A stretch of DNA of 64,000 nt from Egicoccus sp. AB-alg2 (lineage in GTDB: Bacteria > Actinomycetota > Nitriliruptoria > Nitriliruptorales > Nitriliruptoraceae): the NCBI RefSeq assembly GCF_041821065.1, contig NZ_JBGUAX010000009.1, positions 124,001-188,000 of the forward strand, given 5' to 3'. A program made the position numbers and the translations under genes. The notes under the pieces were generated by a model. The model was not told where the DNA came from. It was given only the letters and a program-made list of their open reading frames with translations, and ran no database searches. Of the stretch, positions 1 through 64,000 are shown one piece after another. How positions within the stretch are numbered: position 1 is the first letter of the stretch; each line of letters opens with the position of its first letter.

Positions 1-187
1 CGCCCCATCCCGGGACCACCTCCTGCGCGTCCAGGCCGGCCAGCACCATGATCAGCACCGGCATCCCGATCGGGACCAGGAGTCCGGAGGTGTCGCGGGC
101 GACCATGCGTGACTCGGCCAGGCCCAGCTGCAGCCACGCGTCGGGGCCGGGCCGGAGCCCGCGACCGGGGAGGGCGTGCGTGCTCAT
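1..187 (-). CDS. ABC-2 type transporter permease, N-terminal part (truncated by window edge)
   Basis: Only the first 62 residues are in the window. The start ATG (187-185) overlaps the stop of the upstream ATPase gene in an ATGA arrangement, which fixes the start and shows translational coupling. After a short cytoplasmic N-terminus the sequence becomes hydrophobic (SGLLVPIGMPVLIMVLAG), as expected for the first helix of an ABC-2 type export permease. Its job would be to form the membrane channel driven by the neighbouring ATPase. Substrate unknown; it could export the product of the ATP-grasp cluster upstream on the same strand. Confidence 0.6.
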   Translation of the reverse strand, partial: MSTHALPGRGLRPGPDAWLQLGLAESRMVARDTSGLLVPIGMPVLIMVLAGLDAQEVVPGWG

Positions 188-933
188 CGGCGACCTCCGT
201 CGGCGTCGGTGGTCGTGCGGGAGGTGAGCGCCAGATAGGCGTCCTCGAGGCTGGCCGAAGGCGGCAGCCCGGCGGCCGCCGCCAGCCCGTCGGGCCGGTC
301 GAGGGCCACCACCCGTCCGCGGTCGAGCACCGCGACGCGGTCGCAGAGGCGCTCCACCTCCTCCAGTTGGTGGCTGACCAGCACGATCGTCACGCCCTGG
401 TCCCGCAGGTCCTCCACCAGGCGCCAGATGCCGCGGCGCGCCTCGGGGTCCAGCCCGGTGCTCAGCTCGTCCAGGAGCGTGACGCGCGGGTCACCGACCA
501 GGGCCAGGGCGATGGACAGCCGCTGCTGCTGTCCGCCCGAGAGGTCGTCGAAGCGGGTGTCGCGCTGCTCGTCCAGGCCCAGTGAGCGCATGAGCTCGTC
601 CGGGTCACGCCCCCGCGGGTAGAAGGAACGGAACAGCGTGACCAGCTCGTGGACCTTCAGGGCCCCGTGCAGAGCGGCACGCTGCAGCTGCACACCCAGC
701 ACGCGGCGCAGGGCGGAGCGGTCACGCTCCGGGTCCAGGCCGAGCACGCGCACGCGGCCCCGGTCCGCCCGTCGCAGGCCCGCGACGATCTCGACCGTGG
801 TCGTCTTGCCGGCGCCGTTGGGGCCGAGGACGCCGAAGATCTCGCCGTGGCGTACCTCGAAGCTGACGTCGTCGACCGCCACGGTGTCGCCGTAGCGACG
901 GTGCAGTCCCTCGACCTCGATGGCTGCGGGCAC
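184..933 (-). CDS. ABC transporter ATP-binding protein (ABC-2 exporter type)
   Basis: About 249 residues, the usual length for an ABC-2 exporter ATPase. Visible are a Walker A (GPNGAGKTT), signature LSGGQQQR, Walker B ending VTLLDELSTGLD and an H-loop (LVSHQ). Walker B reads DE-L-S rather than the usual DEP. I chose the GTG at 933 because an AAGGGAA ribosome site lies just upstream and the domain starts directly after it; an ATG at 1032 would add 33 basic residues with no homology-like character. The stop overlaps the permease start, so the two are one transporter. It lies 126 bases downstream of the last leftward ATP-grasp gene and could be its export arm. Confidence 0.9.
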   Translation of the reverse strand: MPAAIEVEGLHRRYGDTVAVDDVSFEVRHGEIFGVLGPNGAGKTTTVEIVAGLRRADRGRVRVLGLDPERDRSALRRVLGVQLQRAALHGALKVHELVTLFRSFYPRGRDPDELMRSLGLDEQRDTRFDDLSGGQQQRLSIALALVGDPRVTLLDELSTGLDPEARRGIWRLVEDLRDQGVTIVLVSHQLEEVERLCDRVAVLDRGRVVALDRPDGLAAAAGLPPSASLEDAYLALTSRTTTDADGGRR

Positions 934-1059
934 GGCCGTTCCCTTCGTCGTCCGATCGACATGGACGGTAGGGACGGGTGCGGCTGGCCTCGCGTGTCGC
1001 GCGTCATGACCTCGACCCATGACGATCGACACCCCCGGCCCCGCTGGCGGAGGGTGTGG

Positions 1060-2331
1060 TCACGCACGCCCGTGACCGGATGCGGCCCCGGGAACCGGCC
1101 GCGGTCGGTGCTGGTCGTCGGCCCAGGCCCGCAGCAACCCCCGGTAGTGCTCGACGAAGTGGTCGTGCTCGTGCGCGGGGAAGGTCCCCTTGACGGTGTC
1201 GACGACCAGCCCGTCGAACCAGTCGGAGCGGACGAGATCCACCATCGCTTCGTCGACGTGCCCGAGATGCTCGGCGCAGAACGCGTCGTAGGCGTCCTGT
1301 TCGAAGTACTCGTCGGTCAGCCGGTGGTAGGCAGCGAGCTTGTCGCCCTCGTCGAGGTCCTGGTCGTCGGCGATCTGGAACCAGCGATCGGGGTCGAGGT
1401 TGATCCGCATGTTCCGACTGGTGGCGGCACAGAACACGCTCCACTTCAGCAACGTCTTCATCGCCCACGGGAAGTAGTAGTGCAGGCTCGTGATCGACAC
1501 GTCCGGGCAGGCGTTGGCGTAGTCGATCGGCTGGACCAGCCCGTCGGTCACGAGCGTCTCGCAGGAGTTGAACTCCCACCGGAAGAACGCGTTGACGATC
1601 CGCCCGATCGTGCGCACCTCCTGCCCCACCCCCGGGGACAGGAAGTCGTGATCGACGAGGTAGCGGGCATGGTTCGGCTGCGACGGGTCGAAGTGCATCG
1701 TCATGGTCTCCGCACCGATCGACAGGGTGCGCACGAACACGTCGAAGTCGACCGCGGCCTGCAGGTGCATCAGCCGCTGGCCCGAGTCGTCGTACGCCTC
1801 CAGCAACTCGTCGGCGTCGTCGATCCGGGTCACTCCCACCCAGGCCCCGCCGTCGTAGGGCTTCATGTACAGCGGGAACCCGACCTGCTGGGCGATCTCC
1901 TCGAGGTCGAAGGCCTGGTTGTAGCGGGCCGCGGTGTAGGCGAACCGCGAGTCCTGCGGCGGGTGCTTGTGCGGCAACAGCCACGTCTCGGGGACGTGCA
2001 GCCCGAGTCGCATCATGGCGCAGTAGGCGGCGTGCTTCTCCATCGCCTGGAACGTGAACGGGTTGTTGAGCAGGTAGACCCCGTCCATCATGGCGACCTT
2101 CTTCAGCCACTCGCGCGGGACGTAGTACCAGTGCGCGAGCCGGTCGATCACGAGGTCGTAGCGCGGAACGGCGCGCAGCCGGAACGGTTCGATCGTGACC
2201 CGTTCGGTGCGGAACGTGTGGGTCTCCCCGCCGTGCTCGATCTTGAGGTCGAGCCGCCGGACGAGCTCCTCGAAGGTCGACGACCAGTCCTCCTCCATGC
2301 CCAGCAGCAGGCCGATCAGGTGCTCGCTCAC
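1060..2331 (-). CDS. ATP-grasp domain protein A (predicted carboxylate-amine ligase)
   Basis: 423 residues from a GTG start. ATP-grasp enzymes join a carboxylate to an amine through an acyl-phosphate. The nucleotide-binding Lys is in FPLYMKP (about K157) followed by a Gly-rich loop (YDGGAWVG), and a metal-binding-like DYAN lies near residues 270-273. It is the most divergent of the four ATP-grasp proteins here: it lacks the RDK..MKQ.L..AG motif of the other three and has a long Trp/Asp-rich helical C-terminus. It is third in a leftward operon, 62 bases after protein B. Substrate cannot be read from the sequence. Longer upstream open frame is a shadow of gene B. Confidence 0.75.
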   Translation of the reverse strand: MSEHLIGLLLGMEEDWSSTFEELVRRLDLKIEHGGETHTFRTERVTIEPFRLRAVPRYDLVIDRLAHWYYVPREWLKKVAMMDGVYLLNNPFTFQAMEKHAAYCAMMRLGLHVPETWLLPHKHPPQDSRFAYTAARYNQAFDLEEIAQQVGFPLYMKPYDGGAWVGVTRIDDADELLEAYDDSGQRLMHLQAAVDFDVFVRTLSIGAETMTMHFDPSQPNHARYLVDHDFLSPGVGQEVRTIGRIVNAFFRWEFNSCETLVTDGLVQPIDYANACPDVSITSLHYYFPWAMKTLLKWSVFCAATSRNMRINLDPDRWFQIADDQDLDEGDKLAAYHRLTDEYFEQDAYDAFCAEHLGHVDEAMVDLVRSDWFDGLVVDTVKGTFPAHEHDHFVEHYRGLLRAWADDQHRPRPVPGAASGHGRA

Positions 2332-2393
2332 GTTCCGTCTCCCGTGCGGTCGTTGCCGTTGGTCGACCCGCCCCTCCGGCGGGCCGCGGTGGG

Positions 2394-3611
2394 TCACGCC
2401 GCGTGCAGGTGTAGTTCCGCGGCGAAGCGGTCGGCCATCTCCAGGGTCGCCCCGAGGTTCGGGTGGCGCACGATCAGCACGCCGTCGGCGGTCACCGAGG
2501 CCCGCCAGTCCTTGCGGGGCGCGCCGATGGGGGCGAGGTCGAGGGTGACGACGTGGTCGCCGTACTCGCTCAGCAGCCGCGTGAGCCCCTCCACGTGGGT
2601 GATGCGCCCCTGCCCGCGGGCACGCTTGAAGACCGCCGCGGCGTTGTGACGCCGCTCGATCGGCCGCGACACCCGACCGTGGACGACCGCCTCCGCCCAG
2701 GCCACGAACAGGTCGCTCTCCGTGGCGTGGTTCATGACCTCGACGGTCCGGGCCCCCGGCGACCGGGCACCGATCTCGCCGAAGACCACCTCGCCGTCGG
2801 GCTTGCGGTACCACTCCATGTGGGTGAACCCGTCGCGGAATCCGAGCGCGTCGAGCACCGCCCGACCCATCTCGCGCCCGCCCTGCAGGTCGGGGACCTC
2901 GAGGTCGCGCAGCGCGACGTACACGGGGCTGATCCACTCGTTCTGCCGCATGACGAGCGGGCGGGGCCGGTACCAGCCGATGTTCTCGAACAGCACACGC
3001 CCGTCTGCGCAGATCGTGTCGTAGGTGAACTCCTCGCCGTCCACGAACTCCTCGACGCTGACCACCGGCACCGGGCGGAGCAGCGGCAGCACCTGCTCGA
3101 GCTGCCCGGCGTCGTCGACCCGGTACGTGTCGGCGGAGCCGTAGCCGGCGATCGGCTTGACGATCAGCGGGTAGCCGATGCGTTCGGCGATCGCCCGGAC
3201 CCCGTCGGCGGTCGTCGCGGTCTGATGCCACGGCGTCCGGATCCCGGCCTGGTCCAGCCGCTGCTTCATCAGCTCCTTGTCGCGGAACCGCTCGGTCTGC
3301 TCGCCCGTGAGCCCGCGGACACCGAGTGCCTCCCGCAGCCGGGCGGCGAGCCCCATGTAGGGCTCCCACAGGCACTCGACGCGCTCGAACCGGACGTGAC
3401 CGAGCACCGAGGCGACCGCGTCCAGGGCGGCGCGCTCGTCGGTGAGCGACCGCACGTGCAGGTGGTGGGTGAGCGCGTCGCGGGCCGTCGGCGGCAGCGC
3501 GTCGACGTGCTGGTCGCCGAGCCCGATCACCCGGGCGCCGACCTGGGCGAGCCCGCGGGTGAACTGGGCCATCTCCGCCGGGTAGCCCGGCGAGATCATC
3601 AGCACGTCCAT
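2394..3611 (-). CDS. ATP-grasp domain protein B (predicted carboxylate-amine ligase)
   Basis: 405 residues. It has an N-terminal Rossmann-like pre-ATP-grasp region (MDVLMISPGYPAEMAQF), then the linker FRDKELMKQRLDQAGI (about 109-124), the ATP-binding Lys in YPLIVKPIAGYGS (K152), and a metal-binding segment FGEIGARSPGA (E279). These match carboxylate-amine ligases of the carbamoyl-phosphate-synthase-like ATP-grasp fold. B, C and D are clear paralogues (shared RDK..MKQ, VEEFV-type and TH(M/L)EW(Y/F) motifs). The start ATG lies 12 bases after the end of gene C, so they are cotranscribed. Probably adds one unit to an amide-linked product; substrate unknown. Confidence 0.82.
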   Translation of the reverse strand: MDVLMISPGYPAEMAQFTRGLAQVGARVIGLGDQHVDALPPTARDALTHHLHVRSLTDERAALDAVASVLGHVRFERVECLWEPYMGLAARLREALGVRGLTGEQTERFRDKELMKQRLDQAGIRTPWHQTATTADGVRAIAERIGYPLIVKPIAGYGSADTYRVDDAGQLEQVLPLLRPVPVVSVEEFVDGEEFTYDTICADGRVLFENIGWYRPRPLVMRQNEWISPVYVALRDLEVPDLQGGREMGRAVLDALGFRDGFTHMEWYRKPDGEVVFGEIGARSPGARTVEVMNHATESDLFVAWAEAVVHGRVSRPIERRHNAAAVFKRARGQGRITHVEGLTRLLSEYGDHVVTLDLAPIGAPRKDWRASVTADGVLIVRHPNLGATLEMADRFAAELHLHAA

Positions 3612-3624
3612 GGTTCCTCCCGTC

Positions 3625-4866
3625 TCAGCCGAGTTCGACGCGCAGACCGCCGAGGATCCGCTTCACGGCGTCGACGACCACCCCGGTGTCGTGGTCACGC
3701 ACGATGACCCAGCCTTCGCCCTCGTAGCCGTCGCCGGCCGGCTGCCCCGGCGTCGGCACGCGGGCCTCGGCCACCAGGTGTCCGAGCTCGGCCTGGAGCG
3801 CGTCGATCCCGTGCACGGCGACCACGCGGCTGCCGGGGGGCGCCGACCCGGCGGGATGCTGCCCCCGCAGGTACACGGTGCCGACGGCCCACCGGCGCTC
3901 GGGCGGTTCGAAGCGGTCGAGGATCTCGATCCCCGCCCAGGCGCGGTGGAGATCGACGTCGTGGGCGTAGGCGATGGCCGCGCTGAGCTGCGCACCGGGT
4001 GGCCGGGCCGCGACCTCGGAGACGGCGACGCTGCCGTCGCCGCGCCGGAACCACTCCAGGTGGGTCAGGCCGCGCCGGTGCCCGAGCGCCCGGACCGCGG
4101 CAGGGCCGGCGGCGTCGATGCCGCCGTAGGTGTCCGCGTCGAGCTCACGGGGCAGCAGGACGGCCCACTGCATCCAGGGGTTGCGGAGCACCTCCAACGG
4201 GGTCGGCAGGTAATGGGAGATCGAGCGCCACACGACGTTGCCGTCGACCGTGACGCTGTCGAAGGAGTGCTCGTCACCGACCACGAACTCCTCGAGGAGC
4301 GCCGGCGCGTCGCCCGACGGTGCCTGCACCGCGAGCCAGCCGCGCAGCGCGTCGGGACCGTCGAGGCGGAAGGTGTCGCGTGCGCCGGCGCCCGCAGGGG
4401 GTTTGACGACGACCGGGAACCCGACGTCGTCGACGAAGCGGGTCGCCTCGTCGGCGGAGCGCACGAGCCGGTGCCGCGCACAGGGCACGCCCGCCTCGCG
4501 CAGCACCTGCTTCATCCGGCTCTTGTCCCGGAAGTTGCGTGCGGTCGCGACGTCCATGCCGCTGATCCCGAGCGACTCGCGCACCTGCGCGAGCGGGACC
4601 TGCAGCTGTTCGAGGATCCCGACCAGCCGGTCGACCCCGCCGAGCTGTCCGGCCAACCCCCGCACGGCGGCTTCCAGCTGGGACGGATCGAGCGCGTCGT
4701 CGACCCGCCAGTGGGCGACCAGGCGCTCGCGGAGGTGGGGTGGCAGCCGGTCGGCGGGCTCGTGGGTCACGATGCCCACGCGGACGTCCGGGAGGTGCGT
4801 CGCTCCCGTGACGAAGCGTTCGGTCGCCTCGAGCAGGTACGGGGCGACGAAGACCGCGGTGACCAT
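3625..4866 (-). CDS. ATP-grasp domain protein C (predicted carboxylate-amine ligase)
   Basis: 413 residues, first gene of the leftward arm. Motifs: FRDKSRMKQVLREAGV (about 112-127), ATP-binding Lys in FPVVVKPPAGAGA (K155), TH-LEWF, and VSEVAARPPGAQ near residue 280, where the acidic residue would hold magnesium. The ATG at 4866 is supported by a TAGGGT -10 box only seven bases upstream, so the mRNA is probably leaderless. The frame stays open far upstream but that part is the shadow of gene D. Paralogue of B and D; with them it suggests successive ligation steps. Confidence 0.83.
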   Translation of the reverse strand: MVTAVFVAPYLLEATERFVTGATHLPDVRVGIVTHEPADRLPPHLRERLVAHWRVDDALDPSQLEAAVRGLAGQLGGVDRLVGILEQLQVPLAQVRESLGISGMDVATARNFRDKSRMKQVLREAGVPCARHRLVRSADEATRFVDDVGFPVVVKPPAGAGARDTFRLDGPDALRGWLAVQAPSGDAPALLEEFVVGDEHSFDSVTVDGNVVWRSISHYLPTPLEVLRNPWMQWAVLLPRELDADTYGGIDAAGPAAVRALGHRRGLTHLEWFRRGDGSVAVSEVAARPPGAQLSAAIAYAHDVDLHRAWAGIEILDRFEPPERRWAVGTVYLRGQHPAGSAPPGSRVVAVHGIDALQAELGHLVAEARVPTPGQPAGDGYEGEGWVIVRDHDTGVVVDAVKRILGGLRVELG

Positions 4867-4929
4867 GCCGCGGACCCTAGCCCGACTGGACGGGCTGCCG
4901 GCAGGGACGATGGGGCTAGGGTCGCGATC
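4867..4929. promoter_or_regulatory. Mirror-symmetric divergent leaderless promoters
   Basis: The 63-base gap between two ATP-grasp genes contains a perfect 11-base inverted repeat, GACCCTAGCCC (4873-4883) and GGGCTAGGGTC (4913-4923). Each arm holds a TAGGGT hexamer in the direction of its gene, and each hexamer ends exactly seven bases before its start codon (ATG at 4866 leftward, GTG at 4930 rightward). No ribosome site is seen on either side. This is what two leaderless promoters sharing one operator-like palindrome would look like. Promoter assignment is inferred from the hexamers; no good -35 box was seen. Confidence 0.65.
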
Positions 4930-6153
4930 GTGAACGTCGTCTTCGTCGAGCCGCACTTCCCGCGCAACCAGCGGGAGTTCGTGCGCGGGCTCGCCGCCGT
5001 CGGGGCGACCGTGGTGGGCATCGGCGAGTCGCCCCTCGACGCCCTCGACCACGACCTCCAGGGCTGGCTGCACCACTACGAGCAGGTCCCCTCGGTCACC
5101 GACGTCGGCCGCATGACCGAGGTCGTGCGGTGGGTCCAGAGCAAGCTGTGGGTCGACCGACTCGAGGCCACGATCGAGGCGCACACGCTGCCCGCGGCCC
5201 ACGTCCGGGAGGCCTGCGGGATCCCTGGTACCTCCTCGCGGACCGCCTGGCTGTGCCGCGACAAGCCGTCGATGAAGCAGGTGCTGCGCGACGCGGGCGT
5301 CCCGACGGCCGCGTCGGCCGCGGTCGACAGCGCGGCCCAGGCCCACGCCTTCGCCGCCGACGTCGGGTTCCCGCTGATCCTGAAGCCCCGGGCGGCGGCC
5401 GGAGCGGCCGGCACCGTGCGGGTCGACGACCGCGACCAGCTCGACCATGCGCTTGGCGTGTTCGGCTCGGAGGGGACCGACTCGATCGCGGTCGAGGAGT
5501 TCGTCGAGGGCCACGAGGGCTTCTACGACACGCTGACCGTCGACGGGCACGTCGTCCACGACTTCGTCTCGCACTACTACCCGAACGTGCTCGAGGCGAT
5601 GCGCACCCGCTGGATCTCGCCGCAGTTCGTGGCGACCAACCGCCTCGACGAGGCCCCCGACTACGAGGAGGTCCGCGAGATGGGCCGGCGGGTGATCGCC
5701 GGGCTCGGGATCGGCACCTCCGCCACGCACATGGAATGGTTCTTCGGACCGAAGGGTCTGCGCTTCTCGGAGATCGGGTGCCGGCCACCGGGCGTCGGGG
5801 CGTGGGACCTGTACTCGGCCGGCAACGAGATGGACCTGTACCGGGAGTGGGCCCACGCGATCGTGCACGGCGGCCCCTCGCAGCATGCGTCGCGACGCTA
5901 CGCGGCCGGCATCATCGCGCTGCGCCCCGACGCCGACGGGCGGATCACCGGCTACTCGGGACTGGACGAGGCCCAGCAGCGGTACGGGTCCTGGGTGATC
6001 GACGCCCACCTGCCCGAGCCCGGCACGGCGACGCAGCCGATCGAGGCCGGGTACATGGCCAACGCGTACGTGCGGATGCGGCATCCCGACTACGACGAGC
6101 TGCGTCGCATGCTCGACGACGTCGGACGGACGGTGCAGGTCCACGCCTCGTGA
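4930..6153 (+). CDS. ATP-grasp domain protein D (predicted carboxylate-amine ligase)
   Basis: 407 residues from a GTG that sits seven bases after a TAGGGT -10 box (leaderless). N-terminal Rossmann-like segment NVVFVEPHFPRNQREF, then CRDKPSMKQVLRDAGV (about 109-124), ATP-binding Lys in FPLILKPRAAAGAAG (K152), VEEFVEG, THMEWFF and FSEIGCRPPGVG (E281). It is the divergently transcribed paralogue of B and C. Its stop overlaps the start of the next gene (GTGA), so translation is coupled to the peptidase E-like protein. Product unknown; amide or peptide bond formation is the family expectation. Confidence 0.83.
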   Translation: MNVVFVEPHFPRNQREFVRGLAAVGATVVGIGESPLDALDHDLQGWLHHYEQVPSVTDVGRMTEVVRWVQSKLWVDRLEATIEAHTLPAAHVREACGIPGTSSRTAWLCRDKPSMKQVLRDAGVPTAASAAVDSAAQAHAFAADVGFPLILKPRAAAGAAGTVRVDDRDQLDHALGVFGSEGTDSIAVEEFVEGHEGFYDTLTVDGHVVHDFVSHYYPNVLEAMRTRWISPQFVATNRLDEAPDYEEVREMGRRVIAGLGIGTSATHMEWFFGPKGLRFSEIGCRPPGVGAWDLYSAGNEMDLYREWAHAIVHGGPSQHASRRYAAGIIALRPDADGRITGYSGLDEAQQRYGSWVIDAHLPEPGTATQPIEAGYMANAYVRMRHPDYDELRRMLDDVGRTVQVHAS

Positions 6154-7073
6154 ACGACGTGCTGCTCCTCGGTCCGCAGCGCCGACCCACGCTCGCCGAC
6201 GCGGTGGCCGACCTCGGTCTCGACGGGCCGATCGCGACCGTCAACGCCGGGTGGCAGGAGCGCGAGCCGGACGATCGCGAGCTCGACGAACTGCTCGGGG
6301 AACGCAGCGTCAACCTGCGCCTGTACGCACGCTGGGCCGATGCGCTGCGCGACGACGACGAGCTGGCGCAGGCCGACCGCGCCCGACGCGACCGGATCGA
6401 CGAGCTGCAGGCGCTGTACCTGCGGCGCCTGCACCACGCGATGGAGGGCATCAGTGCCCTCCGGCACCACGCCGCGCGCGACCCCGGGCTGCGCGACGCC
6501 GAGATGGCGGACGCGGTCGAGGAGATCCGTCGTCTCGACGCCCGCCACCTCGACCGGATCGACGAGGTCGAGGCGGACTTCGCCCAGCAACTCCGGCTGT
6601 CCGAGCGCCCCGTCGTGGCGGAGCACCGGGCGGCGGTCGCGCGCCTCGTCGGTGGGACCGAGGCCGTCGCGATCGCCGGCGGCCACGTCGCCGTCCTGTT
6701 GCACTGCCTGCGCCTGTTCGGACTGACCGGGGTGCTCGGCGAGCGTCCGGTGATCGCGTGGTCCGCGGGGGCGATGGCGATCTCCGAACGGGTCGTGCTC
6801 TACCACGACCTGGCCGTGCACAGTCCCGGGCACGCGGAGGTCCACGCACGTGGACTCGGCCTGTGCCGGGGCGTCGTGCCGCTCCCGCACGCCCGACGTC
6901 GGCTGCGGATCGACGACCACGAACGCATGGCCCTGCTGGCACGGCGGTTCGCGCCCGCCCGCTGCGTCGTGCTCGACGACGGTGCCCGGTTGTCGTGTCC
7001 CGACGGAGCGACGGGCGCCACCGACCTGCCGACCGTGGGGCTCGACGGGCACCTGCACGCGGAGGCCAGCTGA
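6150..7073 (+). CDS. Type 1 glutamine amidotransferase-like / peptidase E-like hydrolase
   Basis: 307 residues from a GTG overlapping the previous stop. The C-terminal half has the fold signature of peptidase S51/cyanophycinase relatives: IAGGHVAVLLHCLRLFG (about 175-191) and the nucleophile elbow IAWSAGAMAIS with Ser near 205. Residues about 55-165 form a charged, helical insertion not usual in peptidase E, possibly a coiled coil. S51 enzymes cleave Asp-containing dipeptides or cyanophycin, so a role in trimming or recycling the product of the ATP-grasp enzymes is a reasonable inference. The stop TGA overlaps the next ATG (TGATG). Confidence 0.72.
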   Translation: MNDVLLLGPQRRPTLADAVADLGLDGPIATVNAGWQEREPDDRELDELLGERSVNLRLYARWADALRDDDELAQADRARRDRIDELQALYLRRLHHAMEGISALRHHAARDPGLRDAEMADAVEEIRRLDARHLDRIDEVEADFAQQLRLSERPVVAEHRAAVARLVGGTEAVAIAGGHVAVLLHCLRLFGLTGVLGERPVIAWSAGAMAISERVVLYHDLAVHSPGHAEVHARGLGLCRGVVPLPHARRRLRIDDHERMALLARRFAPARCVVLDDGARLSCPDGATGATDLPTVGLDGHLHAEAS

Positions 7074-8227
7074 TGTTGCACGTCGGCGCCCAGCCGCTCG
7101 CGATCGACCAGCTCCGCCACGGCGGCGCCGACGCCGCGGCCGTGGACCGCTTCCTCGACGCGCACGACGTCCCCCTCGTCGAGGGTGCGACGGGCACCTT
7201 CCTGTGGCGCGGCGAGGCGGACGCGGTCCGCGTCCAGCACTGGGTCGTCGGCCTGCCGAACCCGCTGCCGATGGAGCGCCTCGACGGGACCGACCTGTGG
7301 TTCGCCGTGACCGACCTGCCAGAAGGTTCCCGGGTCGAGTACCGCCTGGAGGTGGTGCACGGCGACCACGTCGACAACGTCGAGGACCCGCGCAACCCGA
7401 ACCACGCCCACAACCCGTACGGCTCGAACTCGGTCGTCCACGGCACCGGCTACGAGGTCCCCGACTGGATCGAGCTCGACGAGGACGCGCGCCGTGGCGA
7501 GCTACGCGACCTCGTGCTGCACAGCGCCGCGCTCGGCCGCAGCGTGCACGCCAAGGTGTACCTGCCGGCGCGCTACCGGCCGACCGCGCGCTACCCCCTG
7601 CTGGTGGTCCACGACGGTACCGACTATCTCACCTTCGCCGCCGCGCAGACGGTGCTCGACAACCTGATCCACCGGCTCGACGTCGCCGAACTCGTCGCCG
7701 TGTTCCTCGATCCCGGCGACCGTCTGGTCGAGTACGCGAACCACGAGGGCCATGCACGCTTCGTCGCGGACGAGCTCGTGCCCGAGCTCGAACGGGCGCT
7801 GCCACTGATCGACCACCGCGGGGGTCGCTGCCTGATGGGCTCGAGCTTCGGGGCGATCGCCGCGTTCTCGACCGCGGTGCGCTATCCGGACCGGTTCGGT
7901 TCGCTGCTGCTGCAGTCGGGGTCCTTCGCGTTCACCGATATCGGCTCGGATCACGGCGGCGGGCCGGTCTTCGACCCGGTCGTCGCGTTCGTGAACGCCT
8001 ACCGGGCCGAGCCGACCCGGGTCGCGGACCGGCTGTACGTCACCTGCGGGACGTACGAGCCGATGATCCGGGGCAGTCGCGCGATGGTGCCGGTGTTCCG
8101 CGGCACGGGTGCGGAGGTGCGCTACGTCGAGGCGCGCGACGGCCACAACTGGGAGAACTGGCGCGATCGCCTGCGCGACGGGCTCGCCTGGGTGTTCCCC
8201 GGCCCACAGAAGTTCGTCTACGAGTGA
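7073..8227 (+). CDS. Alpha/beta-hydrolase, enterochelin-esterase-like, with N-terminal domain
   Basis: 384 residues. Residues 1-150 resemble the beta-rich N-terminal domain of Fes-type esterases; the catalytic part follows, with an esterase nucleophile in MGSSFGA (Ser about 258), YPDRFGSLLLQSGSF, and a C-terminal catalytic His in RDGHNWENW (about 358). In Fes the family cleaves ester links of a siderophore. Here the setting (four ATP-grasp ligases, a S51-like hydrolase, a second esterase) suggests hydrolysis or transfer on the cluster product. No signal peptide, so cytoplasmic. The ATG overlaps the previous stop by one base. Confidence 0.8.
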   Translation: MLHVGAQPLAIDQLRHGGADAAAVDRFLDAHDVPLVEGATGTFLWRGEADAVRVQHWVVGLPNPLPMERLDGTDLWFAVTDLPEGSRVEYRLEVVHGDHVDNVEDPRNPNHAHNPYGSNSVVHGTGYEVPDWIELDEDARRGELRDLVLHSAALGRSVHAKVYLPARYRPTARYPLLVVHDGTDYLTFAAAQTVLDNLIHRLDVAELVAVFLDPGDRLVEYANHEGHARFVADELVPELERALPLIDHRGGRCLMGSSFGAIAAFSTAVRYPDRFGSLLLQSGSFAFTDIGSDHGGGPVFDPVVAFVNAYRAEPTRVADRLYVTCGTYEPMIRGSRAMVPVFRGTGAEVRYVEARDGHNWENWRDRLRDGLAWVFPGPQKFVYE

Positions 8228-8235
8228 CATGAGGT

Positions 8236-8261
8236 CCCGGCTGGCAGCGGTGGCAGCCGGG
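8236..8261 (+). other. Hairpin between the two esterase genes
   Basis: CCCGGCTG and CAGCCGGG form an 8-bp stem with a 10-base loop in the 83-base gap before the last gene of the cluster. There is no T-run, so it may slow or stabilise the transcript rather than end it. Confidence 0.35.
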
Positions 8262-8310
8262 TACGAGTCGATACGGCAACCGGGAGGACGGCGGTGGGCG
8301 AGGTGGACGC

Positions 8311-9036
8311 GTGAGGCAGGTCGAGCGCTGGCACTCGGACCGCATCGGGTTCGACATGACGATGGCCCGGTGGGGGCACTGGGGCACACCGGTGCTGGTC
8401 TTCCCGACCGCCGGCGGCGACGCCCTGGAGATCGAGCGCGAGGGGTTGGTGACCGCCTGCGGCGAGCTGATCGAGGCAGGCCGGGTGAAGCTGTACTCCT
8501 GCGACAGCGTGGCCGGGAAGGCGATGCTCGAGGCCTGGGGGGCTCCCGAGCAGCGGCTGCGCCTGCTGGGTGCGTTCCACGCCTACGTCCGGGCCGAGGT
8601 GATCCCGGCGATCCACGCCGACAGCGGCGGACCTGCGCTGCCCATCGTGGCGGCCGGCGCCTCCATCGGCGCCTTCAATGCGCTCGCCATGGTGTGCCGG
8701 GAACCGAGGTGGTTCTCGACCGCGATCTGCATGAGCGGCACCTACGACGTCCAGCGCTTCTACGACGGCGCCTGGGACGACGAGCTGTTCTTCGCCTCGC
8801 CCCTGCACTTCCTTCCCGGCCTGGGAGGCGAGCAGCTCGACCAGCTCCGCCAGCGCTTCGTCCTGCTCGCGTCCGGGCAGGGTGCGTGGGAGGACATCGA
8901 CGAGTCCTGGCGGGTCGCCGACGTGCTCGGGTCGAAGGGGGTCCCCAACCGGGTCGACGCCTGGGGTCCGGAGTGGGAACACGGGTGGGGCACCTGGCAC
9001 CGGATGCTGCCGACCTACCTCGACGAGCTCGCCTGA
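8311..9036 (+). CDS. Alpha/beta-hydrolase, putative esterase family
   Basis: 241 residues from a GTG. Compact alpha/beta-hydrolase related to the putative-esterase (PF00756-like) family: oxyanion region FPTAGGDALE (about 31-40), nucleophile elbow AAGASIGAFNA (Ser about 118), and a conserved-looking C-terminal WGTWHRMLP that would supply the catalytic His. No signal peptide. Last gene of the rightward arm, separated from the first esterase by 83 bases. The ATP-grasp to esterase order suggests it acts on the same unknown product. A housekeeping role cannot be excluded. Confidence 0.78.
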   Translation: MRQVERWHSDRIGFDMTMARWGHWGTPVLVFPTAGGDALEIEREGLVTACGELIEAGRVKLYSCDSVAGKAMLEAWGAPEQRLRLLGAFHAYVRAEVIPAIHADSGGPALPIVAAGASIGAFNALAMVCREPRWFSTAICMSGTYDVQRFYDGAWDDELFFASPLHFLPGLGGEQLDQLRQRFVLLASGQGAWEDIDESWRVADVLGSKGVPNRVDAWGPEWEHGWGTWHRMLPTYLDELA

Positions 9037-9052
9037 TCCCTCGCCGTCGCAC

Positions 9053-9925
<873 letters not shown>

Positions 9926-9993
9926 CGGGATCGCCTCCTTCCGGCGAGCGGCAGCCCGTCCGGCACGCGGCCGGACGGGCCGTCGTCGCGGTC

Positions 9994-10602
9994 TCAACCG
10001 GTGAAGGTCGGGGTCGCGGTGCGGATGTCGGGATCGCGGTCGGGGCCGTCGTCGGGGTCGGGGTCCGGCTCGGTCCCGCCGCCGTCGTCCGGCTCGCACG
10101 TGACGTCGGTCGACTGCGGGGCCGAGCTGATGCTGAGCGGCGCGAAGACCTGGTCCTCCGTCATGACCTGCGGGTAGTGCGCCACGGCGACCAGCTCGAA
10201 CGTGCCCTCCCCCGTGCCGATCGTGCCGTCGGCACCGTGGGCGCTGCCGCCCCCGCCGACGCCGGCCTCCTCCCAGTCGACGCGGACCGTGTACGGCCGG
10301 TCGTCGGGCCCGCCGAGCACCGCGACGGTGAAGTCCACCCGCGCCGGGTCACAGCCCGGGTCGACGTGCAGGGCCACCTCGGGGTCGGGGTGGGGGTTCG
10401 GCTGCGGTGCGAACTCGTCGGCGCCGGCGGCGGGCTGCGCGGCCGCGGGGCCGGCGAGCAGCAGCAGGGCCGCGGTCGTCGCCACGACGCCGCGGGAGCG
10501 CCGGCCGGGGTTCGCGGCGAAGGAGCGGCCGGCGGTCGCGGCGAGCGAGCGGCCGGCGTACGTGCCGAGGTCGGCGGACTGGGTGTCAGGGGTGGTGTGC
10601 AT
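9994..10602 (-). CDS. Secreted protein of unknown function
   Basis: 202 residues, not recognised. An AAGGGACC site precedes the ATG at 10602. N-terminal region with Arg-rich repeats (AGRSLAATAGRSFAANPGRR) runs into a hydrophobic signal segment (VVATTAALLLLAGPAAAQ) with a probable AQP-type cleavage site. The mature part is beta-rich and contains two Cys; the C-terminus is a Pro/Asp-rich tail (EPDPDPDDGPDRDPD). The body resembles small secreted beta-sandwich domains. It is 68 bases upstream of the L,D-transpeptidase on the same strand, so the two may be cotranscribed envelope genes. Confidence 0.6.
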   Translation of the reverse strand: MHTTPDTQSADLGTYAGRSLAATAGRSFAANPGRRSRGVVATTAALLLLAGPAAAQPAAGADEFAPQPNPHPDPEVALHVDPGCDPARVDFTVAVLGGPDDRPYTVRVDWEEAGVGGGGSAHGADGTIGTGEGTFELVAVAHYPQVMTEDQVFAPLSISSAPQSTDVTCEPDDGGGTEPDPDPDDGPDRDPDIRTATPTFTG

Positions 10603-10796
10603 CGAGGTCCCTTTCCGGGTTCGCGGGCCGGTGACTTCCGGCACCGTCGAGGGACCTGACGGGGCAGCGCGCGACGCCTTACACGTCCGAAGGAAACTCG
10701 GCACGACCAACCCAGGCCACGCACTCTTCGGCGAGGCGACGCTGATACACGCGTCCGTGTGGGCGCGCACGGACGTGCTGCTGGTGGCCCACCCGG

Positions 10797-10824
10797 TTGA
10801 CGCGCCCCGCACGACTCCTAGGTT
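10797..10824 (+). promoter_or_regulatory. Promoter of the three-gene cassette
   Basis: TTGACG (10797-10802), a 16-base spacer and TAGGTT (10819-10824) form a good -35/-10 pair about 65 bases upstream of the first cassette gene. Confidence 0.55.
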
Positions 10825-10888
10825 CGATCGCATCGATACGTGGCTGTCGCGTCACGCCGCGCGACGGTCCTTTGGGGAAGGGGAGCGC

Positions 10889-11668
10889 ATGGCGAACGGG
10901 ACGAGTGCTGCCGTCGATCAGGCTGCGCGGCTCGACGAGATCGGATTCCCGGAGTTCACCACGAAGCTGGTGACCGACGTGTTCGACGCCTTGGTGGCGT
11001 CGAACCTGCGTCAGACGGAGTCCTTCGCGGAGCTGCTGGGGGCCGTCGGCAAGGAACTCAGCGAGTACATCGACGACACCAAGGACGACATCGGCGGCGA
11101 GGAGATCCTGCAGTTCCTCGCCGCGGTCGCGCCGCCGGACACGGACGACGGGTCCGAGCCCAGCAAAGTCCGTGTCGGCGGCACCCTGGACGGCGACGAC
11201 GCCGACGCACTGAACACCGCACTCGCCGTTCCGGGCGAGGAGATCCCCGACGTCGCCTCCAGCGGCGCCGTCGATCAGGCAGCTTTCGACGCCATCGTGG
11301 AAGCAGCGGCCCGGCGTCTGGCCGCGAACAAGTACGACCTGCTCTCGGAGATGGTTCGCCAGGGCCTGCTGCGCCTGGTCGTGGAGACCGGGACGATCGA
11401 GACGCGGCTGACGTTCACGACCTACGGCTCGACCTTCTCGGCCCGCAACAGCCGTGACTACACGCGCCGTGCCACGGCCTTCCGTGCGCAGGCGCGGACG
11501 GGGTCCGTGCTGTCGAAGTGGGTGAGTGCCTCCGGGTCCGCGAGCCGCACCTCGGTGGCGGTCCGCACCACGAGTGAGCAGGATCGCGACACCAGCGGGA
11601 GCCGGGTGCAGATCTACGGCGGGGTCACGATCAACTTCAAGACCGACTACCTGCCGCTCAACCAGTAG
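10889..11668 (+). CDS. Unrecognised cassette protein 1
   Basis: 259 residues; GGGGAAGGGGAG lies just before the ATG. No recognised domain. The N-terminus DEIGFPEFTTKLVTDVFDAL is followed by a predicted amphipathic helix and then an acidic linker. The C-terminal half has TGTIETRLTFTTYGS, a Ser/Ala/Thr-rich basic stretch and a final strand SRVQIYGGVTINFKT. Gene 2 shares both ends of this layout. The alternation of a helical N-terminus and a beta C-terminus recalls DUF2589-type proteins, but I cannot confirm this. No signal peptide or membrane segment, so cytoplasmic; probably acts in a complex with its two neighbours. Confidence 0.7.
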   Translation: MANGTSAAVDQAARLDEIGFPEFTTKLVTDVFDALVASNLRQTESFAELLGAVGKELSEYIDDTKDDIGGEEILQFLAAVAPPDTDDGSEPSKVRVGGTLDGDDADALNTALAVPGEEIPDVASSGAVDQAAFDAIVEAAARRLAANKYDLLSEMVRQGLLRLVVETGTIETRLTFTTYGSTFSARNSRDYTRRATAFRAQARTGSVLSKWVSASGSASRTSVAVRTTSEQDRDTSGSRVQIYGGVTINFKTDYLPLNQ

Positions 11669-11676
11669 CGCGTCCG

Positions 11677-12483
11677 ATGCCGGAGATCCAGATCCCCGTC
11701 GACCTCGGGTTCACCGAGTTCGTCACGTCCCTGCTGTCGGAGGTCATGAACTCGATCGTGGTCGCGCAGAGCGAGCAGGAGGAGAAGCTCGCCGAACTCG
11801 CCGCGGTCGCGGCGTCCGACCCGGACGACTACGCCGACCACCGGCTCGACGACGCGGCCGTCGACGCCTTCCTGACGCGGCTCTTCCCGCCGACGGCCGA
11901 CGACCGACCGCACGATGCCGTCCGCGGCGCACCGTATGCACCGGCGGGTGAGGACGGCCCCGAGTCGCCGCCGTACCAGGACACGCTGGACGTCGCCCTC
12001 GGCGGCGGGGACTTCAACCCGGAGCTCGGGCATCTGCTGCTGCGCGGGGTGCGCAAGATCCGGGCCGCGGCGCGACGGCGGCTGGCCGAGCAGGAGCTCG
12101 CCGTCGCCCGGCACCTCACCGAACGCGGCGTGCCGCGCGTGCTGGTCGACGCGGGACGCATCCGGGCGAAGCTGACGTTCGAGGCCCTGCAGTACCGGGA
12201 CGCCGACACCGTCGAGGAGGCGGAAGAAGCGGACGAGGGCGGTGGCCCGGTCGACGACGCGACCGAGCCGGCCATGGCGTCGACCTCGGCCTCGTCCCTG
12301 CTCAAGCGGCAGGTGCTGCTGGCCGGGCGGCTGCCGGGGCTGCATCAGACCTCGGTGGTGCCGCAGGTGCTCCGCGACGTGCGCCTGCGCGTCCACTCGG
12401 CCGACGAGCGGGACCCCGGCACCGGGTCCACGCGCGCCAACGTCTACGGCGAGGTGGAGCTCACCTTCAAGACGGTCCCGTGA
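11677..12483 (+). CDS. Unrecognised cassette protein 2 (related to protein 1)
   Basis: 268 residues, starting 8 bases after gene 1. The N-terminus DLGFTEFVTSLLSEVMNSI matches protein 1, and so do the middle strand (AGRIRAKLTFEAL) and the last strand (TRANVYGEVELTFKT). Between them are acidic, Glu/Asp-rich linkers and a basic helix (KIRAAARRRLAEQEL). The shared start and end show the two arose by duplication. No known catalytic motif, signal peptide or membrane segment. Its stop overlaps the start of gene 3, so all three are made together. Confidence 0.7.
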   Translation: MPEIQIPVDLGFTEFVTSLLSEVMNSIVVAQSEQEEKLAELAAVAASDPDDYADHRLDDAAVDAFLTRLFPPTADDRPHDAVRGAPYAPAGEDGPESPPYQDTLDVALGGGDFNPELGHLLLRGVRKIRAAARRRLAEQELAVARHLTERGVPRVLVDAGRIRAKLTFEALQYRDADTVEEAEEADEGGGPVDDATEPAMASTSASSLLKRQVLLAGRLPGLHQTSVVPQVLRDVRLRVHSADERDPGTGSTRANVYGEVELTFKTVP

Positions 12484-13268
12484 ACGTCACGCCGGATCGA
12501 CTCGACCTCGCCGAGTTCGTCGCCTCGCTGGTCGGCGAGGTCCGGTCGGGCGTGCTGGCCAGCCACGAACTACGCGACCACGACCTCGAGGTCGTCGGCG
12601 CCACCATCCGGGTGGGACGCGAACCGGAGGACACCGCATCCGACGACGACCTCGCCGGCGAGGAGGCCGAGTCCGCCCGGGGGCCCGGCGCCGTGGTGAC
12701 GCCGCCACGCCCGTCGCCGATCACGGCGCGCCCCGAACTGGAAGGCGGTGGGTGGGAGGTGGAGCTCGTACTCGGCCAGGGCCAGTCGCTCTTCCTCGGT
12801 GCGGACCAGCCGGTCGAATCCGTCGCGTTGCCGATGGCCGTGGACGTGTGGCGTTCGCGGGACCTGACGCAGCTCAAGGGCATCGACGTCGAGCGCTCCC
12901 GCCGGTTGGCCGGGGAGGGGGTCCGCACCATCGGTCAGCTGCTCGAGCTCGACGAGACGGCGATCGCGGGCATCGTCGCCCGCCAGGGATCGCACCGCTA
13001 CCTCGACTACTGGGTGCAGGCGGGGTTGCTCCGCATGCCCGTGCCGCGACTCGTGGCCTCACGCGCCGATGCGTTTCGGCTGTCGGCGCTGGCGGGCCGC
13101 TCACCGGCCTCGCTGCGGTCGCTCGTCGGCCGCGACGTGCTGTCGGCGTCGCAGGCCAGCCAGCTCTTCGACCTGTTCGCCGCCTGGGGGACGGCCCTGG
13201 ACCGTGCGGCGATGGCGTCCGTCACGCTCGGTGACGTCCGGGCGGCCACCCGCGTCGAGAAACACTGA
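12480..13268 (+). CDS. Unrecognised cassette protein 3 with helix-hairpin-helix-like repeats
   Basis: 262 residues from a GTG overlapping the previous stop. The N-terminus RLDLAEFVASLVGEVRSGVL is a third copy of the cassette motif. After an acidic linker come two repeats resembling helix-hairpin-helix folds of the DUF4332 kind: LKGIDVERSRRLAGEGVRTI (about 131-150) with its following helix, and LSALAGRSPASLRSLVGRDV near 200. Such modules often bind DNA or act as protein contacts. No catalytic residues recognised. It could be the adaptor that links the other two proteins to a target. Confidence 0.65.
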   Translation: MNVTPDRLDLAEFVASLVGEVRSGVLASHELRDHDLEVVGATIRVGREPEDTASDDDLAGEEAESARGPGAVVTPPRPSPITARPELEGGGWEVELVLGQGQSLFLGADQPVESVALPMAVDVWRSRDLTQLKGIDVERSRRLAGEGVRTIGQLLELDETAIAGIVARQGSHRYLDYWVQAGLLRMPVPRLVASRADAFRLSALAGRSPASLRSLVGRDVLSASQASQLFDLFAAWGTALDRAAMASVTLGDVRAATRVEKH

Positions 13269-13305
13269 CGGCGGGCGTCCGCGGCCGGAGCGAGGGACCG
13301 TCGGG

Positions 13306-14175
13306 TCAGCCGACGTGCTGCAGCTTGTCGGGGTTCATGAGCAGCTGGAGTTCGGTGATGCGGCCGGCGGCGACCGCGAAGGCGACCACGCCCGTGAGTC
13401 GACCGTTCTCGTAGGTCAGCAGCCCGGGCGCGCCGTTGACGGTCGCGACCCGGAACCGGGTGCCGGGCCGCAGCCGCATGATGCCGAGCACGAGCGCGGC
13501 GACGGCGGGAGCGGAGACCAGCGGCTCCCTGCGTGCCGGCACCTTCCCGCCGCCGTCGGAGCGCAGCACGACGTCCGGGTCGAGCACCTCCAGCAGATCC
13601 TGCAGGTGGCCGCGGGCGGCGGCGTTCGCGAAGGCATCGACCACGCGGCGGTGTTCGTCGCGGTCGGCGTCGAAGCGGGGCGCGTCCGCCTCCACGTGCC
13701 GTCGCGCGCGCGACGCGAGTTGCCGGCAGGCCGCCGGGCTGCGCCCGACGGCCTCGGCGATCGTGTCGAAGGGCAGCCCGAACACCTCGTGGAGCACGAA
13801 CGCCGTCCGCTCCGCCGGCGACAAGCGCTCCAGGACCACCAGCAGCGCCAGGCTCACGGAGTCGTCGAGGCTGACGCGGTCAGCCGGATCGGCCGGGTCG
13901 GCCCCGTCCACGATCGGCTCGGGCAGCCACTCGCCGATGTAGCGCTCACGCTGCACCCGCGACGACTTCAGCACGTCGAGGCAGATCCGCGTGACGATCA
14001 CCGTCAGCCAGCTCCGGACGTCCCGGACGCCGTCCAGGTCGGCGTCCCGGGTTCGCAGCCAGGCTTCCTGCAGCGCGTCGTCGGCCTCGGTGACGCTGCC
14101 CAGCAGCCGGTAGGCGACGCCCAGCAGGTAGCGGCGGTGGGCGCGGAAGTGCTCCTCCAGCGGGCCTGTGGTCAT
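13306..14175 (-). CDS. ECF41 family RNA polymerase sigma factor with SnoaL-like C-terminal domain
   Basis: 289 residues. Sigma-2 region (HFRAHRRYLLGVAYRLLGS) and sigma-4 region (LSPAERTAFVLHEVFGLPFD) are followed by a SnoaL-like domain. The three hallmark motifs of ECF41 are all present: WLPEP at about 83-87, DGGGK at about 207-211 and NPDKL at about 281-285 near the C-terminus. In this family the C-terminal extension controls activity in place of an anti-sigma factor. The ATG overlaps the epimerase stop (ATGA), so sigma factor and its partner are cotranscribed, and the candidate promoter upstream of the partner suggests autoregulation. Confidence 0.93.
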   Translation of the reverse strand: MTTGPLEEHFRAHRRYLLGVAYRLLGSVTEADDALQEAWLRTRDADLDGVRDVRSWLTVIVTRICLDVLKSSRVQRERYIGEWLPEPIVDGADPADPADRVSLDDSVSLALLVVLERLSPAERTAFVLHEVFGLPFDTIAEAVGRSPAACRQLASRARRHVEADAPRFDADRDEHRRVVDAFANAAARGHLQDLLEVLDPDVVLRSDGGGKVPARREPLVSAPAVAALVLGIMRLRPGTRFRVATVNGAPGLLTYENGRLTGVVAFAVAAGRITELQLLMNPDKLQHVG

Positions 14176-15116
14176 GCGGCGTCCGACGTGATCCCGCGAC
14201 GCTCGGCGACGACGCCCTCGCGGAACGACGGGAACTGCGGCCGCCAGTCGAGTACCTCCCGGGCCCGGGCGTTGGACGCACCGGCCAGCTGGTTCATGAA
14301 CGCGACCCCGAACGGGCCGACGGCCAGCCGGGCCAGCGCCACCGGGAAGCGCTTCGGCGGCTTGGCCCCGAGCTGCTTCGCGAACCACGGCAGCCAATCA
14401 TGCAGGTACAGCGGGTGGTCGTCGACCACGTTGAACGTCCCGCCGCCGGCCGGCAGGTCCAGGGCGGCAAGCACGGCCGACGCCACGTCGTCGACGTGCA
14501 CGAACGAGTAGCGCGCCGCCCCGGCCCCGACGATCGGGACCTTGCCGGCCGACACCATCCGCGTCATCGACCCGTCCGCCGCGTAGATCGTCCCCGGACC
14601 GTAGAGGTGCCCCAGGCGCAACACCACTCCCCCGGCGTCGGCGACCAGCCGTTCCATCTCCTTCAGGGCGTCGGCCACCGGGGCGTACGGCGCCGGCGGG
14701 GCCGGCCACAGCGGATCGGCCTCCGTGCGGATCGTGTCGCCGGGTTCGTAGGCGTACGCCAGTCCCTGGGCGAGGAAGGTCTCGATACCGGCCTGCTCGG
14801 CCGCTCGCAGCAGGTTGCGGGTTCCGTCCGTCCGCAGGCGGTTGGTCGTCTCGAACTGTCGACCGATCCTCTTCGGGTCGATCTGCGGCGGGATCGCCGT
14901 CGCGAAGTGCACGATGGCCTCGGGACGCTGCTGGCGCACGAACCGTGACACGGCGTCGGCGTCCAGCACGTCCACGGCCGCTTCGATCACGTTCGACGGG
15001 ACCGGCAGGTCGCGGAACCGTCGGGCGACGGCCAGTACCTCGTGCCCGCTGGCCGCCAGCAACCCCACCATCGGCCGTCCCAGCGCCCCCGTCGCACCCG
15101 TCACCAGCACACGCAT
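14172..15116 (-). CDS. NAD(P)-dependent epimerase/oxidoreductase (ECF41 partner)
   Basis: 314 residues, extended SDR fold: Rossmann motif VTGATGALGRPM at the N-terminus, FATAIPP, a YAPVADALKEME stretch where a canonical YxxxK motif is lost, and VHVDDVASAVLAAL. ECF41 sigma factors are usually encoded beside a carboxymuconolactone decarboxylase, oxidoreductase or epimerase that is their main target; this gene fills that place. A near-consensus ECF41 promoter lies about 51 bases upstream of the ATG. Substrate unknown. Confidence 0.85.
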   Translation of the reverse strand: MRVLVTGATGALGRPMVGLLAASGHEVLAVARRFRDLPVPSNVIEAAVDVLDADAVSRFVRQQRPEAIVHFATAIPPQIDPKRIGRQFETTNRLRTDGTRNLLRAAEQAGIETFLAQGLAYAYEPGDTIRTEADPLWPAPPAPYAPVADALKEMERLVADAGGVVLRLGHLYGPGTIYAADGSMTRMVSAGKVPIVGAGAARYSFVHVDDVASAVLAALDLPAGGGTFNVVDDHPLYLHDWLPWFAKQLGAKPPKRFPVALARLAVGPFGVAFMNQLAGASNARAREVLDWRPQFPSFREGVVAERRGITSDAA

Positions 15117-15166
15117 CGGAGCCACTCCTGGTCTCGGGGCCACACCGTGTGGCCCGGTACGCAGGA

Positions 15167-15193
15167 GACGAGCGAGACGGACCGGACGTGACA
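15167..15193 (-). promoter_or_regulatory. Candidate ECF41 promoter upstream of the epimerase gene
   Basis: On the minus strand TGTCACG (15193-15187), a 16-base spacer and CGTC (15170-15167). The ECF41 consensus is TGTCACA-N16-CGTC, so it differs at one base. Between it and the ATG lies a perfect 9-base inverted repeat, GGGCCACAC and GTGTGGCCC (15137-15155). Confidence 0.7.
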
Positions 15194-15229
15194 TGCCGCG
15201 ACCGCCTCCCGTGGCCGGGCGTGAGTCGC

Positions 15230-15625
15230 TCAGGCCTCGGGCTGGAAGCCGGTGCAGGCGAGGTCGAGCCGGCCGATGAGGCCGTCGACGACCCGGACGT
15301 AACCGGTCTGTTCGATGACGTGCCACGTCTGAGGCGCCCAGGCCGGGCGCAGCCGCACCCGGTAGGTGAGCCGCTGGCGCGTGCCGACGGTGGCGACGTC
15401 GGCGTGCAGCAGCTGCGTCTCGTGTGCGCTGCCGTACCAACCGTGGAGGACGGACAGGGCCGCGGCCGCGTCGTGGTGCTCGACGAACTCCCGCACCAGC
15501 AGGGCGCGCAGCCAGACCTCGTCACTCAGCAATTCACGGACGGCCGTGCCGTCCCACGCCACGAGCGCGTCGACGAACTGGCGGCAGACCGTGCGCGTCT
15601 CGGTGGTCAGGGTCGCGGTGGACAT
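15230..15625 (-). CDS. SnoaL/NTF2-like protein
   Basis: 131 residues, the normal size of a single NTF2/SnoaL cone domain: an N-terminal helix (CRQFVDALVAWDGTAVRELL), the typical VWLRALLVREFVEHH segment and a curved beta-sheet (RQRLTYRVRLRPAWAPQTW). These proteins act as small isomerases, cyclases or regulatory pockets; no specific catalytic residues can be assigned. It lies 11 bases downstream of the FAD monooxygenase, so they form one operon, and just upstream of the ECF41 partner promoter. GGAGGATCC precedes the ATG. Confidence 0.75.
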   Translation of the reverse strand: MSTATLTTETRTVCRQFVDALVAWDGTAVRELLSDEVWLRALLVREFVEHHDAAAALSVLHGWYGSAHETQLLHADVATVGTRQRLTYRVRLRPAWAPQTWHVIEQTGYVRVVDGLIGRLDLACTGFQPEA

Positions 15626-15636
15626 CCGGATCCTCC

Positions 15637-16806
15637 TCAGGACGCGACGGCGTCGGCGTCGAGATCCAGCAGGTGCCCGACCTCGGGCCGCATGGCGGCA
15701 CTCATCGCGAGCAGCAGCGGCCGGACCGTCGCGAGGTCCCAGTCGTAGGCGGCGACCCGGTCGGCGAGGGCATGCAGCGGGCGGGACAGCGCGTCGCGGG
15801 TGTCCTGGTAGCCGGCCATGGCGCGATCGTGGCTGCAGCGGCCGGAGGCGGCCGCGAGCACGGCGCGGGCGAGCAGCTCGGCGTCACGCAGGGCGTCGGT
15901 CATGCCGTGCGTGGTGAGGGGGTCCTTGAAGTGCGCGGCGTCGCCCACCAGTGCCCACCCGCGCCCCCAGGGCTGGCGCAGGAAGCCCGGCACGCCGGGG
16001 AACCCGCGCACGTGCCCGACGGATCGGGCGTCGCGCAGCGCTTCGGCCCAGTCAGGAGCGACGCGGTGGAACACCTCGTGGAAGCCCAGGTCGCGGCGCC
16101 GGCGCTGCTCGGCGAGGAAGCGCGCGGCGGGGCTGCCGACCCAGCCGCAGACCAGCCCGTCGTTGGTCGGGATCAGCCCGGCACTGTGGCCCGGTCCGTA
16201 GAGCCACTGGTAGCCGTCGACGTCCAGCCCGGCCCAGTAGCCGACGACCATCGCGCTCGCGTTGGTGCCTTGGTGGTAGGTGAGCGCGCCGACCTCCCGC
16301 GCCACGCGCGAGCGCAGGCCGTCGGCGCCGATCGTGATCGGGGCCCGCGCGGCGATGCGCCGGCCGCGGGCGTCACGGGCCTCGACACCCGTGACGGCCC
16401 CGTCGGCGTCGCGGAGCAGCCGGTCGACCGTCGACTCGAAACGCACCTCGGCACCGGCCCGGGCGGCCGCGTCGACCAGGATCGGGTCCAGCACGGTGCG
16501 ACGGGGGGCGTAGAGCGCGTCGGTGTGCGGTGCCGGGCGGATCGCCACGACCTCCTCGTCGCGCCCGTAGCGGATGACGGTGCGCCGGACCGGTGGCGTG
16601 CCGGCGGCGACCACGTCGTCGAGCAGCCCCCAGCGGCTCAGCTGCACCACGCCGCCACGCATGAAGGCGTGCGTCGACAGGGTGTCGCTACCGGGCCGGG
16701 CACGGTCGAGCACGAGCACCCGCTGGCCGGCGCGGGCCAGGAGCATGGCGGTGGCCGCGCCGGCGACCCGCGCGCCGACCACGATGGCGTCGAAGTGCTC
16801 GTCCAT
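15637..16806 (-). CDS. FAD-dependent monooxygenase / geranylgeranyl-reductase-like flavoprotein
   Basis: 389 residues, PHBH fold. FAD-binding GxGxxG variant VVGARVAGAATAMLLARAG at 9-27, the second conserved motif IGADGLRSRVAREV, and WALVGDAAHFKDPLTTHGM, the GD motif that contacts the FAD ribityl chain, near 310. The first Gly motif reads GARVAG rather than GAGPAG, as in a subset of these oxidoreductases. Likely hydroxylates or reduces a small hydrophobic or aromatic substrate. Operon with the downstream SnoaL-like gene. Confidence 0.85.
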   Translation of the reverse strand: MDEHFDAIVVGARVAGAATAMLLARAGQRVLVLDRARPGSDTLSTHAFMRGGVVQLSRWGLLDDVVAAGTPPVRRTVIRYGRDEEVVAIRPAPHTDALYAPRRTVLDPILVDAAARAGAEVRFESTVDRLLRDADGAVTGVEARDARGRRIAARAPITIGADGLRSRVAREVGALTYHQGTNASAMVVGYWAGLDVDGYQWLYGPGHSAGLIPTNDGLVCGWVGSPAARFLAEQRRRRDLGFHEVFHRVAPDWAEALRDARSVGHVRGFPGVPGFLRQPWGRGWALVGDAAHFKDPLTTHGMTDALRDAELLARAVLAAASGRCSHDRAMAGYQDTRDALSRPLHALADRVAAYDWDLATVRPLLLAMSAAMRPEVGHLLDLDADAVAS

Positions 16807-16950
16807 GGGGCGATCCGTTCCCGGTGGTTTCGCCCACGGTGCGCGCCGGCGACGAGTCCACCCACGGGGACACCCACCCATCTCGGGCCACCGCCCTACC
16901 TAGACGTCGAGTCGTCCGGGTCGCGACCCCGCGGCGGACCGGGCGGCCGG

Positions 16951-17769
16951 TCAGCACGACCAGGGCAGGTCCCGGTCGAGGAACGCGCGCAGACGGTCGA
17001 CGTCGTCGCGCAGGCGCTCGCACAACGCGTCACGCACGCCCCGTCCGGGGTCGGGCACGTCGTCGCCCACGTGCCACTCGCGGTCCAGCTCGGCGTCCCA
17101 GTGGTCGGGGTCCAGCCCGAGGGCGGCGTAGAGCCGTTGCAGCGTGCAGCGTCGCGCCGCACGCAGTTCCTCCTGGACGACCACCTCGATGCGCTCGCGC
17201 GGGAAATGGGTGAGGAACGGGTCCAGACGCTCGGCGTAGCGGCTGCGTGCCAGGTACTGGCTGGCCGGGTCGAGCACCGCGACCTCGACCGGTCGGGACT
17301 CGTGCCCGTCGCGGCGGTGGTGGGCGTACTGCGACAGGGCCCGGGCGACCGGGTCCCGCACCAGCATCACCAGCGTCAGGTCGGTGCCCAGCGTGGCCGC
17401 GATCCGGGCGGCCACCTCGGGATGGTCGGGCGAGGTGTAGCCCGGCGAGGTCTCCCCGCGGACCCGTGCGTCGGGCGCGAAGTGCTGCCGGTACCAGTCC
17501 AGCCCGCGGAACCAGTTGCCCCCCAGCGACCAGCCGTGCCGGTGCTCGTCACGGGTCGGCGGTGGCACGAGCCCGTCGCCCGGCGAGACCACGTCGAAGA
17601 AGAACCCGAGCTCCTTCGGGTGGGACATCGCGGCGTCGGGATGGGCGTCGAGGTAGCGGTGCAGGGCGCTGGTGCCCGCCTTCATCGCGCCGATCACCAG
17701 CACGTTCGGCAGGGCGCCACCCGCGCCGGCCGAGACCTCGGCACCCCACGCCGCCGCCGCGTCGCGCAC
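16951..17769 (-). CDS. Sulfotransferase family protein
   Basis: 272 residues. The PAPS 5'-phosphosulfate loop is VIGAMKAGTSALHRYLDAHP (about 25-44) and the 3'-phosphate region is LVMLVRDPVARALSQYAHH (about 132-150). Between them are KELGFFF and RGETSPGYTSPD, usual in bacterial heparan-sulfotransferase-like enzymes. It would transfer sulfate to a hydroxyl or amine of a glycan, lipid or small molecule. Start: GTG at 17769, with AGGGAGG very close upstream (2 bases), so a nearby alternative start is possible. No transport or glycan gene is adjacent to suggest the acceptor. Confidence 0.85.
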   Translation of the reverse strand: MRDAAAAWGAEVSAGAGGALPNVLVIGAMKAGTSALHRYLDAHPDAAMSHPKELGFFFDVVSPGDGLVPPPTRDEHRHGWSLGGNWFRGLDWYRQHFAPDARVRGETSPGYTSPDHPEVAARIAATLGTDLTLVMLVRDPVARALSQYAHHRRDGHESRPVEVAVLDPASQYLARSRYAERLDPFLTHFPRERIEVVVQEELRAARRCTLQRLYAALGLDPDHWDAELDREWHVGDDVPDPGRGVRDALCERLRDDVDRLRAFLDRDLPWSC

Positions 17770-17921
17770 CGCCGCCTCCCTGCCGCCCTCGACGCCGACG
17801 GTGCCGGTCCCGGGGTGACGGCGTCGGAGGCGGCCCCGGTCGCCCGTCGGGGGCGGCGTCCCCCGGGTGAGCCGAAGGCGCGGTGACGTCGATCGCCGGA
17901 TAGGTGTCCATGCGCCGCGGC

Positions 17922-18302
17922 TCAGCCGCTGCCATAGGGCCGGGTGATGATCTCCAGCAGGTGCCCATCGGGATCCGGGAAGTACACCCCCCGGCCGCCG
18001 TCGTTGCGGTTGATCTCGCCGAACCGGCGGCGACCTGGATCTGCCCAGTAGGGCAGGCCCCGCTCCTCGATCCGACCGAAGATCTGGCTGAACTCCTCTT
18101 CGGTGACGAGGAAGGCGTAATGCTGTGACACGATCTCGCCGTCGGTCTCGAGATAGTCGAGGCTGACGCGGTTGCCGGTCTCCACCACCACGAACGGACC
18201 GAACAGCGCGGGCTCGGGCAGTCCGAGCACGTCGGCCAGGAATCGTGCCGACGCCTCGGGATCACGCGCCGCCACGATCGTGTGGTTGAGCTCGACCGTC
18301 AT
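17922..18302 (-). CDS. VOC superfamily (glyoxalase/bleomycin-resistance) protein
   Basis: 126 residues, one VOC domain built from two beta-alpha-beta-beta-beta units: LNHTIVAARDPEASARFLAD at 5-24 and the closing YFPDPDGHLLEIITRPYG at about 107-124. His7 and Glu118 sit where metal ligands occur in the family. Such proteins bind a metal and isomerise, open or protect small molecules. A GAGG site precedes the ATG. Stands alone. Confidence 0.88.
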   Translation of the reverse strand: MTVELNHTIVAARDPEASARFLADVLGLPEPALFGPFVVVETGNRVSLDYLETDGEIVSQHYAFLVTEEEFSQIFGRIEERGLPYWADPGRRRFGEINRNDGGRGVYFPDPDGHLLEIITRPYGSG

Positions 18303-18790
18303 GATGACCTCGGCGAGCGGCGACCCATCAGGGCCACCGCCCCCCGCAGTGTGCCCATGCGCTGGTCTCGCCGTCGAGCGACCGAGCCGGTGCGCCCCGG
18401 CGGGGGATGCCGGCTGGACGATGCGGGCGGAGCCGGCCCGTTGCGGCCGGCGCGATGTGCCTCGCGGCAGGCATCACGGGGAACCCCGTCGGGAATCCCG
18501 GGCGGGATCGGGCATGCGGTCCGGCGACCGACGCCGACCCGGGACCGAACTCCACGACACCGACGGTCTGGTGGCACGGCCTCCTGCCCGCGCCCGAGGA
18601 GCAGGTGCTGGCTGACTTGGCTGCGCCTGTCGACTCCGGGGCGGTGGTGTTCCCGGACCCGACGCGCTCGACGCTCGGGTGGTCTGGACCGGCCTTCCGT
18701 GCCAACCGCGCCGTCCGTCGAGGTCACCCGTGACGAGCGACGCGTCGTGTCGCCGCACCGGACCGCGCGCCCGCCCACCCTGCCTGGATC
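18303..18790. other. Intergenic region with no recognisable gene
   Basis: About 490 bases between the VOC gene start and the tRNA terminator. Open frames exist on both strands but are Arg/Pro/Gly-rich, lack a ribosome site and show no domain. I see nothing I can support as a gene; a diverged remnant is possible. Confidence 0.4.
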
Positions 18791-18829
18791 GCAAGAAAGA
18801 ACGCCCCGTAGCGGCGGCTACGAGGCGTT
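18791..18829 (-). terminator. Rho-independent terminator of tRNA-Ala
   Basis: On the minus strand a 13-bp stem (AACGCCTCGTAGC with GCTACGGGGCGTT, one G-T pair, 4-base loop) is followed by CTTTCTTG. It starts only four bases after the tRNA 3' CCA. A T-rich tail is rare in this G+C-rich window. Confidence 0.85.
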
Positions 18830-18832
18830 CGG

Positions 18833-18909
18833 TGGTGGAGGTGATCGGATTTGAACCGACGGCCCCTTCGTTGCGAACGAAGTGCTCTGCCAGGCTGAGC
18901 TACACCCCC
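18833..18909 (-). tRNA. tRNA-Ala (anticodon CGC)
   Basis: 77 bases with encoded CCA. The acceptor stem GGGGGTG pairs with CACCTCC (one G-T), D-arm TAGCTCAG, anticodon stem CTTCG/CGAAG with loop TTCGCAA giving anticodon CGC, which reads the GCG alanine codon, and T-arm GTCGG-TTCAAAT-CCGAT. Same strand as the translin-like gene upstream and followed at once by a terminator. Confidence 0.93.
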
Positions 18910-19003
18910 GGGACGGGACGGCGCTCCCGTGGGAGCGCAGCGCGCGGAAGGGTAGCGCGGGTCGGTCGTGTCGTCAGATCGGCGGGCAGCTCGACCGGTG
19001 TGG

Positions 19004-19666
19004 TCACGACGACTCGTCCAGGACCCGCTCCAGCGCTTCGCGGTGAGCATCCAGGGCGCGTCGGAGCTCGCGCTGGCCGGCGGCCGTCGTGAGGTCGCCG
19101 CGTGTGCGTTCGGTGATCGCGCGAGCGGCGTCGGTGGCTCGGCGCAGCCCGCGGCTGAGCCCGTCGGGTACGTCGATCGTCACGAGCGCCGCCAGGATCT
19201 CCTGCATCAGCGCCAGGGCGGCCTCGGCGTCGTCGATCCGCCCGCCGCGGACGTGGTCGAGGCTGGCACGGCGCAGCTCGCCGACCGTCTCCGCCAGGCC
19301 GTGGAGCCACGACACGTCGTCGACGCCGACCTCCTCCGGGCCGGGCAGTCGCTCGCTGGCCACGGCCGCACGGGTCAGGACCGCCTCGGCGACCTCCTTG
19401 GCGGCGTCCTGGACGAAGCCAGCGTGCAGCACGTCGGGGAAGGCCCCGCAGGCGTCGTAGGCCTCGCGGAGTGAGGTCCGAGCCTCCTCGATCAGGCGGC
19501 CCGCACGGTCGGTCTCGCCGCGGTGGGTCGCGCGGATGGCGTTGGCGGCGGACCGGATCGCGTTGCGGCCCGCCGCGAGGCCGACCTCACGAGCCTCGTG
19601 GCGCGCCACCAGACGCGCCCGGACCGGGTCGGTCAGGGCGGCGAGTTCGCCCTCGCCGGCGCTCAT
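19004..19666 (-). CDS. Translin family protein
   Basis: 220 residues, all helical. Hallmarks of the translin fold are SAANAIRATHRGE (about 39-51), FPDVLHAGFVQDAAKEVAEA (about 75-94), GLAETVGELRR, VTIDVPDGLSRGLRRATDAA and ERTRGDLTTA. Translins form ring-shaped RNA/DNA-binding oligomers; in eukaryotes with TRAX they make a ribonuclease, and bacterial and archaeal members are little studied. The ATG overlaps the stop of the membrane-protein gene upstream (ATGA). Predicted cytoplasmic. The acidic triad that makes TRAX catalytic cannot be judged by eye. Confidence 0.85.
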   Translation of the reverse strand: MSAGEGELAALTDPVRARLVARHEAREVGLAAGRNAIRSAANAIRATHRGETDRAGRLIEEARTSLREAYDACGAFPDVLHAGFVQDAAKEVAEAVLTRAAVASERLPGPEEVGVDDVSWLHGLAETVGELRRASLDHVRGGRIDDAEAALALMQEILAALVTIDVPDGLSRGLRRATDAARAITERTRGDLTTAAGQRELRRALDAHREALERVLDESS

Positions 19667-20202
19667 GCCTCCCAGCGTCGCAGCCGCACGCCGCCGCTGG
19701 CACCCCACAGTTCGCCCGCGTCGATCGTCACAGGTCGGCTGGCCGCACGGTGCAGGTCGAGTTCGGCGACGACGCGCCGGGCTTCGTCGCGCTGCAGCTT
19801 CAACTGGCGCAGCAGTGCGGTGTAGCCGGCCGTACCCAGCAGCAGCAGCGTCGCCGGGAACCACATCCAGCCCCCGAAGGCCACGGCCAGGACCAGCGCC
19901 GCGACGGAGCCGGCGAGCGAGCGCAGGAACCAGGCCCGTCGCTGGACCACGACGGGGTCCTCGGGCCGGCGCAGGCCGACGCTGCGCACGGTCGGGTCGA
20001 CGTCGCGCTGCACGATCCGGCCGGCGTCGCCGGGGACCAGCAACTGTCGCGAGGTGCCGCTGCGGTTGTCGCGAAGGACGTCCATGGCCCGTTCGAACCC
20101 TCCGACCGTGGCGTGGGGTTGGGAGTTTCGGGAGCGGCGAACGGCTCCCGGGAGTAGCAGCACGGTCCACAGCAGGACCAGCACCACGAACGACTCCGTC
20201 AC
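19663..20202 (-). CDS. Membrane protein of unknown function
   Basis: 179 residues from a GTG. One N-terminal hydrophobic helix (TESFVVLVLLWTVLLLPGAV) is followed by a basic cytoplasmic-looking region with SQPHATVGGFERAMDVL, and then two close helices (SVAALVLAVAFGGWMWFP and ATLLLLGTAGYTALL) before a short soluble C-terminus. Actinobacterial genomes carry many proteins of this pattern with no known role. Translationally coupled to the translin-like gene, so a membrane partner for it is conceivable. Not recognised further. Confidence 0.65.
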   Translation of the reverse strand: MTESFVVLVLLWTVLLLPGAVRRSRNSQPHATVGGFERAMDVLRDNRSGTSRQLLVPGDAGRIVQRDVDPTVRSVGLRRPEDPVVVQRRAWFLRSLAGSVAALVLAVAFGGWMWFPATLLLLGTAGYTALLRQLKLQRDEARRVVAELDLHRAASRPVTIDAGELWGASGGVRLRRWEA

Positions 20203-20358
20203 CGCGACTCCACGCGCCTCGCCTGTCGTCGATCGATCGCCGCGGTTCGCGGCGTCGCCGGACGGTAACCGACGTTTCCGGCGCCACGAAGCAACCGCGA
20301 CAGGTCGACACGTCGCTCCAGCGACGTGCAGGAGATGCAACGGGGTACCCCGCGGCGA

Positions 20359-20865
20359 TCAGGGCAGGTCGACGTCGCCGGAGCGCCCGCCCGTCTTGCG
20401 GCGGAGACGGACGTCGGTGATGACCACGTCGCGTTGCACCGCCTTGACCAGGTCGTAGAGCGTCAGCGACGCCACGCTCACCGCGGTCATCGCCTCCATC
20501 TCCACGCCGGTGCGGTCAGCAGCCCGTGCCGTGGCAGTCACCACCGCGACGCCCGCCGACGCGTCGACGTCCACCTCGACCTCGACGGACGTGAGGGCGA
20601 TGCCGTGGCACAGCGGGATCAGCTCGGGCGTGCGCTTGGCCGCCTGGATGCCCGCGATGCGCACCACCGGCAGCGCGTCCCCCTTCGGCAGGTCGCCGGC
20701 CAGCAGGCGTGCCGCCACGTCGGGTCGCATGTGGACCCGGGCCTCGGCGACGGCGGTGCGCTGGGTGACGGCCTTGTCCCCGACGTCGACCATGCGGGCC
20801 TGCCCACGGGCGTCGAGGTGGGTGAGGCCCTCCGGATCACCACCGGACCCGCCGGGGGCGGTCAT
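20359..20865 (-). CDS. moaC: Cyclic pyranopterin monophosphate synthase
   Basis: 168 residues, normal length. MoaC makes cPMP from the 3',8-cyclo-GTP product of MoaA in molybdenum cofactor synthesis. Characteristic stretches: GLTHLDARGQARMVDVGDK, GDLPKGDALPVVRIAGIQAA, KRTPELIPLCHGIALT and GVEMEAMTAVSVASLTLYD, all in order with the conserved His-Cys-His region intact. The ATG overlaps the moeA stop (ATGA); moaC is last in a galU-moeA-moaC operon. moaA is not in this window. Confidence 0.96.
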   Translation of the reverse strand: MTAPGGSGGDPEGLTHLDARGQARMVDVGDKAVTQRTAVAEARVHMRPDVAARLLAGDLPKGDALPVVRIAGIQAAKRTPELIPLCHGIALTSVEVEVDVDASAGVAVVTATARAADRTGVEMEAMTAVSVASLTLYDLVKAVQRDVVITDVRLRRKTGGRSGDVDLP

Positions 20866-22124
20866 CCGTCGACCAGCAGCTGGACACGGACCTGCTCGCC
20901 GGCCGCGATCGCGTCGCGGTCCTCGGGCACCACCGCGAGCCCGTCCGCGGACGAGATCGAGGTGATGACGTGCGAGCCCTGGGCGCCGGTCGGCGTGGCG
21001 GCCCAGCCCTCCGCGCCGCGCGCGAGCCGTACCCGCACGAAGTGGCGCTTGTTCGGGGCGCCGCGCAGCTCCTCGGTGGCGCGGGCGGTGACCGTCGGCC
21101 GCGTGAGGTCCCGCCGGCCCTGCATGCGACGGATGGCCGGACGCACGAACACCTCGAACGACACGAACGCCGACACCGGGTTGCCGGGCAGGCCGATCAC
21201 CGGGGTCTGGCCGATGCGGCCACGGATCTGCGGCATCCCGGGCTTCATCGCCACCTTGGCGGTGCGGACCTCGCCCATCGCGCCGATGACGTCGGGCAGC
21301 AGGTCACGGGTGCCGGCACTGGCCCCGCCGGTGCACACGAAGAGGTCGGCGTGTCCGAGGTTGGTGTCGAAGGCGTACATCAACGCCTTGCGGTCGTCGG
21401 GCACGATCCCGGTCGTGAAGGGGATGCCACCGGCCGCCCGGACCATCGCGGCGAGCATCGGGCCGTTGGAATCGCGGATCTGGCCCGGACCCGGCTCCCG
21501 CGTCGCCTGGACGAGCTCGTCGCCGCTGGACAGCACGACCACGCGCGGGGGCGGGACGCACAGCACCCGCGGGATGCCGACGGCCGAGAGCAGGGCGATG
21601 TCGGCCGGCTGCACCCGGCGACCGGACTTCAGCAGCACCTGGCCCGGCTCGAGGTCCTCGCCGGGCCGGCGCACGTGCTCACCGGGTGCGACCGTGCGGT
21701 GGAACCCGATCTGCCCGTCGTCGCCGGACGTGGTCTCCACCGGCACGACCGCATCCGCGCCCGGCGGCAGCGGCGCCCCCGTCATGATGCGGACGACGCG
21801 CCCCGGCGCGACCTCGGGAGCCTCCGCCGCACCGGCGACGACCTCGCCCACCACGGGCAGGTGCACCGGTTCGTCGACGCGGGCATCGACCAGGTCGGCT
21901 GCCACGACGGCGTAGCCGTCCATCGCCGCGTTGGCGAAGGGCGGCAGGGTCGCGTCGCTGGTCACGTCGGCGGCCAGCACGAGCCCCAGGGCGTCGAGGA
22001 TCGTCAGCTCGATCGGGTCGGGCTGGGGCAGCGAGTCGAGGATCGCCTGCAGGTGCTCCTCGACCGGGGTCAGTTCCTGGGCCGGTGTGACCTCGTCACG
22101 GCCGTGGCCGACGAACCGCGTCAC
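20862..22124 (-). CDS. moeA: Molybdopterin molybdenumtransferase
   Basis: 420 residues, normal for MoeA. It inserts molybdate into adenylated molybdopterin. Visible are NAAMDGYAVVAADL (about 65-78), GRVVRIMTGAPLPPGADAVV, the MoCF domain segments RVVVLSSGDELV and RDSNGPMLAAMVRAAGG, the FVCTGGASAGTRDLLPDV stretch, and LPGNPVSAFVSFEVFV. GTG start overlaps the galU stop. Position in one operon with moaC fits a shared cofactor route; galU is a frequent neighbour of moeA in actinobacteria. Confidence 0.96.
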   Translation of the reverse strand: MTRFVGHGRDEVTPAQELTPVEEHLQAILDSLPQPDPIELTILDALGLVLAADVTSDATLPPFANAAMDGYAVVAADLVDARVDEPVHLPVVGEVVAGAAEAPEVAPGRVVRIMTGAPLPPGADAVVPVETTSGDDGQIGFHRTVAPGEHVRRPGEDLEPGQVLLKSGRRVQPADIALLSAVGIPRVLCVPPPRVVVLSSGDELVQATREPGPGQIRDSNGPMLAAMVRAAGGIPFTTGIVPDDRKALMYAFDTNLGHADLFVCTGGASAGTRDLLPDVIGAMGEVRTAKVAMKPGMPQIRGRIGQTPVIGLPGNPVSAFVSFEVFVRPAIRRMQGRRDLTRPTVTARATEELRGAPNKRHFVRVRLARGAEGWAATPTGAQGSHVITSISSADGLAVVPEDRDAIAAGEQVRVQLLVDG

Positions 22125-22999
22125 GCCTCACGCTCCTCGATCCAGGCGCGCAGCCACTCCAGGAACTCCTTGCCGAGATCCTCACGCTGCGCCGCGATCT
22201 GGACCGTCGCCTTCAGGAAGCCCAGCTTGTCCCCGGTGTCGTAGCGCTCGGCGTCCAGACGGATGCCGATGATCGGCTCGTCCGCCGCCATCGTCTGCAG
22301 CGCGTCCGTGAGTTGGATCTCGTCGCCGCGGCCGGGTGGCGTCTCGTGCAGGACGTCGAAGATGGCGCCGGGCAGCACGTAGCGGCCCACCACGATCAGG
22401 TTGGAGGGCGCCTCGTCGACCGGCGGCTTCTCCACGAGCCGGTGCACGAGGAACTCGCCGTCCCGCTCGCCCGGCTCGACGTCCGCCACGCCGTAGAGGT
22501 GCACCTGGTCGGACGGCACCTCCATCAGCGCGACCACCGGGCGACCCGTGCGGTCGTGCGCCTCCAGCATCCGTTCCAGGAACGGCTCGTGCGGGTCGAT
22601 GATGTCGTCGCCGAGCAGGACGGCGAAGCTCTCCTCGGCCGCCACGTGGCCGGCCGCCATCAGCACGGCGTGCCCCAGTCCGAGCGGTTCGCCCTGCCGG
22701 ATGCTGTGGATCTGTGCGAGGTGGGCGAGGTCGCGGACGGCGGTCAGCTCGTCCTGCTTGCCCTTGTCCGCCAGCGCCGCCTCCAGGTCCAGTCGCCGGT
22801 CGAAGTGGTCCTCGATCTCGCCTTTGCCCGAGCCCGTCACGAGCAACACGTCGTCGAGTCCTGCGCGCACGCACTCTTCCACGATGTACTGGATCGCGGG
22901 CCGGTCCACCAGCGGCATCATCTCCTTCGGCACGGCCTTGGTCGCCGGCAGGAAGCGGGTGCCGAGACCGGCGACGGGGAGGACGGCCTTGCGGACCAT
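22121..22999 (-). CDS. galU: UTP-glucose-1-phosphate uridylyltransferase
   Basis: 292 residues. Makes UDP-glucose from UTP and glucose-1-phosphate for envelope glycans and other sugar nucleotides. N-terminal nucleotide-binding VLPVAGLGTRFLPATKAVPK (about 6-25), then the conserved region around ECVRAGLDDVLLVTG, and VEKPPVDEAPSNL followed by GRYVLP. A GAGGAG site precedes the ATG at 22999, and TAGGCT (23041-23036) about 36 bases further up is a probable -10 box. First gene of the galU-moeA-moaC operon. Confidence 0.96.
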   Translation of the reverse strand: MVRKAVLPVAGLGTRFLPATKAVPKEMMPLVDRPAIQYIVEECVRAGLDDVLLVTGSGKGEIEDHFDRRLDLEAALADKGKQDELTAVRDLAHLAQIHSIRQGEPLGLGHAVLMAAGHVAAEESFAVLLGDDIIDPHEPFLERMLEAHDRTGRPVVALMEVPSDQVHLYGVADVEPGERDGEFLVHRLVEKPPVDEAPSNLIVVGRYVLPGAIFDVLHETPPGRGDEIQLTDALQTMAADEPIIGIRLDAERYDTGDKLGFLKATVQIAAQREDLGKEFLEWLRAWIEEREA

Positions 23000-23117
23000 G
23001 CGGGCTCCTCGAAGTGGTGGCGCGAAGCGCGGCGAGCCTAACGGGACGGCCGACCGAAAACCGGACGTACGATGGCGACCACACCGTTGGCGCATCCGGC
23101 CCCGTCCGAGGACCTCC

Positions 23118-23690
23118 GTGTCGGCCACCACGAAGACGGCCCTGCGGGCGTCCGCGCGCGCCGCCCGTGCCGCCCTGTCGCCTGTCGAACGCAACGAGGC
23201 ATCGGCGCAGGTGGTCGCCCGCCTCGAGCGCATGCCGGAGCTGCGCCGGGCCCGGACGGTGGTCCTCTACGCGGCGACGCGCGACGAGGCGGATCCCGGG
23301 GGACTCCTGCCCCACCTGCTGCGGCGCGGGGTGCGCACCCTCTTCCCCCGTGTTCGTGGCGAGCACCTGGAGCTGGTGGCCGCGTCCGATCTGGCTGCCC
23401 TGCAACTCGGCTACCGGGGCATCACCGAGCCCGTGGGGCCGGCGGTCGATCCAGAGGTCGTCGACGTCGTGCTGGTCCCAGGGGTGGCCTTCGACCCAGC
23501 CGGTGGTCGGCTGGGGCAGGGCGGCGGCCACTACGACCGGCTCCTGGGCCGGCTGCCGCGGCACGCGACGCGGATCGGCGTGTGCTTCTCGTGCCAGGTC
23601 GTCCCCCGGGTGCCGCGCGAGGCCCACGACGTGGCGGTCGACGTGGTCGTCACCGAGCGCGTCACCCACCGCGTCGATGCCCGGCGCTGA
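23118..23690 (+). CDS. 5-formyltetrahydrofolate cyclo-ligase
   Basis: 190 residues from a GTG with GAGG upstream. It converts 5-formyl-THF to 5,10-methenyl-THF using ATP. The diagnostic C-terminal motif GGRLGQGGGHYDRLL is present near 134-148, preceded by LVPGVAFDP. The N-terminus ATTKTALRASARAARAALSP is the usual start helix. Divergent from galU with a 118-base shared gap. Confidence 0.93.
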   Translation: MSATTKTALRASARAARAALSPVERNEASAQVVARLERMPELRRARTVVLYAATRDEADPGGLLPHLLRRGVRTLFPRVRGEHLELVAASDLAALQLGYRGITEPVGPAVDPEVVDVVLVPGVAFDPAGGRLGQGGGHYDRLLGRLPRHATRIGVCFSCQVVPRVPREAHDVAVDVVVTERVTHRVDARR

Positions 23691-23714
23691 GTACGTCCGG
23701 ACCTGCGGGACCGC

Positions 23715-23743
23715 TTGCGGTTGCGTCCGCCCTGCGGCAAAAT
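23715..23743 (+). promoter_or_regulatory. Promoter of the fmdB-like gene
   Basis: TTGCGG (23715-23720), 17-base spacer, CAAAAT (23738-23743). The last base of the -10 box is the first base of the CIRCE element, so repressor binding would cover the transcription start. Confidence 0.6.
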
Positions 23744-23769
23744 CAGCACTCGCCCCTGCCGAGTGCTAA
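23743..23769 (+). promoter_or_regulatory. CIRCE operator (HrcA-binding site)
   Basis: TCAGCACTC (23743-23751), exactly 9 bases, then GAGTGCTAA (23761-23769). The CIRCE consensus is TTAGCACTC-N9-GAGTGCTAA, so only one base differs. CIRCE normally controls groESL and dnaK operons through HrcA. Here it precedes a small zinc-ribbon gene, 35 bases before its ATG. Confidence 0.88.
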
Positions 23770-23804
23770 GTCGTCACTCGTGCGCGAGTGTCGGAGCAGC
23801 CGCC

Positions 23805-24146
23805 ATGCCCACCTACGAGTACGCCTGCCGTGACTGTGGCGAGCACCTCGAGGTCGTGCAGTCGTTCAAGGACGACGCGCTGACCGAGTGCCCGGCCTGC
23901 CACGGCTCCCTGCGCAAGGTCTTCAGTGCCGCCGGCCTCATCTTCAAGGGCTCGGGCTGGCACGTGAAGGACTACGCCGGGTCCTCGAAGAGTTCGAGCA
24001 GCCGCGGTTCGTCGTCGGAGTCGTCCGACGGCGGGTCGTCGAAGGGCTCGTCGGAGTCGTCCGGCTCCTCGTCGTCCGGCTCGTCGTCCTCGAGCTCGTC
24101 CGGCTCGTCGTCGTCGAGTTCGTCCGGTGAGGCCAAGAGCGCCTGA
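23805..24146 (+). CDS. FmdB-type zinc ribbon protein with Ser/Gly-rich tail
   Basis: 113 residues. The N-terminal FmdB zinc ribbon MPTYEYACRDCGEHLEV has its second Cys pair in TECPACHG (about 28-35), giving the four zinc ligands. Residues about 60-113 are almost only Ser and Gly with a few acidic residues and Lys, a low-complexity tail encoded by tcg/tcc repeats. FmdB-type proteins are small putative regulators of unclear role. Controlled by a CIRCE element and ended by its own terminator, so a single-gene heat-shock unit. The gap to the SAF-domain gene downstream is 79 bases. Confidence 0.88.
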   Translation: MPTYEYACRDCGEHLEVVQSFKDDALTECPACHGSLRKVFSAAGLIFKGSGWHVKDYAGSSKSSSSRGSSSESSDGGSSKGSSESSGSSSSGSSSSSSSGSSSSSSSGEAKSA

Positions 24147-24172
24147 CGCGCCCCCGCGAACGGCTGTCCACA

Positions 24173-24207
24173 ACGCGCCTGCGATCCATCCGGACGCAGG
24201 CGCGTTC
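24173..24207 (+). terminator. Terminator after fmdB-like gene
   Basis: Perfect 12-bp stem AACGCGCCTGCG / CGCAGGCGCGTT with an 11-base loop, 26 bases past the stop codon. It is followed by only a weak T-containing tail (cgcttgc). Confidence 0.65.
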
Positions 24208-24225
24208 GCTTGCTCAGCTGGGTAC

Positions 24226-24882
24226 ATGCGACCTCCCGAAGCCTCCCGCGTCCGCCCGCCCCGTTTCGTGCCGAGCCTCGACGGCACGCCAGCGGCGCTG
24301 CCCCGCTCGCTCGACGCCCTCAGCGAGCGTTGGTTCCGGGCCGGCCCCCGCCTACGGCTGGCCCTCGTCGTCGCCCTGCTGGTGCTGGCCGCGACCGGCT
24401 ACGTGGCCCGCATCACCACCTCACCGTGGGGCGCCCCCACGCCGGTGCTCGTGGCGGGAGCCGACCTCGCGCAGGGGCAGGACCTGCGGGCCCAGGACGT
24501 GCAGCGCGCGCGCTGGCCGGCCGACCTCGTGCCGTCGGACGCGGTGCTCGACGTCAGCGACGCCCGCCTGGCGACCGCCGTGCCGGCCGGCACCGTGCTG
24601 ACGGCCCGGCACCTCGCCTCCGGGGGCGTCGCCGGTGCGCTCGCCGACGACCAGGCCGCCGTCGCCGTTCCCCGTGAGCTGCTGCCGAGGATTCCGGCCG
24701 GGTCGCGCGTGGACCTCGTCGGCGCCGCCAGCGACGGCACGGCCAACGTCCTGGCCGGCGACGTCCCCGTGTTGCGCGTGGACACCGACGACGCCTGGGT
24801 CGCCGTCCCGCGCGCCGACGCCGCCGCCGTCGCGGGTGCGGCCGCCGTCGGCGCGCTGACCGCGGTGCTGCTCCCGCCCTGA
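24226..24882 (+). CDS. SAF domain protein (CpaB/RcpC-like)
   Basis: 218 residues. A basic N-terminus, one transmembrane helix (LRLALVVALLVLAATGYVA, about 44-62), then an extracytoplasmic SAF domain (VLVAGADLAQGQDLRAQDVQ, about 73-92, and VPAGTVLTARHL) and a C-terminal CpaB-like part with PRIPAGSRVDLVG. SAF domains occur in CpaB of Flp pilus systems and in antifreeze-like folds. Beside fmdB in many actinobacteria, usually without other pilus genes, as here. Role unknown. Confidence 0.82.
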   Translation: MRPPEASRVRPPRFVPSLDGTPAALPRSLDALSERWFRAGPRLRLALVVALLVLAATGYVARITTSPWGAPTPVLVAGADLAQGQDLRAQDVQRARWPADLVPSDAVLDVSDARLATAVPAGTVLTARHLASGGVAGALADDQAAVAVPRELLPRIPAGSRVDLVGAASDGTANVLAGDVPVLRVDTDDAWVAVPRADAAAVAGAAAVGALTAVLLPP

Positions 24883-24956
24883 CGCCTCGCAGGAGGGGGC
24901 ATGCCGCGCGTCCTCTCTCGCCCGCCGCCCCGGACCTGCCGCGCCCAGGCTCGCAC

Positions 24957-26495
24957 TCAGGCTCCCGGGCGCTGCTGCAGCGGGGCCTCGTCGGGCCGGT
25001 CCGGCGCCGGTCCGGCCCGCGCTCGGTCCTCGGCCGCCAGCCGCTCCGCCTCGCGGGCCAGCTGTCGCGCCATGCGCGGGAAGATCAGGGCGTGGAAGGG
25101 CGTGAGCACCCGCCAGTAGAGGCGGCCGAACAGGCCCCGGGGATGGAAGCGGGCGCGCTGCTCGAGGCGCGAGCCGTCGCCGTCGGGCTCTATCCGGAAC
25201 TCCAGCCACGCCGCGCCGGGCACCTTCATCTCGGCGCGCAGCCGCAGGAGCCGGTCGGGCTCGAGTGCCTCGACGCGCCAGAAGTCGACCGGTTCCCCGA
25301 CCGCCAGCTCGACGGGGTGCCGCCGGCCGCGGCGCAGCCCCACACCGCCGACGACCTTGTCGAGGATGCCACGGGTCTCCCACATCCAACGGAAGCCGTG
25401 GTAGCCGCGATGTCCGCCGATGCCGCTGACCGCCTCGAAGACCGCCGCGGGCGGGGCGTCGGCACGGACGCGGCGCTCGTCGGCCAACACCGTGCCCCCG
25501 GACCAGTCCGGATCCTCCGGGCGCGGCGCCTCGGGCCCGTGGCGCTTGGGCGTCTGCGACGGGGTGCCGCCCGCCCCCGCCCACGTGGTCGCGACCTCCA
25601 GGTCCTGCACCCGCTCCAGGGCCAGCAGCAGCGCCGCACGGATCGGGAGCCGCTCGCGGGGCAGCAGCCGCTCGGCGGTGTCGTCCTGCACGACCACCTC
25701 GTTGACGAGGCTCTCCACCAGCGGGCGCGCGAGGCCGGTCGGCAGCGGCGTAACGAGGCCGATCCACAGCGACGACAGCGACGGGGTCAGGACCGGGACC
25801 GGGACGATCACGCGGTGCCGCAGGCCGGCCACCTCGGCGTAGACCTGCATCAACTGCCGGTAGGTGAGCACGTCCGGCCCGGCGATCTCCAGGACGCCGG
25901 CCGCGTGGGGGTTCTCGGCCACGTCGGCGAGGTAACCCAGCACGTCACGGACCGCGATCGGCTGGCAGCGGGTCTCCACCCACCGCGGCGTCACCATGAC
26001 CGGTAGCACCTCGACGAGGTGGCGCAGCATCTCGAACGACGCGCTGCCGGAGCCGATGATGATGGCGGCGCGGAGTTCGGTGACCGGCACCGGCCCCTCG
26101 GCGAGCAACCTGCCGACCTCCTGGCGCGAGCGCAGGTGCGGCGAGAGGTCCGGTCCGTGCCCGAGGCCGCCCAGGTAGACCAGACGCCGGACGCCGGCTT
26201 CGGCCACCGCGTCACGGACGTTGCGGGCGGCCTGGCGGTCGCGTTCCTCGAAGCCGCCCGCGCCGTCCATCGAGTGCACGAGGTAGTACACGACCTCGCA
26301 CCCGTCGGCCGCGGCGCGTACCTGGTCGCGGTCCGCCACGTCGACGCGGGCCACCTCGATCTCGTCGCGCCACAGCCGGTGGTCGAGCTTCTGCGGCGTG
26401 CGCGCCCCGCAACGGACCTGGTGGCCGCGGGCGAGCAGTTCCGGCACCAGCCGCCCGCCGATGTATCCCGTCGCTCCGATGACCAGTACCCGCAC
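24957..26495 (-). CDS. SDR family NAD(P)-binding protein with DUF2867 domain
   Basis: 512 residues from a GTG. Atypical SDR N-terminal half: VLVIGATGYIGGRLVPELLA (3-22), VYYLVHSMDG and RRLVYLGGLG. The C-terminal part (about 325-490) is a DUF2867-type lipid/START-like domain: GYHGFRWMWETRGILDKVVG, FWRVEALEPDRLLRLRAEMK and GRLYWRVLTPFHALIFPRM. This two-domain layout is common in actinobacteria and is annotated only as oxidoreductase. No membrane segment beyond weakly hydrophobic parts. Stands alone. Confidence 0.85.
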   Translation of the reverse strand: MRVLVIGATGYIGGRLVPELLARGHQVRCGARTPQKLDHRLWRDEIEVARVDVADRDQVRAAADGCEVVYYLVHSMDGAGGFEERDRQAARNVRDAVAEAGVRRLVYLGGLGHGPDLSPHLRSRQEVGRLLAEGPVPVTELRAAIIIGSGSASFEMLRHLVEVLPVMVTPRWVETRCQPIAVRDVLGYLADVAENPHAAGVLEIAGPDVLTYRQLMQVYAEVAGLRHRVIVPVPVLTPSLSSLWIGLVTPLPTGLARPLVESLVNEVVVQDDTAERLLPRERLPIRAALLLALERVQDLEVATTWAGAGGTPSQTPKRHGPEAPRPEDPDWSGGTVLADERRVRADAPPAAVFEAVSGIGGHRGYHGFRWMWETRGILDKVVGGVGLRRGRRHPVELAVGEPVDFWRVEALEPDRLLRLRAEMKVPGAAWLEFRIEPDGDGSRLEQRARFHPRGLFGRLYWRVLTPFHALIFPRMARQLAREAERLAAEDRARAGPAPDRPDEAPLQQRPGA

Positions 26496-26722
26496 GCGGC
26501 TCGTCCTTCGTCGTCACCCTCCCGGCCCCCGACGGGTGACCGCGGCCCTTCCGAGCTTCGCCGCCGCCGTCCACCGCGGACCGGGCCGCACACCGCCGTC
26601 GGTCCGGGGCCTTCGCCCCGCGGCCGCGTCGCTCCGGCCGCGGTCCGGTCCTGGTCCGGCCGCGAGTATCCTTCGCCGGCTCGTCGTGCGGCCCGACCTC
26701 CGCCGATCTGCCGGTCCCCGTG

Positions 26723-27610
26723 ATGTTCTTCCAGGCGATCGTCCTCGGTCTGCTCCAGGGCCTGACCGAGTTCCTGCCCGTGTCCTCCTCCGGCCACCTG
26801 CAGGGGGTCCCGTACCTGCTCGGCTGGCCCTCGGGCAGCCTCACGTTCGACGTCATGGTGCACGCCGGCACGCTGATCGCGGTGCTGGTGTACTTCCGCG
26901 GGGACCTCGCGTTCCTGCTCACGCGCGCCACCGGCCTGGGCGGCGACTACGTGCCCGCGGAACGCCAGCAGGCCTGGAAGGTGATCGGCCTGCTCGCCCT
27001 CGGTTCGATCCCGGCCGCACTGGCGGGGTTGCTGTTCGAGGACGTCTTCGAGGCCGCGTTCGGCTCCATCCGGGCGGTGTCCGCCTTCCTGCTCGTGACC
27101 GCCGCCCTGCTGTGGTTCGGCGAGCACCTGCGCATGCGCCGTGCCGCCGCCGAACTGGGCAAGACCGTCGGCGATCTCCAGTCGCACGAACGGCACCGCG
27201 ATCCGGGCCGTCGCGAGGACACGACGACCATGAAGGACGCCGCGCTGATCGGCGTGGCCCAGGCGCTGGCGATCTTCCCGGGCATCAGCCGCTCGGGCGC
27301 CACGATCGCGGCCGGCATGACCCTCGGGCTGTCGCGGGCCGCCGCGGCCCGGTTCTCGTTCCTGCTGTCGATCCCCGTGATCATCGGCGCGACGGTGTTC
27401 AAGCTCCCCGACCTCGGCACGGTCGAGCCCGGCACCCTGCCGTTCACACCGCTGCAGATCGCCGGCGGCGTGCTGACCGCAGCGATCAGCGGCTACCTCG
27501 CCATCACGTTCCTGCTGAAGCTCGTCCAGCGCCAGAACCTGCTCGGCTTCGCCCGCTACGTGGTGGCGTTCTCGATCGTGCTGTTCGCCGCGACCTTCTG
27601 GATCGGCTGA
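26723..27610 (+). CDS. uppP: Undecaprenyl-diphosphatase
   Basis: 295 residues, multi-helix membrane protein. It removes phosphate from undecaprenyl diphosphate to recycle the carrier for peptidoglycan synthesis. The two catalytic motifs are present: GLTEFLPVSSSGH (about 13-25) and PGISRSGAT near 190-198. A basic, hydrophilic loop around 138-170 (RMRRAAAELGK and ERHRDPGRRED) is longer than in many homologues. The GTG at 26720 is an alternative start one codon earlier; no strong ribosome site decides. Confidence 0.95.
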   Translation: MFFQAIVLGLLQGLTEFLPVSSSGHLQGVPYLLGWPSGSLTFDVMVHAGTLIAVLVYFRGDLAFLLTRATGLGGDYVPAERQQAWKVIGLLALGSIPAALAGLLFEDVFEAAFGSIRAVSAFLLVTAALLWFGEHLRMRRAAAELGKTVGDLQSHERHRDPGRREDTTTMKDAALIGVAQALAIFPGISRSGATIAAGMTLGLSRAAAARFSFLLSIPVIIGATVFKLPDLGTVEPGTLPFTPLQIAGGVLTAAISGYLAITFLLKLVQRQNLLGFARYVVAFSIVLFAATFWIG

Positions 27611-27652
27611 CCGGCCCCGGACCTCGGCGCCGGTCGGCCCGCGGGCCACCGT

Positions 27653-29542
27653 TCAGTCGCCGAGCACGTCGTGCAGGAACGCCGCCACCTGCGGGTAGCA
27701 GTCGATGCGGTTGGCGAGCTTGCTCAGCCCGTGCCCCTCGTCCGCGTAGACCAGCAGTTCGCTGCGTACGCCCCGCTCGCGCAGCACCGCGTGCAACTGC
27801 TCGGCCTCCGACAGCGGCACACGCGGATCGTTGGCGCCGTGGACGATGAACAGCGGCGCCCGCAACTCGTCCACGTACGTGATCGGTGACGCCTCGAGCA
27901 GCACGTCACGGTGGTGCTCCAGGCTGCCGTACTCGCGCTCGCGGAACGCCCGCCGCCAGGCCGAGGTGTTCTCCAGGAACGTCACCAGGTTGGACATCCC
28001 GACGATGTCCACGCCGGCGGCCCAACGCTCGGGCTGCAGCACCAGCCCCATCAGCGTCATGTAGCCGCCGTAGGAACCGCCGTAGAGCGCCGCGCGGTCG
28101 GCGTCCAGGTCCGGCTGCGTGCCGAGCCAGTCGTGCAGCGCCGCCAGGTCGCGAACGGAGTCCAGCCGCTTCTCCACGTCGTCGAGGTGCTGGTAGCGGC
28201 GTCCGTACCCGGTCGAGCCCCGCACGTTCGGCGCCACGACGGCGAAGCCCTGGGCGACGAGGTACTGCGTCAGCGGGGTGAAGCTGGGCCGGTACTGGCT
28301 CTCCGGGCCGCCGTGGACGACGACCACGACCGGCGCCGGGCCGCGCTCGGCCGCCCGACGCGGCCGGTACACGAACGCGGGGACCTCCAGCCCGTCGAAC
28401 GACGGGAACCGGACGAGTTCGGGGGCAACGAACGAGGCCGGGTCGACCGCGCACGGCGACACGGTCACCCGCTCCAGGCGACGCTCCTGCGTGTCGTAGC
28501 GCCAGACGTCGCCGGGCACCGTCGCCGAGGAGAACGAGAACGCCAGCCAGCGCCCGTCACGGGTGAACCGGAAGCCGCCCGCCACGCCGTCGCCAGGCAG
28601 CGCCACCTCGTCGGTGACCTCGAGGGTGTACGGGTCGCGCAACTCCGCACGGGTGCGCCCGTCGTCGTTCCAGACCACCAGCAGGTGGCGACCGGACCAG
28701 TCGACGCCGCAGCCGGCGTCCCAGCCCTTCTCCACGACCACCTCGTAGTGGCCGTCGGGCGTCCCGCGCGCGATCGCGCCGTGGTCGCGGCCGACGTCGG
28801 TCGTGAAGAAGAACGCCGACGAGTCCGGCAGCCAGGAGGGGGTCCCGACGCTGGACTCGCGCTCGGGGTGCGGGGCCAGCTCGACGACGCCGTCGGCACC
28901 GGCTCCCAGCGCGCCGTCCTGCGCCTGCCGCAGGTCGACGAGGTGGACGACGTTGTCGCCGGGGCGGGTCGTCATCTCGCTGACCGCGAGGTAACGCCCG
29001 TCCGGTGAGAAGCCGCCCGGGCCGGTCCAGCCGCCGGTCGCGAACACACGCCGTTCGCCGCCGTCCACGAGGTCACGCACCCAGGTGTCGAACGCGACGC
29101 CGTCCCCACGGTTGGTGGCATAGGCGAGCAGGCGCCCGTCGCGCGTCACACCGCCGGGCCGGTGGATGTACTCGTCGTCGACGACCAGCGGCTCGAGCTC
29201 GTCGGGGCCCCAGAACGGGACCGTCGGCGCGTGCGAGGCGGTGAACAACTGATGGCGCTCGTTGCCGCCACGGTCCGTGGCCAGCAGCAGGCGGTGCTCG
29301 TCACGGCCCGTGGGGTCGGCCGGCAGGTACCCGGCGCCGATCGGCTCCTCGAAGCGCGTGATCGGGATGAGCGATGCCGCCTCGACCGGCAGGGCCGTCC
29401 CGTCGACGTCCAGCCGGTGCACCTGCGCGCTGCCGGGCAGGTCCGAGGAGACCAGCAGGCTCCGAGCGTCCGGGGACCAGCCGCTGGGCGCGGCCGTCCG
29501 GATCTCCAGGTAGGCGCGGATGTCGGGCGTCTCAGAAGTCAT
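27653..29542 (-). CDS. S9 family peptidase (prolyl oligopeptidase type)
   Basis: 629 residues. The N-terminal two thirds is a beta-propeller with repeated DGRYLA/DGRLLA/DGRWLA strands; the C-terminal alpha/beta-hydrolase has VVVHGGPESQ, nucleophile elbow YGGSYGGYM (Ser about 488), Asp in HGANDPRVP and His in DEGHGLSK, a full catalytic triad. It removes peptides from the N-terminus or cuts after Pro; no signal peptide, so intracellular. The ATG lies six bases after a TAGCCT box, which points to a leaderless mRNA. Confidence 0.95.
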   Translation of the reverse strand: MTSETPDIRAYLEIRTAAPSGWSPDARSLLVSSDLPGSAQVHRLDVDGTALPVEAASLIPITRFEEPIGAGYLPADPTGRDEHRLLLATDRGGNERHQLFTASHAPTVPFWGPDELEPLVVDDEYIHRPGGVTRDGRLLAYATNRGDGVAFDTWVRDLVDGGERRVFATGGWTGPGGFSPDGRYLAVSEMTTRPGDNVVHLVDLRQAQDGALGAGADGVVELAPHPERESSVGTPSWLPDSSAFFFTTDVGRDHGAIARGTPDGHYEVVVEKGWDAGCGVDWSGRHLLVVWNDDGRTRAELRDPYTLEVTDEVALPGDGVAGGFRFTRDGRWLAFSFSSATVPGDVWRYDTQERRLERVTVSPCAVDPASFVAPELVRFPSFDGLEVPAFVYRPRRAAERGPAPVVVVVHGGPESQYRPSFTPLTQYLVAQGFAVVAPNVRGSTGYGRRYQHLDDVEKRLDSVRDLAALHDWLGTQPDLDADRAALYGGSYGGYMTLMGLVLQPERWAAGVDIVGMSNLVTFLENTSAWRRAFREREYGSLEHHRDVLLEASPITYVDELRAPLFIVHGANDPRVPLSEAEQLHAVLRERGVRSELLVYADEGHGLSKLANRIDCYPQVAAFLHDVLGD

Positions 29543-29548
29543 ACCCCG

Positions 29549-29554
29549 AGGCTA
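29549..29554 (-). promoter_or_regulatory. -10 box for leaderless S9 peptidase mRNA
   Basis: Minus-strand TAGCCT (29554-29549) followed by CGGGGT and the ATG. No ribosome site in between. Confidence 0.5.
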
Positions 29555-29715
29555 GACCACCCGACCAGCCTGTCCGCACGGACATGATCACTCGTGCAAC
29601 GGCCGTGTGCAGGGACGGCAGGCACTTCCTACCTTCGCTCGCCGCGTCGGCTCGGGCCAGCGAGTCCGCATGCCCCCGGCGCGTTCCCCCCTTCTCCCCC
29701 GACCACAGGAGTCCT

Positions 29716-30276
29716 GTGCGTTCTTTTGGCATGCGCGTCATCACCGCTGGTGCGGCGACCGTCGGTCTCATCGGCCTCGGCAGCGCCGCTGCCGCCGCCG
29801 AGACCTATGAGGTCCAGGCCGGCGACACGCTCTCGAACATCGCCCGCAGCGTCGACACCGTCGACACGTGGCAGGAGCTGCACGCGGCCAACCCGAAGCT
29901 CGACGACCCGAACCTGATCTTTCCCGGGCAGGTCCTCGAGTTGACCTCGTCCGGCGGTGAGGTGCAGGTGAGCACCTCGTCCGAGGGCTCCGGCTCCGAC
30001 AGCGCCGAGACCACCACGACGACCTCCGCCAGCGCCGACGCTGGCGTGTGGGACCGCCTCGCCCAGTGCGAGTCCAGCGGTGACTGGTCCATCAACACCG
30101 GCAACGGCTACTACGGCGGGCTGCAGTTCTCGCTCAGCTCGTGGGAGTGGGTCGGTGGCGAGGGCTACCCACACCAGGCCTCCAAGGCCGAACAGATCCA
30201 CCGCGCCGAGCGGCTGCTCGAGCGCCAGGGTTGGGGCGCCTGGCCGGCCTGCTCCAGCCAGCTGGGCCTGCGCTGA
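29716..30276 (+). CDS. Rpf-like transglycosylase with LysM domain, secreted
   Basis: 186 residues from a GTG with CAGGAG upstream; an ATG five codons on is the alternative. Signal peptide (VITAGAATVGLIGLGSAAAA), LysM (YEVQAGDTLSNIARSVDTVD then LIFPGQVLEL, about 34-78), a Ser/Thr/Glu-rich linker, and the C-terminal resuscitation-promoting-factor fold: VWDRLAQCESSGDWSINTGN with the catalytic Glu in CESSG, YYGGLQFSLSSWEWVGG. Rpf enzymes cut peptidoglycan during growth and exit from dormancy in actinobacteria. I looked for the c-di-AMP riboswitch often found before rpf genes and did not see it. Confidence 0.93.
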   Translation: MRSFGMRVITAGAATVGLIGLGSAAAAAETYEVQAGDTLSNIARSVDTVDTWQELHAANPKLDDPNLIFPGQVLELTSSGGEVQVSTSSEGSGSDSAETTTTTSASADAGVWDRLAQCESSGDWSINTGNGYYGGLQFSLSSWEWVGGEGYPHQASKAEQIHRAERLLERQGWGAWPACSSQLGLR

Positions 30277-30294
30277 GCAACAGCGCCACGCCCG

Positions 30295-30561
30295 TCACGA
30301 CGGCCGGTCCCCCTGGGGCCGGCCGTCGTCGTGTGCCAACTGCCGGACCAGCCCCCGAATCGCGTCGACCCGCGTGTCCGGATCATGCGCGGCACAGGCG
30401 ACGCCCACGAGGAAGGTCGACAACGGCGCCGTCCACCGTTCGCTGGTGTGGGCCGCCACCCGGGCCAGATCCAGCAACGCCTCGCGCTCGGCAGGCGTCG
30501 GCGCGGGCACGTCGCCGGGCAGGGCCGCGCACAGCCGTTCGAGCCACTCCTCGGGTCCCAT
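30295..30561 (-). CDS. DUF6457 family small protein
   Basis: 88 residues. Starts PEEWLERLCAALPGD, then ALLDLARVAAHTSERWTAPL and STFLVGVACAAHD, matching the DUF6457 pattern found beside molybdenum cofactor genes in actinobacteria. All helical, no cofactor motif. It is divergent from the MobA-FdhD gene 67 bases away, which supports a role in molybdenum cofactor use. Function unknown. Its last codons lie inside a strong hairpin. Confidence 0.75.
   Translation of the reverse strand: MGPEEWLERLCAALPGDVPAPTPAEREALLDLARVAAHTSERWTAPLSTFLVGVACAAHDPDTRVDAIRGLVRQLAHDDGRPQGDRPS
30297..30329. terminator. Bidirectional terminator-like hairpin
   Basis: ACGACGGCCGG and CCGGCCGTCGT form a perfect 11-bp stem; the 11-base interior (tCCCCctGGGG) can extend it with one bulge. 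It lies between the rpf-like gene (+) and the DUF6457 gene (-) and overlaps the last codons of the latter. No T-run. Confidence 0.6.
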
Positions 30562-30628
30562 CGCCGCTCCTCTCGCTCGTCCGGGACGTTACGTTGCCGA
30601 CACGCGCCCGAGGCAAAGGAGCAGGGCC

Positions 30629-32125
30629 GTGTCGTCCGTGCGCCCCGACGACCTCGACCCGTCGCCGTCGCGTGGCCGGGTGGCGTGCACGGCGGCCGTG
30701 CTCGCCGGTGGCGCATCCCGGCGCATGGGGCGCGACAAGCGATTCGTCCCGGTCGCCGGCCAGCCGCTGCTGGCCCGCGCCGTCGCCGCGGTCGCCGAGG
30801 TGACCGACGACGTCGTCGTCGTGGTCGCGGAACCGGGCCCGTTGCCGGCCCTGCCCGGTCACCCACGGACCGTCCGCGACACGCATCCGGGCGCCGGCCC
30901 GCTCGGGGCGCTCGTGACCGCACTCGACGACGACGCCGAGGAGTTGGTCCTGGTCGTCGCCGGCGACCATCCCGCCCTCGCGCCGGCGGTGCTGAGCATG
31001 CTGCTCGAGCGACTGGCGCCTGCGGACCACCTCGACGCCGTCCTGCTGGGCGACGACGCCGGCGAGGCACAGCCGCTGGTTGGCGCCTACCGGCGGCGCG
31101 CGGCCGGTCCGCTGCGTCAGGCCTTCGCGGCCGGCGAGCGGCGGGCGCGGGCGGTGTGCGACCACCTCGACGTCGAGGTGGTGCCTCCCGCCGCGTGGCG
31201 GCCACTCGACCCCGCCGGCGACACGTTGCGCGACCTGGACACGCCCGCCGACGTGTCCGCCTACGCCCGTGCCCGGTGGCCCGGCCAGGACGGCACCGGC
31301 ATCGAGGTGGTCCGGCTGCAGTCGAGTGGCGAGGGTGTGGACCGCACCGCTCGTGGCGACCGGCTCGCTCCTGAGGAGCCGCTGCGGATCCGGGCCGCCG
31401 GCCCGGGCCAGGACCCGGTCGACGTCGTGACGACCATGCGCAGCCCCGGCGCGGAGCACGAACTGGCTCTCGGCTGGCTGTTCACGGAAGGCCTCTACGA
31501 CCCGCGACGGGGCGCGGCCACCGTCACGTACGGCGATCCGCGGGAGCTGGCGCGCCCCGAGGACACGGTCGAGGTGCGCCTCCCTCACCCCCTCGACCTC
31601 GCCGCCGCCGCCCACCGTCACACCGCGGCGACCGCCTCGTGCGGGGTGTGCGGACGCGCCTCGATCGACGAACTCGCCGCTCGGTGCGCACCGCTGCCGG
31701 CCGACGTCCCCGCCCGCCCGCTCGCTGCTGCCCTGCTGCTGGAGCTCCCGCAGCGGCTGCGACGCTCGCAGTCGCTGTTCGCGGGCACCGGCGGCGTGCA
31801 CGCCACGGGCCTGTTCGACGGCGACGGCGCGGCCGTGTGCGTGCGCGAGGACGTCGGGCGCCACAACGCGCTGGATGCGGCGATCGGGACCCGGCTACGG
31901 GACGGTCACCTCGACTTCTCCGACCTCGTCGCCGTGCTGTCCGGCCGGATCGGGTTCGAACTGGTCGCCAAGGCCGCCGCTGCCGGCATCCCCGTCGTCG
32001 TCGCGGTCGGCGCGCCCACCGACCTGGCCGTGCGCACCGCTCAGCGCCTGGGCATCACGCTGGTCGGGTTCGTCCGCGCCGGCGGCGGCAACCTCTACAC
32101 CCATCCGCACCGGGTCGTCACCTGA
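30629..32125 (+). CDS. MobA-FdhD fusion: Mo-cofactor guanylyltransferase / formate dehydrogenase sulfurtransferase
   Basis: 498 residues from a GTG with AAAGGAG upstream. Residues about 20-215 are MobA: AVLAGGASRRMGRDKRFVPV (GTP-binding), HPGAGPLGAL and VAGDHPALAPAVLSML. MobA attaches GMP to molybdopterin. Residues about 235-498 are FdhD: TTMRSPGAEHELALGWLFTE, the active CGVCG in TASCGVCGRASIDEL, QSLFAGTGGVHATGLFD and REDVGRHNALDAAIG. FdhD passes sulfur from IscS to the molybdenum cofactor of formate dehydrogenase. No stop or frameshift between the halves, so one polypeptide joins the two maturation steps. Confidence 0.93.
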   Translation: MSSVRPDDLDPSPSRGRVACTAAVLAGGASRRMGRDKRFVPVAGQPLLARAVAAVAEVTDDVVVVVAEPGPLPALPGHPRTVRDTHPGAGPLGALVTALDDDAEELVLVVAGDHPALAPAVLSMLLERLAPADHLDAVLLGDDAGEAQPLVGAYRRRAAGPLRQAFAAGERRARAVCDHLDVEVVPPAAWRPLDPAGDTLRDLDTPADVSAYARARWPGQDGTGIEVVRLQSSGEGVDRTARGDRLAPEEPLRIRAAGPGQDPVDVVTTMRSPGAEHELALGWLFTEGLYDPRRGAATVTYGDPRELARPEDTVEVRLPHPLDLAAAAHRHTAATASCGVCGRASIDELAARCAPLPADVPARPLAAALLLELPQRLRRSQSLFAGTGGVHATGLFDGDGAAVCVREDVGRHNALDAAIGTRLRDGHLDFSDLVAVLSGRIGFELVAKAAAAGIPVVVAVGAPTDLAVRTAQRLGITLVGFVRAGGGNLYTHPHRVVT

Positions 32126-32161
32126 CGCGTCCGCCCGCGAGGCGCCGTCCGCGGCCGACCG

Positions 32162-32542
32162 TCAGGGGTTGGGTACGACGGTGAGCAGGGCCAGCAGGTC
32201 CTCGTCGGCGTGCAGGCCGTGCTTCTCGAGCGGGATCGGCGCCCACGTGCCGGCCGTGAGACGCACCTCCTCGTCGCCCAACCGCAGTCGTCCGGCGCCG
32301 CTGAGCACCTGGATGGCCGCCGGGCCGGGCGAGGGGTGCTCGGTCAGCTCCTGACCGGCACACAGTGCCAGCAGCGTCTGCTTCAGCGGCCCGCCCTCGG
32401 AGGGGGTCAGGGTCAGTGCGGACCGGCCGGCGTCGTGCTTCCGGGCCTCTTCCATGAGGTTGCCGCCGACCTCCTGCAGGTCGACGGGCGGGCGTGGCGT
32501 GCGCTCCGACACGTTGGGGTTGGCGCTGGGCTGGTCGCTCAC
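32162..32542 (-). CDS. Cupin domain protein
   Basis: 126 residues from a GTG with GGAGGTCC just upstream; the frame is open further but that extension has no ribosome site. Single beta-barrel cupin: TLLALCAGQELTEHPSPGPA (about 67-86), IQVLSGAGRLRLGDEE and APIPLEKHGLHADEDLLALL. Metal-ligand His are partly retained (one in ELTEHPSP, one in EKHGLHA), so metal binding is possible. These small cupins act as stress-related or metal-sensing proteins; none of the neighbours points to a specific role. Confidence 0.85.
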   Translation of the reverse strand: MSDQPSANPNVSERTPRPPVDLQEVGGNLMEEARKHDAGRSALTLTPSEGGPLKQTLLALCAGQELTEHPSPGPAAIQVLSGAGRLRLGDEEVRLTAGTWAPIPLEKHGLHADEDLLALLTVVPNP

Positions 32543-32817
32543 GAAGGACCTCCGCTGGTGGTTGTCGGCGACCAGTCTGCCGTCGCTTCCCGCCATCCGG
32601 GCCGCCAGTTGGACCACGTCTCTACCGACTCTCGACCGGGCCGAAACGGTGTCCGACGTCTGGGCACTACCTCGGATGGCCCGCCGCTTCTAGTCATGGC
32701 GGGCCATCGTGCAAGCCACGCACACCCCCTAGCGGTCCCCTTCTTTCGCCCTAGCCTCATCGGCCATTCGCGCCCGGATGGTCCGAGGACCAGCCGGGCA
32801 CAACCCGAGGGGATGAC

Positions 32818-35556
32818 ATGAGAGGGAGCCGCAAGCTGCTCGGCCCCACGTTCCTCGTCGGTGCGCTCGTCGCGGCCATGGCCGCGCCCGCCAGTGCCAC
32901 CGGGGAACGTGTGGAGCCGACCCAGCCCGCACCGTGGGAACTCGCCGAGGCGAGCGACGCGGAGTTCGTCGACGACCTGTGGTTCGTCGAGTTCGGCACG
33001 CCGCCGGCCACGCGCGGCGGGCCGCGGGCCGCCCAGAACGCCGAGCGTGCCGCCTTCCGGACCGAGGCCCGCGCCGAGGGTCTGGCCATCGACGAGGAGA
33101 AGGACTTCCGCACCCTGTGGAACGGTGTGACGGTCCGCGCCGACCGGGGCGAGATCGGGACGATCTCCACGCTGAAGAGCGTCAAGGCCGTGTACCCCGT
33201 CGCCGTCGTGGAGCGTCCGGAGCCGTCGGAGGCGACGCCGGCGCTGGCCAGCGCGCTGGCGATGACGGGCGCCGACATCGCCCAGTCCGAGCTCGGCTAC
33301 ACCGGTGAGGGCCTGAGCGTCGCGGTCATCGACACGGGCATCGACTACAACCACCCCGACCTCGGCGGTGACGGCGACAACGACAACCGCATCGAGGCCG
33401 ACGCCAACACGCGCGAGATGGACCACCCGCGCGTGACCCACGGCTGGGACTACGTCGGCGAGGAATTCAACCCGGCCGACCCGGACGCGCCGCAGACGCC
33501 GCAGCCCGACCCGGACCCGCGTGACACCGAGGGCCACGGCTCGCACGTCGCCGGCATCGTCGGCGCCGAGGCGGCCGACGAGGACGGCATCACCGGCGTG
33601 GCGCCGGGCGTCACCTTCGGCGCCTACAAGGTGTTCGGCCCCGGTTCGACCACCTCCGACGTGATCGTCGACGCGCTCGAGGACGCCTACGCGGACGGCT
33701 TCGACATCGTCAACATGTCGCTGGGTGCGACGCTGGCATGGGGGCAGGACTACCCGACCAGCCGCGCCAGCAACGAGCTGGCGAACAACGGCGTCGTGGT
33801 CGTCAACTCCGCCGGCAACGACGGTGGCCTGGGCATGTACACGCTCTCGGCCCCGGCCAACGCGCACGACATCATCAGCGTCGCCAGCGCCGACAACACC
33901 GAGCAGCAGACCTTCGTGTTCGAGGTCGACCAGCTCGAGAACCCGGTGCCGTACCTGCCCATGAGCGACGCGCCGGCGCCGCCGACCGAAGGGCAGTCGG
34001 ACGAGCTCGTGTGGCTCGGACGCGGGTGCGTGGACACGGGCAACAACGCCGACGACGTGCTCGACCCGCCGCACGACACCGCGCAGGCCGAGGGCCGCAC
34101 CGCCCTGCTCACCCGTGGCGACTGCACCTTCGCGCAGAAGTACCGCGGCGCCGTGCAGGCCGGCGCGACCAGCGTCGTGATCCACAACAACGTCGCCGGG
34201 CTGTTCGCCGGCGGTGGCATCGACCGGATCGACGACGCCTGGGCGGCGGGCATCAGCCGCGACGCCGGCCTGGCGCTGCGGGAGCTGCTGGCGGACGGAG
34301 AGACCGTCACCCTGGGCTTCAGCGACGAGCAGGTCGCGACGCCCAACCCGACCGGTGGTCTGGCCTCGTCCTTCACCGCCTACGGTCTCAACGTCGACCT
34401 GGAGTTCGGTCCCAGCATCATGGCGCCGGGCGGGCTGATCGTGTCCACCTACCCGCTGGGTTCGGGTGGCTACGCGATGCTGTCCGGCACCTCGATGGCC
34501 GCCCCGCACGTCGCAGGCGCCGTCGCGCTCCTGCTGGAAGCGGAGCCGGATCTCGACCCGTTCCAGGTACGTGACCGACTGCAGAACACCGCCGAGCCGG
34601 CCGTGTGGTCGCTGAACGCGGGTTCCGGTCTGCTCGAGCACACGTTCCGCCAGGGCGCCGGCATGCTGCAGGTCGACCAGGCGATCCTGGCCGACCAGCA
34701 CGTCACGCCCGGGCAGCTGTCGCTGTATGACGCGAACGAGACCACGGCGACGGTCACCGTGACCAACCGCGGCTCGGAGGACGTCACCTACGCGATCAGC
34801 CACGTCGATGCGCTCCAGGTGGTTGCGAGCACGTTCACGCCGGACTTCTGGTTGTCCCCGGCGAGCTTCCAGGGCCCGTCGTCGGTCACCGTCCCGGCCG
34901 GCGGCTCGGCGGACGTCACCGTGACCATCGGTGCGCCCGCTGCGATGCCGAACCACCAGTACGGCGGCTACGTCGTCATGACGCCCGAGGACGACGCGTC
35001 CAGCACGCTGCGCGTGCCGTACGCCGGCTTCGCGGGTGACTACGTCGACGAGATGGGGCTGCTCGGCTTCTGGGACTGGCCGGCCGACGCCGCCGCGCCT
35101 TCGTTCGTGGAGGTCGACCCGGTCATGGCGCGCTACCAGGACGGCTCGCCGGTCGTGGCCGAGCCGGGCCACGTGTTCCGTCCCGCGGAGGGTGACTACC
35201 CGTACGTGGCGCCGTTCTTCGGGCACTTCCCGGAGCGCATGGAGCTGTGGGCGAGCAAGGTCGGCGACGACGACCGCTTCCTGGTCGGCGAGCAGTCGAA
35301 CCTGCCGCGCAGCCAGGCGCCGGTCGTGCGCCAGCTGTTCGCCTGGAACGGTCGTCTGCCCGTGGGCAGCACCGGCGGCACGCGGGTCGCCCCCAGCGGC
35401 GAGTACACCCTCGAGCTGCGGGTGCTGCGCGCCACTGGTGACGCCGACAACCCGGAGCACTGGGACACCTGGGAGTCGCCGGCGTTCTCGCTGGTGAACC
35501 CGCGCGGTGGCCCGCCGGTCGGCGGACCGGGCAACCCGGATCGCGGTCCTCGCTGA
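32818..35556 (+). CDS. Secreted subtilisin-like serine protease (S8) with PA domain
   Basis: 912 residues. Signal peptide about 1-28 (FLVGALVAAMAAPASA), I9-like prodomain to about 135, catalytic domain with Asp172 in VAVIDTGIDYNHPDLG, His240 in GHGSHVAG and Ser559 in SGTSMAAPHVAGA. A protease-associated (PA) insertion lies about 370-520 (RTALLTRGDCTFAQKYRGAV). The C-terminal part (about 620-912) is beta-sandwich rich (ANETTATVTVTNRGSEDVTY), Fn3/CBM-like, ending in a Gly/Pro tail. Many Asp/Glu and DGDGDND stretches suggest calcium binding and salt tolerance. Likely degrades proteins outside the cell. Confidence 0.95.
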   Translation: MRGSRKLLGPTFLVGALVAAMAAPASATGERVEPTQPAPWELAEASDAEFVDDLWFVEFGTPPATRGGPRAAQNAERAAFRTEARAEGLAIDEEKDFRTLWNGVTVRADRGEIGTISTLKSVKAVYPVAVVERPEPSEATPALASALAMTGADIAQSELGYTGEGLSVAVIDTGIDYNHPDLGGDGDNDNRIEADANTREMDHPRVTHGWDYVGEEFNPADPDAPQTPQPDPDPRDTEGHGSHVAGIVGAEAADEDGITGVAPGVTFGAYKVFGPGSTTSDVIVDALEDAYADGFDIVNMSLGATLAWGQDYPTSRASNELANNGVVVVNSAGNDGGLGMYTLSAPANAHDIISVASADNTEQQTFVFEVDQLENPVPYLPMSDAPAPPTEGQSDELVWLGRGCVDTGNNADDVLDPPHDTAQAEGRTALLTRGDCTFAQKYRGAVQAGATSVVIHNNVAGLFAGGGIDRIDDAWAAGISRDAGLALRELLADGETVTLGFSDEQVATPNPTGGLASSFTAYGLNVDLEFGPSIMAPGGLIVSTYPLGSGGYAMLSGTSMAAPHVAGAVALLLEAEPDLDPFQVRDRLQNTAEPAVWSLNAGSGLLEHTFRQGAGMLQVDQAILADQHVTPGQLSLYDANETTATVTVTNRGSEDVTYAISHVDALQVVASTFTPDFWLSPASFQGPSSVTVPAGGSADVTVTIGAPAAMPNHQYGGYVVMTPEDDASSTLRVPYAGFAGDYVDEMGLLGFWDWPADAAAPSFVEVDPVMARYQDGSPVVAEPGHVFRPAEGDYPYVAPFFGHFPERMELWASKVGDDDRFLVGEQSNLPRSQAPVVRQLFAWNGRLPVGSTGGTRVAPSGEYTLELRVLRATGDADNPEHWDTWESPAFSLVNPRGGPPVGGPGNPDRGPR

Positions 35557-35575
35557 CCCGAGCCGCAGCACGAAC

Positions 35576-35605
35576 GAGGGGCGGGCCCACACGGGCCCGC
35601 CCCTC
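35576..35605 (+). terminator. Terminator of the subtilase gene
   Basis: Perfect 13-bp stem GAGGGGCGGGCCC / GGGCCCGCCCCTC with loop ACAC, 20 bases after the stop. No T-run, as common in G+C-rich actinobacteria. Confidence 0.75.
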
Positions 35606-35652
35606 TCGCATGCACGGGGCCGGCACCGCCGACGCCGGAACCAACACCGAGC

Positions 35653-35687
35653 TTGACACGCAGAGCACTCTGTGAAACAAAGCACTC
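35653..35687 (+). promoter_or_regulatory. Promoter and repeated operator-like motif before the HTH regulator
   Basis: A perfect TTGACA (35653-35658) is followed 17 bases on by a poor -10 (AACAAA, 35676-35681). The heptamer AGCACTC occurs twice (35664-35670, 35681-35687), flanking the -10 region with a 10-base spacer, and the first copy lies inside the palindrome CAGAG-CA-CTCTG (35661-35672). Placement suits autoregulation by the downstream regulator. Confidence 0.5.
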
Positions 35688-35732
35688 ACCGGAACGGATC
35701 GCCTCCGCGCCGCCTCGAAAGGTCCGCTCACG

Positions 35733-36062
35733 CTGCCCTCACTCGACCCGATCATCCACGCGCCGGCCCGCCTCCGGCTGGTCTGTCTGCTGCAGGCGCT
35801 GCCGCCCGGCCGTGACCTGACCTTCCCCCAACTGCAGGAACTGCTGTCCTTGTCCCCTGGAAACCTCTCGACCCATCTGCGCAAGCTGGAGGAGGTCGGC
35901 TACGTCGCCGTCGCCAAGGCGTTCAACGACCGGACGCCCGTCACGACCGTGTCACTGACGGCCGCGGGGCGGGTGGCCCACGCCGCCTACGTCGACGCGG
36001 TGACGCACTACCTCGACGGTTCTGCCGCCCAGGCCCTGCTCCACGCGGAGGAGACGACATGA
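35733..36062 (+). CDS. Winged-helix transcriptional regulator (HTH_34-like), probable CTG start
   Basis: 109 residues. The family starts (M)xxLDPVIHAPARLRI; here the reading frame gives PSLDPIIHAPARLRLVCLLQ directly after a CTG at 35733, with AAAGG 10 bases upstream. There is no ATG, GTG or TTG in frame before the conserved helix; the first (TTG at 35850) would cut off the first 39 residues including the wing-helix core, so CTG is the likely start. The recognition region is LSPGNLSTHLRKLEEVGYVA (about 39-58). Stop overlaps the next ATG (ATGA), coupling it to the LiaF-like proteins. Confidence 0.75.
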   Translation: MPSLDPIIHAPARLRLVCLLQALPPGRDLTFPQLQELLSLSPGNLSTHLRKLEEVGYVAVAKAFNDRTPVTTVSLTAAGRVAHAAYVDAVTHYLDGSAAQALLHAEETT

Positions 36063-36733
36063 GCACCGTCCACGAAGGCCGCCAACAGGCGCGCTCCCGC
36101 CTCCTCGACCCGACCGTCCTGTTCGGCCTCGCCCTCATCGTCGCCGGGCTGTTGCTGCTGCTCGATCGACTCGAGGTCCTCGACGCCGGACGCCTGGCGG
36201 CGGACTGGTGGCCGCTGGTGATCGTCGGCATCGGCGTGTGGTGGCTGTTCGCCGACAGCCGACTGGCCGGACTGGCCGCGATCGCCGTCGGTGTCGTACT
36301 GCTCGGCGTCGTGCACGACGTCGTGGAGGGCAACGTCGGCAACCTGATCTTCCCGGCCGTGCTCGTGCTGATCGGCGCCGGCGCGCTGACGGCCGGTGCG
36401 CGCATGCGACGGGCCATGCGGGGACTGCCGGCACCGGACGGCAGCTGGACGCAGGCGCCCACCGCGATGGCCGTGTTCGGCGACGCCCGGCTGAGCGTCG
36501 CGGACGACGGCACCGACCATGCCGCCGTGACGGCGATCTCCGTCTTCGGGGACGTCGAGGTGGCGGTGCCCGCCGGCTGGCGGGTCGTCGACCGCACCAC
36601 GGCGCTGCTGGGCACCGTCCGCATCCCGCAGGCCCAGCCGACCTATGCCGAGGCCCCGGTCGTGGAGTTGCACGGCCTGGCCATCTTCGGCGACGCCAAG
36701 GTCCGCTACCTCGACGACCCCCGGAGTGTCTGA
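36059..36733 (+). CDS. LiaF-like membrane protein 1
   Basis: 224 residues. About four N-terminal transmembrane helices (VLFGLALIVAGLLLLLDRL, WWPLVIVGIGVWWLF, LAGLAAIAVGVVLLGVV, IFPAVLVLIGAGAL) then a cytosolic or outer beta-helical domain with repeats MAVFGDARL, ISVFGDVEV and LAIFGDAKV, as in the LiaF C-terminal domain. LiaF proteins repress cell-wall stress signalling by binding a sensor kinase. Here the partner is probably the upstream wHTH regulator; no LiaRS pair is adjacent. Confidence 0.75.
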   Translation: MSTVHEGRQQARSRLLDPTVLFGLALIVAGLLLLLDRLEVLDAGRLAADWWPLVIVGIGVWWLFADSRLAGLAAIAVGVVLLGVVHDVVEGNVGNLIFPAVLVLIGAGALTAGARMRRAMRGLPAPDGSWTQAPTAMAVFGDARLSVADDGTDHAAVTAISVFGDVEVAVPAGWRVVDRTTALLGTVRIPQAQPTYAEAPVVELHGLAIFGDAKVRYLDDPRSV

Positions 36734-36734
36734 C

Positions 36735-37421
36735 ATGACCGGAGACCGCCCCATGACCGACCTCCCCATCGGCCGCTCCGGCGCCGAGGCACTCGACGCC
36801 GCCGGCGACGGCCTGAGCGCGCTGGGCGCGATCCTGGTCCTCGCCGGGCTGTGGCGCGCCCTGATCGTGACCGCCGTGCTGCCGGCGCAGGCCGGCACGT
36901 GGTGGCCGCTCGTCATCGTGCTCGCCGGCCTGTGGCTGGCCAGCCGGGGGCGGCGGGGCCCGGCCACCACGCTCGTCGCGATCGGCGTCGGCCTCCTCGT
37001 CGTCCTCAATGTGCCGGGCGAGTTCTTCTGGCCGTCGCTGCTGATCGTGTTCGGCGCGCTCGCGATCCTGGGTGCCGTCTCCGGCCGCCGGTTCGTGGAC
37101 GACTTCCCCGGCGCGGCCGGCGTGGCGCTCTTCTCCGACCGCGACGTGCACGTGGCCCCCGGCGACCCGGCCCAGCCGCTGGTCGCGGTCTTCGGCGAGG
37201 CGGCGGCACACCTGCACGGGCCGAGCCAGGACTTCGTGAGCTGCCTCGCCGTCTTCGGCAGCACCACCCTGACGGTGCCCCGTGACGTGGTCGTCGAGGT
37301 GCGCCCCACGGCGGTGTTCGGCGACGTGCGCTCACCCGCACCGCCCGAAGGGCCGACCAACGGCACGGTGCAGGTGCGCGCCACCTCGGTGTTCGGCGAC
37401 GTCAGGATCCAGCGCGCCTGA
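36735..37421 (+). CDS. LiaF-like membrane protein 2
   Basis: 228 residues, starting one base after the previous stop. Same plan as protein 1: membrane helices (LGAILVLAGLWRALIVTAVL, WWPLVIVLAGLWLASR, ATTLVAIGVGLLVVLN, FWPSLLIVFGALAILGA) and C-terminal repeats VAVFGEAAA, LAVFGSTTL, TAVFGDVRS and TSVFGDVRI. The two are tandem paralogues, probably acting together at the membrane in response to envelope stress. Ends just before two identical palindromes. Confidence 0.75.
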   Translation: MTGDRPMTDLPIGRSGAEALDAAGDGLSALGAILVLAGLWRALIVTAVLPAQAGTWWPLVIVLAGLWLASRGRRGPATTLVAIGVGLLVVLNVPGEFFWPSLLIVFGALAILGAVSGRRFVDDFPGAAGVALFSDRDVHVAPGDPAQPLVAVFGEAAAHLHGPSQDFVSCLAVFGSTTLTVPRDVVVEVRPTAVFGDVRSPAPPEGPTNGTVQVRATSVFGDVRIQRA

Positions 37422-37429
37422 CCCGCGCA

Positions 37430-37453
37430 GTTTCCGTCACGGGCGACGGAAAC
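37430..37453. repeat. Palindromic repeat, copy 1
   Basis: GTTTCCGTC-ACGGGC-GACGGAAAC, a perfect 9-bp stem with a 6-base loop, extended outward by GCGCA and TGCGC with a short bulge. Identical to copy 2. Lies just past the LiaF-like gene and may act as a terminator. Confidence 0.75.
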
Positions 37454-37491
37454 CGCTGCGCCGCGCACCCGCGCCCTACGCGCTGACACAT

Positions 37492-37517
37492 GGTTTCCGT
37501 CACGGGCGACGGAAACC
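37492..37517. repeat. Palindromic repeat, copy 2
   Basis: GG then the same 24-base core, GTTTCCGTC-ACGGGC-GACGGAAAC (37493-37516), and a closing C. Lies 12 bases from the end of the convergent ettA gene. With copy 1 it forms a convergent-gene terminator pair. Confidence 0.75.
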
Positions 37518-37529
37518 GCCGGACGCGGG

Positions 37530-39206
<1,677 letters not shown>

Positions 39207-39294
39207 GGCGGCGCTCCTCGAGGTCGTGGGGATGCGAGCGAAAAGGTGGCGCCCGTCAGGCTAGCCACCCGCTCGTGGACCGCTCGACCCGTCG

Positions 39295-40383
39295 CTACGG
39301 CGCCTCGCCCAAGCGGGCGTCGGGGCGCAGCTCGGAGGCCAGCCCACCACCGAGTGCCGCGGAGGCGAGCGCCTCGCCCAGCGCCGGCGCCTGCTTGAAC
39401 AGGTTGTGCCCGGCGAGGACCGAGACACCGGCGACCTGCCAGACCGCCACCCCGTCGTCGCTCCACGGCAGCGCGGTCACCCAGCAGTGCTTGACCTCGA
39501 CCGGGTGCGGCGCCAGCCCCGGCAGCGCCCGCCCGACGTAGTCGCGGACCCGTTCCTCGTGCTCGGCCAGCTCGGCAGGGTCGACGACGCTGCCGTCCTC
39601 GCGGACCTCGGCCGTCTCGCCCAGCCCGACCGCGTACGCGTCGTTGCCCGGGACGGCGGCCGCGTAGACCCCGGTCTCGCCGAACGCGCCGCTGGAGTCC
39701 TGCAGGCAGGCGAGGTGCTCGGGGGCGCTCCCGCGCACACGGAAGGTGGCACGCACGTGCACCTGCAGGTCGACCGGCAGGCTCAGCCCGAGTTGGCGCG
39801 CCAGCGGCGCCGAGCCGGCACCGGCACAGACGACCACGTGATCGAAGACCTCACGGGTCTCGCCGGCCCGCACCTCGACGCCACCGCCGGTCGGGCGCAG
39901 CGTCAGCACCTCCTGCGCCCGCAGGGCCTCGCCCAGCGTCGAGGTCAGCACGTCGACGGCTGCGCGGGTGCGGATCGCCCCGCCCTGCGCGTCGAACATG
40001 ACCGGACCGAGGTCGTCGGCCGCGGCCAGCAGCGGCAACCGCCGCGCGACCTCGTGCCGATCGACGCGGTGGGCGTCGACGCCGGCGTCCTCCAGCAGCG
40101 GCAGCCGGTGCTCGACCGCCGGCCCGAGCGCCAGCGCACCGTCCGGCGAGACCAACTCGACGCCGAAGCGGCGCTCCCAGTCGGCGTAGATCGCCCGGCT
40201 GCGCTGCGCCCAGCGGATCAGCCGCGGGTCGTCGTGGGCGTGGCGGAACAGCCGCGAGCGCCCACCCGACTGGCCGTCGCCCGGCACGCCGCGCTCGAAC
40301 ACGGTCACCTCGGCACCGCGGTCGCGCAGCGCGAGTGCGGCCGACAGCCCGACGATGCCGGCACCGACCACCGCGACCGCCAT
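39295..40383 (-). CDS. FAD-dependent amine oxidoreductase (sarcosine-oxidase/MSOX-like)
   Basis: 362 residues. GAGGAGG lies 6 bases before the ATG at 40383. N-terminal FAD-binding VAVVGAGIVGLSAALALRDR (about 2-21), SGGRSRLFRHAHDDPRLIRW, the second domain with FDHVVVCAGAGSAPLARQLG, and a C-terminal VAGVSVLAGHNLFKQAPALG where FAD is held. These enzymes oxidise N-methyl amino acids or other secondary amines. It lies downstream of the ehuBCDA-type importer on the same strand with a 98-base gap, so it may work on the imported compound. Confidence 0.85.
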   Translation of the reverse strand: MAVAVVGAGIVGLSAALALRDRGAEVTVFERGVPGDGQSGGRSRLFRHAHDDPRLIRWAQRSRAIYADWERRFGVELVSPDGALALGPAVEHRLPLLEDAGVDAHRVDRHEVARRLPLLAAADDLGPVMFDAQGGAIRTRAAVDVLTSTLGEALRAQEVLTLRPTGGGVEVRAGETREVFDHVVVCAGAGSAPLARQLGLSLPVDLQVHVRATFRVRGSAPEHLACLQDSSGAFGETGVYAAAVPGNDAYAVGLGETAEVREDGSVVDPAELAEHEERVRDYVGRALPGLAPHPVEVKHCWVTALPWSDDGVAVWQVAGVSVLAGHNLFKQAPALGEALASAALGGGLASELRPDARLGEAP

Positions 40384-40481
40384 GCGCGCCTCCTCTGCGA
40401 CGTCAGGGCCCCCCGAGCCTGCCGGTGGTGACGAGCCGGTACCCCGCCCCACCACCGCCGATCGGGCCGTCGCGGCGGCGC

Positions 40482-41291
40482 TCAGTGCTCGAAGACGGCC
40501 CCGAGGAAGTCCTTGGTGCGCTGCTCCTGCGGGTTGCGCAGGATCTCCTCGGGTGAACCGGACTCCAGGATCTGACCGTGATCGAACATCACCACCCGGT
40601 CGGCGACCTCGCGCGCGAACCCCATCTCGTGGGTGACCAGCATCATGGTGGTCTTGCCTTCTTCGGCGATGTCGCGGATGACGTTCAGCACCTCGCCGAC
40701 CAGCTCGGGGTCCAGCGCGGACGTGACCTCGTCGAAGAGCATCACCGCCGGCTCGGTCGCCAGCGAGCGGGCGATGGCGACCCGTTGCTTCTGCCCACCC
40801 GACAGCTGTCCCGGGGTGTGGTTGGCGTAGTCCGCCATCCCGACCTTGGCGAGCAGCTCGCGGCCGAGTTCGCGGGCCTCATCGGGCGACTTCCCGTGCA
40901 CCTTCACCGGCGCCAGCATGATGTTCTCCAGCGCGCTCATGTGCGGGAACAGGTTGAAGTGCTGGAACACCATCCCGATGTCCGAGCGCACGCTGCGGAT
41001 GTGCTTCTCGCGGGCGGGCTTGAGCCGGCCTCCGGCCTCCTCGTGGTAGAGGTGCCGGCCGCCGACCTCGATCGTGCCGGAGTCGATGCGCTCGAGCGTC
41101 ATGATCACCCGCAGGATGGTCGTCTTGCCCGACCCGCTGGGGCCGATGATGACGACGCGCTCGCCCGGTTCGACGTCGAGGTCGAGCTCGCGCAGCACGA
41201 CGTTCGGCCCGAAGGCCTTGTCGACGCCGCGCATGCGGACGCCGGCGGCGCCCTTGGCGGAGATGTCGGCCGAGATCTCAGGTGCGCTCAT
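40482..41291 (-). CDS. ehuA: EhuA-type ABC transporter ATP-binding protein (ectoine/polar amino acid uptake)
   Basis: 269 residues. Walker [11 protein letters not shown]-loop [17 protein letters not shown], signature LSGGQKQR, Walker [21 protein letters not shown] and H-loop VTHEMGFA. The insertion [19 protein letters not shown] is the feature that separates EhuA from other polar-amino-acid ATPases. The start overlaps the end of the permease gene upstream by 14 bases. Last gene of a four-gene importer operon; substrate ectoine or hydroxyectoine is inferred from family resemblance. Confidence 0.88.
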
Positions 41292-42156
41292 ACGCGATTC
41301 GCCTCTCGAGTCGGCGGACCAGCCAGGCGGCCGGCAGGCTGACCAGCAGGAACCCGACACCGATGAGCAGGTACGGCTCGACGGGTCGGAAGTCGTTGCT
41401 GCGGATGGTGTTGGCGAAGAACAGGATTCCCGGCACGCTCAGGACCGCGTCGGCGATCGGGGCGTCCTTGAAGGCGGCCACGAGGTAGTTGCCCAGCGTG
41501 GGCAACACGTTGGGCACGGCCTGCGGGATGATCACCTTGGTCCAGGTCTGCCACGGCCCGAGATTGAGCGCCGTGGCGGCCTCCCACTGGCCGACGGGGA
41601 CGCTGTCGATGCCGGCTCGGTAGGCCTCGGAGGCGTAGGTGGCGTAGTGCACGCCCAGCCCGATCAGCAGGACCTCCACCGCGTTGAGGTCGAGGACCGG
41701 CGTCGCGCGCACGAGCGCCTGCAGGAAGAAGAACTGGACCAGGATCGGGGTCGAGCGGATGAACTCGATGACCGCCACGGCCGGCCAGCTCACGGCCCGG
41801 ACGTGGCTGCGGCGTGCGAGCGCGAAGAGCAGCCCCAGCACGATCGAGATGAGGAACGCCAGCACGGTGGCGCGGGCGGTGACGTACAGCCCCTGCAGCA
41901 TCTGGGGCATGAGGTGGAAGAAGTAGTCGAGGTCGAAGTTCGTGTCCCCGTCGGCGGTCATACGCGACCGGTACGACCGCCCTGCACGACCCGTCATCGC
42001 GAGGATCGACAGGCCGAGGGCCATCAGCGCCACCGGCACGACGACGTCGGGCCGGCGGTACCAGCGACGGTGGGGCTGGAACTCCAGGTGCCGCATCGGT
42101 TCCGTCCCCGACGAGGTCGAGGTCTCCGAGGGGCGTTCGTGGGTGATGTCGCTCAT
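41278..42156 (-). CDS. ehuD: EhuD-type ABC transporter permease
   Basis: 292 residues. N-terminal hydrophilic region then five or more helices: [53 protein letters not shown]. The cytoplasmic EAA-like loop [20 protein letters not shown] contacts the ATPase. Longer at the N-terminus than most EhuD proteins (about 220-250), by an extra helix. Start and stop overlap those of the neighbours, so the operon is tightly coupled. Confidence 0.85.
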
Positions 42157-42875
42157 GCCGCCACCTCCGGGACCGGCACCGCACGGCGGCCGGTGCGCTG
42201 TTCGTAGCGGCGGGCGAGCGCCCGCTCGGCCAGACGGAACAGGCCGTTGATGACCTGGGCGATCACGAAGTAGATGAGCAGCACGTTGACGAACAGCGTG
42301 GTGACCCCGGCAACGCCGGCGGCCAACTGGGTGGAGACGAGGTTCTGGGTCTCGCGCATCAGGTCGATGCCGCCGACGACCGAGACCAGCGCCGTGCCCT
42401 TGAGGATCTCGATGGTGAGGTTGCCCATCGGAGGCAGGATGATCCGCATCGCCTGCGGCAGCACGACGTGCCGCAGCCGCTGTGTGCCGCTGAGGTTGAG
42501 CGCGATCGAGGCCTCGTTCTGCCCGCGCGGGATGGCCTGGATGGCGCCGCGCACGATCTCCGCGCCGTAGCCGCCCATGTTGATCCCCAGGGCGATCGAG
42601 CCCCAGAACATCACGGAGGCGCCGCGGATGCCGAACAGGATCGGCAGCGCGATCACCATGATGAACAGCAGGATCACCGACGAGATCCCGCGCGCGAACT
42701 CCACGTACACCAGCGCCGCGCCACGGATCCAGCGCTGTTTCGACAGCCGTGCCACGCCTACCAGCAGCGACAGCGCCACGCCCAGCACGAATGCCTGACC
42801 GAGCAGTTGCAACGTCGCCTGCGTCCCGTTCCACAACCGCAGGTAGTGGTTCGGCTGCAGGAGCCAGTCCTCCAC
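42153..42875 (-). CDS. ehuC: EhuC-type ABC transporter permease
   Basis: 240 residues from a GTG. Membrane protein with helices such as GQAFVLGVALSLLVGVARL and SVILLFIMVIALPILFG and the EAA loop NEASIALNLSGTQRLRHVVL (about 119-138) that docks on the ATPase. Pairs with EhuD to form the channel. Its ATG-side overlap (ATGA) with ehuD shows translational coupling. Confidence 0.87.
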   Translation of the reverse strand: MEDWLLQPNHYLRLWNGTQATLQLLGQAFVLGVALSLLVGVARLSKQRWIRGAALVYVEFARGISSVILLFIMVIALPILFGIRGASVMFWGSIALGINMGGYGAEIVRGAIQAIPRGQNEASIALNLSGTQRLRHVVLPQAMRIILPPMGNLTIEILKGTALVSVVGGIDLMRETQNLVSTQLAAGVAGVTTLFVNVLLIYFVIAQVINGLFRLAERALARRYEQRTGRRAVPVPEVAA

Positions 42876-42961
42876 GTGCGCCTCCTCGCACCGAGGTCGC
42901 CCGACGTGTCAGACGATGGCCCGGCACCGACGCCCGGCGCCGGGCTCGCCCGGCACGAGCG

Positions 42962-43906
42962 TCACTCGACGAAGTCCTCGAGGGTCAGCGAGTTCGCGAG
43001 CTCGACGTCCTCCTCGGTGAAGTCTTCGTACTGCGTGATGATCTCCATCGTGGTGCCGTCCTCGCGGAACTGGTTGAGCACCTCGTTGAAGGCGTCGCGG
43101 AAGTCCTCGTCCGCGAACGCGTGACCGCCGCAGGGCAGGACCTCCTCACCGTCGGCGTCGATCGGGAAGAAGCCGTCGACGGCCTCCATCCCGCTGCGGG
43201 CGGCGACCTGGGTCTGCACGGTGGCCAGCGTGCCGGTCACCGCGTCGACCTCACCGGCCTCCAGCGCCCGGTACATGCCGTCGATGTCGCCGAACACCTG
43301 GATCTGGTCGTCGGGGACCCCCGCGTCCGCGAGGTAGTCCACCTCGACGGTGCCGGTGGCGACGGCGACCGTCACGTCGGTGTTGTCGAGGATCGACTGG
43401 TAGTCGGTGATGTCCATCGGATTGCCCTCGGCGACCGCGAGCGACTCCGGCACGCAGTAGTCGGGATCCGTGAAGTGCACCTGGGCGGCCCGCTCGGGGG
43501 TGATGTACATGCCGGCGGTCACGAGGTCGAACTGGCCGGCCTGCAGGCCGCCGATGAGTTCGCCGAACTCGACCACCTGGGCCTGCATCTCCTCGATGCC
43601 GAGCTCGGCGAGCACCTCGCGGGCCACGTCCGGGCCGATGCCGGTGACCTCGCCGTCGTCGCCGACGTAGCCGAAGGGCACCTCGTTGGCGACGCCCACC
43701 GTCACCGTGCCCTGCTGCTGTAGTTCGCCGAGCCGGCCGTCGGCGGTCTCGCCGTCGTCCTGACCGCCGCCGTCGGCCGTGGGGTCGGCCGTGTCGTCGC
43801 CACCGCAGGCGGTCAGGGCGAGGGCCAGTGCGGCGGCCGAAGCCAGCGCTCGCCGTCGGAAGGTTCGGGTCAGGCCAGAAATGGCGTCTCTCCTGGTGGG
43901 TAACAC
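42962..43906 (-). CDS. ehuB: EhuB-type ABC transporter substrate-binding lipoprotein
   Basis: Up to 314 residues. Lipobox ALTACGGD after a hydrophobic segment, an acidic linker, then the periplasmic-binding-protein fold with VTVGVANEVPFGYVGDDGEV, DVAREVLAELGIEEM, QFDLVTAGMYITPERAAQVH and FTDPDYCVPESLAVAEGN, typical of EhuB. It captures the compatible solute outside the membrane. The GTG at 43906 is the last canonical start before the signal peptide but has no ribosome site; an AGGAGA seven bases before an ATT at 43882 fits a start there better. Many Asp and Glu in the mature protein suit life in salt. Confidence 0.82.
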   Translation of the reverse strand: MLPTRRDAISGLTRTFRRRALASAAALALALTACGGDDTADPTADGGGQDDGETADGRLGELQQQGTVTVGVANEVPFGYVGDDGEVTGIGPDVAREVLAELGIEEMQAQVVEFGELIGGLQAGQFDLVTAGMYITPERAAQVHFTDPDYCVPESLAVAEGNPMDITDYQSILDNTDVTVAVATGTVEVDYLADAGVPDDQIQVFGDIDGMYRALEAGEVDAVTGTLATVQTQVAARSGMEAVDGFFPIDADGEEVLPCGGHAFADEDFRDAFNEVLNQFREDGTTMEIITQYEDFTEEDVELANSLTLEDFVE

Positions 43907-43985
43907 GCGTCCACGGCCGCGCCCCCGGAGCGGAACCGTGCCCCCGTGTCCCCCGTCCCGCTCGGGCCGTCCGGCCGTCGTCCCG

Positions 43986-44014
43986 ACCCTAGGGAGGGGT
44001 GGCCGCGCGGTCAC
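43986..44014 (-). promoter_or_regulatory. Promoter of the ehuBCDA operon
   Basis: Minus strand GTGACC (44014-44009), 17-base spacer, TAGGGT (43991-43986). It lies 79 bases before the GTG, and about 103 before the possible ATT start. Confidence 0.55.
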
Positions 44015-44109
44015 CTGGTCGCCTGGCCGATCGGACAGGAAAATCGTCGGCGGCGGCGGCGCCGCGCCGTGTCATCGGCCCCCTCGTCCACGGCATACCC
44101 TCCGCGGCC

Positions 44110-45597
44110 ATGCCTGCCATCATCGCCGCCGCGCTCGTCTTCCTCTCCTCCGCCGCCGTCCTGGTCCTCGAGATCCTGGCGGCGCGCCTGCTCGCGCCCT
44201 ACGTCGGCGTGACGCTGGAGGTCTACACGGCCATCATCGGCACGATCCTGGCCGGGATCGCGTTCGGGTCGTGGTGGGGCGGGCGCTACGCCGACCGCAA
44301 GGACCCGCACACGCTGATCGGCCCGTTCCTGATCGTGGGCGGCATCCTGTCGTTCCTCACGATCCCGGTCGTCGACGCGCTGGGCACGGGCCTGCGTGGC
44401 GCGTCGCCGTTCACGACCGTCGTGCTCACCTTCATGGCGTTCTTCGCGCCGGCCGCGGTCCTGACGGCCGTCACGCCCGCGGTCATCAAGATCCAGCTGG
44501 CCGACCTCGACGAGACCGGCCGGGTCGTCGGCCGCCTGTCGGCCATCGGCACCGCCGGCGCCATCATCGGCACGTTCGCGACCGGCTTCCTGCTGGTCGC
44601 CGCGGCGCCCACGCGCCCGACCATCCGCGTGCTCGGGGTGTTCCTCGTCGCACTCGGCATCGCGACCATCGTGTACCTGCGCGGCGGCCGCCAGGCGGTC
44701 AGCCTCGGCACGCTCGTCGCGATCGCGGTCACCGGGACGCTGTCGTTCGCCGCGCGCCATCCGTGCGACCACGAGTCGGCGTACTACTGCGCGCGGATCG
44801 AGGTGGACCCGGAGCGGCCCACCGGACGCGCGCTGTGGCTGGACACGTTGCGGCACAGCTACGTGGACCTCGAGGACCCGACCTACCTCGAGTTCACCTA
44901 CACGCAGTGGTTCGGCGACGTGATCACGGCGCTGGCACCCGACGGTGAGCCGCTCGACACGCTCCACATCGGCGGCGGCGGCTTCACGATGCCGCAGTAC
45001 CTGCGCGAGCTGCACCCCGGGTCGCAGTCGACGGTGCTGGAGGTGGACCCGCTGCTGGTGGAGCTCTCGGAGGACGAGCTCGGACTGGAGCTCGGCGACG
45101 ACATCGAGGCGGTCACGGGCGACGCGCGGCTGACCGCCACGCAGCTCGACGCGGACCGCTACGACCTGGTCGTCAACGACGCCTTCGGTGGGGTGTCGGT
45201 CCCCTGGCACCTCGCGACCCGGGACTTCCTGTCGCAGCTCGACCGTGCCCTCACCGACGACGGGGTCATGGTCGCCAACGTCATCGACTACGGCCCGCGC
45301 GACTTCCTGCGCTCGTACCTGGCCACGACCACGTCGGTGTTCGACCACGTCGCCGTACTGGGACGCCCGGACGCGTTCGGACCGCGCGACGCCCGCGGTC
45401 TCGGCGGCAACTACGTCGTGATCGGCTCCGACGCGCCGCTGCCCGTGGACGCGGTCGAGGCGGCCAACCGGAGCCGTGGCCACGTCGACGAGCTGCTCCA
45501 CGGCGACGAACTCGTGACGTTCACCGGCGACGCGCGGATCCTCACCGACGACTACGCGCCGGTCGACCAGCTGCTCACGCCGACGCCGGACGCCTGA
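44110..45597 (+). CDS. Membrane protein with spermidine-synthase-like domain (fused-MFS type)
   Basis: 495 residues. The N-terminal half has seven or more helices (IIAAALVFLSSAAVLVLEIL, YTAIIGTILAGIAFGSWWGG, TAGAIIGTFATGFLLVAAAP). The C-terminal half is a class I methyltransferase/spermidine-synthase fold: TLHIGGGGFTMPQYL, STVLEVDPLLVELSED, ITGDARLT-like TGDARLTATQL, VNDAFGGVSVPWHL. Similar proteins are called fused MFS/spermidine synthase. Substrate unknown; aminopropyl transfer is unproven for them. It converges on the next gene with a 23-base overlap of the ends. Confidence 0.85.
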   Translation: MPAIIAAALVFLSSAAVLVLEILAARLLAPYVGVTLEVYTAIIGTILAGIAFGSWWGGRYADRKDPHTLIGPFLIVGGILSFLTIPVVDALGTGLRGASPFTTVVLTFMAFFAPAAVLTAVTPAVIKIQLADLDETGRVVGRLSAIGTAGAIIGTFATGFLLVAAAPTRPTIRVLGVFLVALGIATIVYLRGGRQAVSLGTLVAIAVTGTLSFAARHPCDHESAYYCARIEVDPERPTGRALWLDTLRHSYVDLEDPTYLEFTYTQWFGDVITALAPDGEPLDTLHIGGGGFTMPQYLRELHPGSQSTVLEVDPLLVELSEDELGLELGDDIEAVTGDARLTATQLDADRYDLVVNDAFGGVSVPWHLATRDFLSQLDRALTDDGVMVANVIDYGPRDFLRSYLATTTSVFDHVAVLGRPDAFGPRDARGLGGNYVVIGSDAPLPVDAVEAANRSRGHVDELLHGDELVTFTGDARILTDDYAPVDQLLTPTPDA

Positions 45598-45919
45598 GCG
45601 AGGGGGCCGACTGCGCCTTCGCGCCACCGGCCGGCACGGCGTCGAGGGCGTCGAGGACGTCGCCGACGGCCGAGCCGGCCACCAGCGCGTGCCGCATCGG
45701 ACGGCCGTGGACCACCTCGTAGCGGTTGCGGCGGCCGACGCGGTGACGCACGAGGTAGCCCTCGGCGACGAGATCGGCGACGATCGTCTGGGCCGCCCGT
45801 TCGGTGATGCCGACGCGCTCGGCGATGTCGCGCAGGCGCGCGTCGGGGTCACGCGCGATGCAGACCAGCGTGTGACCGTGATTGGTCAGGAAGGTCCAGC
45901 GACGCGGTGATGCGGACAC
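45575..45919 (-). CDS. Small winged-helix transcriptional regulator
   Basis: 114 residues from a GTG. One wHTH: TNHGHTLVCIARDPDARLRD, then the recognition segment IAERVGITERAAQTIVADLV (about 32-51) and a wing YLVRHRVGRRNRYEVVHG. ArsR/MarR-like size with no effector domain. A TAGCGT box (45966-45961) about 40 bases up may be its -10 box. The gene ends inside the convergent spermidine-synthase-like gene. Target unknown. Confidence 0.8.
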   Translation of the reverse strand: MSASPRRWTFLTNHGHTLVCIARDPDARLRDIAERVGITERAAQTIVADLVAEGYLVRHRVGRRNRYEVVHGRPMRHALVAGSAVGDVLDALDAVPAGGAKAQSAPSLRRPASA

Positions 45920-46014
45920 GGCTGCACCCTCGGGGGGGTCGTCCGGGAAGACGGCGGGACGCTAGCCGGCCGCCGCCCGGCACCGTGCCTCGCAACCGGC
46001 GTCGGAGGCGCCGT

Positions 46015-47835
46015 TCACGCCTCTGCGCGCGGCGGGTCGGCCATCCGGTCGCCGGGGCGGTCGACCGCAGGCGGCTCCACGAGCGAGGCCGGCAGCGTGA
46101 CCACGAACCTGGCCCCGACCTCGCTGCCGTCCAGCCGCACGTCGCCGCCGTACTGCTCGGCGATCCGCCGGACCATGCCCAGCCCGATCCCGCTGCCACG
46201 CGCGCCGACGTCACGGCCGCGCTGGAACAGGTCGAAGATGCGTTCGTGGTCCTCCTCCCGGATGCCGCGGCCGTCGTCGGCGACCACCAGCTCGAACGTG
46301 GAGGAGGTCCGATGCCCTTCCACCCGCACTTGCAGGTCGGGACGACCGCCGTGCTTGACGGCGTTGGTCACGAGGTTGTCGACCAACTGCTCGGCGCGGA
46401 CCGGGTTCATGCACAGCACCGGCAGGTGGTCGTCGACGTCGACCGTGGCCTCCGGATGCGTCACACGGATGCGCTTGCGCACGACGCGACCGACTTCCGC
46501 CAGGTCGACGGGTTCCGCGTCGGTCTGGGTCCGCCCGATCCGGGACAGCTCGAGCAGGGCGTCGACGAGGCCGTTCAGATAGTCGCTGCTGGCGGAGATG
46601 CCGTCGAGCAGGTGCTCACGCTCGTCGTCGTCGCGGGCGGCGCGTAGCAGGACCGTGTAGCCGCCGATGGCGACCGCCGGGCTCCGCAGGTCGTGGGACA
46701 GGCCGAGCAGCATGGCTTCGAGCTCGCGGCTCGAGCGCTCGATCCTCCGGCGTGCCTCGAGGTGCTTGGCGGCGAGATCGCTCCGGTCGAGCGCGAGCTG
46801 CAGCTGCCAGGCGTACGCCGAGGCGAGCTCGCGCTCGTAGTCGCCGAAGAACGGGCTGTAGGCCGTCATGCGCACCACCAGCGTGCCGTGGCGGAGCGCC
46901 ACGACCTCCGTACCGGGACGCAGCGGACGGCCCTCGCGCAGGCGACGGATGGTCTCCTCGGCGTCGGACGGGTCCAGGTCGGCCAGCGCCAGGACCTCGT
47001 GCTCGCCCGACAGGACCACCACCCCGGCCCCGATGTGGCCGGCGAGGATCGGCGCGACCGCATCCGCCGCGTCCTGCGGCGTCACCGCGGAGATCAATTG
47101 CTGCTGCATGCGCTGGAAGTCGTAGGTGCCCTGGCGGCGCCACCACAGACGCAGCGGCAGCGGAGGTGCGAACGCGGCGAGGGCCAGGGCGGCCGCCACC
47201 AGCGACACGGTGCTCGTCGCCACCGCCAGCACGGGCATGCCCTCGCGGGAGGGCCCGATGACCGCCACGACCAGGCCGGCCGTCAGCAGGATGAGCGAAC
47301 TCGCCAGCCACCGCATCCGCGAGCGCACCACCCGGGACGAGCTGCCGCCGGCCCGCCACAGCCGCACGGCCGTGGCCACGCTCGGCAACAGCCACGCCGC
47401 CAGGAACGCCCCCAGGAAGAGGTAGTCGTCGAGGTCACGCTCGCCCCGCTGCGGCGCCAGGTCCACGAGCACGAACGACACGGCGACGACACCGACCGCG
47501 ACCCACGACCAGCGCAGCCAGCGGGGCAGCGCGCCGGCGAAGGACCAGGCGAACGCTGCGAGCAGCCAGGGGAAGGCGAGGAGCCCGATCACGGTCAGCG
47601 TCTGCGGTGCCGCCTGCTGGGTGTCGGGCAGCAGAGCCGTGACCCGCCCCAGGACCAGCGTGAGCGCCAGCACCCCGAAGGCAGCGGCGAGGTAGGCGGC
47701 CGGACGCTGCCGACGTCGCAGGAACTGCAGCAGGGCGGCGACCGCGAGGAGGCCGTAGGCCACCAGGAGCAGGTTCCTCAGCACTGCCGCGAGTGCTTGC
47801 ACGGGCTCCCACCAGATCGCGGATCGGCGACCCAT
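46015..47835 (-). CDS. Membrane sensor histidine kinase
   Basis: 606 residues from the chosen ATG; an in-frame GTG at 47889 would add 18. The N-terminal half has about seven helices (LLLVAYGLLAVAALLQFL, LTVIGLLAFPWLLAAFAWSF, VSLVAAALALAAFAPP). Next a GAF-like region about 250-350, then the dimerisation domain with the phospho-accepting His in LSHDLRSPAVAIGGYT and the ATPase domain with DNLVTNAVKHGG, DDGRGIREED and GSGIGLGMVRRIAEQYGG. It is divergent from the response regulator next door. Ligand unknown. Confidence 0.85.
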   Translation of the reverse strand: MGRRSAIWWEPVQALAAVLRNLLLVAYGLLAVAALLQFLRRRQRPAAYLAAAFGVLALTLVLGRVTALLPDTQQAAPQTLTVIGLLAFPWLLAAFAWSFAGALPRWLRWSWVAVGVVAVSFVLVDLAPQRGERDLDDYLFLGAFLAAWLLPSVATAVRLWRAGGSSSRVVRSRMRWLASSLILLTAGLVVAVIGPSREGMPVLAVATSTVSLVAAALALAAFAPPLPLRLWWRRQGTYDFQRMQQQLISAVTPQDAADAVAPILAGHIGAGVVVLSGEHEVLALADLDPSDAEETIRRLREGRPLRPGTEVVALRHGTLVVRMTAYSPFFGDYERELASAYAWQLQLALDRSDLAAKHLEARRRIERSSRELEAMLLGLSHDLRSPAVAIGGYTVLLRAARDDDEREHLLDGISASSDYLNGLVDALLELSRIGRTQTDAEPVDLAEVGRVVRKRIRVTHPEATVDVDDHLPVLCMNPVRAEQLVDNLVTNAVKHGGRPDLQVRVEGHRTSSTFELVVADDGRGIREEDHERIFDLFQRGRDVGARGSGIGLGMVRRIAEQYGGDVRLDGSEVGARFVVTLPASLVEPPAVDRPGDRMADPPRAEA

Positions 47836-48092
47836 CCACCGACCCGTTGGCCGGCGTGCCGGCCCGGGTTGGACTCCCCCGACCGACACAGCGTAGGGAG
47901 CGGGCGACCAAGTGTCGCGCAGGGCCGGATCGGCCGGCCGGTGACCGGGTGGTCGGCTAGAGTGCCGGTCGACCGACGAACCCCACTCACCACTCCGGTC
48001 GCGCCCGGCGCAGGGGGTGGGCTACGTTGGGCACCTGTCCGCCGTTCAGACAACGAGCGCGCGTTGGCCCTTTCATCGTCACTGGGTTCCTC

Positions 48093-48548
48093 GTGCACGC
48101 ATCCACGGAGTTGCCACGTATCGTCGTGGTCGACGACGACCGAACGATCCGTGACGTCGTCAGTCTGACGCTGCGGAGCAGCGGGCAGATCGAGGTCGTC
48201 GGCCTGGCGGCCGACGGCGGCGAAGCGCTGCACGTCGTGCAGGAGGAGCAGCCCGACGCGGTGCTGCTGGACCTCATGCTCGGCGCCGAACGCGGGACGG
48301 ACCTGATCGTGCCGCTGTTGAAGTCCGCACCGCGGACCATGATCGCGATGATGACGTCGGTGCCGGCGGAGCTCGAGGAGCTCAACGCGCTGCGGGCCGG
48401 GGCGTTCGTCTACTACGAGAAAACGATGCTGAGCGCCCTCGCGCGCTTCATCGCCGACGACCTGGCGCTGTTCCAGCGGGCACTCGGTGGCGAGGACGTC
48501 GTGGCCCCTTCGTCGCTGCGCCGACGTTCCGAGCCGACCTCGTCCTGA
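48093..48548 (+). CDS. Single-domain response regulator receiver
   Basis: 151 residues from a GTG with a poor ribosome site. One REC domain: VVVDDDRTIRDVV (acidic pocket), AVLLDLMLGAERG (phospho-Asp in DLM) and VYYEKTM (conserved Lys), then an Ala/Leu-rich helix and an Arg/Ser tail. No DNA-binding output domain, so it probably passes the signal to another protein. A TAGAGT box (47958-47963) or TACGTT box (48022) could be its -10. It is divergent from the histidine kinase and probably its partner. Confidence 0.8.
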   Translation: MHASTELPRIVVVDDDRTIRDVVSLTLRSSGQIEVVGLAADGGEALHVVQEEQPDAVLLDLMLGAERGTDLIVPLLKSAPRTMIAMMTSVPAELEELNALRAGAFVYYEKTMLSALARFIADDLALFQRALGGEDVVAPSSLRRRSEPTSS

Positions 48549-48588
48549 GACACCGGCGAACCGGCAACGCCGGCCGCCGAGCGCGCCG

Positions 48589-49635
48589 TCAACGCGGGTC
48601 CAGCGCGGCCACGAGGTCGATCGTGCGGGTCGATGTCAACCGGCCCAACGCGTCGACCACCTCTGCGGCCGACCGCGGCCGCTTCCGCGGGTCGATCCGG
48701 GTCAGCCACGTCACCACGTCCGCGAGCCCGCGGGAAACGACCGCGCCGGCGTCACGCAGGTCCGGGACCTCGGCGCTCAGGCGGGCGAGTGCCGTGGCCG
48801 TCGACGTGTCGCCCGCGAACGGCCGCCGGCCGGCCGCGGCCTCCCACAGGATGAGGCCCAGCGTGTAGAGGTCCGTCCGCGGGTCGCCGAGGTGGCCCTC
48901 GACCTGCTCGGGGGCGAGGTAGGCCGGGCTGCCCGCGACCTGGCCGTCGGGCGTCGGGGTCAGCTCGGCGGTCATGTGACGCGCGGTACCGAAGTCGACG
49001 ATCTTGAGGGTGCCGCGTTCGGTGAGCATCACGTTGCGCGGCTTGAGGTCGCGGTGGACCACCCCCCGGGCGTGGATCGCCGCGATACCGCTGGCCAGCT
49101 GGAGTCCGACCGCGGCCACCACCGCGGCCGGGAAGCGTGCGTGACGCTCCATCAGGCTGCGCAGGCTCATGCCGCCGACGTACTCGGAGACGAGGCAGAG
49201 TTGTGAACCCAGCGTCACGACGTCGAACAGCCGCATGACGTGCTCGTGCTCGACCCGGGCCAGCAGCTGCGCCTCGCGCCGGAACCGCTCCACGGCGAAG
49301 CCGTCGTCGAGCAGGTCGGTGCGCAGCAGCTTGACCGCCACCGGCCGCTGCAGCCGCAGGTCGGTCGCGCGCCACACGGTTCCGGCGCCGCCGCGTGCGA
49401 GGAAGGCCTCGAGGCGCCAACGCCCGCCGATCAGCGTGCCCGGCGCGGGCCGGTCGGCTCCGGAACCACCTGGCGTACGCTCCGGCGTGTGCCCGCGGTC
49501 CCGCGCGTCGGCGTCGCGGTGCCGCGCGTCGGCCTGGAGTTCGCGTCGACGCAGCGCCGACTGTCGGGCGTCGAGCTCACGCTCCCACGCCGACAGCTCC
49601 GCCTCGCGCCCGTCGGCGCCTTCACTCTCGCTCAT
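48589..49635 (-). CDS. Soluble serine/threonine protein kinase
   Basis: 348 residues. An N-terminal charged helical region (about 9-55, ELSAWERELDARQSALRRRE), then a Hanks-type kinase: Gly loop LARGGAGTVWRA, Lys102 in VAVKLL, catalytic VVHRDLKPRNVML, DFG in KIVDFGTARH, and SPAYLAPEQ in the activation loop. No transmembrane helix or PASTA domain, unlike most actinobacterial kinases; the helix probably dimerises it or binds a partner. The C-terminus ends soon after the kinase core. Located head-to-head with the helicase gene. Confidence 0.92.
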   Translation of the reverse strand: MSESEGADGREAELSAWERELDARQSALRRRELQADARHRDADARDRGHTPERTPGGSGADRPAPGTLIGGRWRLEAFLARGGAGTVWRATDLRLQRPVAVKLLRTDLLDDGFAVERFRREAQLLARVEHEHVMRLFDVVTLGSQLCLVSEYVGGMSLRSLMERHARFPAAVVAAVGLQLASGIAAIHARGVVHRDLKPRNVMLTERGTLKIVDFGTARHMTAELTPTPDGQVAGSPAYLAPEQVEGHLGDPRTDLYTLGLILWEAAAGRRPFAGDTSTATALARLSAEVPDLRDAGAVVSRGLADVVTWLTRIDPRKRPRSAAEVVDALGRLTSTRTIDLVAALDPR

Positions 49636-50042
49636 CCGTGGCGAGAATACTGACTCCCACGCGAGGGGCGGCCGGGCGGCCCGCCAGCGCACGACGGATG
49701 TCGAACGCGGGCAGGTGATCGCCACCGTCACCGCACTCGTGGACCGCTGGTCACGGTGATCGGCGTGATCGACCGGTAGGCTGGTGGCACGAGGTGTCAC
49801 CTGCGTCACCTCGGAACACGTCGTCACCCCGGCGGCACCACCGCGGTGTCCGCAACCGAAGCGGGTGAGCAGAGGCCACCTCGGACGTGGGCCACGGCAA
49901 CGCCGCCCCCACGCCCCGGCTGCGTGTTCGACACGCACCGGCAGCCCGACCCTTCGCGTCGAGGCTTCCGTGCACGCGTCCGCGGCGACCGCCCGGCGCG
50001 CACGACCACCGCCCGATCCCAAGGGCGACGAAAGCGCACTTC
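49636..50042. other. Divergent intergenic region with no gene
   Basis: About 400 bases between the kinase and helicase starts. TAGGCT (49777-49782) could be the helicase -10 box, which would give a leader of about 255 bases; long leaders occur on cold-regulated helicase genes. No hairpin or riboswitch is recognised and open frames here are shadows. Confidence 0.45.
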
Positions 50043-51494
50043 GTGACCATCACCTTCTCCGAGCTCGGCGTGCCCGCCGGGCTCGTCGACCGCCTGGCCA
50101 GCCTGGGCGTCACGTCCCCCTTCCCCATCCAGCGCCTCACGCTCGAGGACGCGCTCGCCGGCCGCGACCTGTGCGGACGGGCGCCGACCGGCTCCGGCAA
50201 GACCCTGGCGTTCTCCCTGCCCGTCGCCATCCGCGTCGGCCGCGGCCGCGCGGGCCGGCCACGTGCCCTGCTGCTCGTCCCGACCCGGGAGCTCGCGGCC
50301 CAGGTCGCCGAGGTGCTCACCCCCCTGCTCCAGGTGACCGACCGTCGGGTCGTCACGCTCTACGGCGGCACCAACATCAACCGCGACCGGCAACGACTGC
50401 GTTCGGCCGTCGACGTCGTCGTGGCGACTCCCGGACGGCTGGAGGACCTGCTCCAGCAGCGGGCCCTGTCGCTGGCCGACGTCGACCTGGTCGTGCTGGA
50501 CGAGGCCGACCGGATGGCGGACATGGGCTTCCTGCCGGTCGTGCGTCGGCTGCTCGACCAGACCCGCGACCAGCGGCAGACCCTGCTGTTCAGCGCGACC
50601 CTCGACGGCGACGTCGACGTGCTCGTGCGGCGATACCAGCAGCGGCCGGCGCGCCACGAGTTCGACGCGCCCGCGGAGGAGCGGGGTGACGTGCGCCACG
50701 TCTTCTGGCCCGCCGAGCGCCCGGAGCGCCGCCAGTTGACCGCCCAGATCGTGCGTCGCACCGGCCCGGCGATCGTGTTCACGCGCACCAAGCACGGTGC
50801 GGACCGGCTCGCCAAGCAGCTGGCCAGGGAGGGCGTCACGACCGCGGCGATCCACGGCAACCGCAGCCAGAAGCAGCGCGAGTCGGCCCTGGCCCGCTTC
50901 GCCGACGGCAGCGTGCGCGTGCTCGTCGCCACGGACGTCGCGGCCCGGGGCATCCACGTCGACGACGTCGCCGCGGTCGTGCACTACGACCAGCCGGCGA
51001 CCGACAAGGACTACGTGCACCGATCCGGGCGCACGGGCCGCGCCGGCGCCGACGGGCTGGTGGTCTCCCTGGTGGGCGCCGAGGAGCACGCCGACCTCCA
51101 CCAGCTCCAGCGCACCCTGCGTCTGCCGGAGGGTCTGCACGAGCTCGACCTCGGGCTGCTGGACGCCGAGGTACTGCCGGCGCCCATGGCCACGGTCCGG
51201 GACGGACGGCGGCGGGCCAGCACCGGGGGCCGGCCCAACGGCAACGGCGGCAACACCCGCGGCCGCGCTCGCAGCGGGCGCAGCGGGCGCGCCGATGAGC
51301 ATGGCGGCGGAAACGGCAGCCGCAGCAGCGGCAACGGCAGCGGCGGCGGGTCCGGCCGCGGCCGCAACGGCAACGGCAACGGCGGCAGTGGCGGCGACAC
51401 CGGCGCGCCCGGGAACAGCCGGCAGCGCGCGGGCGACCGCAACCGTGCCGGCGTGCCCTCGGCGCCCAGCACGCGCCGCCGCGCGCGCCGCTGA
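50043..51494 (+). CDS. DEAD-box RNA helicase with Gly/Arg/Asn-rich tail
   Basis: 483 residues from a GTG. All the superfamily-2 motifs are present in order: Q motif SPFPIQRLTLEDALAGRD, motif I PTGSGKT, Ia VPTRELA, motif II DEAD in VLDEADRMADMGF, motif III LFSATLD, motif V LVATDVAARGIHVDD, and motif VI YVHRSGRTGRAG. Residues about 385-483 are disordered, full of GNGGNTRGR and GSGRGRNGNG repeats. Such tails bind RNA and can drive phase separation. It would unwind RNA in ribosome assembly or RNA decay, often during cold. Confidence 0.93.
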   Translation: MTITFSELGVPAGLVDRLASLGVTSPFPIQRLTLEDALAGRDLCGRAPTGSGKTLAFSLPVAIRVGRGRAGRPRALLLVPTRELAAQVAEVLTPLLQVTDRRVVTLYGGTNINRDRQRLRSAVDVVVATPGRLEDLLQQRALSLADVDLVVLDEADRMADMGFLPVVRRLLDQTRDQRQTLLFSATLDGDVDVLVRRYQQRPARHEFDAPAEERGDVRHVFWPAERPERRQLTAQIVRRTGPAIVFTRTKHGADRLAKQLAREGVTTAAIHGNRSQKQRESALARFADGSVRVLVATDVAARGIHVDDVAAVVHYDQPATDKDYVHRSGRTGRAGADGLVVSLVGAEEHADLHQLQRTLRLPEGLHELDLGLLDAEVLPAPMATVRDGRRRASTGGRPNGNGGNTRGRARSGRSGRADEHGGGNGSRSSGNGSGGGSGRGRNGNGNGGSGGDTGAPGNSRQRAGDRNRAGVPSAPSTRRRARR

Positions 51495-51514
51495 CCGTGG
51501 CCCTCGCCGTGGGT

Positions 51515-51538
51515 GGGGCGGGCGGCCCCCCGCCCGCC
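51515..51538. terminator. Bidirectional terminator-like hairpin
   Basis: GGGCGGGC (51516-51523) and GCCCGCC (51532-51538) pair across a short C-rich loop, between the convergent helicase and SGNH-hydrolase genes. Confidence 0.55.
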
Positions 51539-51554
51539 ACACCGTGACGGCGTG

Positions 51555-53303
51555 TCAGCGCACCTCGAGGTGCGCGATGACGCGCTCGGTGCCGTCGTCG
51601 AGGTCGGCCACCAGCCGGTGGTCACCGGCCGCGACACCGAGCCCGCGCAGGCTCACCTGCGCCGCGTAGCGCGCCTCGACGGCATCGAACGCCAGCGCCC
51701 CGGCCGGCCGGCTCGTGCCGTCCTCGGCCACGAGGCGCAGCGCGGGCGACAGCCCGGCGACGGCGGCGCCGGCCACGTCCTCGATCGCGACGCGCACCGG
51801 CAGGGTCGCGTTGCGGTTGACGCGGATCGGTCCGTCCACCTCGAGCCGGTCGGCGGCGGCCGCCACGGCGTACACGACCCGGTAGCGACGCGTGAGCGTG
51901 GTCACGTTGCCCGCCGCGTCCGTCGCGGTGACCGTGAATTCGTGCGCCCCGACACGCGAGGTGTCGAGCGTGGCGAGGTTGGCTCGCGTGCCCTCGCACG
52001 CCACCACACCCGACCGGTCGTCGTCGCAGCCGTACTCGACGAACACCTCGTCACCGAGCACGACCTCCAGGTCGTCGGTGGGTGCGTGGACCTGCACCGT
52101 CGGCGCCACCTGGTCGAGGTGCACCGTCTGCACGACGCTGCCCGACACATTGCCGTTCACGTCGACGGCACGTGCCTCGACATGCGTGGTGCCGTCGAGC
52201 TCGACCGTCACACGCGCGCGGTCGTCGAACACCGGAGCCCAGGGCCCGACCGTGCCGTCCGGCGCGTGGACACGGATCTCCAACCCGGCCACGCCGGCGT
52301 CGTCGGTGGCGCTCACCTCGACGTCGACCGGCGCGGCGTGCCAACCGGCATCGTTGGCTTCGGGCACGGTCGCGACCGACACCGTGGGCGCCTTCGCGTC
52401 GGTGAAGTCGAACCCGGCCTGCCAGGACACGGCCGCGAGCTTCTGTTGCCCCTGGTAGGAGGGGTGGAAGTGGTCCTGGCTCGAGATGTCGCCGTTGACG
52501 AACCCGGCTGGGTCGTTGCTGAACAGCCACGTCGCGTCGTCGTCGTACCGGCAGCGCAGATACTGGGCGCACGCCTCGCGCAACTGCTCGTTGTAGGCCA
52601 GCCCGCGGGCACGGACCGCGTCGCGACGGGCCATGTCGGCGGGCGCCTCGGACGTGGGGTTGGCCAGCAGCGACTGGCACGGGATCAGGCCGAGTGCCCA
52701 GAACGTGACCGCGACGGCGTTGGTCCGCCGGATCTCCCACAGACGGTAGATGTCCGGCACCGAGTTGATCTGCACCCGCGCGTCGGGACGGTTCTGCGCC
52801 ACCCAGGCCAGCGTCGCGTCGATCTGGGCCCGGTACTCGGCGATCGACGTCATGTCCTCGACCGTGGAGCGGCACAGGTCGTTGCCACCGATCTGGATGA
52901 GGATCAGGCCGACGTCGCCCGGCGCACCCTGCACCTGCCCGACGATGTTCTGCGCCCGGGCGCCGTTGACGGCGAGGTTGGCGCGTGTCGTCGCCTGGCC
53001 GGGCCGCAGGGCCCGGGTGCGCTGGAACACGCTCTGCAGGTCGCTGTACTGGTCCCCGGTCGCCCATGAGCGGTTGGGCCGCTCCGTGCCGGGCAACGGC
53101 GAGATGGTGTCGAACAGGCTGCGCCCGTCGGCGCCGGTGCCCGCCGAGATCGAGTCACCGAGGACCGCGACGGACGCGGGTGGTCCGGCGATCGCGACGG
53201 CGGGTGTGACGCCGCCGATCTGGTCGGCTGCCGCGGCGACGCCCGGCAGCAGCAGGCTGCCGGCGGCGACGGCCGCCAGCAGGCCACGGAACATGGTCTT
53301 CAC
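51555..53303 (-). CDS. Secreted SGNH/GDSL hydrolase with C-terminal beta domains
   Basis: 582 residues from a GTG with GGGAGCC upstream; ATG at 53294 is the alternative. Signal peptide (LLAAVAAGSLLLPGVAAAA), catalytic block I VAVLGDSISAG (Ser about 51), Gly in NLAVNGARAQN, Asn in QIGGNDLCR, and DHFHPSYQGQ carrying the Asp-His pair. The rest (about 285-582) is a series of immunoglobulin/FIVAR-like beta modules: APVDVEVSATDDAGVAGLEI, APTVQVHAP and TDAAGNVTTLTRRYRV. Hydrolyses an ester in lipids, glycans or envelope polymers outside the cell. Confidence 0.88.
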   Translation of the reverse strand: MKTMFRGLLAAVAAGSLLLPGVAAAADQIGGVTPAVAIAGPPASVAVLGDSISAGTGADGRSLFDTISPLPGTERPNRSWATGDQYSDLQSVFQRTRALRPGQATTRANLAVNGARAQNIVGQVQGAPGDVGLILIQIGGNDLCRSTVEDMTSIAEYRAQIDATLAWVAQNRPDARVQINSVPDIYRLWEIRRTNAVAVTFWALGLIPCQSLLANPTSEAPADMARRDAVRARGLAYNEQLREACAQYLRCRYDDDATWLFSNDPAGFVNGDISSQDHFHPSYQGQQKLAAVSWQAGFDFTDAKAPTVSVATVPEANDAGWHAAPVDVEVSATDDAGVAGLEIRVHAPDGTVGPWAPVFDDRARVTVELDGTTHVEARAVDVNGNVSGSVVQTVHLDQVAPTVQVHAPTDDLEVVLGDEVFVEYGCDDDRSGVVACEGTRANLATLDTSRVGAHEFTVTATDAAGNVTTLTRRYRVVYAVAAAADRLEVDGPIRVNRNATLPVRVAIEDVAGAAVAGLSPALRLVAEDGTSRPAGALAFDAVEARYAAQVSLRGLGVAAGDHRLVADLDDGTERVIAHLEVR

Positions 53304-53441
53304 GCGAAGGCTCCCCTGACCCGGACGCCCCCTCGTGCCCCCGTGGGAACCTCCCGAGTCCCCGCACGTAGCCGTCCGGCGCGTGAAGACTAATCAGTAT
53401 CAACTGCCGTTGGCGTCATTGGCTGGCAAGAACGTGCGATG

Positions 53442-53933
53442 TCAGCAACGTTCCAGGTAGCCCTGCTCGACCAGGTCCTCGAACTCCTCCACGGCATCGG
53501 GACCGAGCACCTGGCCGACGACCTCGAAGTCCTCCTCGGTCAGACAGTCCATCTCGAAGTCCGGGAAGGGGTTGTCCTCGTCGAAGGCCTCCTCCAGCAC
53601 CCCGCCCTCGCGGAACGTCGGCGGCTCGGTCGGGCGCGGGCGGCTGCGGCGAGCCTCGCTCGGCGCGTCGTCGGGTCCGGTCGAGCCTTCCGCCCTGGCG
53701 GCGTCGGAGCGACCGGGCCCTGCGGCCCGGCCCTCCGCGGTGGCGGCCGGATCGGCGCCGTCGGGCGCCACCTCGGCGTGGGTGTCCGCGACCTCGCGGT
53801 CCGCCCGGGCGACGATCACGTCACCGGCCGACACCTCGTCCTGGCCGGCACCGCCGCTGCAGGCTGCGGCCAGACCCGCGGCGAGCAGCAGCGCGATCGC
53901 GCGTGGTCCGCGGTCCCGTCCCGATGCCGACAT
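53442..53933 (-). CDS. Lipoprotein of unknown function
   Basis: 163 residues; GGGGGAG precedes the ATG. Lipobox LAAACSGG near Cys 25. Then an Ala/Asp/Arg/Pro-rich, disordered region, and a short acidic helical C-terminus (about 105-163): FPDFEMDCLTEEDFEVVGQV and EEFEDLVEQGYLERC. Two Cys in that part may form a disulfide. Not recognised; it lies alone between the SGNH hydrolase and the LLM operon. Confidence 0.65.
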   Translation of the reverse strand: MSASGRDRGPRAIALLLAAGLAAACSGGAGQDEVSAGDVIVARADREVADTHAEVAPDGADPAATAEGRAAGPGRSDAARAEGSTGPDDAPSEARRSRPRPTEPPTFREGGVLEEAFDEDNPFPDFEMDCLTEEDFEVVGQVLGPDAVEEFEDLVEQGYLERC

Positions 53934-54052
53934 GTCTCCCCCAGGCGTTGGCGGCGCGCACGATAGCCGGGAGGAATGCGCGGCAGCCGGCGGGCGTTGG
54001 CCAGTTGATTGCACGAGAAACCACTTCACGGATCTGCCGGAGGCGCACCCAC

Positions 54053-55183
54053 ATGCAGTTCGGGGTCTTCAGCGTCGGGGACGTCACCCCCGACCCCACC
54101 ACCGGCCGCACGCCCACGGAGGCGGAGCGGATCAAGGCGATGGTCACCATCGCGCAGAAGACCGAGGAGGTGGGCCTCGACGTCTTCGCCACCGGCGAGC
54201 ACCACAACCCACCGTTCGTGCCGTCCTCACCGACGACGATGCTCGGCTGGATCGCGGCGCGTACCTCGCGACTGATCCTGTCCACGGCGACGACCCTCAT
54301 CACGACCAACGACCCGGTCAAGATCGCCGAGGACTACGCGATGCTGCAGCACCTCGCCGACGGGCGGGTCGACCTGATGATGGGACGTGGCAACACCGGG
54401 CCCGTCTACCCCTGGTTCGGACAGGACATCCGGCAGGGCATTCCGCTGGCGGTGGAGAACTACGCGCTGCTGCACCGGCTGTGGCGCGAGGACGTCGTGA
54501 ACTGGGAAGGCCGGTTCCGCACCCCGCTCCAGGGCTTCACCTCGACGCCCCGCCCGCTGGACGGCACCCCTCCGTTCGTGTGGCACGGCTCGATCCGCAG
54601 CCCGGAGATCGCCGAGCAGGCCGCGTACTACGGCGACGGCTTCTTCCACAACAACATCTTCTGGCCGATGGAGCACACCCGGCGGCTGGTCGGGCTCTAC
54701 CGCCGCCGCTTCGAGCACTACGGCCACGGCGGCGCCGACCAGGCGATCGTGGGCCTCGGCGGCCAGGTCTTCATGCGGCCGAACTCGCAGGACGCCGTGC
54801 GCGAGTTCCGGCCGTACTTCGACGTCGCACCCGTCTACGGCCACGGACCGTCCCTGGAGGAGTTCACGGCCGAGACCCCGCTGACGGTCGGCAGCCCCCA
54901 GCAGGTCATCGAGCGCTACGCCGGCATGCGCGACGCCGTCGGTGACTACCAGCGGCAACTGTTCCTGATCGACCACGCCGGGCTGCCGTTGAAGACCGTG
55001 CTCGAGCAGCTCGAGATCCTCGGTGGCGAGGTCGTGCCGGCGCTGCGCCGCGAGCTCGCCGTCGGGCGACCGGCCCACGTGCCCGACGCGCCCACCCACG
55101 CCAGCCTGACGGCGGCGCGCGACGCCGCGGCGGGCGACGTGCTCGCGCCGGCCCACGACGAGGTCGAAGGAGGTGTGCGATGA
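54053..55183 (+). CDS. LLM class flavin-dependent oxidoreductase
   Basis: 376 residues, bacterial-luciferase-like TIM barrel. MQFGVFSVGD, then GLDVFATGEHHNPPF (about 40-54) with the F420/FMN-contacting residues, SRLILSTATTLITTNDPVKI, GRVDLMMGRGNTGPVY and the C-terminal RDAVGDYQRQLFLIDHAGLP. Uses reduced flavin or F420 to oxidise an unknown substrate, perhaps with the FMN reductase translated next from an overlapping start (ATGA). Confidence 0.9.
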   Translation: MQFGVFSVGDVTPDPTTGRTPTEAERIKAMVTIAQKTEEVGLDVFATGEHHNPPFVPSSPTTMLGWIAARTSRLILSTATTLITTNDPVKIAEDYAMLQHLADGRVDLMMGRGNTGPVYPWFGQDIRQGIPLAVENYALLHRLWREDVVNWEGRFRTPLQGFTSTPRPLDGTPPFVWHGSIRSPEIAEQAAYYGDGFFHNNIFWPMEHTRRLVGLYRRRFEHYGHGGADQAIVGLGGQVFMRPNSQDAVREFRPYFDVAPVYGHGPSLEEFTAETPLTVGSPQQVIERYAGMRDAVGDYQRQLFLIDHAGLPLKTVLEQLEILGGEVVPALRRELAVGRPAHVPDAPTHASLTAARDAAAGDVLAPAHDEVEGGVR

Positions 55184-55809
55184 CGACCCGGACGCTGGCC
55201 GTCGTCACGGCGGGTCTCAGCCAGCCGTCGTCGACGCGCCTGCTCGCCGACCGTCTTGCCGCAGCGACCGTCGCAGCGGTGCGGCGCGGCGGCGACGACG
55301 TCGTCGTGGAGATCGTCGAGGTCCGTGAGCTCGCCCACGACCTGACCAACCACCTGCTGACCGGGTTCGCCAGCGGTCCGCTGCAGGCCGCCAAGGACAC
55401 CGTCGCCGGTGCCGACGGCGTGATCGCGGTCACGCCGATCTTCAGCGCCTCGTACAGCGGGCTGTTCAAGTCGTTCTTCGACGTGCTGGAGCCCGACGCC
55501 CTGACCGGCACGCCGGTGCTGATCGCGGCCACCGCCGGCACCGCCCGGCACTCCTTGGCGCTGGAACACGCCCTGCGGCCGCTGTTCGCGTACCTCAAGG
55601 CGCTGGTCGTGCCCACCGCGGTCTTCGCGGCCTCGGAGGACTGGGGCGCCGGCGGCGAGGTCGATGGCGGGCTGACCGCCCGGATCGAGCGCGCGGCCGA
55701 TCAGTTGGCGCAGCTGCTGGCCGGCGCGCCGGTGCACGAGTCGGCGGCTCGGCGCGCCGACCCCTTCGACGAGGTGGTCCCGTTCGAGCAACTGCTGCGC
55801 GGTTCGTGA
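55180..55809 (+). CDS. NAD(P)H-dependent FMN reductase (CE1759-type)
   Basis: 209 residues, flavodoxin-like. VVTAGLSQPSSTRLLADRLA is the FMN-phosphate loop (about 8-27), then ADGVIAVTPIFSASYSGLFK (about 78-97) binding the flavin ring and AATAGTARHSLALEHALRPL. CE1759-type reductases are encoded beside LLM oxidoreductases and supply them with reduced FMN, which matches the overlap with the upstream gene and with the FAD protein downstream. Confidence 0.9.
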   Translation: MTTRTLAVVTAGLSQPSSTRLLADRLAAATVAAVRRGGDDVVVEIVEVRELAHDLTNHLLTGFASGPLQAAKDTVAGADGVIAVTPIFSASYSGLFKSFFDVLEPDALTGTPVLIAATAGTARHSLALEHALRPLFAYLKALVVPTAVFAASEDWGAGGEVDGGLTARIERAADQLAQLLAGAPVHESAARRADPFDEVVPFEQLLRGS

Positions 55810-56873
55810 CCGTGCGCGACGTCGAGGTGGTCGTCGTCGGTGCCGGGCAGGCGGGCCTGTCCGCGGCGTACTTCCTCGCGGCGCGCGGTTTCGCGAGGGA
55901 GGGCGACTTCGTCGTGCTGGACGCCGCCGATCGGGCCGGCGGCGCCTGGCAACACCGCTGGCCGACCCTGACGATGCAGGCCGTGCACGGGCTGCATCCG
56001 CTGCCGGGACTTCCGCCGGCAGCGGAGGCGCCGCAGGACGCCCCGGCCAGCGAGGTCGTCGCCGACTACTTCGCCCGCTACGAGCGCCACTTCGACCTGC
56101 CCGTCCACCGGCCCGAGCCGGTTCGGGCGGTACGTGAGGCCGGCGACGGCCGGCTGCTGGTCGCGACCGACGATGGCGAGCTGCGGACCCGCGCCCTGAT
56201 CAACGCGACCGGCACCTGGACCCGTCCGTTCTGGCCCGTGTACCCGGGCGCGGAACGCTTCCGGGGACGGCAGCTGCACACCGCCGACTACCACGGGCCC
56301 GACGAGTTCGTCGGGCACCACGTGGTCGTGGTCGGGGGTGGGCACTCCGCGATCCAGCACCTGGCCGAGATCTCGGCGGTCACCTCGACGACCTGGGTGA
56401 CCCGCCGGCCGCCGCGCTGGCGCGACGCGCCCTTCGACCAGGATGCGGGCCGCGCCGCCGTCGCCCGGGTCGAGGAAGCCGTCGCCGCGGGGCGCCGCCC
56501 GTCCAGCGTCGTCAGCGTGACCGGCCTGGTCGCGACGCCGCCGGTGGAAGAGGCCCGCGCCCGGGGCGCGCTCGAGCGGCTGCCGATGTTCGACCGCATC
56601 ACGCCGGAGGGCGTCGCCTGGGACGACGGCCGCGTCGTGCGTGCCGACGTCCTCCTGTGGGCGACCGGGTTCCGCCACGCCCTCGACCATCTCGCCCCGC
56701 TGGGCCTGCGCGACCGCGCCGGCGGCATCCGCATGGCCGGAACGCACGTGGCCGGCGACCCGCGCATCCATCTGCTGGGCTACGGCCCGTCGGCCAGCAC
56801 GATCGGCGCCAACCGGGCGGCCCGCATCGCGGTACGCGACCTGCGGCACTTCCTCGGCCGAGCCGCCGCCTGA
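55806..56873 (+). CDS. NAD(P)/FAD-dependent monooxygenase-like oxidoreductase
   Basis: 355 residues from a GTG overlapping the previous stop. Two dinucleotide-binding motifs: VVVVGAGQAGLSAAYFLAAR (about 8-27, FAD) and VVVVGGGHSAIQHLAEIS (about 173-190, NADPH). The conserved ATG in LLWATGFRHALDHL lies near the C-terminus. Flavin monooxygenase or thioredoxin-reductase-like fold (Trk-type oxidoreductase). Third gene of a flavin-redox operon, so it may complete the oxidation begun by the LLM enzyme. Confidence 0.87.
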   Translation: MTVRDVEVVVVGAGQAGLSAAYFLAARGFAREGDFVVLDAADRAGGAWQHRWPTLTMQAVHGLHPLPGLPPAAEAPQDAPASEVVADYFARYERHFDLPVHRPEPVRAVREAGDGRLLVATDDGELRTRALINATGTWTRPFWPVYPGAERFRGRQLHTADYHGPDEFVGHHVVVVGGGHSAIQHLAEISAVTSTTWVTRRPPRWRDAPFDQDAGRAAVARVEEAVAAGRRPSSVVSVTGLVATPPVEEARARGALERLPMFDRITPEGVAWDDGRVVRADVLLWATGFRHALDHLAPLGLRDRAGGIRMAGTHVAGDPRIHLLGYGPSASTIGANRAARIAVRDLRHFLGRAAA

Positions 56874-56935
56874 GCAGCCGGCGGGATCGGCGTGGGCCAC
56901 GACCGGCGCTTCGGCGCCGCCACCCGCGAGGCCAG

Positions 56936-56941
56936 TAGGGT
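56936..56941 (+). promoter_or_regulatory. -10 box of the CMD-like gene
   Basis: TAGGGT at 56936-56941, 30 bases before the GTG of the next gene; no clear -35. Confidence 0.45.
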
Positions 56942-56971
56942 CGGCCGCACGCCGAAGACGAGGAAACGGCC

Positions 56972-57307
56972 GTGGACGAGGCCCCTGACGTCGAGTACCT
57001 GCCGGACGTCTACGTCGGCATCCGTGAGCGGTATCCGGACGTTGCCGCCGCGCTGGACGCGCTGGGCCGGGCCGGCGAGGCCGCCGGACCGTTGGACGAG
57101 CGCGAGCAGCGCCTGGCGACGCTCGGCATCGCCATCGGCGCGCTCGCCAAGGGAGCGGTGCGCTCGAACGTCCGCAAGGCCCTGGGCGTGGGCTGTTCCC
57201 CCGACGCCATCCGACACGCCGCCGTGCTGGCGATCACGACCGCCGGCTTCCCCTCGGCGGTGGCCGCCATGGGCTGGATCGACGAGGTGCTCGCGGAAGA
57301 GGGCTGA
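56972..57307 (+). CDS. Carboxymuconolactone decarboxylase-like small protein
   Basis: 111 residues from a GTG. All-helical AhpD/CMD-like plan: ALGRAGEAAGPLDEREQRLA (about 27-46), TLGIAIGALAKGAVRSNVRK (about 47-66) and AIRHAAVLAITTAGFPSAVA. The redox CxxC of AhpD is absent; a single Cys (GVGCSPDAI) stands near that place, so it is more like the gamma-CMD branch. Substrate unknown. Lies alone before the Dms remnant. Confidence 0.75.
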   Translation: MDEAPDVEYLPDVYVGIRERYPDVAAALDALGRAGEAAGPLDEREQRLATLGIAIGALAKGAVRSNVRKALGVGCSPDAIRHAAVLAITTAGFPSAVAAMGWIDEVLAEEG

Positions 57308-57479
57308 CCCGGAGGCTCGGCGCGTGGCGACGCCGGTCAGGGCCGACGTCTCGGACCGGTCCTGCACAGGTACCCGCGACTCGGGCCTTCCCTCGCTGCC
57401 GGCGTCGACGGCCACGGCCGATCCTTCTCGTCGAGCCGCCCGGACGTGCGATGCGACGGCACGACGGAGGAGAGCCGCC

Positions 57480-58070
57480 GTGGCCGATGCCGCCACGTCA
57501 CCGACCACCGGCGGCGAGCGCCGAGCGGACCGCCTGTTCGGCATGGACCGCCGCCGGTTCCTGCAACTGACGGGTACGGCCGGACTCGGGCTGACCGCTC
57601 CCGGTGCCGTGCCATTCGGGGGACGGCTGCTCGCCACCTCGCCGGCGCGTACACCAAGCGCGACGACGGGGTGGTACTCGTCGACCCCGACGTGTGCATC
57701 GGCTGCAAGATGTGCACGTTCTGCCCGTACGGGGCGCGCGGTCACGGTCCTGGCCGGGGCGGGCCTGGAAGCCGGGTCGCTGGCCTGGAAGCTGTCGAGG
57801 TTGTCGTCCCTCGGCCTCGAGGGGGAGGCGAGCCTGGCGCTGTTCACGGTCGACCATCGGTGGTTGCTGGTCCTGCGCGGTGCCGGCTGGGTGCTCGGTG
57901 TGGTCCTGGCCGTGATGCTGCTGTGGCGTCTGCGCCGCGGTGACACGCTGCGCGGCACCGCGCCGATGGTCTGGTCGATGCTGCTGGCCTTCGGCGCCTC
58001 GGAACTCGTCGGCCGGTTGCTCTTCTACGCCACGGCGGTCCCGTTGCGTCCGCCCGGCCCCTTCGTCTGA
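57480..58070 (+). pseudogene. Collapsed DMSO-reductase (dmsABC-type) operon remnant
   Basis: A GGAGGAG site and GTG (57480) begin a Tat signal [19 protein letters not shown] (about residues 22-40), as at the start of a DmsA-like molybdoenzyme. At about 57635 the sense moves to another frame (+2 relative): [18 protein letters not shown] then [15 protein letters not shown], a DmsB-type ferredoxin motif that lacks the residue between TF and the fourth Cys. From 57741 the first frame regains sense as the C-terminal part of a DmsC-type anchor: [49 protein letters not shown]. Large internal deletions must have joined the three. The frame from 57480 to 58070 stays open, so a chimeric protein may still be made. 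Confidence 0.78.
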
Positions 58071-58079
58071 GCTTCGCCG

Positions 58080-59015
58080 TCAGCCGGGTGCGACCTCGCC
58101 GAGGCCGAGCGTCAGCGCGATCGACCCGACCGTCGGATCGTCCTCGTCGACGACTGCCAGCAGACGCAGCTGGGACCGGTGCGTCGGGAGTACCGCGAGG
58201 CCCTCGACCTTGCAGCCCGCCACCGCCTCGTCCAACGGGAGGATCTCCACGGACCCGCCGCCCCCGTCGAGCAGGCCCAGGACCGAGCCGGCGACGGGGC
58301 CATCGGCGATGGCGTCCGGCGCGTCCTCTGCGGTCGCCGACACACAGATCCGGCCGTCCGGCAGGAGCACGGCGTCGGTGATGGCAAGAGGCTGGCCGCA
58401 GAGCGTGCCGAACTCGTAGCGACGGACGTCGCCGATCTCGACCGACGCTGCTGGCCGCCCTTCCTCGATGGTCGCGAGCAGGTCGTGGAGTGGCAGGTCG
58501 ACGCTGGCCGAGGCGACACCGGTCGGGCCGTGGCCGCGCTGGAACCAGCGCATCCGGTCGCCGACGACACACGCCCCCTCGAGGTTGAGTTGTGTCGGGC
58601 GGAGCCCCAGGGCATGGCGGACCCGCTCGTACAGCGGTGCGAGGTCGGCCGATCGCACGAGCGGGCAGTCGGGCATGGCGCGGACGAGGACCCCCCGGGT
58701 CCGTCGCGGCAGCGAGCCCGACCCCAGCAGCAGGACGGCGCCGGCCGGATCCGTGGCGACGTCGCAGGCGGCCTCGAAGTCGGGTTTGAGGTGTTTGGTG
58801 CCGTCCGCGTCACCGAAGACGTCCAGGCCATCACGGGCCGGCAGGAGACGGATCCGCTCGATGGTCCCCGAGTCGGGTCGCCACCAGGCGGCGTGGTTCG
58901 CATCGTCCTGTGCGACCAGCCAGCCGTCCCCGAACCGCGCGAGCGCGGATGCCGCCCGCACCGGGCCCCCGGGACCGAACTGCAGCCGCTCCATCGAGAC
59001 GAGCTCGACCGCCAT
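58080..59015 (-). CDS. DUF6929-like beta-propeller protein
   Basis: 311 residues; AGGAG lies six bases before the ATG at 59015. The repeating pattern of strands (ARFGDGWLVAQDDANHAAWW, DPAGAVLLLGSGS, LNLEGACVVGDRMRWFQRGH, DAVLLPDGRICVSATAED, GCKVEGLAVLPTHRSQLRLL) is that of a beta-propeller related to SdiA-regulated/DUF6929 proteins. No signal peptide. Such proteins may bind a metal or sugar; the function is unknown. Convergent with the Dms remnant (9-base gap). Confidence 0.7.
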   Translation of the reverse strand: MAVELVSMERLQFGPGGPVRAASALARFGDGWLVAQDDANHAAWWRPDSGTIERIRLLPARDGLDVFGDADGTKHLKPDFEAACDVATDPAGAVLLLGSGSLPRRTRGVLVRAMPDCPLVRSADLAPLYERVRHALGLRPTQLNLEGACVVGDRMRWFQRGHGPTGVASASVDLPLHDLLATIEEGRPAASVEIGDVRRYEFGTLCGQPLAITDAVLLPDGRICVSATAEDAPDAIADGPVAGSVLGLLDGGGGSVEILPLDEAVAGCKVEGLAVLPTHRSQLRLLAVVDEDDPTVGSIALTLGLGEVAPG

Positions 59016-59066
59016 GCCCGACTCCTGCACGTCCGGCGTGGATGGCGACGTCGCCGCCCACAGTCC

Positions 59067-60035
59067 TCAACGGACCTCGAGGACCAGCTTGCCTTGGGCG
59101 CGGCGTTCGTCGAGCTCGCGGAGTGCCTCGACCACGTGCTCGAGCGGGTAGCTGCTGCCGAGCACCGGGCGCAACGCCCCCGATTCGACGTGGGGGCTCA
59201 GCTCCGCCCACTGCTGCTGCGGGTAGTCGGGCTCGCGCAGCCAGTAGGCGCCCCAGCCGACGCCGACGACGGCGATGTTGTTGAGCAGCAGGCGGTTGAC
59301 CTTCACGGTGGGGATCTCGCCGCCGGTGAAGCCGATCACGAGCACACGGCCTTCCGTCGCCAGGCTGCGCAGCGAGTCGGTGAACCGGTCGCCGCCGACG
59401 GGGTCGACCACGACGTCGACCCCGCGACCGTCGGTGAGGTCGGCGACCGCCTCCTTGAACCCGTCGGCCGGCACGGTCTGGTCGGCGCCGGCCTCGCGGG
59501 CGACGGCGGTCTTGGCGTCGCTGGACACGACCGCGACGACGCGCGCCCCGAGCGCCTTGGCGAGCTGGATCGCGGCGGTGCCGACGCCGCCGGCCGCGCC
59601 GTGGACCAGCACGGTTTCGCCCGGCTGCAGCGCACCGCGGCGCACGAGCGCGAAGTGCACCGTGAGGTAGTTCATCGGCAGGCCGGCGCCGGCCGCGAAC
59701 GGAAGCTCGTCGGGCAGCGGGAAGACCAGACGCGGGTCGACCGCGACCGTCTCCGCGAAGCCGCCGAAGCCCGGGAAGGCGGCCACCCGGTCGCCGGGCC
59801 GCACGGCCGCGCCCTCCGGCGCCTCGCGGACGACGCCGGCGACCTCGGAACCGGGCACGAACGGCAGCGGCGGCTTGACCTGGTACTGCCCGCGGGTCAC
59901 GAGGACGTCGGGGAACGTCACGCCGGCCGCATGCACGTCGACGACGACCCGGCGGTCGGCGGCACCCGGTTCATCGATGTCGTTCACCTCGACCGCGTCG
60001 GGGCCGTCCAAGCTGGTGACCTGCACCGCGCGCAT
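59067..60035 (-). CDS. NADPH:quinone oxidoreductase family protein (zinc-less MDR)
   Basis: 322 residues. AAGGAG six bases before the ATG at 60035 fixes the start over an ATG 15 bases earlier. GroES-like N-terminal part VVVDVHAAGVTFPDVLVTRG (about 30-49), PLPFVPGSEVAGVV, then the Rossmann domain VLVHGAAGGVGTAAIQLAKA (about 142-161), and the end VEALRELDERRAQGKLVLEV. Catalytic-zinc Cys and His are absent, as in quinone reductases. Reduces quinones or enones with NADPH. Confidence 0.93.
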   Translation of the reverse strand: MRAVQVTSLDGPDAVEVNDIDEPGAADRRVVVDVHAAGVTFPDVLVTRGQYQVKPPLPFVPGSEVAGVVREAPEGAAVRPGDRVAAFPGFGGFAETVAVDPRLVFPLPDELPFAAGAGLPMNYLTVHFALVRRGALQPGETVLVHGAAGGVGTAAIQLAKALGARVVAVVSSDAKTAVAREAGADQTVPADGFKEAVADLTDGRGVDVVVDPVGGDRFTDSLRSLATEGRVLVIGFTGGEIPTVKVNRLLLNNIAVVGVGWGAYWLREPDYPQQQWAELSPHVESGALRPVLGSSYPLEHVVEALRELDERRAQGKLVLEVR

Positions 60036-60222
60036 GCGCTGCTCCTTCATGGCGTACTCGACGTCTGGGTTGCACGGTCACGCCCTGCCAGGCCGTCCGT
60101 GCCTCGGACCGTAGCCACGCGCACGCCGGGGGCCCGCTTCGCCACGGGACAGCCGCCTCTGTGCGATCGACCCGGTGGGCGGCAGGCTCCGCCGCGACGA
60201 CGCACCGAGACGGGGGATGGAC

Positions 60223-61110
60223 ATGGGTGGTCGGCGAACGGGCAGGCGCGCGGGGGCGGTCGGAGCCGCAGCCCTGCTGTGGTCGGTGGGCTTCGGGACG
60301 GGCGTGGCGCCAGCGGCGCCGGACAGCCTCTGCGTCGCCGCCGAGGGACGGGTGCAGGTCCAGCGCGGTACCGCGACCTGCTCCGCGACGGGCCCGGGCT
60401 CGTTCGCGCGTGCCCGCGGTGAGCACAGCGCCGCCGTCGCTCGCGGACGCGACACGCGGGCGGTCGTCACCGGTGACGGCAGCGCTGCGACCGCCACGGG
60501 TGGGCGTGGCAACCGCGCTTCGGTGGTGGGTGACCGCAGCGAGGCGGCGGCCGTCCGCGGGCGCCTCAACCGGGCGGTCGTTCGGGGCGATGACAGCCGG
60601 GCGACGGCACGCGACGGCGACCACAACCGCGCCCGTGCCGTGGGCGACGCCACGTTCGCGGTCGCCGGGGACGGCCATCGGAACCGGGCCGTCGCGGCGG
60701 GTGGCGGCATCCACCGGGCCGAGGCGACCGGCGGCAACCGCAACGTGGCGCTCGCCGAGGGCCGCAACAGCACCGCGCTGGCCGGCGACGGCAACCGTAA
60801 CCGTGCGACGGTCGGGGGCGGCTTCGACAACTACGCGAGTGCGCGCTCCGGCCACCGCAACCTGGCCACCGTCGACGGCAACCGCAGCGGCGCGTTCGCC
60901 GAGCGGGGCCACCGCAACGTCGCCAGCGTCGTCGGCCGCAACCTGAACAACGCCTTCGCCCGCGACGGCAACCGCAACACCGCGCAGATCTTCGGCAACG
61001 ACGGCAACTGGGCGGAGGCCGGGGACGGGCATCGCAACACGGCCATCATCCGCGGCGACGGCCTGAGGGCGGTCGCAACCGGGGACCGGGTCACGGTCGA
61101 GGTGCCGTGA
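60223..61110 (+). CDS. Secreted Asn/Gly/Ala repeat protein (predicted beta-helix)
   Basis: 295 residues; GGGGGATGG precedes the ATG at 60223. Signal peptide AGAVGAAALLWSVGFGTGV (Cys 38 and 54 flank the mature start), then about 230 residues of repeats such as GDGNRNRATVGGGFDNYAS, SGHRNLATVDGNRSGAFAE, RGHRNVASVVGRN and RDGNRNTAQIFGNDGNWAE. A Gly, an Asn and a small Ala return every 8 to 11 residues. This recalls heads of trimeric adhesins (YadA) or ice-binding solenoids. Function not known; no anchor or C-terminal membrane part, so secreted or surface-bound. Confidence 0.65.
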   Translation: MGGRRTGRRAGAVGAAALLWSVGFGTGVAPAAPDSLCVAAEGRVQVQRGTATCSATGPGSFARARGEHSAAVARGRDTRAVVTGDGSAATATGGRGNRASVVGDRSEAAAVRGRLNRAVVRGDDSRATARDGDHNRARAVGDATFAVAGDGHRNRAVAAGGGIHRAEATGGNRNVALAEGRNSTALAGDGNRNRATVGGGFDNYASARSGHRNLATVDGNRSGAFAERGHRNVASVVGRNLNNAFARDGNRNTAQIFGNDGNWAEAGDGHRNTAIIRGDGLRAVATGDRVTVEVP

Positions 61111-61115
61111 GCGGG

Positions 61116-61153
61116 ACGCCGGCGCCGTCCACCGGAGGCGGCGGCGCCGGCGT
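61116..61153 (+). terminator. Terminator-like hairpin 1 after the repeat protein gene
   Basis: Perfect 12-bp stem ACGCCGGCGCCG / CGGCGCCGGCGT, six bases past the stop codon. Confidence 0.6.
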
Positions 61154-61157
61154 GCAC

Positions 61158-61190
61158 GCGGGCCGTGCCGTCCAGGACGGCGCGGCCCGC
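61158..61190. terminator. Terminator-like hairpin 2 between convergent genes
   Basis: GCGGGCCG-t-GCCGTCC-a-GGACGGC-g-CGGCCCGC, a 15-bp stem with one mismatch, just before the dodecin stop. Able to serve both directions. Confidence 0.6.
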
Positions 61191-61198
61191 CGGTGTGA

Positions 61199-61402
61199 TC
61201 AGTCCTCCAGCTCGAACGTGATCATCATGTTGACCTGGTAGCTCGAGACGGATCCGTCGTCGATCGTGACCCGCTGTTCCTTGATCCAGGCGGAGCGGAC
61301 GTTGCGCAGGGTGCGGGTCGCCCGCTCGATGCCCTGGTTGATGGCGTCCTCGAAGCTGGTGTCGGACTTCGCGCTGATCTCGGTGACGCGTGCGACGGAC
61401 AT
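61199..61402 (-). CDS. Dodecin
   Basis: 67 residues, exactly dodecin size. AAGGAGATGCC precedes the ATG. VARVTEISAKSDTSFEDAI then ATRTLRNVRSAWIKEQRVTI and QVNMMITFELED form the beta-alpha-beta-beta fold that assembles as a dodecamer storing flavin or CoA. Known dodecins use the Trp in the AWIKEQ stretch to stack flavin. The window has many flavin enzymes, but dodecin is not linked to any of them here. Confidence 0.93.
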   Translation of the reverse strand: MSVARVTEISAKSDTSFEDAINQGIERATRTLRNVRSAWIKEQRVTIDDGSVSSYQVNMMITFELED

Positions 61403-61589
61403 GGCATCTCCTTCATCGTCGGACCGGTGCGACAACCGTGGGGTGCGCGCCGCATCTCGCGACACTGGCCGGGCGACCACCCGGGGTGGCAGGACGACGG
61501 TGACCCCGGCGCCTTGGAGGCCGATCAGCGCCGCGAACACGCGAGCGCCGGCCGCGCCCGCGTGGGCGCGCCCGGCGCTCGTCGGAACC

Positions 61590-63017
61590 TCAGGGCAGCG
61601 ACGGCTTGCCCGGCGAGTACAGCCAGGTGTCGAAGAACGCGGTGAGGTCGTCGTCGGTGTACTTCTGCGCGAGCGCGATGAAGTCGTCGGTCGTGGCCGC
61701 CGAGTCGGCGTACGTCTCGATCCAGTCCCGGACGAACGCGAAGAAGGCGTCGTAGCCGAGCTGCTCCCGTAGCAGGTGCAGCGTCATCGCACCCCGGTCG
61801 TAGACGGCGCCGGCGAACAGGTCCTCCGGTCCGGGGTCGCCGATGACGACGTTCCAGAAGGGGCTCTCGGCCGGGACCGCGTAGGCCTCGTCGAACGACG
61901 ATTGGATGTCCTGCTGATCGGTGTGGTCGAGCCACAGCCACTCGCTGTAGGTCGCCCACCCCTCGTTCAGCCAGATGTCCTGCCAGCGGGCCGGACTGAC
62001 GAGGTTGCCGAGCCACTGGTGCGCCAGCTCGTGGGCGACGGTCGTCTCCGGTGGCGGACCCGAGTAGATCGGCCGCGTCTGGGTCTCCAGCGCGTAGCCG
62101 ACGGAGTCGTCGTCGATGATCGCCCCGTACGCCACGAAGGGGTACGGCCCGTAGAGGTCGGTGAAGAAGGCGATCATCTCGTCGGTCCGGGCGAGACCAG
62201 CGGCGGCATCGGGCGGCAGGTCCCGGTCGATCGCGTCGATGATCGGCAGGCCGTCGGCGGTGGTGCGCTGGGAGAGGACGAAGTTCCCGATGGTGGCGGT
62301 GCTGAGGTAGCTGGCCATCGAATCGGGCGCGTCCCACACGAACGTCGACCAGCCCGACGCGGTCCGCTGGTCGACCAGCAGGCCGTTTGCGACGGCGACG
62401 CTGCCCTCGGGCACCGTGATCTCGAAGGAGTACGTGGCCTTGTCCGTCGGGTGGTCGTTGACCGGGTACCAAGTCGGCGCTCCGTCCGGTTCGTTGACGA
62501 CCATGGCGCCGTCGGGCGTCGACACCCAGCCGTAGAGCTCGCCGGTGACGTCCGTCGGCCGGCCCGTCGTGCCGCCGTAGGTCACGACGACGGTGTAGTC
62601 CTCGCCGACGCGCAGCTTCGGGCGCGGCGAGATCATGAGCTCCTGGCCTTCGTGCTCGTAGCGTGCCCGCTTGCCGTCGACCGTCACGGACTCCACTTCC
62701 AGGCCACGCAGGTCGAGGTTGAAGCGCGACAGGTCGGCGGTGGCGGTGAACTCGATCGTGGCGACGCCGTCCAGGCGCCCGGTCGCCTCCTCCACGGGAC
62801 CCTCGGGGTCCAGGGGTTCGTAGCTCAGCTCCAGGTGGTAGTGCTGGACGTCGTAGCCGCCGTTGCCGGCGAGCGGGAAGTATTCGTCGCCGACGCCCGG
62901 GGCTCCCTCGACGAAGCGGGGTTGCCCCGGTCGCTCGGGCGCGGCCACGGCGCTCGATGCTGGCAGCGACGCGCTGAGGACGAGGGCGACGACTGCGGCA
63001 CTGCTGGACGCTCGCAT
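61590..63017 (-). CDS. Secreted M1 family metallopeptidase
   Basis: 475 residues. Signal peptide (SAAVVALVLSASLPASSAVA, about 6-25), N-terminal beta-saddle with DVQHYHLELSYEPLD, and the gluzincin core TTVAHELAHQWLGNLVSPAR with HExxH zinc site, third ligand in WLNEGWATYSEWLW. The exopeptidase loop reads VGYALETQTRPI instead of GAMEN. The C-terminus is short (FFDTWLYSPGKPSLP) with no HEAT-like domain IV, which suggests an exported peptidase of the compact type. GGGGGGAACC precedes the ATG. Confidence 0.92.
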   Translation of the reverse strand: MRASSSAAVVALVLSASLPASSAVAAPERPGQPRFVEGAPGVGDEYFPLAGNGGYDVQHYHLELSYEPLDPEGPVEEATGRLDGVATIEFTATADLSRFNLDLRGLEVESVTVDGKRARYEHEGQELMISPRPKLRVGEDYTVVVTYGGTTGRPTDVTGELYGWVSTPDGAMVVNEPDGAPTWYPVNDHPTDKATYSFEITVPEGSVAVANGLLVDQRTASGWSTFVWDAPDSMASYLSTATIGNFVLSQRTTADGLPIIDAIDRDLPPDAAAGLARTDEMIAFFTDLYGPYPFVAYGAIIDDDSVGYALETQTRPIYSGPPPETTVAHELAHQWLGNLVSPARWQDIWLNEGWATYSEWLWLDHTDQQDIQSSFDEAYAVPAESPFWNVVIGDPGPEDLFAGAVYDRGAMTLHLLREQLGYDAFFAFVRDWIETYADSAATTDDFIALAQKYTDDDLTAFFDTWLYSPGKPSLP

Positions 63018-63055
63018 CTGGTTCCCCCCGGATCGGCGAAATGTCCGCAGCTGCA

Positions 63056-63080
63056 CTATCCGCCGCGTCGCGGCGGATAG
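63056..63080. promoter_or_regulatory. Perfect palindrome upstream of the M1 peptidase
   Basis: CTATCCGCCGC-GTC-GCGGCGGATAG, 11-bp arms with a 3-base centre, 39 bases before the ATG. Could be an operator or a leader hairpin. Confidence 0.5.
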
Positions 63081-63092
63081 GCAGCCCCCGCG

Positions 63093-63123
63093 CAGCCGCT
63101 GCACGGGCAGGCTGCAGCGGCTG
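63093..63123 (-). terminator. Hairpin after the hemerythrin-like gene
   Basis: CAGCCGCTGCA and TGCAGCGGCTG form a perfect 11-bp stem with a 9-base loop. It lies downstream of the hemerythrin gene on its strand and upstream of the M1 peptidase. Confidence 0.5.
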
Positions 63124-63204
63124 GCGGGCGAGCCGCGTCCACAGGGTTCCCAGCCGATCCGGCCGGCGCCGCTCAGCCGTCGGCGCGGCCAGCCGGCCGG
63201 GGGG

Positions 63205-63759
63205 TCAGTCGCCGGCGTTGCGGATGGCGTCGCGGATGCGGTCGATGAGCGCCACCGGTGGGCTGGCCGCGGCCTTGGCGCCCGGCGAGGTCGGGGCGCC
63301 GGGGTGCGGACGGGTGGGCACCATCGACCGCGCCCGTTCCAGCTTCTCCCCGAGCGTCTGCAGTTCCTCCTCGTCGAGGGCCTGTCGGAGTCCGGTGAAC
63401 AGCTCGCCCTCCTCCTCCTGGACGTGGTGGCGCACCTCGGCCATCAGCTCGCGCATGCGGTCGTCGAACCCGTCGTCCTCCGCCGTCATCGAATCGAGAT
63501 CGTTGAGCGTGTTCTTGATGGCGAGGTGCTCCTCGATGGCTTCGTCGGCGAGGGCGTCGCCGTTGTCGAGCACCTCCCGCAGGCGCGGGTAGAACCGCAG
63601 CTCCTCGATCTCGCCATGGACGGCCAGGTCGTGCACGACCTGGTGCGCGATCTCCGTCTTGCGCTCGGTGTCGGTCGTCGCCTCGTACTGCGTGAACAGG
63701 TCCTCCACCTCGCGGTGGTCCCTGGCCAGCAGGTCGAGCGCGTTCATGGTCTCCGCCAT
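63205..63759 (-). CDS. Hemerythrin HHE-domain protein
   Basis: 184 residues; AGGGAG lies 6 bases before the ATG at 63759. Four-helix bundle with the iron ligands in LARDHREVEDLF (His15), AVHGEIEELRFYP (His48, Glu52), EEHLAIKNT (His78) and EVRHHVQEEEGELF (His about 110-111, Glu about 115). Binds a di-iron centre and oxygen, nitric oxide or acts in iron handling. A basic/Pro/Ala tail of about 30 residues (about 150-184) extends past the usual end of the domain. Confidence 0.88.
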   Translation of the reverse strand: MAETMNALDLLARDHREVEDLFTQYEATTDTERKTEIAHQVVHDLAVHGEIEELRFYPRLREVLDNGDALADEAIEEHLAIKNTLNDLDSMTAEDDGFDDRMRELMAEVRHHVQEEEGELFTGLRQALDEEELQTLGEKLERARSMVPTRPHPGAPTSPGAKAAASPPVALIDRIRDAIRNAGD

Positions 63760-64000
63760 CGCATGCTCCCTCGCGCCCCGGGTCGCCTCAGGGGGCGCGA
63801 TCCCACGCTACGACGCCTGCGAGGAACCGTTCGGGCCCGACGGCCGGGTGCCGAACGGACGGTCGCCGTGATCTCGGCCGAAGCCTCGCCGTTCGAGGCA
63901 GGGACGGGTGGATCCGCCCCGGCGCCTTCCGGGTGGGCACCCGACACGCCGCGACGCCGAGCGGCTTCGAGGGGGCCTCCCCTGCCGCCGCTACCCTGAC
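63760..64000. other. Right-edge intergenic region
   Basis: About 240 bases to the window edge. No start, ribosome site or domain that I can support; open frames here are shadows. Probably holds the hemerythrin promoter. Confidence 0.4.

Follow-up and report, generated by a model that had tools for sequence, protein, structure and literature searches.

A seven-gene set of ATP-grasp ligases and hydrolases physically linked to glycogen synthase genes in several bacterial phyla

Genes at the locus and their conserved residues

The window, a stretch of 64,000 nucleotides from a contig of Egicoccus sp. AB-alg2, carries four ATP-grasp genes (A to D), a gene for an S51-like hydrolase and two esterase genes (E1 and E2) between positions 1060 and 9036, next to a gene for an ABC transporter ATPase (Table 1). 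The coordinates were re-derived from the sequence. An initial annotation, made from the sequence alone, had proposed this composition, which was borne out by Pfam and, for A, by an AlphaFold2 model combined with a Foldseek search. Its description of overlapping starts and stops in the rightward arm (4 bases between D and the S51 gene, 1 base between the S51 gene and E1) and of a co-oriented ABC ATPase gene 126 bases from A was also correct.

Table 1. Features of the gene set and its neighbour in the window, with the basis of each assignment
Feature	Positions	Strand	Basis
ABC transporter ATPase (DrrA-like)	184..933	-	neighbour, inconsistent partner
A, ATP-grasp protein, 423 aa	1060..2331	-	Pfam, AlphaFold2 + Foldseek, relatives
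B, ATP-grasp, L-amino-acid-ligase type, 405 aa	2394..3611	-	Pfam, own clade
C, ATP-grasp, L-amino-acid-ligase type, 413 aa	3625..4866	-	Pfam, clade
D, ATP-grasp, L-amino-acid-ligase type, 407 aa	4930..6153	+	solved-chain match, clade
S51-like serine hydrolase	6150..7073	+	Pfam PF03575, conserved catalytic residues
E1, esterase, enterobactin-esterase (Fes) build	7073..8227	+	Pfam PF00756, fold comparison
E2, small PF00756 esterase	8311..9036	+	Pfam

The only Pfam match of A is Dala_Dala_lig_C, below the cut-off, and the search with the modelled structure places A among ATP-grasp proteins, with RimK and ArgX/LysX among the matches. The model has an extra C-terminal helical region (residues about 280-406). 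Relatives of A are 41-76% identical, except for two distant proteins (27%). In Pfam, B, C and D each match ATP-grasp families. They had been regarded as close paralogues, but are related to each other at 33-36% identity only, and each falls into a clade of its own in a tree of 98 proteins whose labels were taken from best hits. B, C and D represent three distinct orthologue groups. D shows 55-80% identity across phyla, one weak match excepted, and its closest solved chain is the L-amino acid ligase 4wd3 (E 4e-15). Among the best 15 of 50 matches in a plasmid search, relatives of D were 25-36% identical and none was a likely orthologue.

Alignments of relatives, restricted to proteins inside set length limits with the remainder dropped, show that the catalytic residues are intact almost throughout the seven-gene set. 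In A, residues K157, R201, E258, D270, N273 and D277 are kept in 49 of 49 aligned proteins. The corresponding analysis gave K112, K152, E279 and R283 in B (30 of 30), E284 and R288 in C (30 of 30), and E281 and R285 in D (38 of 38). The esterases, both of which pass the PF00756 cut-off, retain S258 and H358 (E1, 69/69) and S118 and H224 (E2, 52/52).

The S51-like protein passes the PF03575 cut-off (28.1 versus 23.9 bits) and has a long stretch, about residues 75-150, ahead of its catalytic part. The nucleophile S205 lies within the motif AWSAGAM and is accompanied by D220 and H247, which we take to complete a Ser/Asp/His triad by analogy with PepE. Among 80 loci S205 is retained in 78, D220 in 77 and H247 in 72. 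The histidine is lost in five of the ten actinobacterial loci whose genomes are without B and C, compared with 3/70 elsewhere; it is retained in the other five, and also in L087 and L136, whose genomes likewise gave no clear B. The association was counted in favour of the pathway proposed below, although these five losses lie in related genera and may represent one single event.

The model of E1 superimposes on the enterobactin esterase Fes (3mga) with a Z score of 34.2 and an rmsd of 2.9 over 348 aligned residues. The same fold search lists CBM48-CE1 esterases (Z 28.5), and sequence matches to this group had raised the possibility that E1 is a CBM48 glucan-binding esterase. This assignment was weakened, as 0 of 43 E1 proteins match the CBM48 model, 34 of the 43 match Enterochelin_N, and Fes provides the better fit. 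The N-terminal domain of E1 is of the enterochelin-esterase kind and no recognised CBM48, which leaves glucan binding by E1 a conjecture.

Recurrence across genomes and linkage to glucan genes

Conservation of the set was surveyed with tblastn at the best-scoring 80 of 262 S51 relatives, located on 80 contigs from at least five phyla. E1 co-occurs with the S51 gene in 77 of these loci, and all seven genes are together in 17 of the 49 loci that have at least 9 kb on either side. The genes thus recur jointly across several phyla, as the initial annotation had anticipated, instead of appearing separately in relatives. When A is missing from the locus it is located elsewhere in the genome, as found in 24/24 genomes tested, representing 24 of the 35 loci concerned. 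In a phylum sample of 296 genomes, a strong A match (at least 340 bits) was present in all five genomes with the S51 gene versus 22 of 296 overall; the hypergeometric probability of about 1.4e-6, like other probability values given here, assumes independent genomes and gene positions, and these are not independent. At E 0.001 matches to A were found in 41/296 genomes, most of those beyond the strong ones being weak.

The ABC transporter does not share this conservation. Its ATPase gene is present in 13 of the 80 loci (again the best 80 of 262 S51 relatives). Some actinobacteria have a related ABC ATPase and permease next to short E1'-E2'-A cassettes, and as a match to the ATPase of such a cassette the one of the window ranks only third in its genome. 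On these two grounds, the locus count and the paralogue rank, the transporter was rejected as a member of the system, and export through it, as originally suggested, found no support.

What the initial annotation missed is a physical linkage, seen in several phyla, between the gene set and glucan genes, glycogen synthase among them. Glucan genes occur in 19/80 loci and glycogen synthase in 11/80, far above chance; the seed proteins for this survey came from the surveyed loci, and a locus that supplied a seed is therefore counted automatically. Whole-genome searches covered 50 loci for the glycogen synthase family PF08323, 26 for detached B, C and D, and 24 for A. PF08323 was found at 10 of the 50 loci against 0.16 expected, with a strong match defined by our own cut of at least 110 bits and with loci picked after the glucan survey results were known, including 10 of the 11 GlgA loci. 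Comparison by hand of GlgA loci with the coordinates from this independent Pfam search gave agreement in 10/10 cases. At E 0.001, a PF08323 match is present in 40 of the 50 genomes and none was found in the other ten, which include the Geodermatophilus-type L075, L079 and L085.

In 8/11 genomes where B, C and D are detached from the S51 gene, no more than about 1.5 kb separates GlgA from D or B. Locus L063, from the phylum of the window, contains two tight runs, C-B-S51-E1-GlgC and A-E2-GlgA, in addition to GlgB and phosphorylase, and genes of the GlgE route are found close to A in L058, L157 and L158. The names of many neighbours were initially given by eye, and Pfam was applied to selected ones. 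It confirmed GlgC, GlgA, GlgB and phosphorylase in L063, GlgA in L142, MalQ and a GH13 enzyme in L094, maltokinase (Mak_N_cap) and GlgB in L058, and a debranching enzyme in L132; TreS of L058 gave general amylase domains only. Other neighbours include GCS2-family amidoligases (9/80 loci), which Pfam finds together with AstE/AspA in L072 and with a permuted ATP-grasp protein, the latter below the cut-off, in L043. Suf-type neighbours read by eye in L082 and L119 were set aside.

The linkage is not universal. No glucan gene was found within the available stretch of 61 of the 80 loci, many of which end at contig edges. Glycogen synthase is more than 1 megabase from the cluster in Nannocystis (L091, L098). 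The distance is about 41 kb in genome G356 and about 67 kb in G358, and no linkage was seen in G324. In G340, B, C and D stay together despite a genome without PF08323. No physical linkage of the cluster to glucan genes was found in the window's own genome, where the cluster is on contig C9, GlgE and GlgB are on C8, and PF08323 matches are on C3 and C4.

Possible pathway and alternatives

The physical link to glycogen genes moves the interpretation from secondary metabolism toward carbon storage. We give an even chance to the view that the genes encode a conserved cytosolic pathway coupled to the synthesis of α-glucan (glycogen). Hydropathy indicates no prominent N-terminal signal segment in the set, which fits the cytosol as the compartment of glycogen; internal 19-residue windows with hydropathy of 1.78 in E2 and 1.74 in the S51 protein, close to the catalytic region, were counted against a cytosolic location.

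In such a pathway B, C and D would each turn a carboxylate into an activated acyl-phosphate and create one amide bond, giving an amino-acid-based compound with amide linkages. A, with its distant Ddl/RimK-like fold, would make one more bond, either amide or ester, perhaps joining the compound to a carrier or acceptor. Hydrolysis of amide and ester bonds by the S51 protein and the Fes-like E1 and E2 would allow the compound to be trimmed, released or recycled. Our preferred guess is a glucan-peptide conjugate, in which the compound is bound to glycogen or deposited together with it. The module is present in the organism of the window, whose glucan genes (GlgE, GlgB) are elsewhere in the genome. 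The multi-step ligation with trimming hydrolases proposed initially agrees with the enzyme families, but the proposed export by the neighbouring transporter is not supported. Extending this scheme, we tentatively suggest, with considerable doubt, that many bacteria of several phyla possess a new form of glycogen bearing amino-acid or peptide groups, which are assembled by four ATP-grasp ligases and removed by the S51 protein and two Fes-like esterases. Carbon and nitrogen would then be stored in one polymer, in some lineages with a divergent dedicated glycogen synthase.

Co-regulation of storage and stress genes is common, and the ligases could instead produce a soluble, cytosolic peptide-like nitrogen reserve or osmolyte that is merely co-regulated with glycogen and trehalose and forms no bond to glucan. 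The trehalose genes OtsA and OtsB near A in L047 (labels by eye), TreS/maltokinase near A in L058, the membership of cyanophycinase in the S51 family and the additional GCS2 amidoligases noted above are consistent with such a reserve. By itself, however, it leaves unexplained why, in several phyla, GlgA is embedded in the gene set next to D, C and B, and why there are two ester hydrolases with intact sites, and we regard it as possible but rather unlikely. An improbable alternative is protein modification, in which the ATP-grasp enzymes tag glycogen enzymes or another protein with amino acids, much as RimK modifies a ribosomal protein, with the hydrolases taking the tags off again; the RimK and ArgX/LysX matches of A point in this direction, whereas D has amino-acid ligases as its closest relatives of solved structure and four ligases with two esterases seem excessive for tagging. 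A secondary-metabolite cluster that exports a short peptide through the adjoining ABC transporter, as initially proposed, is very improbable, since the same-strand ATPase gene and the transporter genes beside the actinobacterial cassettes are outweighed by the low locus count and paralogue rank of the ATPase and by a wide, high conservation of D that is atypical of a variable metabolite cluster.

Bacterial glycogen metabolism is generally held to be well mapped. A cross-phylum module of seven genes, in which glycogen synthase is repeatedly included or adjacent, would point to an overlooked step or product of this metabolism. Named isolates of Nannocystis, Geodermatophilus and Sulfidibacter carry the module and are available for study. 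A literature search of titles and abstract openings gave no description of the gene set, and earlier mention in amidoligase surveys is possible. The terms ATP-grasp and esterase are absent from 300,000 of the 445,374 characters of a 2024 review of prokaryotic α-glucan enzymes (PMC11046441).

Comparison with known systems

The set resembles several described systems in part. E1 agrees in fold with Fes (3mga), but at 22% identity, and its score of 95.7 bits with the Fes model NF007758 is below the cut-off of 222. The S51 protein shares PF03575 and a nearly always retained Ser-Asp-His triad with PepE, cyanophycinase and DR1070, and matches solved S51 members at E 0.13-0.19 only, with the long stretch before the catalytic part as a further difference. 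An animal counterpart of ligase and esterase in combination is the C7orf58 fusion of ATP-grasp and PC-esterase domains, for which an amino-acid ligase acting with an esterase in cell-surface polymer modification has been predicted; unlike the present proteins it is secreted and has a different esterase fold (PMC2824669).

D has the ATP-grasp fold in common with the L-amino acid ligases BacD, BL00235 and 4wd3; after 4wd3, its matches to solved members are 3vot (2e-9) and BacD (2e-7). The LAL_C2 domain is weakly present in B and D. Scores with the alanine-anticapsin ligase model NF053745 (BacD, cut-off 850 bits) are 28.3 for B, 32.7 for C and 27.8 for D, and these ligases differ from the present set, which has three co-conserved copies in a glycogen context. 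Neighbourhoods of several amidoligases with hydrolases were reportedly described by Iyer and colleagues in 2009 among ATP-grasp amidoligase systems, and the GCS2 and permuted ATP-grasp genes near relatives of this set are a shared trait. The cyanophycin system of CphA and cyanophycinase likewise combines an ATP-grasp ligase with an S51 hydrolase in a storage context. However, scores with the CphA model TIGR02068 do not exceed 39.9 bits (cut-off 850), the Pfam tables list no CphA-like Mur-ligase domain in the window proteins, and the present set adds esterases and glucan genes to the combination of ligase and hydrolase.

Gene content and recurrence of the cluster

The initial annotation had claimed eight genes, the seven of the cluster and a neighbouring ABC ATPase gene, and all were recovered in place when genes were re-derived from the sequence. 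ATP-grasp models in Pfam are matched by B, C and D, and weakly by A. Modelled with AlphaFold2 (mean pLDDT 90.6, 38 sequences), A matches structures of Ddl, RimK and ArgX with a TM of about 0.4-0.5 over the query and has an additional helical region at residues 280-406. The S51-like serine hydrolase (S51) passes the Pfam cut-off, and both esterases, E1 and E2, belong to PF00756. Since pairwise identities are 36% (B/D), 35% (C/D) and 33% (B/C), the last three ligases are, as judged from sequence, diverged paralogues.

A contig scan with an S51 alignment gave 262 relatives, and the best 80 of these, which anchor the loci compared here, span Actinomycetota, Myxococcota, Acidobacteriota, Planctomycetota, Eisenbacteria and MAGs with other labels. 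When searched by tblastn with the window genes, the 80 loci contained S51 (80), E1 (77), D (58), E2 (47), A (45), B (43), C (36) and the ABC ATPase (13). Among the 49 loci flanked on each side by 9 kb or more, all seven genes were found in 17, six in 6 and only three in 14. A was present in all 24 host genomes searched, representing 24 of the 35 loci without it. B is absent from 37 loci, and a search of the host genomes of 26 of them found a full-length protein of at least 45% identity in 13 of 16 non-actinobacterial genomes and a fragment in one more; two of these 16 had none, and no such full-length B was detected in any of the 10 actinobacterial genomes. Among the 296 genomes of a phylum sample, 5 have S51, and all five also have a strong A, versus 22 of 296 overall. 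The cluster forms a genuine multi-enzyme module that is conserved.

Genes and regions discussed, and loci sharing an arrangement
Feature	Locus	Position (strand)
ABC ATPase	window	184-933 (-)
A, ATP-grasp	window	1060-2331 (-)
B, ATP-grasp	window	2394-3611 (-)
C, ATP-grasp	window	3625-4866 (-)
D, ATP-grasp	window	4930-6153 (+)
S51	window	6150-7073 (+)
E1, esterase	window	7073-8227 (+)
E2, esterase	window	8311-9036 (+)
Three consecutive rightward genes, N-termini alike by eye; Pfam almost nil, one weak HHH_5	window	10889-13268
GCS2-type ligase joined to CBS domains, then AstE/AspA deacylase; like pairs in L127, L144	L072	14184-17110
RimK-like, AstE/AspA-like and RimB-like genes (by eye); an A-E2'-E1' cassette lies about 4 kb away	L062	2454-5292
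Predicted 1224-aa protein, Glycogen_syn plus phosphorylase domains, about 4.5 kb from D	L132	472-4146
Divergent glycogen synthase	L142	18394-19908
Divergent glycogen synthase	L150	7691-9175
Divergent glycogen synthase	L151	8031-9536
Divergent glycogen synthase	L152	7280-8773
Glycogen-type genes present	L072, L078, L081, L086, L094, L102, L107, L121, L122, L123, L126, L127, L129, L132, L133, L138, L141, L142, L144
E1'-E2'-A cassette, often with ABC-2 transporter (other actinobacteria)	L047, L049-L057, L061, L062

Active sites and related arrangements

Alignment over the loci shows that A keeps the expected residues at six positions (49/49), the ATP-grasp E..R positions are kept in B (30/30), C (30/30) and D (38/38), and Ser and His in E1 (69/69) and E2 (52/52). 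In a FastTree analysis covering B (30 proteins), C (30) and D (38), each assigned by its best hit, the three form separate clades (support 1.0, 1.0 and 0.97), which together with the kept residues suggests three distinct conserved steps.

Of the S51 proteins in the 80 loci, 78 keep Ser205, 77 Asp220 and 72 His247. Among the 10 actinobacterial loci of genomes without B and C, 5 have lost the histidine, versus 3 of the other 70. In these five (L080, L088, L093, L105, L114; Flexivirga, Luteipulveratus and Metallococcus) it is replaced by Ser, and whole-genome searches detected neither B nor a second full-length B-like protein as a possible C. This is a small sign in favour of the chemistry proposed below, although the five, being in related genera, could represent one event.

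A second arrangement, the short cassette E1'-E2'-A, is the commoner one in the phylum sample. Its E1' and E2' share about 29-38% identity with E1 and E2, and an ABC-2 transporter adjoins it in part of the actinobacteria. Neither S51 nor B-D lies beside the tabulated cassettes. More distant A relatives (L042, L043) have a permuted ATP-grasp next to them, together with a GCS2 ligase. Of the 80 loci, 9 carry a GCS2-family ligase (one kind in 7, the YbdK kind in 2) and 3 an AstE/AspA-type deacylase.

Glycogen genes around the module

The main result is the repeated placement of the module among glycogen genes. GlgA (glycogen synthase), GlgB, GlgC, GlgP, GlgX or MalQ genes are present in 19 of the 80 loci, and none was found in the other 61 within the stretch examined around each. 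Two planctomycete loci, L078 and L127, have GlgA placed between D and C, with B-S51-E1 and A coming next; in L094 (Thermoanaerobaculia) the set is both bordered and broken up by phosphorylase-like, MalQ, GH13, GlgA and GlgC genes. L063, from a genome of the window's phylum, has C-B-S51-E1-GlgC in one direction and A-E2-GlgA in the opposite one, with neighbouring genes in these runs overlapping by 1-4 bases or separated by at most 42; D adjoins C, and GlgB and a phosphorylase come after.

A PF08323 search of 50 host genomes found a strong glycogen synthase in 34 (46 genes altogether) and no match in 10. Such a gene lies inside 10 of the 50 S51 loci, versus 0.16 expected by density, the 50 having been picked after the glucan-gene count on all 80 was known; over all 80, GlgA occurs in 11, for a scaled expectation of about 0.26. 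The cluster-linked synthases of L142, L150, L151 and L152 are divergent (about 117-119 bits to PF08323), and three of these four genomes have a stronger second one elsewhere.

Of the genomes in which B, C and D stand apart from S51, 11 have GlgA, and in 8 of these it is no more than about 1.5 kb away from D or B. Examples are the orders D-GlgA | C-B in Acidobacteria bacterium Mor1 and D-GlgA-B in both Sulfidibacter corallicola and Acanthopleuribacter pedis. In the other three, the distance is about 41 kb (G356) and about 67 kb (G358), and G324 showed no such link. GlgB lies within about 7 kb of A in L058, L157 and L158, with maltokinase in the first two; most other actinobacterial A loci have no glucan gene near A within the stretches examined. 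In the window's genome GlgE and GlgB are on a contig other than the cluster's. Literature searches, with most subscription journals outside their coverage, found no report linking the gene set to glycogen genes.

Possible chemistry

ATP-grasp enzymes convert a carboxylate and ATP to an acyl-phosphate, which is attacked by an amine or, in depsipeptide ligases, by a hydroxyl. This chemistry, and L-amino acid ligases as the solved structures nearest to D, make it most likely that B-D would make amide bonds one after another, and that A would make either an amide or an ester bond. Hydropathy revealed no prominent N-terminal signal segment in the cluster proteins (internal windows of E2 and S51 reach 1.78 and 1.74). 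The absence of such a segment, the enzyme types and the glucan genes suggest a cytosolic amide or ester compound made with, or on, glycogen. S51 enzymes act on acidic dipeptides or cyanophycin. Enterobactin esterase cuts serine esters, and E1 is of like build (Z 34.2).

Follow-up and report, generated by a model that had tools for sequence, protein, structure and literature searches.

A CIRCE operator stood in front of a gene for an FmdB-family zinc-ribbon protein in the window, the whole 64 kb stretch of DNA that we analysed. We consider it very probable that this gene was an actinobacterial orthologue of ruc (Rv0991c) of Mycobacterium tuberculosis, that it was under HrcA/CIRCE control and that its product was a redox-activated chaperone. 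This reading was supported by a CIRCE match far above chance, by the presence of hrcA and of a groESL CIRCE in the same genome, by the conservation of the CIRCE-fmdB pair and by the spacing of the cysteines. As a further case of HrcA-controlled Ruc, the locus was well founded but largely unremarkable. Its main features were as follows.

23715..23743, + strand: promoter-like element TTGCGG - 17 bp - CAAAAT, read from the sequence and compared in an alignment to 14 members of the family
23743..23769, + strand: CIRCE operator (predicted HrcA site), 17/18 positions, spacer 9, kept in 15/22 family loci
23805..24146, + strand: FmdB-family (Ruc-like) zinc-ribbon protein, 113 aa (TIGR02605 and PF09723)
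about 24169..24208, + strand: stable GC hairpin, possible terminator (fold z -4.7 over 24155-24220, 0/200 shuffles equally stable)

The FmdB/Ruc-like protein

In the profile search, the product of the fmdB gene matched TIGR02605 with 73.5 bits (cut-off 31.3, 1e-20) and PF09723 with 1.9e-16, and the NCBIfam model matched by the protein bears the name CxxC_CxxC_SSSS. The cysteines C8, C11, C29 and C32 formed a CxxC-N17-CxxC zinc ribbon at residues 8-32. The tail was 55 aa long and contained 36 Ser and 9 Gly (82% Ser+Gly), ending in AKSA; judged from its composition, it was hydrophilic and probably disordered. A sequence search found no solved structure of a relative.

It has previously been reported that Rv0991c, named Ruc, is an HrcA-repressed, heat-induced and redox-activated chaperone of M. 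tuberculosis (Becker et al. 2020, PMC7448276). According to the same paper, a temperature of 45 deg C and mutation of hrcA each led to a strong rise in Ruc, SigH also drives the gene, and the HrcA operator overlaps the SigH promoter (PMC7448276). The protein is disordered and binds one zinc via its cysteines, in the pairs C8/C11 and C29/C32; oxidised Ruc prevented aggregation and helped refolding by Hsp70, and a truncated form without the tail was unable to prevent aggregation (PMC7448276). Moreover, Ruc homologues were located in chaperone loci of many phyla (PMC7448276). An identical list of HrcA targets was given in PMC8223512, the target was described as the rv0991c-rv0990c operon in PMC8557902, and Rv0991c was reported as a SigH-induced gene and termed a conserved serine rich protein in PMC4803200.

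The window locus shared with Ruc the zinc-ribbon cysteines at 8, 11, 29 and 32 (Ruc positions from PMC7448276), the disordered Ser-rich tail, the HrcA operator at the promoter and an HrcA regulon consisting of the groE genes and the ruc/fmdB gene. It differed from Ruc in three respects. Namely, the window promoter was sigma-70-like with no visible SigH promoter, the gene looked monocistronic and was followed by a SAF-domain gene whereas M. tuberculosis had the rv0991c-rv0990c operon (PMC8557902), and the end of the tail was not the AAAAV of Ruc (read from a primer in PMC7448276). A likeness in principle was also seen to the redox-regulated holdase Hsp33, which has four zinc-binding cysteines and is activated by oxidation (as described in PMC7448276). 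However, Hsp33 was unrelated in sequence, and the window protein matched only TIGR02605/PF09723.

The initial annotation regarded the CIRCE-fmdB pair as unexpected and the role of FmdB as unknown. The pair was in fact already known as HrcA-controlled Ruc (PMC7448276, PMC8223512, PMC8557902), and the orthologue was a characterised redox-activated chaperone (PMC7448276), a function that was masked by the generic label "FmdB family zinc ribbon protein". Since the words CIRCE and FmdB were absent from the Ruc paper (PMC7448276), the pair would look new to a reader who starts from those names; our literature search, which combined FmdB with either CIRCE or HrcA, yielded no paper other than the Ruc work. 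A heat-shock or protein-quality function, as suggested in the annotation, was the right direction according to the Ruc orthologue. The suggestion of a phase-forming tail was not supported, and in M. tuberculosis the tail was needed for chaperone activity.

It was unlikely that the operator was functional but the protein was not a Ruc-like chaperone and acted otherwise, perhaps by serving as an adaptor for nucleic acids or proteins, and was merely heat-induced. The FmdB families were broad and their paralogues differed, as in the case of L061, which had a different tail and no CIRCE, and this left some room for such a role. However, both the cysteine positions and the Ser-rich tail of the window protein matched Ruc, for which chaperone activity was demonstrated, and the galU/5-FTHF cyclo-ligase neighbourhood recurred in other Actinomycetota.

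The paralogue L061 (G000:C7:281070-281219) was a second FmdB-like protein of the same genome; it had 84 aa, and its tail, RTDGFVPDRPGRGDFRTVRERAERIADGDT, was charged rather than Ser-rich. Its gene had no CIRCE upstream and its product had no NCBIfam match. Because a similar tail was kept in the relatives L060, L062 and L063, the L061 type formed a distinct conserved subfamily.

The operator and its probable repressor

The operator on the + strand read TCAGCACTC-GCCCCTGCC-GAGTGCTAA and had 1 mismatch to the consensus TTAGCACTC-N9-GAGTGCTAA. Thus, the pattern search bore out the initial annotation, which had noted a 17 of 18 match with the exact 9-base spacer. This was the sole match at <=3 mismatches in the 64 kb of the window, and 100 shuffles gave 0 matches. 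When the search was extended to the whole genome (4.84 Mb on 29 contigs), it gave 2 matches at <=3 mismatches, namely the fmdB site with 1 mismatch and a site at C3:58458 with 3 mismatches. By chance, 0.00026 matches at <=1 mismatch were expected in 4.84 Mb according to an independent-base estimate at 72.8% GC. The shuffles and the genome-wide count led us to reject a chance match, and the CIRCE in front of the FmdB gene was confirmed as a real observation. Even if the chance reading is widened to let the palindrome belong to something else, be it a hairpin in the mRNA or the operator of a different regulator, it was hardly credible, since the palindrome, although it can also fold as an RNA hairpin, far exceeded the chance expectation, had the groESL CIRCE as its sole company in the genome, and kept both arms at the exact 9-base spacing across genera while the 9-base loop was free to vary.

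The proposal of HrcA control in the initial annotation depended on a repressor gene and invited a search for other CIRCE sites. One clear hrcA was present in the genome (PF01628 1.4e-50; TIGR00331 285 bits, cut-off 197), with dnaJ located directly after it. The second CIRCE match was the first of two tandem CIRCE-like palindromes at C3:58459 and 58494. This tandem pair was located ~200 bp before the GroES gene (NCBIfam NF001530, 153 bits), which was followed by the single groEL detected in the genome, and other CIRCE sites were found only there. In particular, no CIRCE was found before hrcA(-dnaJ) at <=3 mismatches. In comparison to CIRCE/HrcA control of groESL, the operator architecture and the repressor were the same, whereas the target in the window was a small zinc-ribbon protein rather than a chaperonin, and fmdB had a single CIRCE where groES had two in tandem. 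An alternative stress circuit through HspR/HAIR was also considered and rejected: the HAIR pattern matched once, at 2 mismatches, whereas its reversed control matched 14 times, so that nowhere in the genome did HAIR sites exceed the control.

The annotation also placed the operator over the promoter. TTGCGG at 23715 was followed after 17 bp by CAAAAT at 23738-23743, and the final T of this -10-like hexamer was base 1 of CIRCE. When the 15 CIRCE-bearing family members were aligned on CIRCE, TTGC and a CGGCA[TA]CA-like -10 region stood at a constant offset in most of them, and the 9-base loop and the flanks were variable. Accordingly, the overlap with the promoter was borne out as an overlap with a promoter-like stretch conserved in most CIRCE-bearing relatives. 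We infer from this conservation that 23715-23743 may serve as a promoter; a strict generic sigma-70 scan called none at these positions. Visual inspection of 50 bp of upstream sequence showed no GGAA-type -35 (SigH). At the other end of the gene, the terminator named in the annotation corresponded to a GC hairpin that was very stable (z -4.7) but had no clear U-tract, and a terminator scan called nothing 3' of fmdB. A role of this hairpin as a terminator was plausible.

For the window gene as an HrcA-controlled ruc orthologue, repression, heat induction, zinc binding, redox switching and chaperone activity would be expected from M. tuberculosis; for the redox and chaperone functions, the model is thus an orthologue that belongs to another class. 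HrcA, encoded elsewhere beside dnaJ, would bind the CIRCE spanning the presumed start site and, as long as the cell is not stressed, would block RNA polymerase at fmdB. Stress that unfolds proteins, such as heat, would inactivate HrcA; in M. tuberculosis, HrcA is removed by the proteasome. The general model of HrcA inactivation is titration of GroEL. Upon release of HrcA, fmdB would be expressed together with groES-groEL. The FmdB protein would hold zinc through its four cysteines, oxidation would lead to disulphides and zinc release, and the disordered Ser/Gly tail would then keep unfolded client proteins bound until the Hsp70 system takes them over.

Conservation of the pair and its gene neighbourhood

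In a survey of the class, we collected fmdB orthologues and looked for CIRCE at <=3 mismatches in the 250 bp upstream. In the window's own family, 15/22 fmdB loci had a CIRCE whose distance to the start was 25-110 bp (200 shuffles each, none matching), a count that depends, like the others here, on the 250-300 bp search window and on ungapped N9 spacing. These sites mostly overlay the conserved promoter-like stretch and persisted despite divergent flanks and spacer bases. In the other 7/22 family loci CIRCE before fmdB was absent, and it was found in 0/22 loci across three other families of the class. The hrcA gene was present in 44/49 class genomes and a CIRCE core was found somewhere in 37/49. 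Because CIRCE-less loci occurred although hrcA was present in nearly all those genomes, HrcA control was not essential to fmdB.

Across the phylum, a strict pattern (CIRCE core, then 10-40 bases, then the start MP-T-Y-x-Y-x-C-x-x-C) was found in 21/396 genomes, and its reversed form in 0. At least 119 stretches from named genomes carried the CIRCE-fmdB pair, and among the matches listed were Streptomyces, Micromonospora, Actinoplanes, Amycolatopsis, Lentzea, Saccharothrix, Dietzia, Tsukamurella and Acidimicrobiia. Additionally, 60 further actinobacterial fmdB loci were sampled by protein score, not by CIRCE; CIRCE at <=4 mismatches was present in 12/60 of them versus 0/60 in the reversed control, and one family had it in 7/7. 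The initial annotation asked whether relatives keep the pair, and the window's own family and these other loci both contained members that did. The placement of FmdB in the HrcA regulon was thus supported by the presence of HrcA, by the CIRCE at the groESL operon and by the conservation of CIRCE-fmdB in relatives. HrcA control of the Ruc chaperone was not peculiar to mycobacteria, and the pair spanned Streptomyces, Dietzia, Tsukamurella, a separate actinobacterial class and Acidimicrobiia. The redox chaperone has probably long been wired to the GroE repressor, with repeated losses.

The genes around fmdB in the window were the following.

20862..22124, - strand: moeA/glp-like gene (MoeA_N and MoeA_C), conserved neighbour
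22121..22999, - strand: galU, UTP-glucose-1-phosphate uridylyltransferase (TIGR01099, 335 bits, over cut-off), same position in relatives
23118..23690, + strand: 5-formyltetrahydrofolate cyclo-ligase, upstream neighbour (TIGR02727, 147 bits)
24226..24882, + strand: SAF-domain (CpaB/FlgA-like) gene (PF08666), downstream, beyond the hairpin

The cyclo-ligase stop was 114 bp before fmdB, and this neighbour was kept in nearly all class loci. A moeA gene next to galU was also found near fmdB in Prauserella (L129), Tsukamurella (L172) and Acidimicrobiia (L184). The gene order around rv0991c in M. tuberculosis, which we take to include the 5-FTHF cyclo-ligase, galU and moeA, would be as in the window. 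The SAF-domain gene was a conserved neighbour as well; in most loci of the class, its position relative to fmdB was about +420 to +580.

The gap between the cyclo-ligase and fmdB had a median of 148 bp (minimum 90) in loci with CIRCE versus 78 bp in loci without it (Mann-Whitney p 0.00015, relatedness ignored). Gaps of <60 bp were present in 13/28 CIRCE-less loci and in none with CIRCE. The shorter gap suggests that CIRCE-less fmdB may often be transcribed by read-through from the cyclo-ligase neighbour.

The end of the tail

One further region was defined by the tail comparison.

24132-24143 in the window, and L005-L054 and L114-L193: tail-end tripeptide region

Tails in the family were 40-84 aa long and drifted in both length and sequence. 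In the window's order they were otherwise unalignable, but 18/22 ended in [KREQA][ST]A, compared to a frequency of 0.7% elsewhere in the same tails. The same ending was found in 12/16 tails from other families of the class (1.0% elsewhere), and [STP]A[AS] ended 46/74 tails from the named loci, mostly Streptomyces and relatives (4.1% elsewhere); in all these counts the residue classes were picked after viewing the sequences, and relatedness inflates the numbers. We tentatively suggest, as a possibility that is open to considerable doubt, that the last three residues of the tail are under constraint, maybe as a C-terminal degron or as a docking tag for another chaperone. Endings in -AA recall ClpXP signals. 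If the degron were real, stress would produce only a brief burst of the protein, with its synthesis soon followed by its degradation.

According to a published statement, the tails have no significant similarity to one another, and the conserved tail end qualifies this, at least for the last residues. We found no description of a conserved tail tripeptide, and a degron was unmentioned in the Ruc paper (PMC7448276). In one relative with a small genome (L024 1501-2697), the fmdB frame had no stop and continued into the downstream SAF-domain gene, giving a frame of 399 aa that was either a fusion or a frameshift/assembly error.
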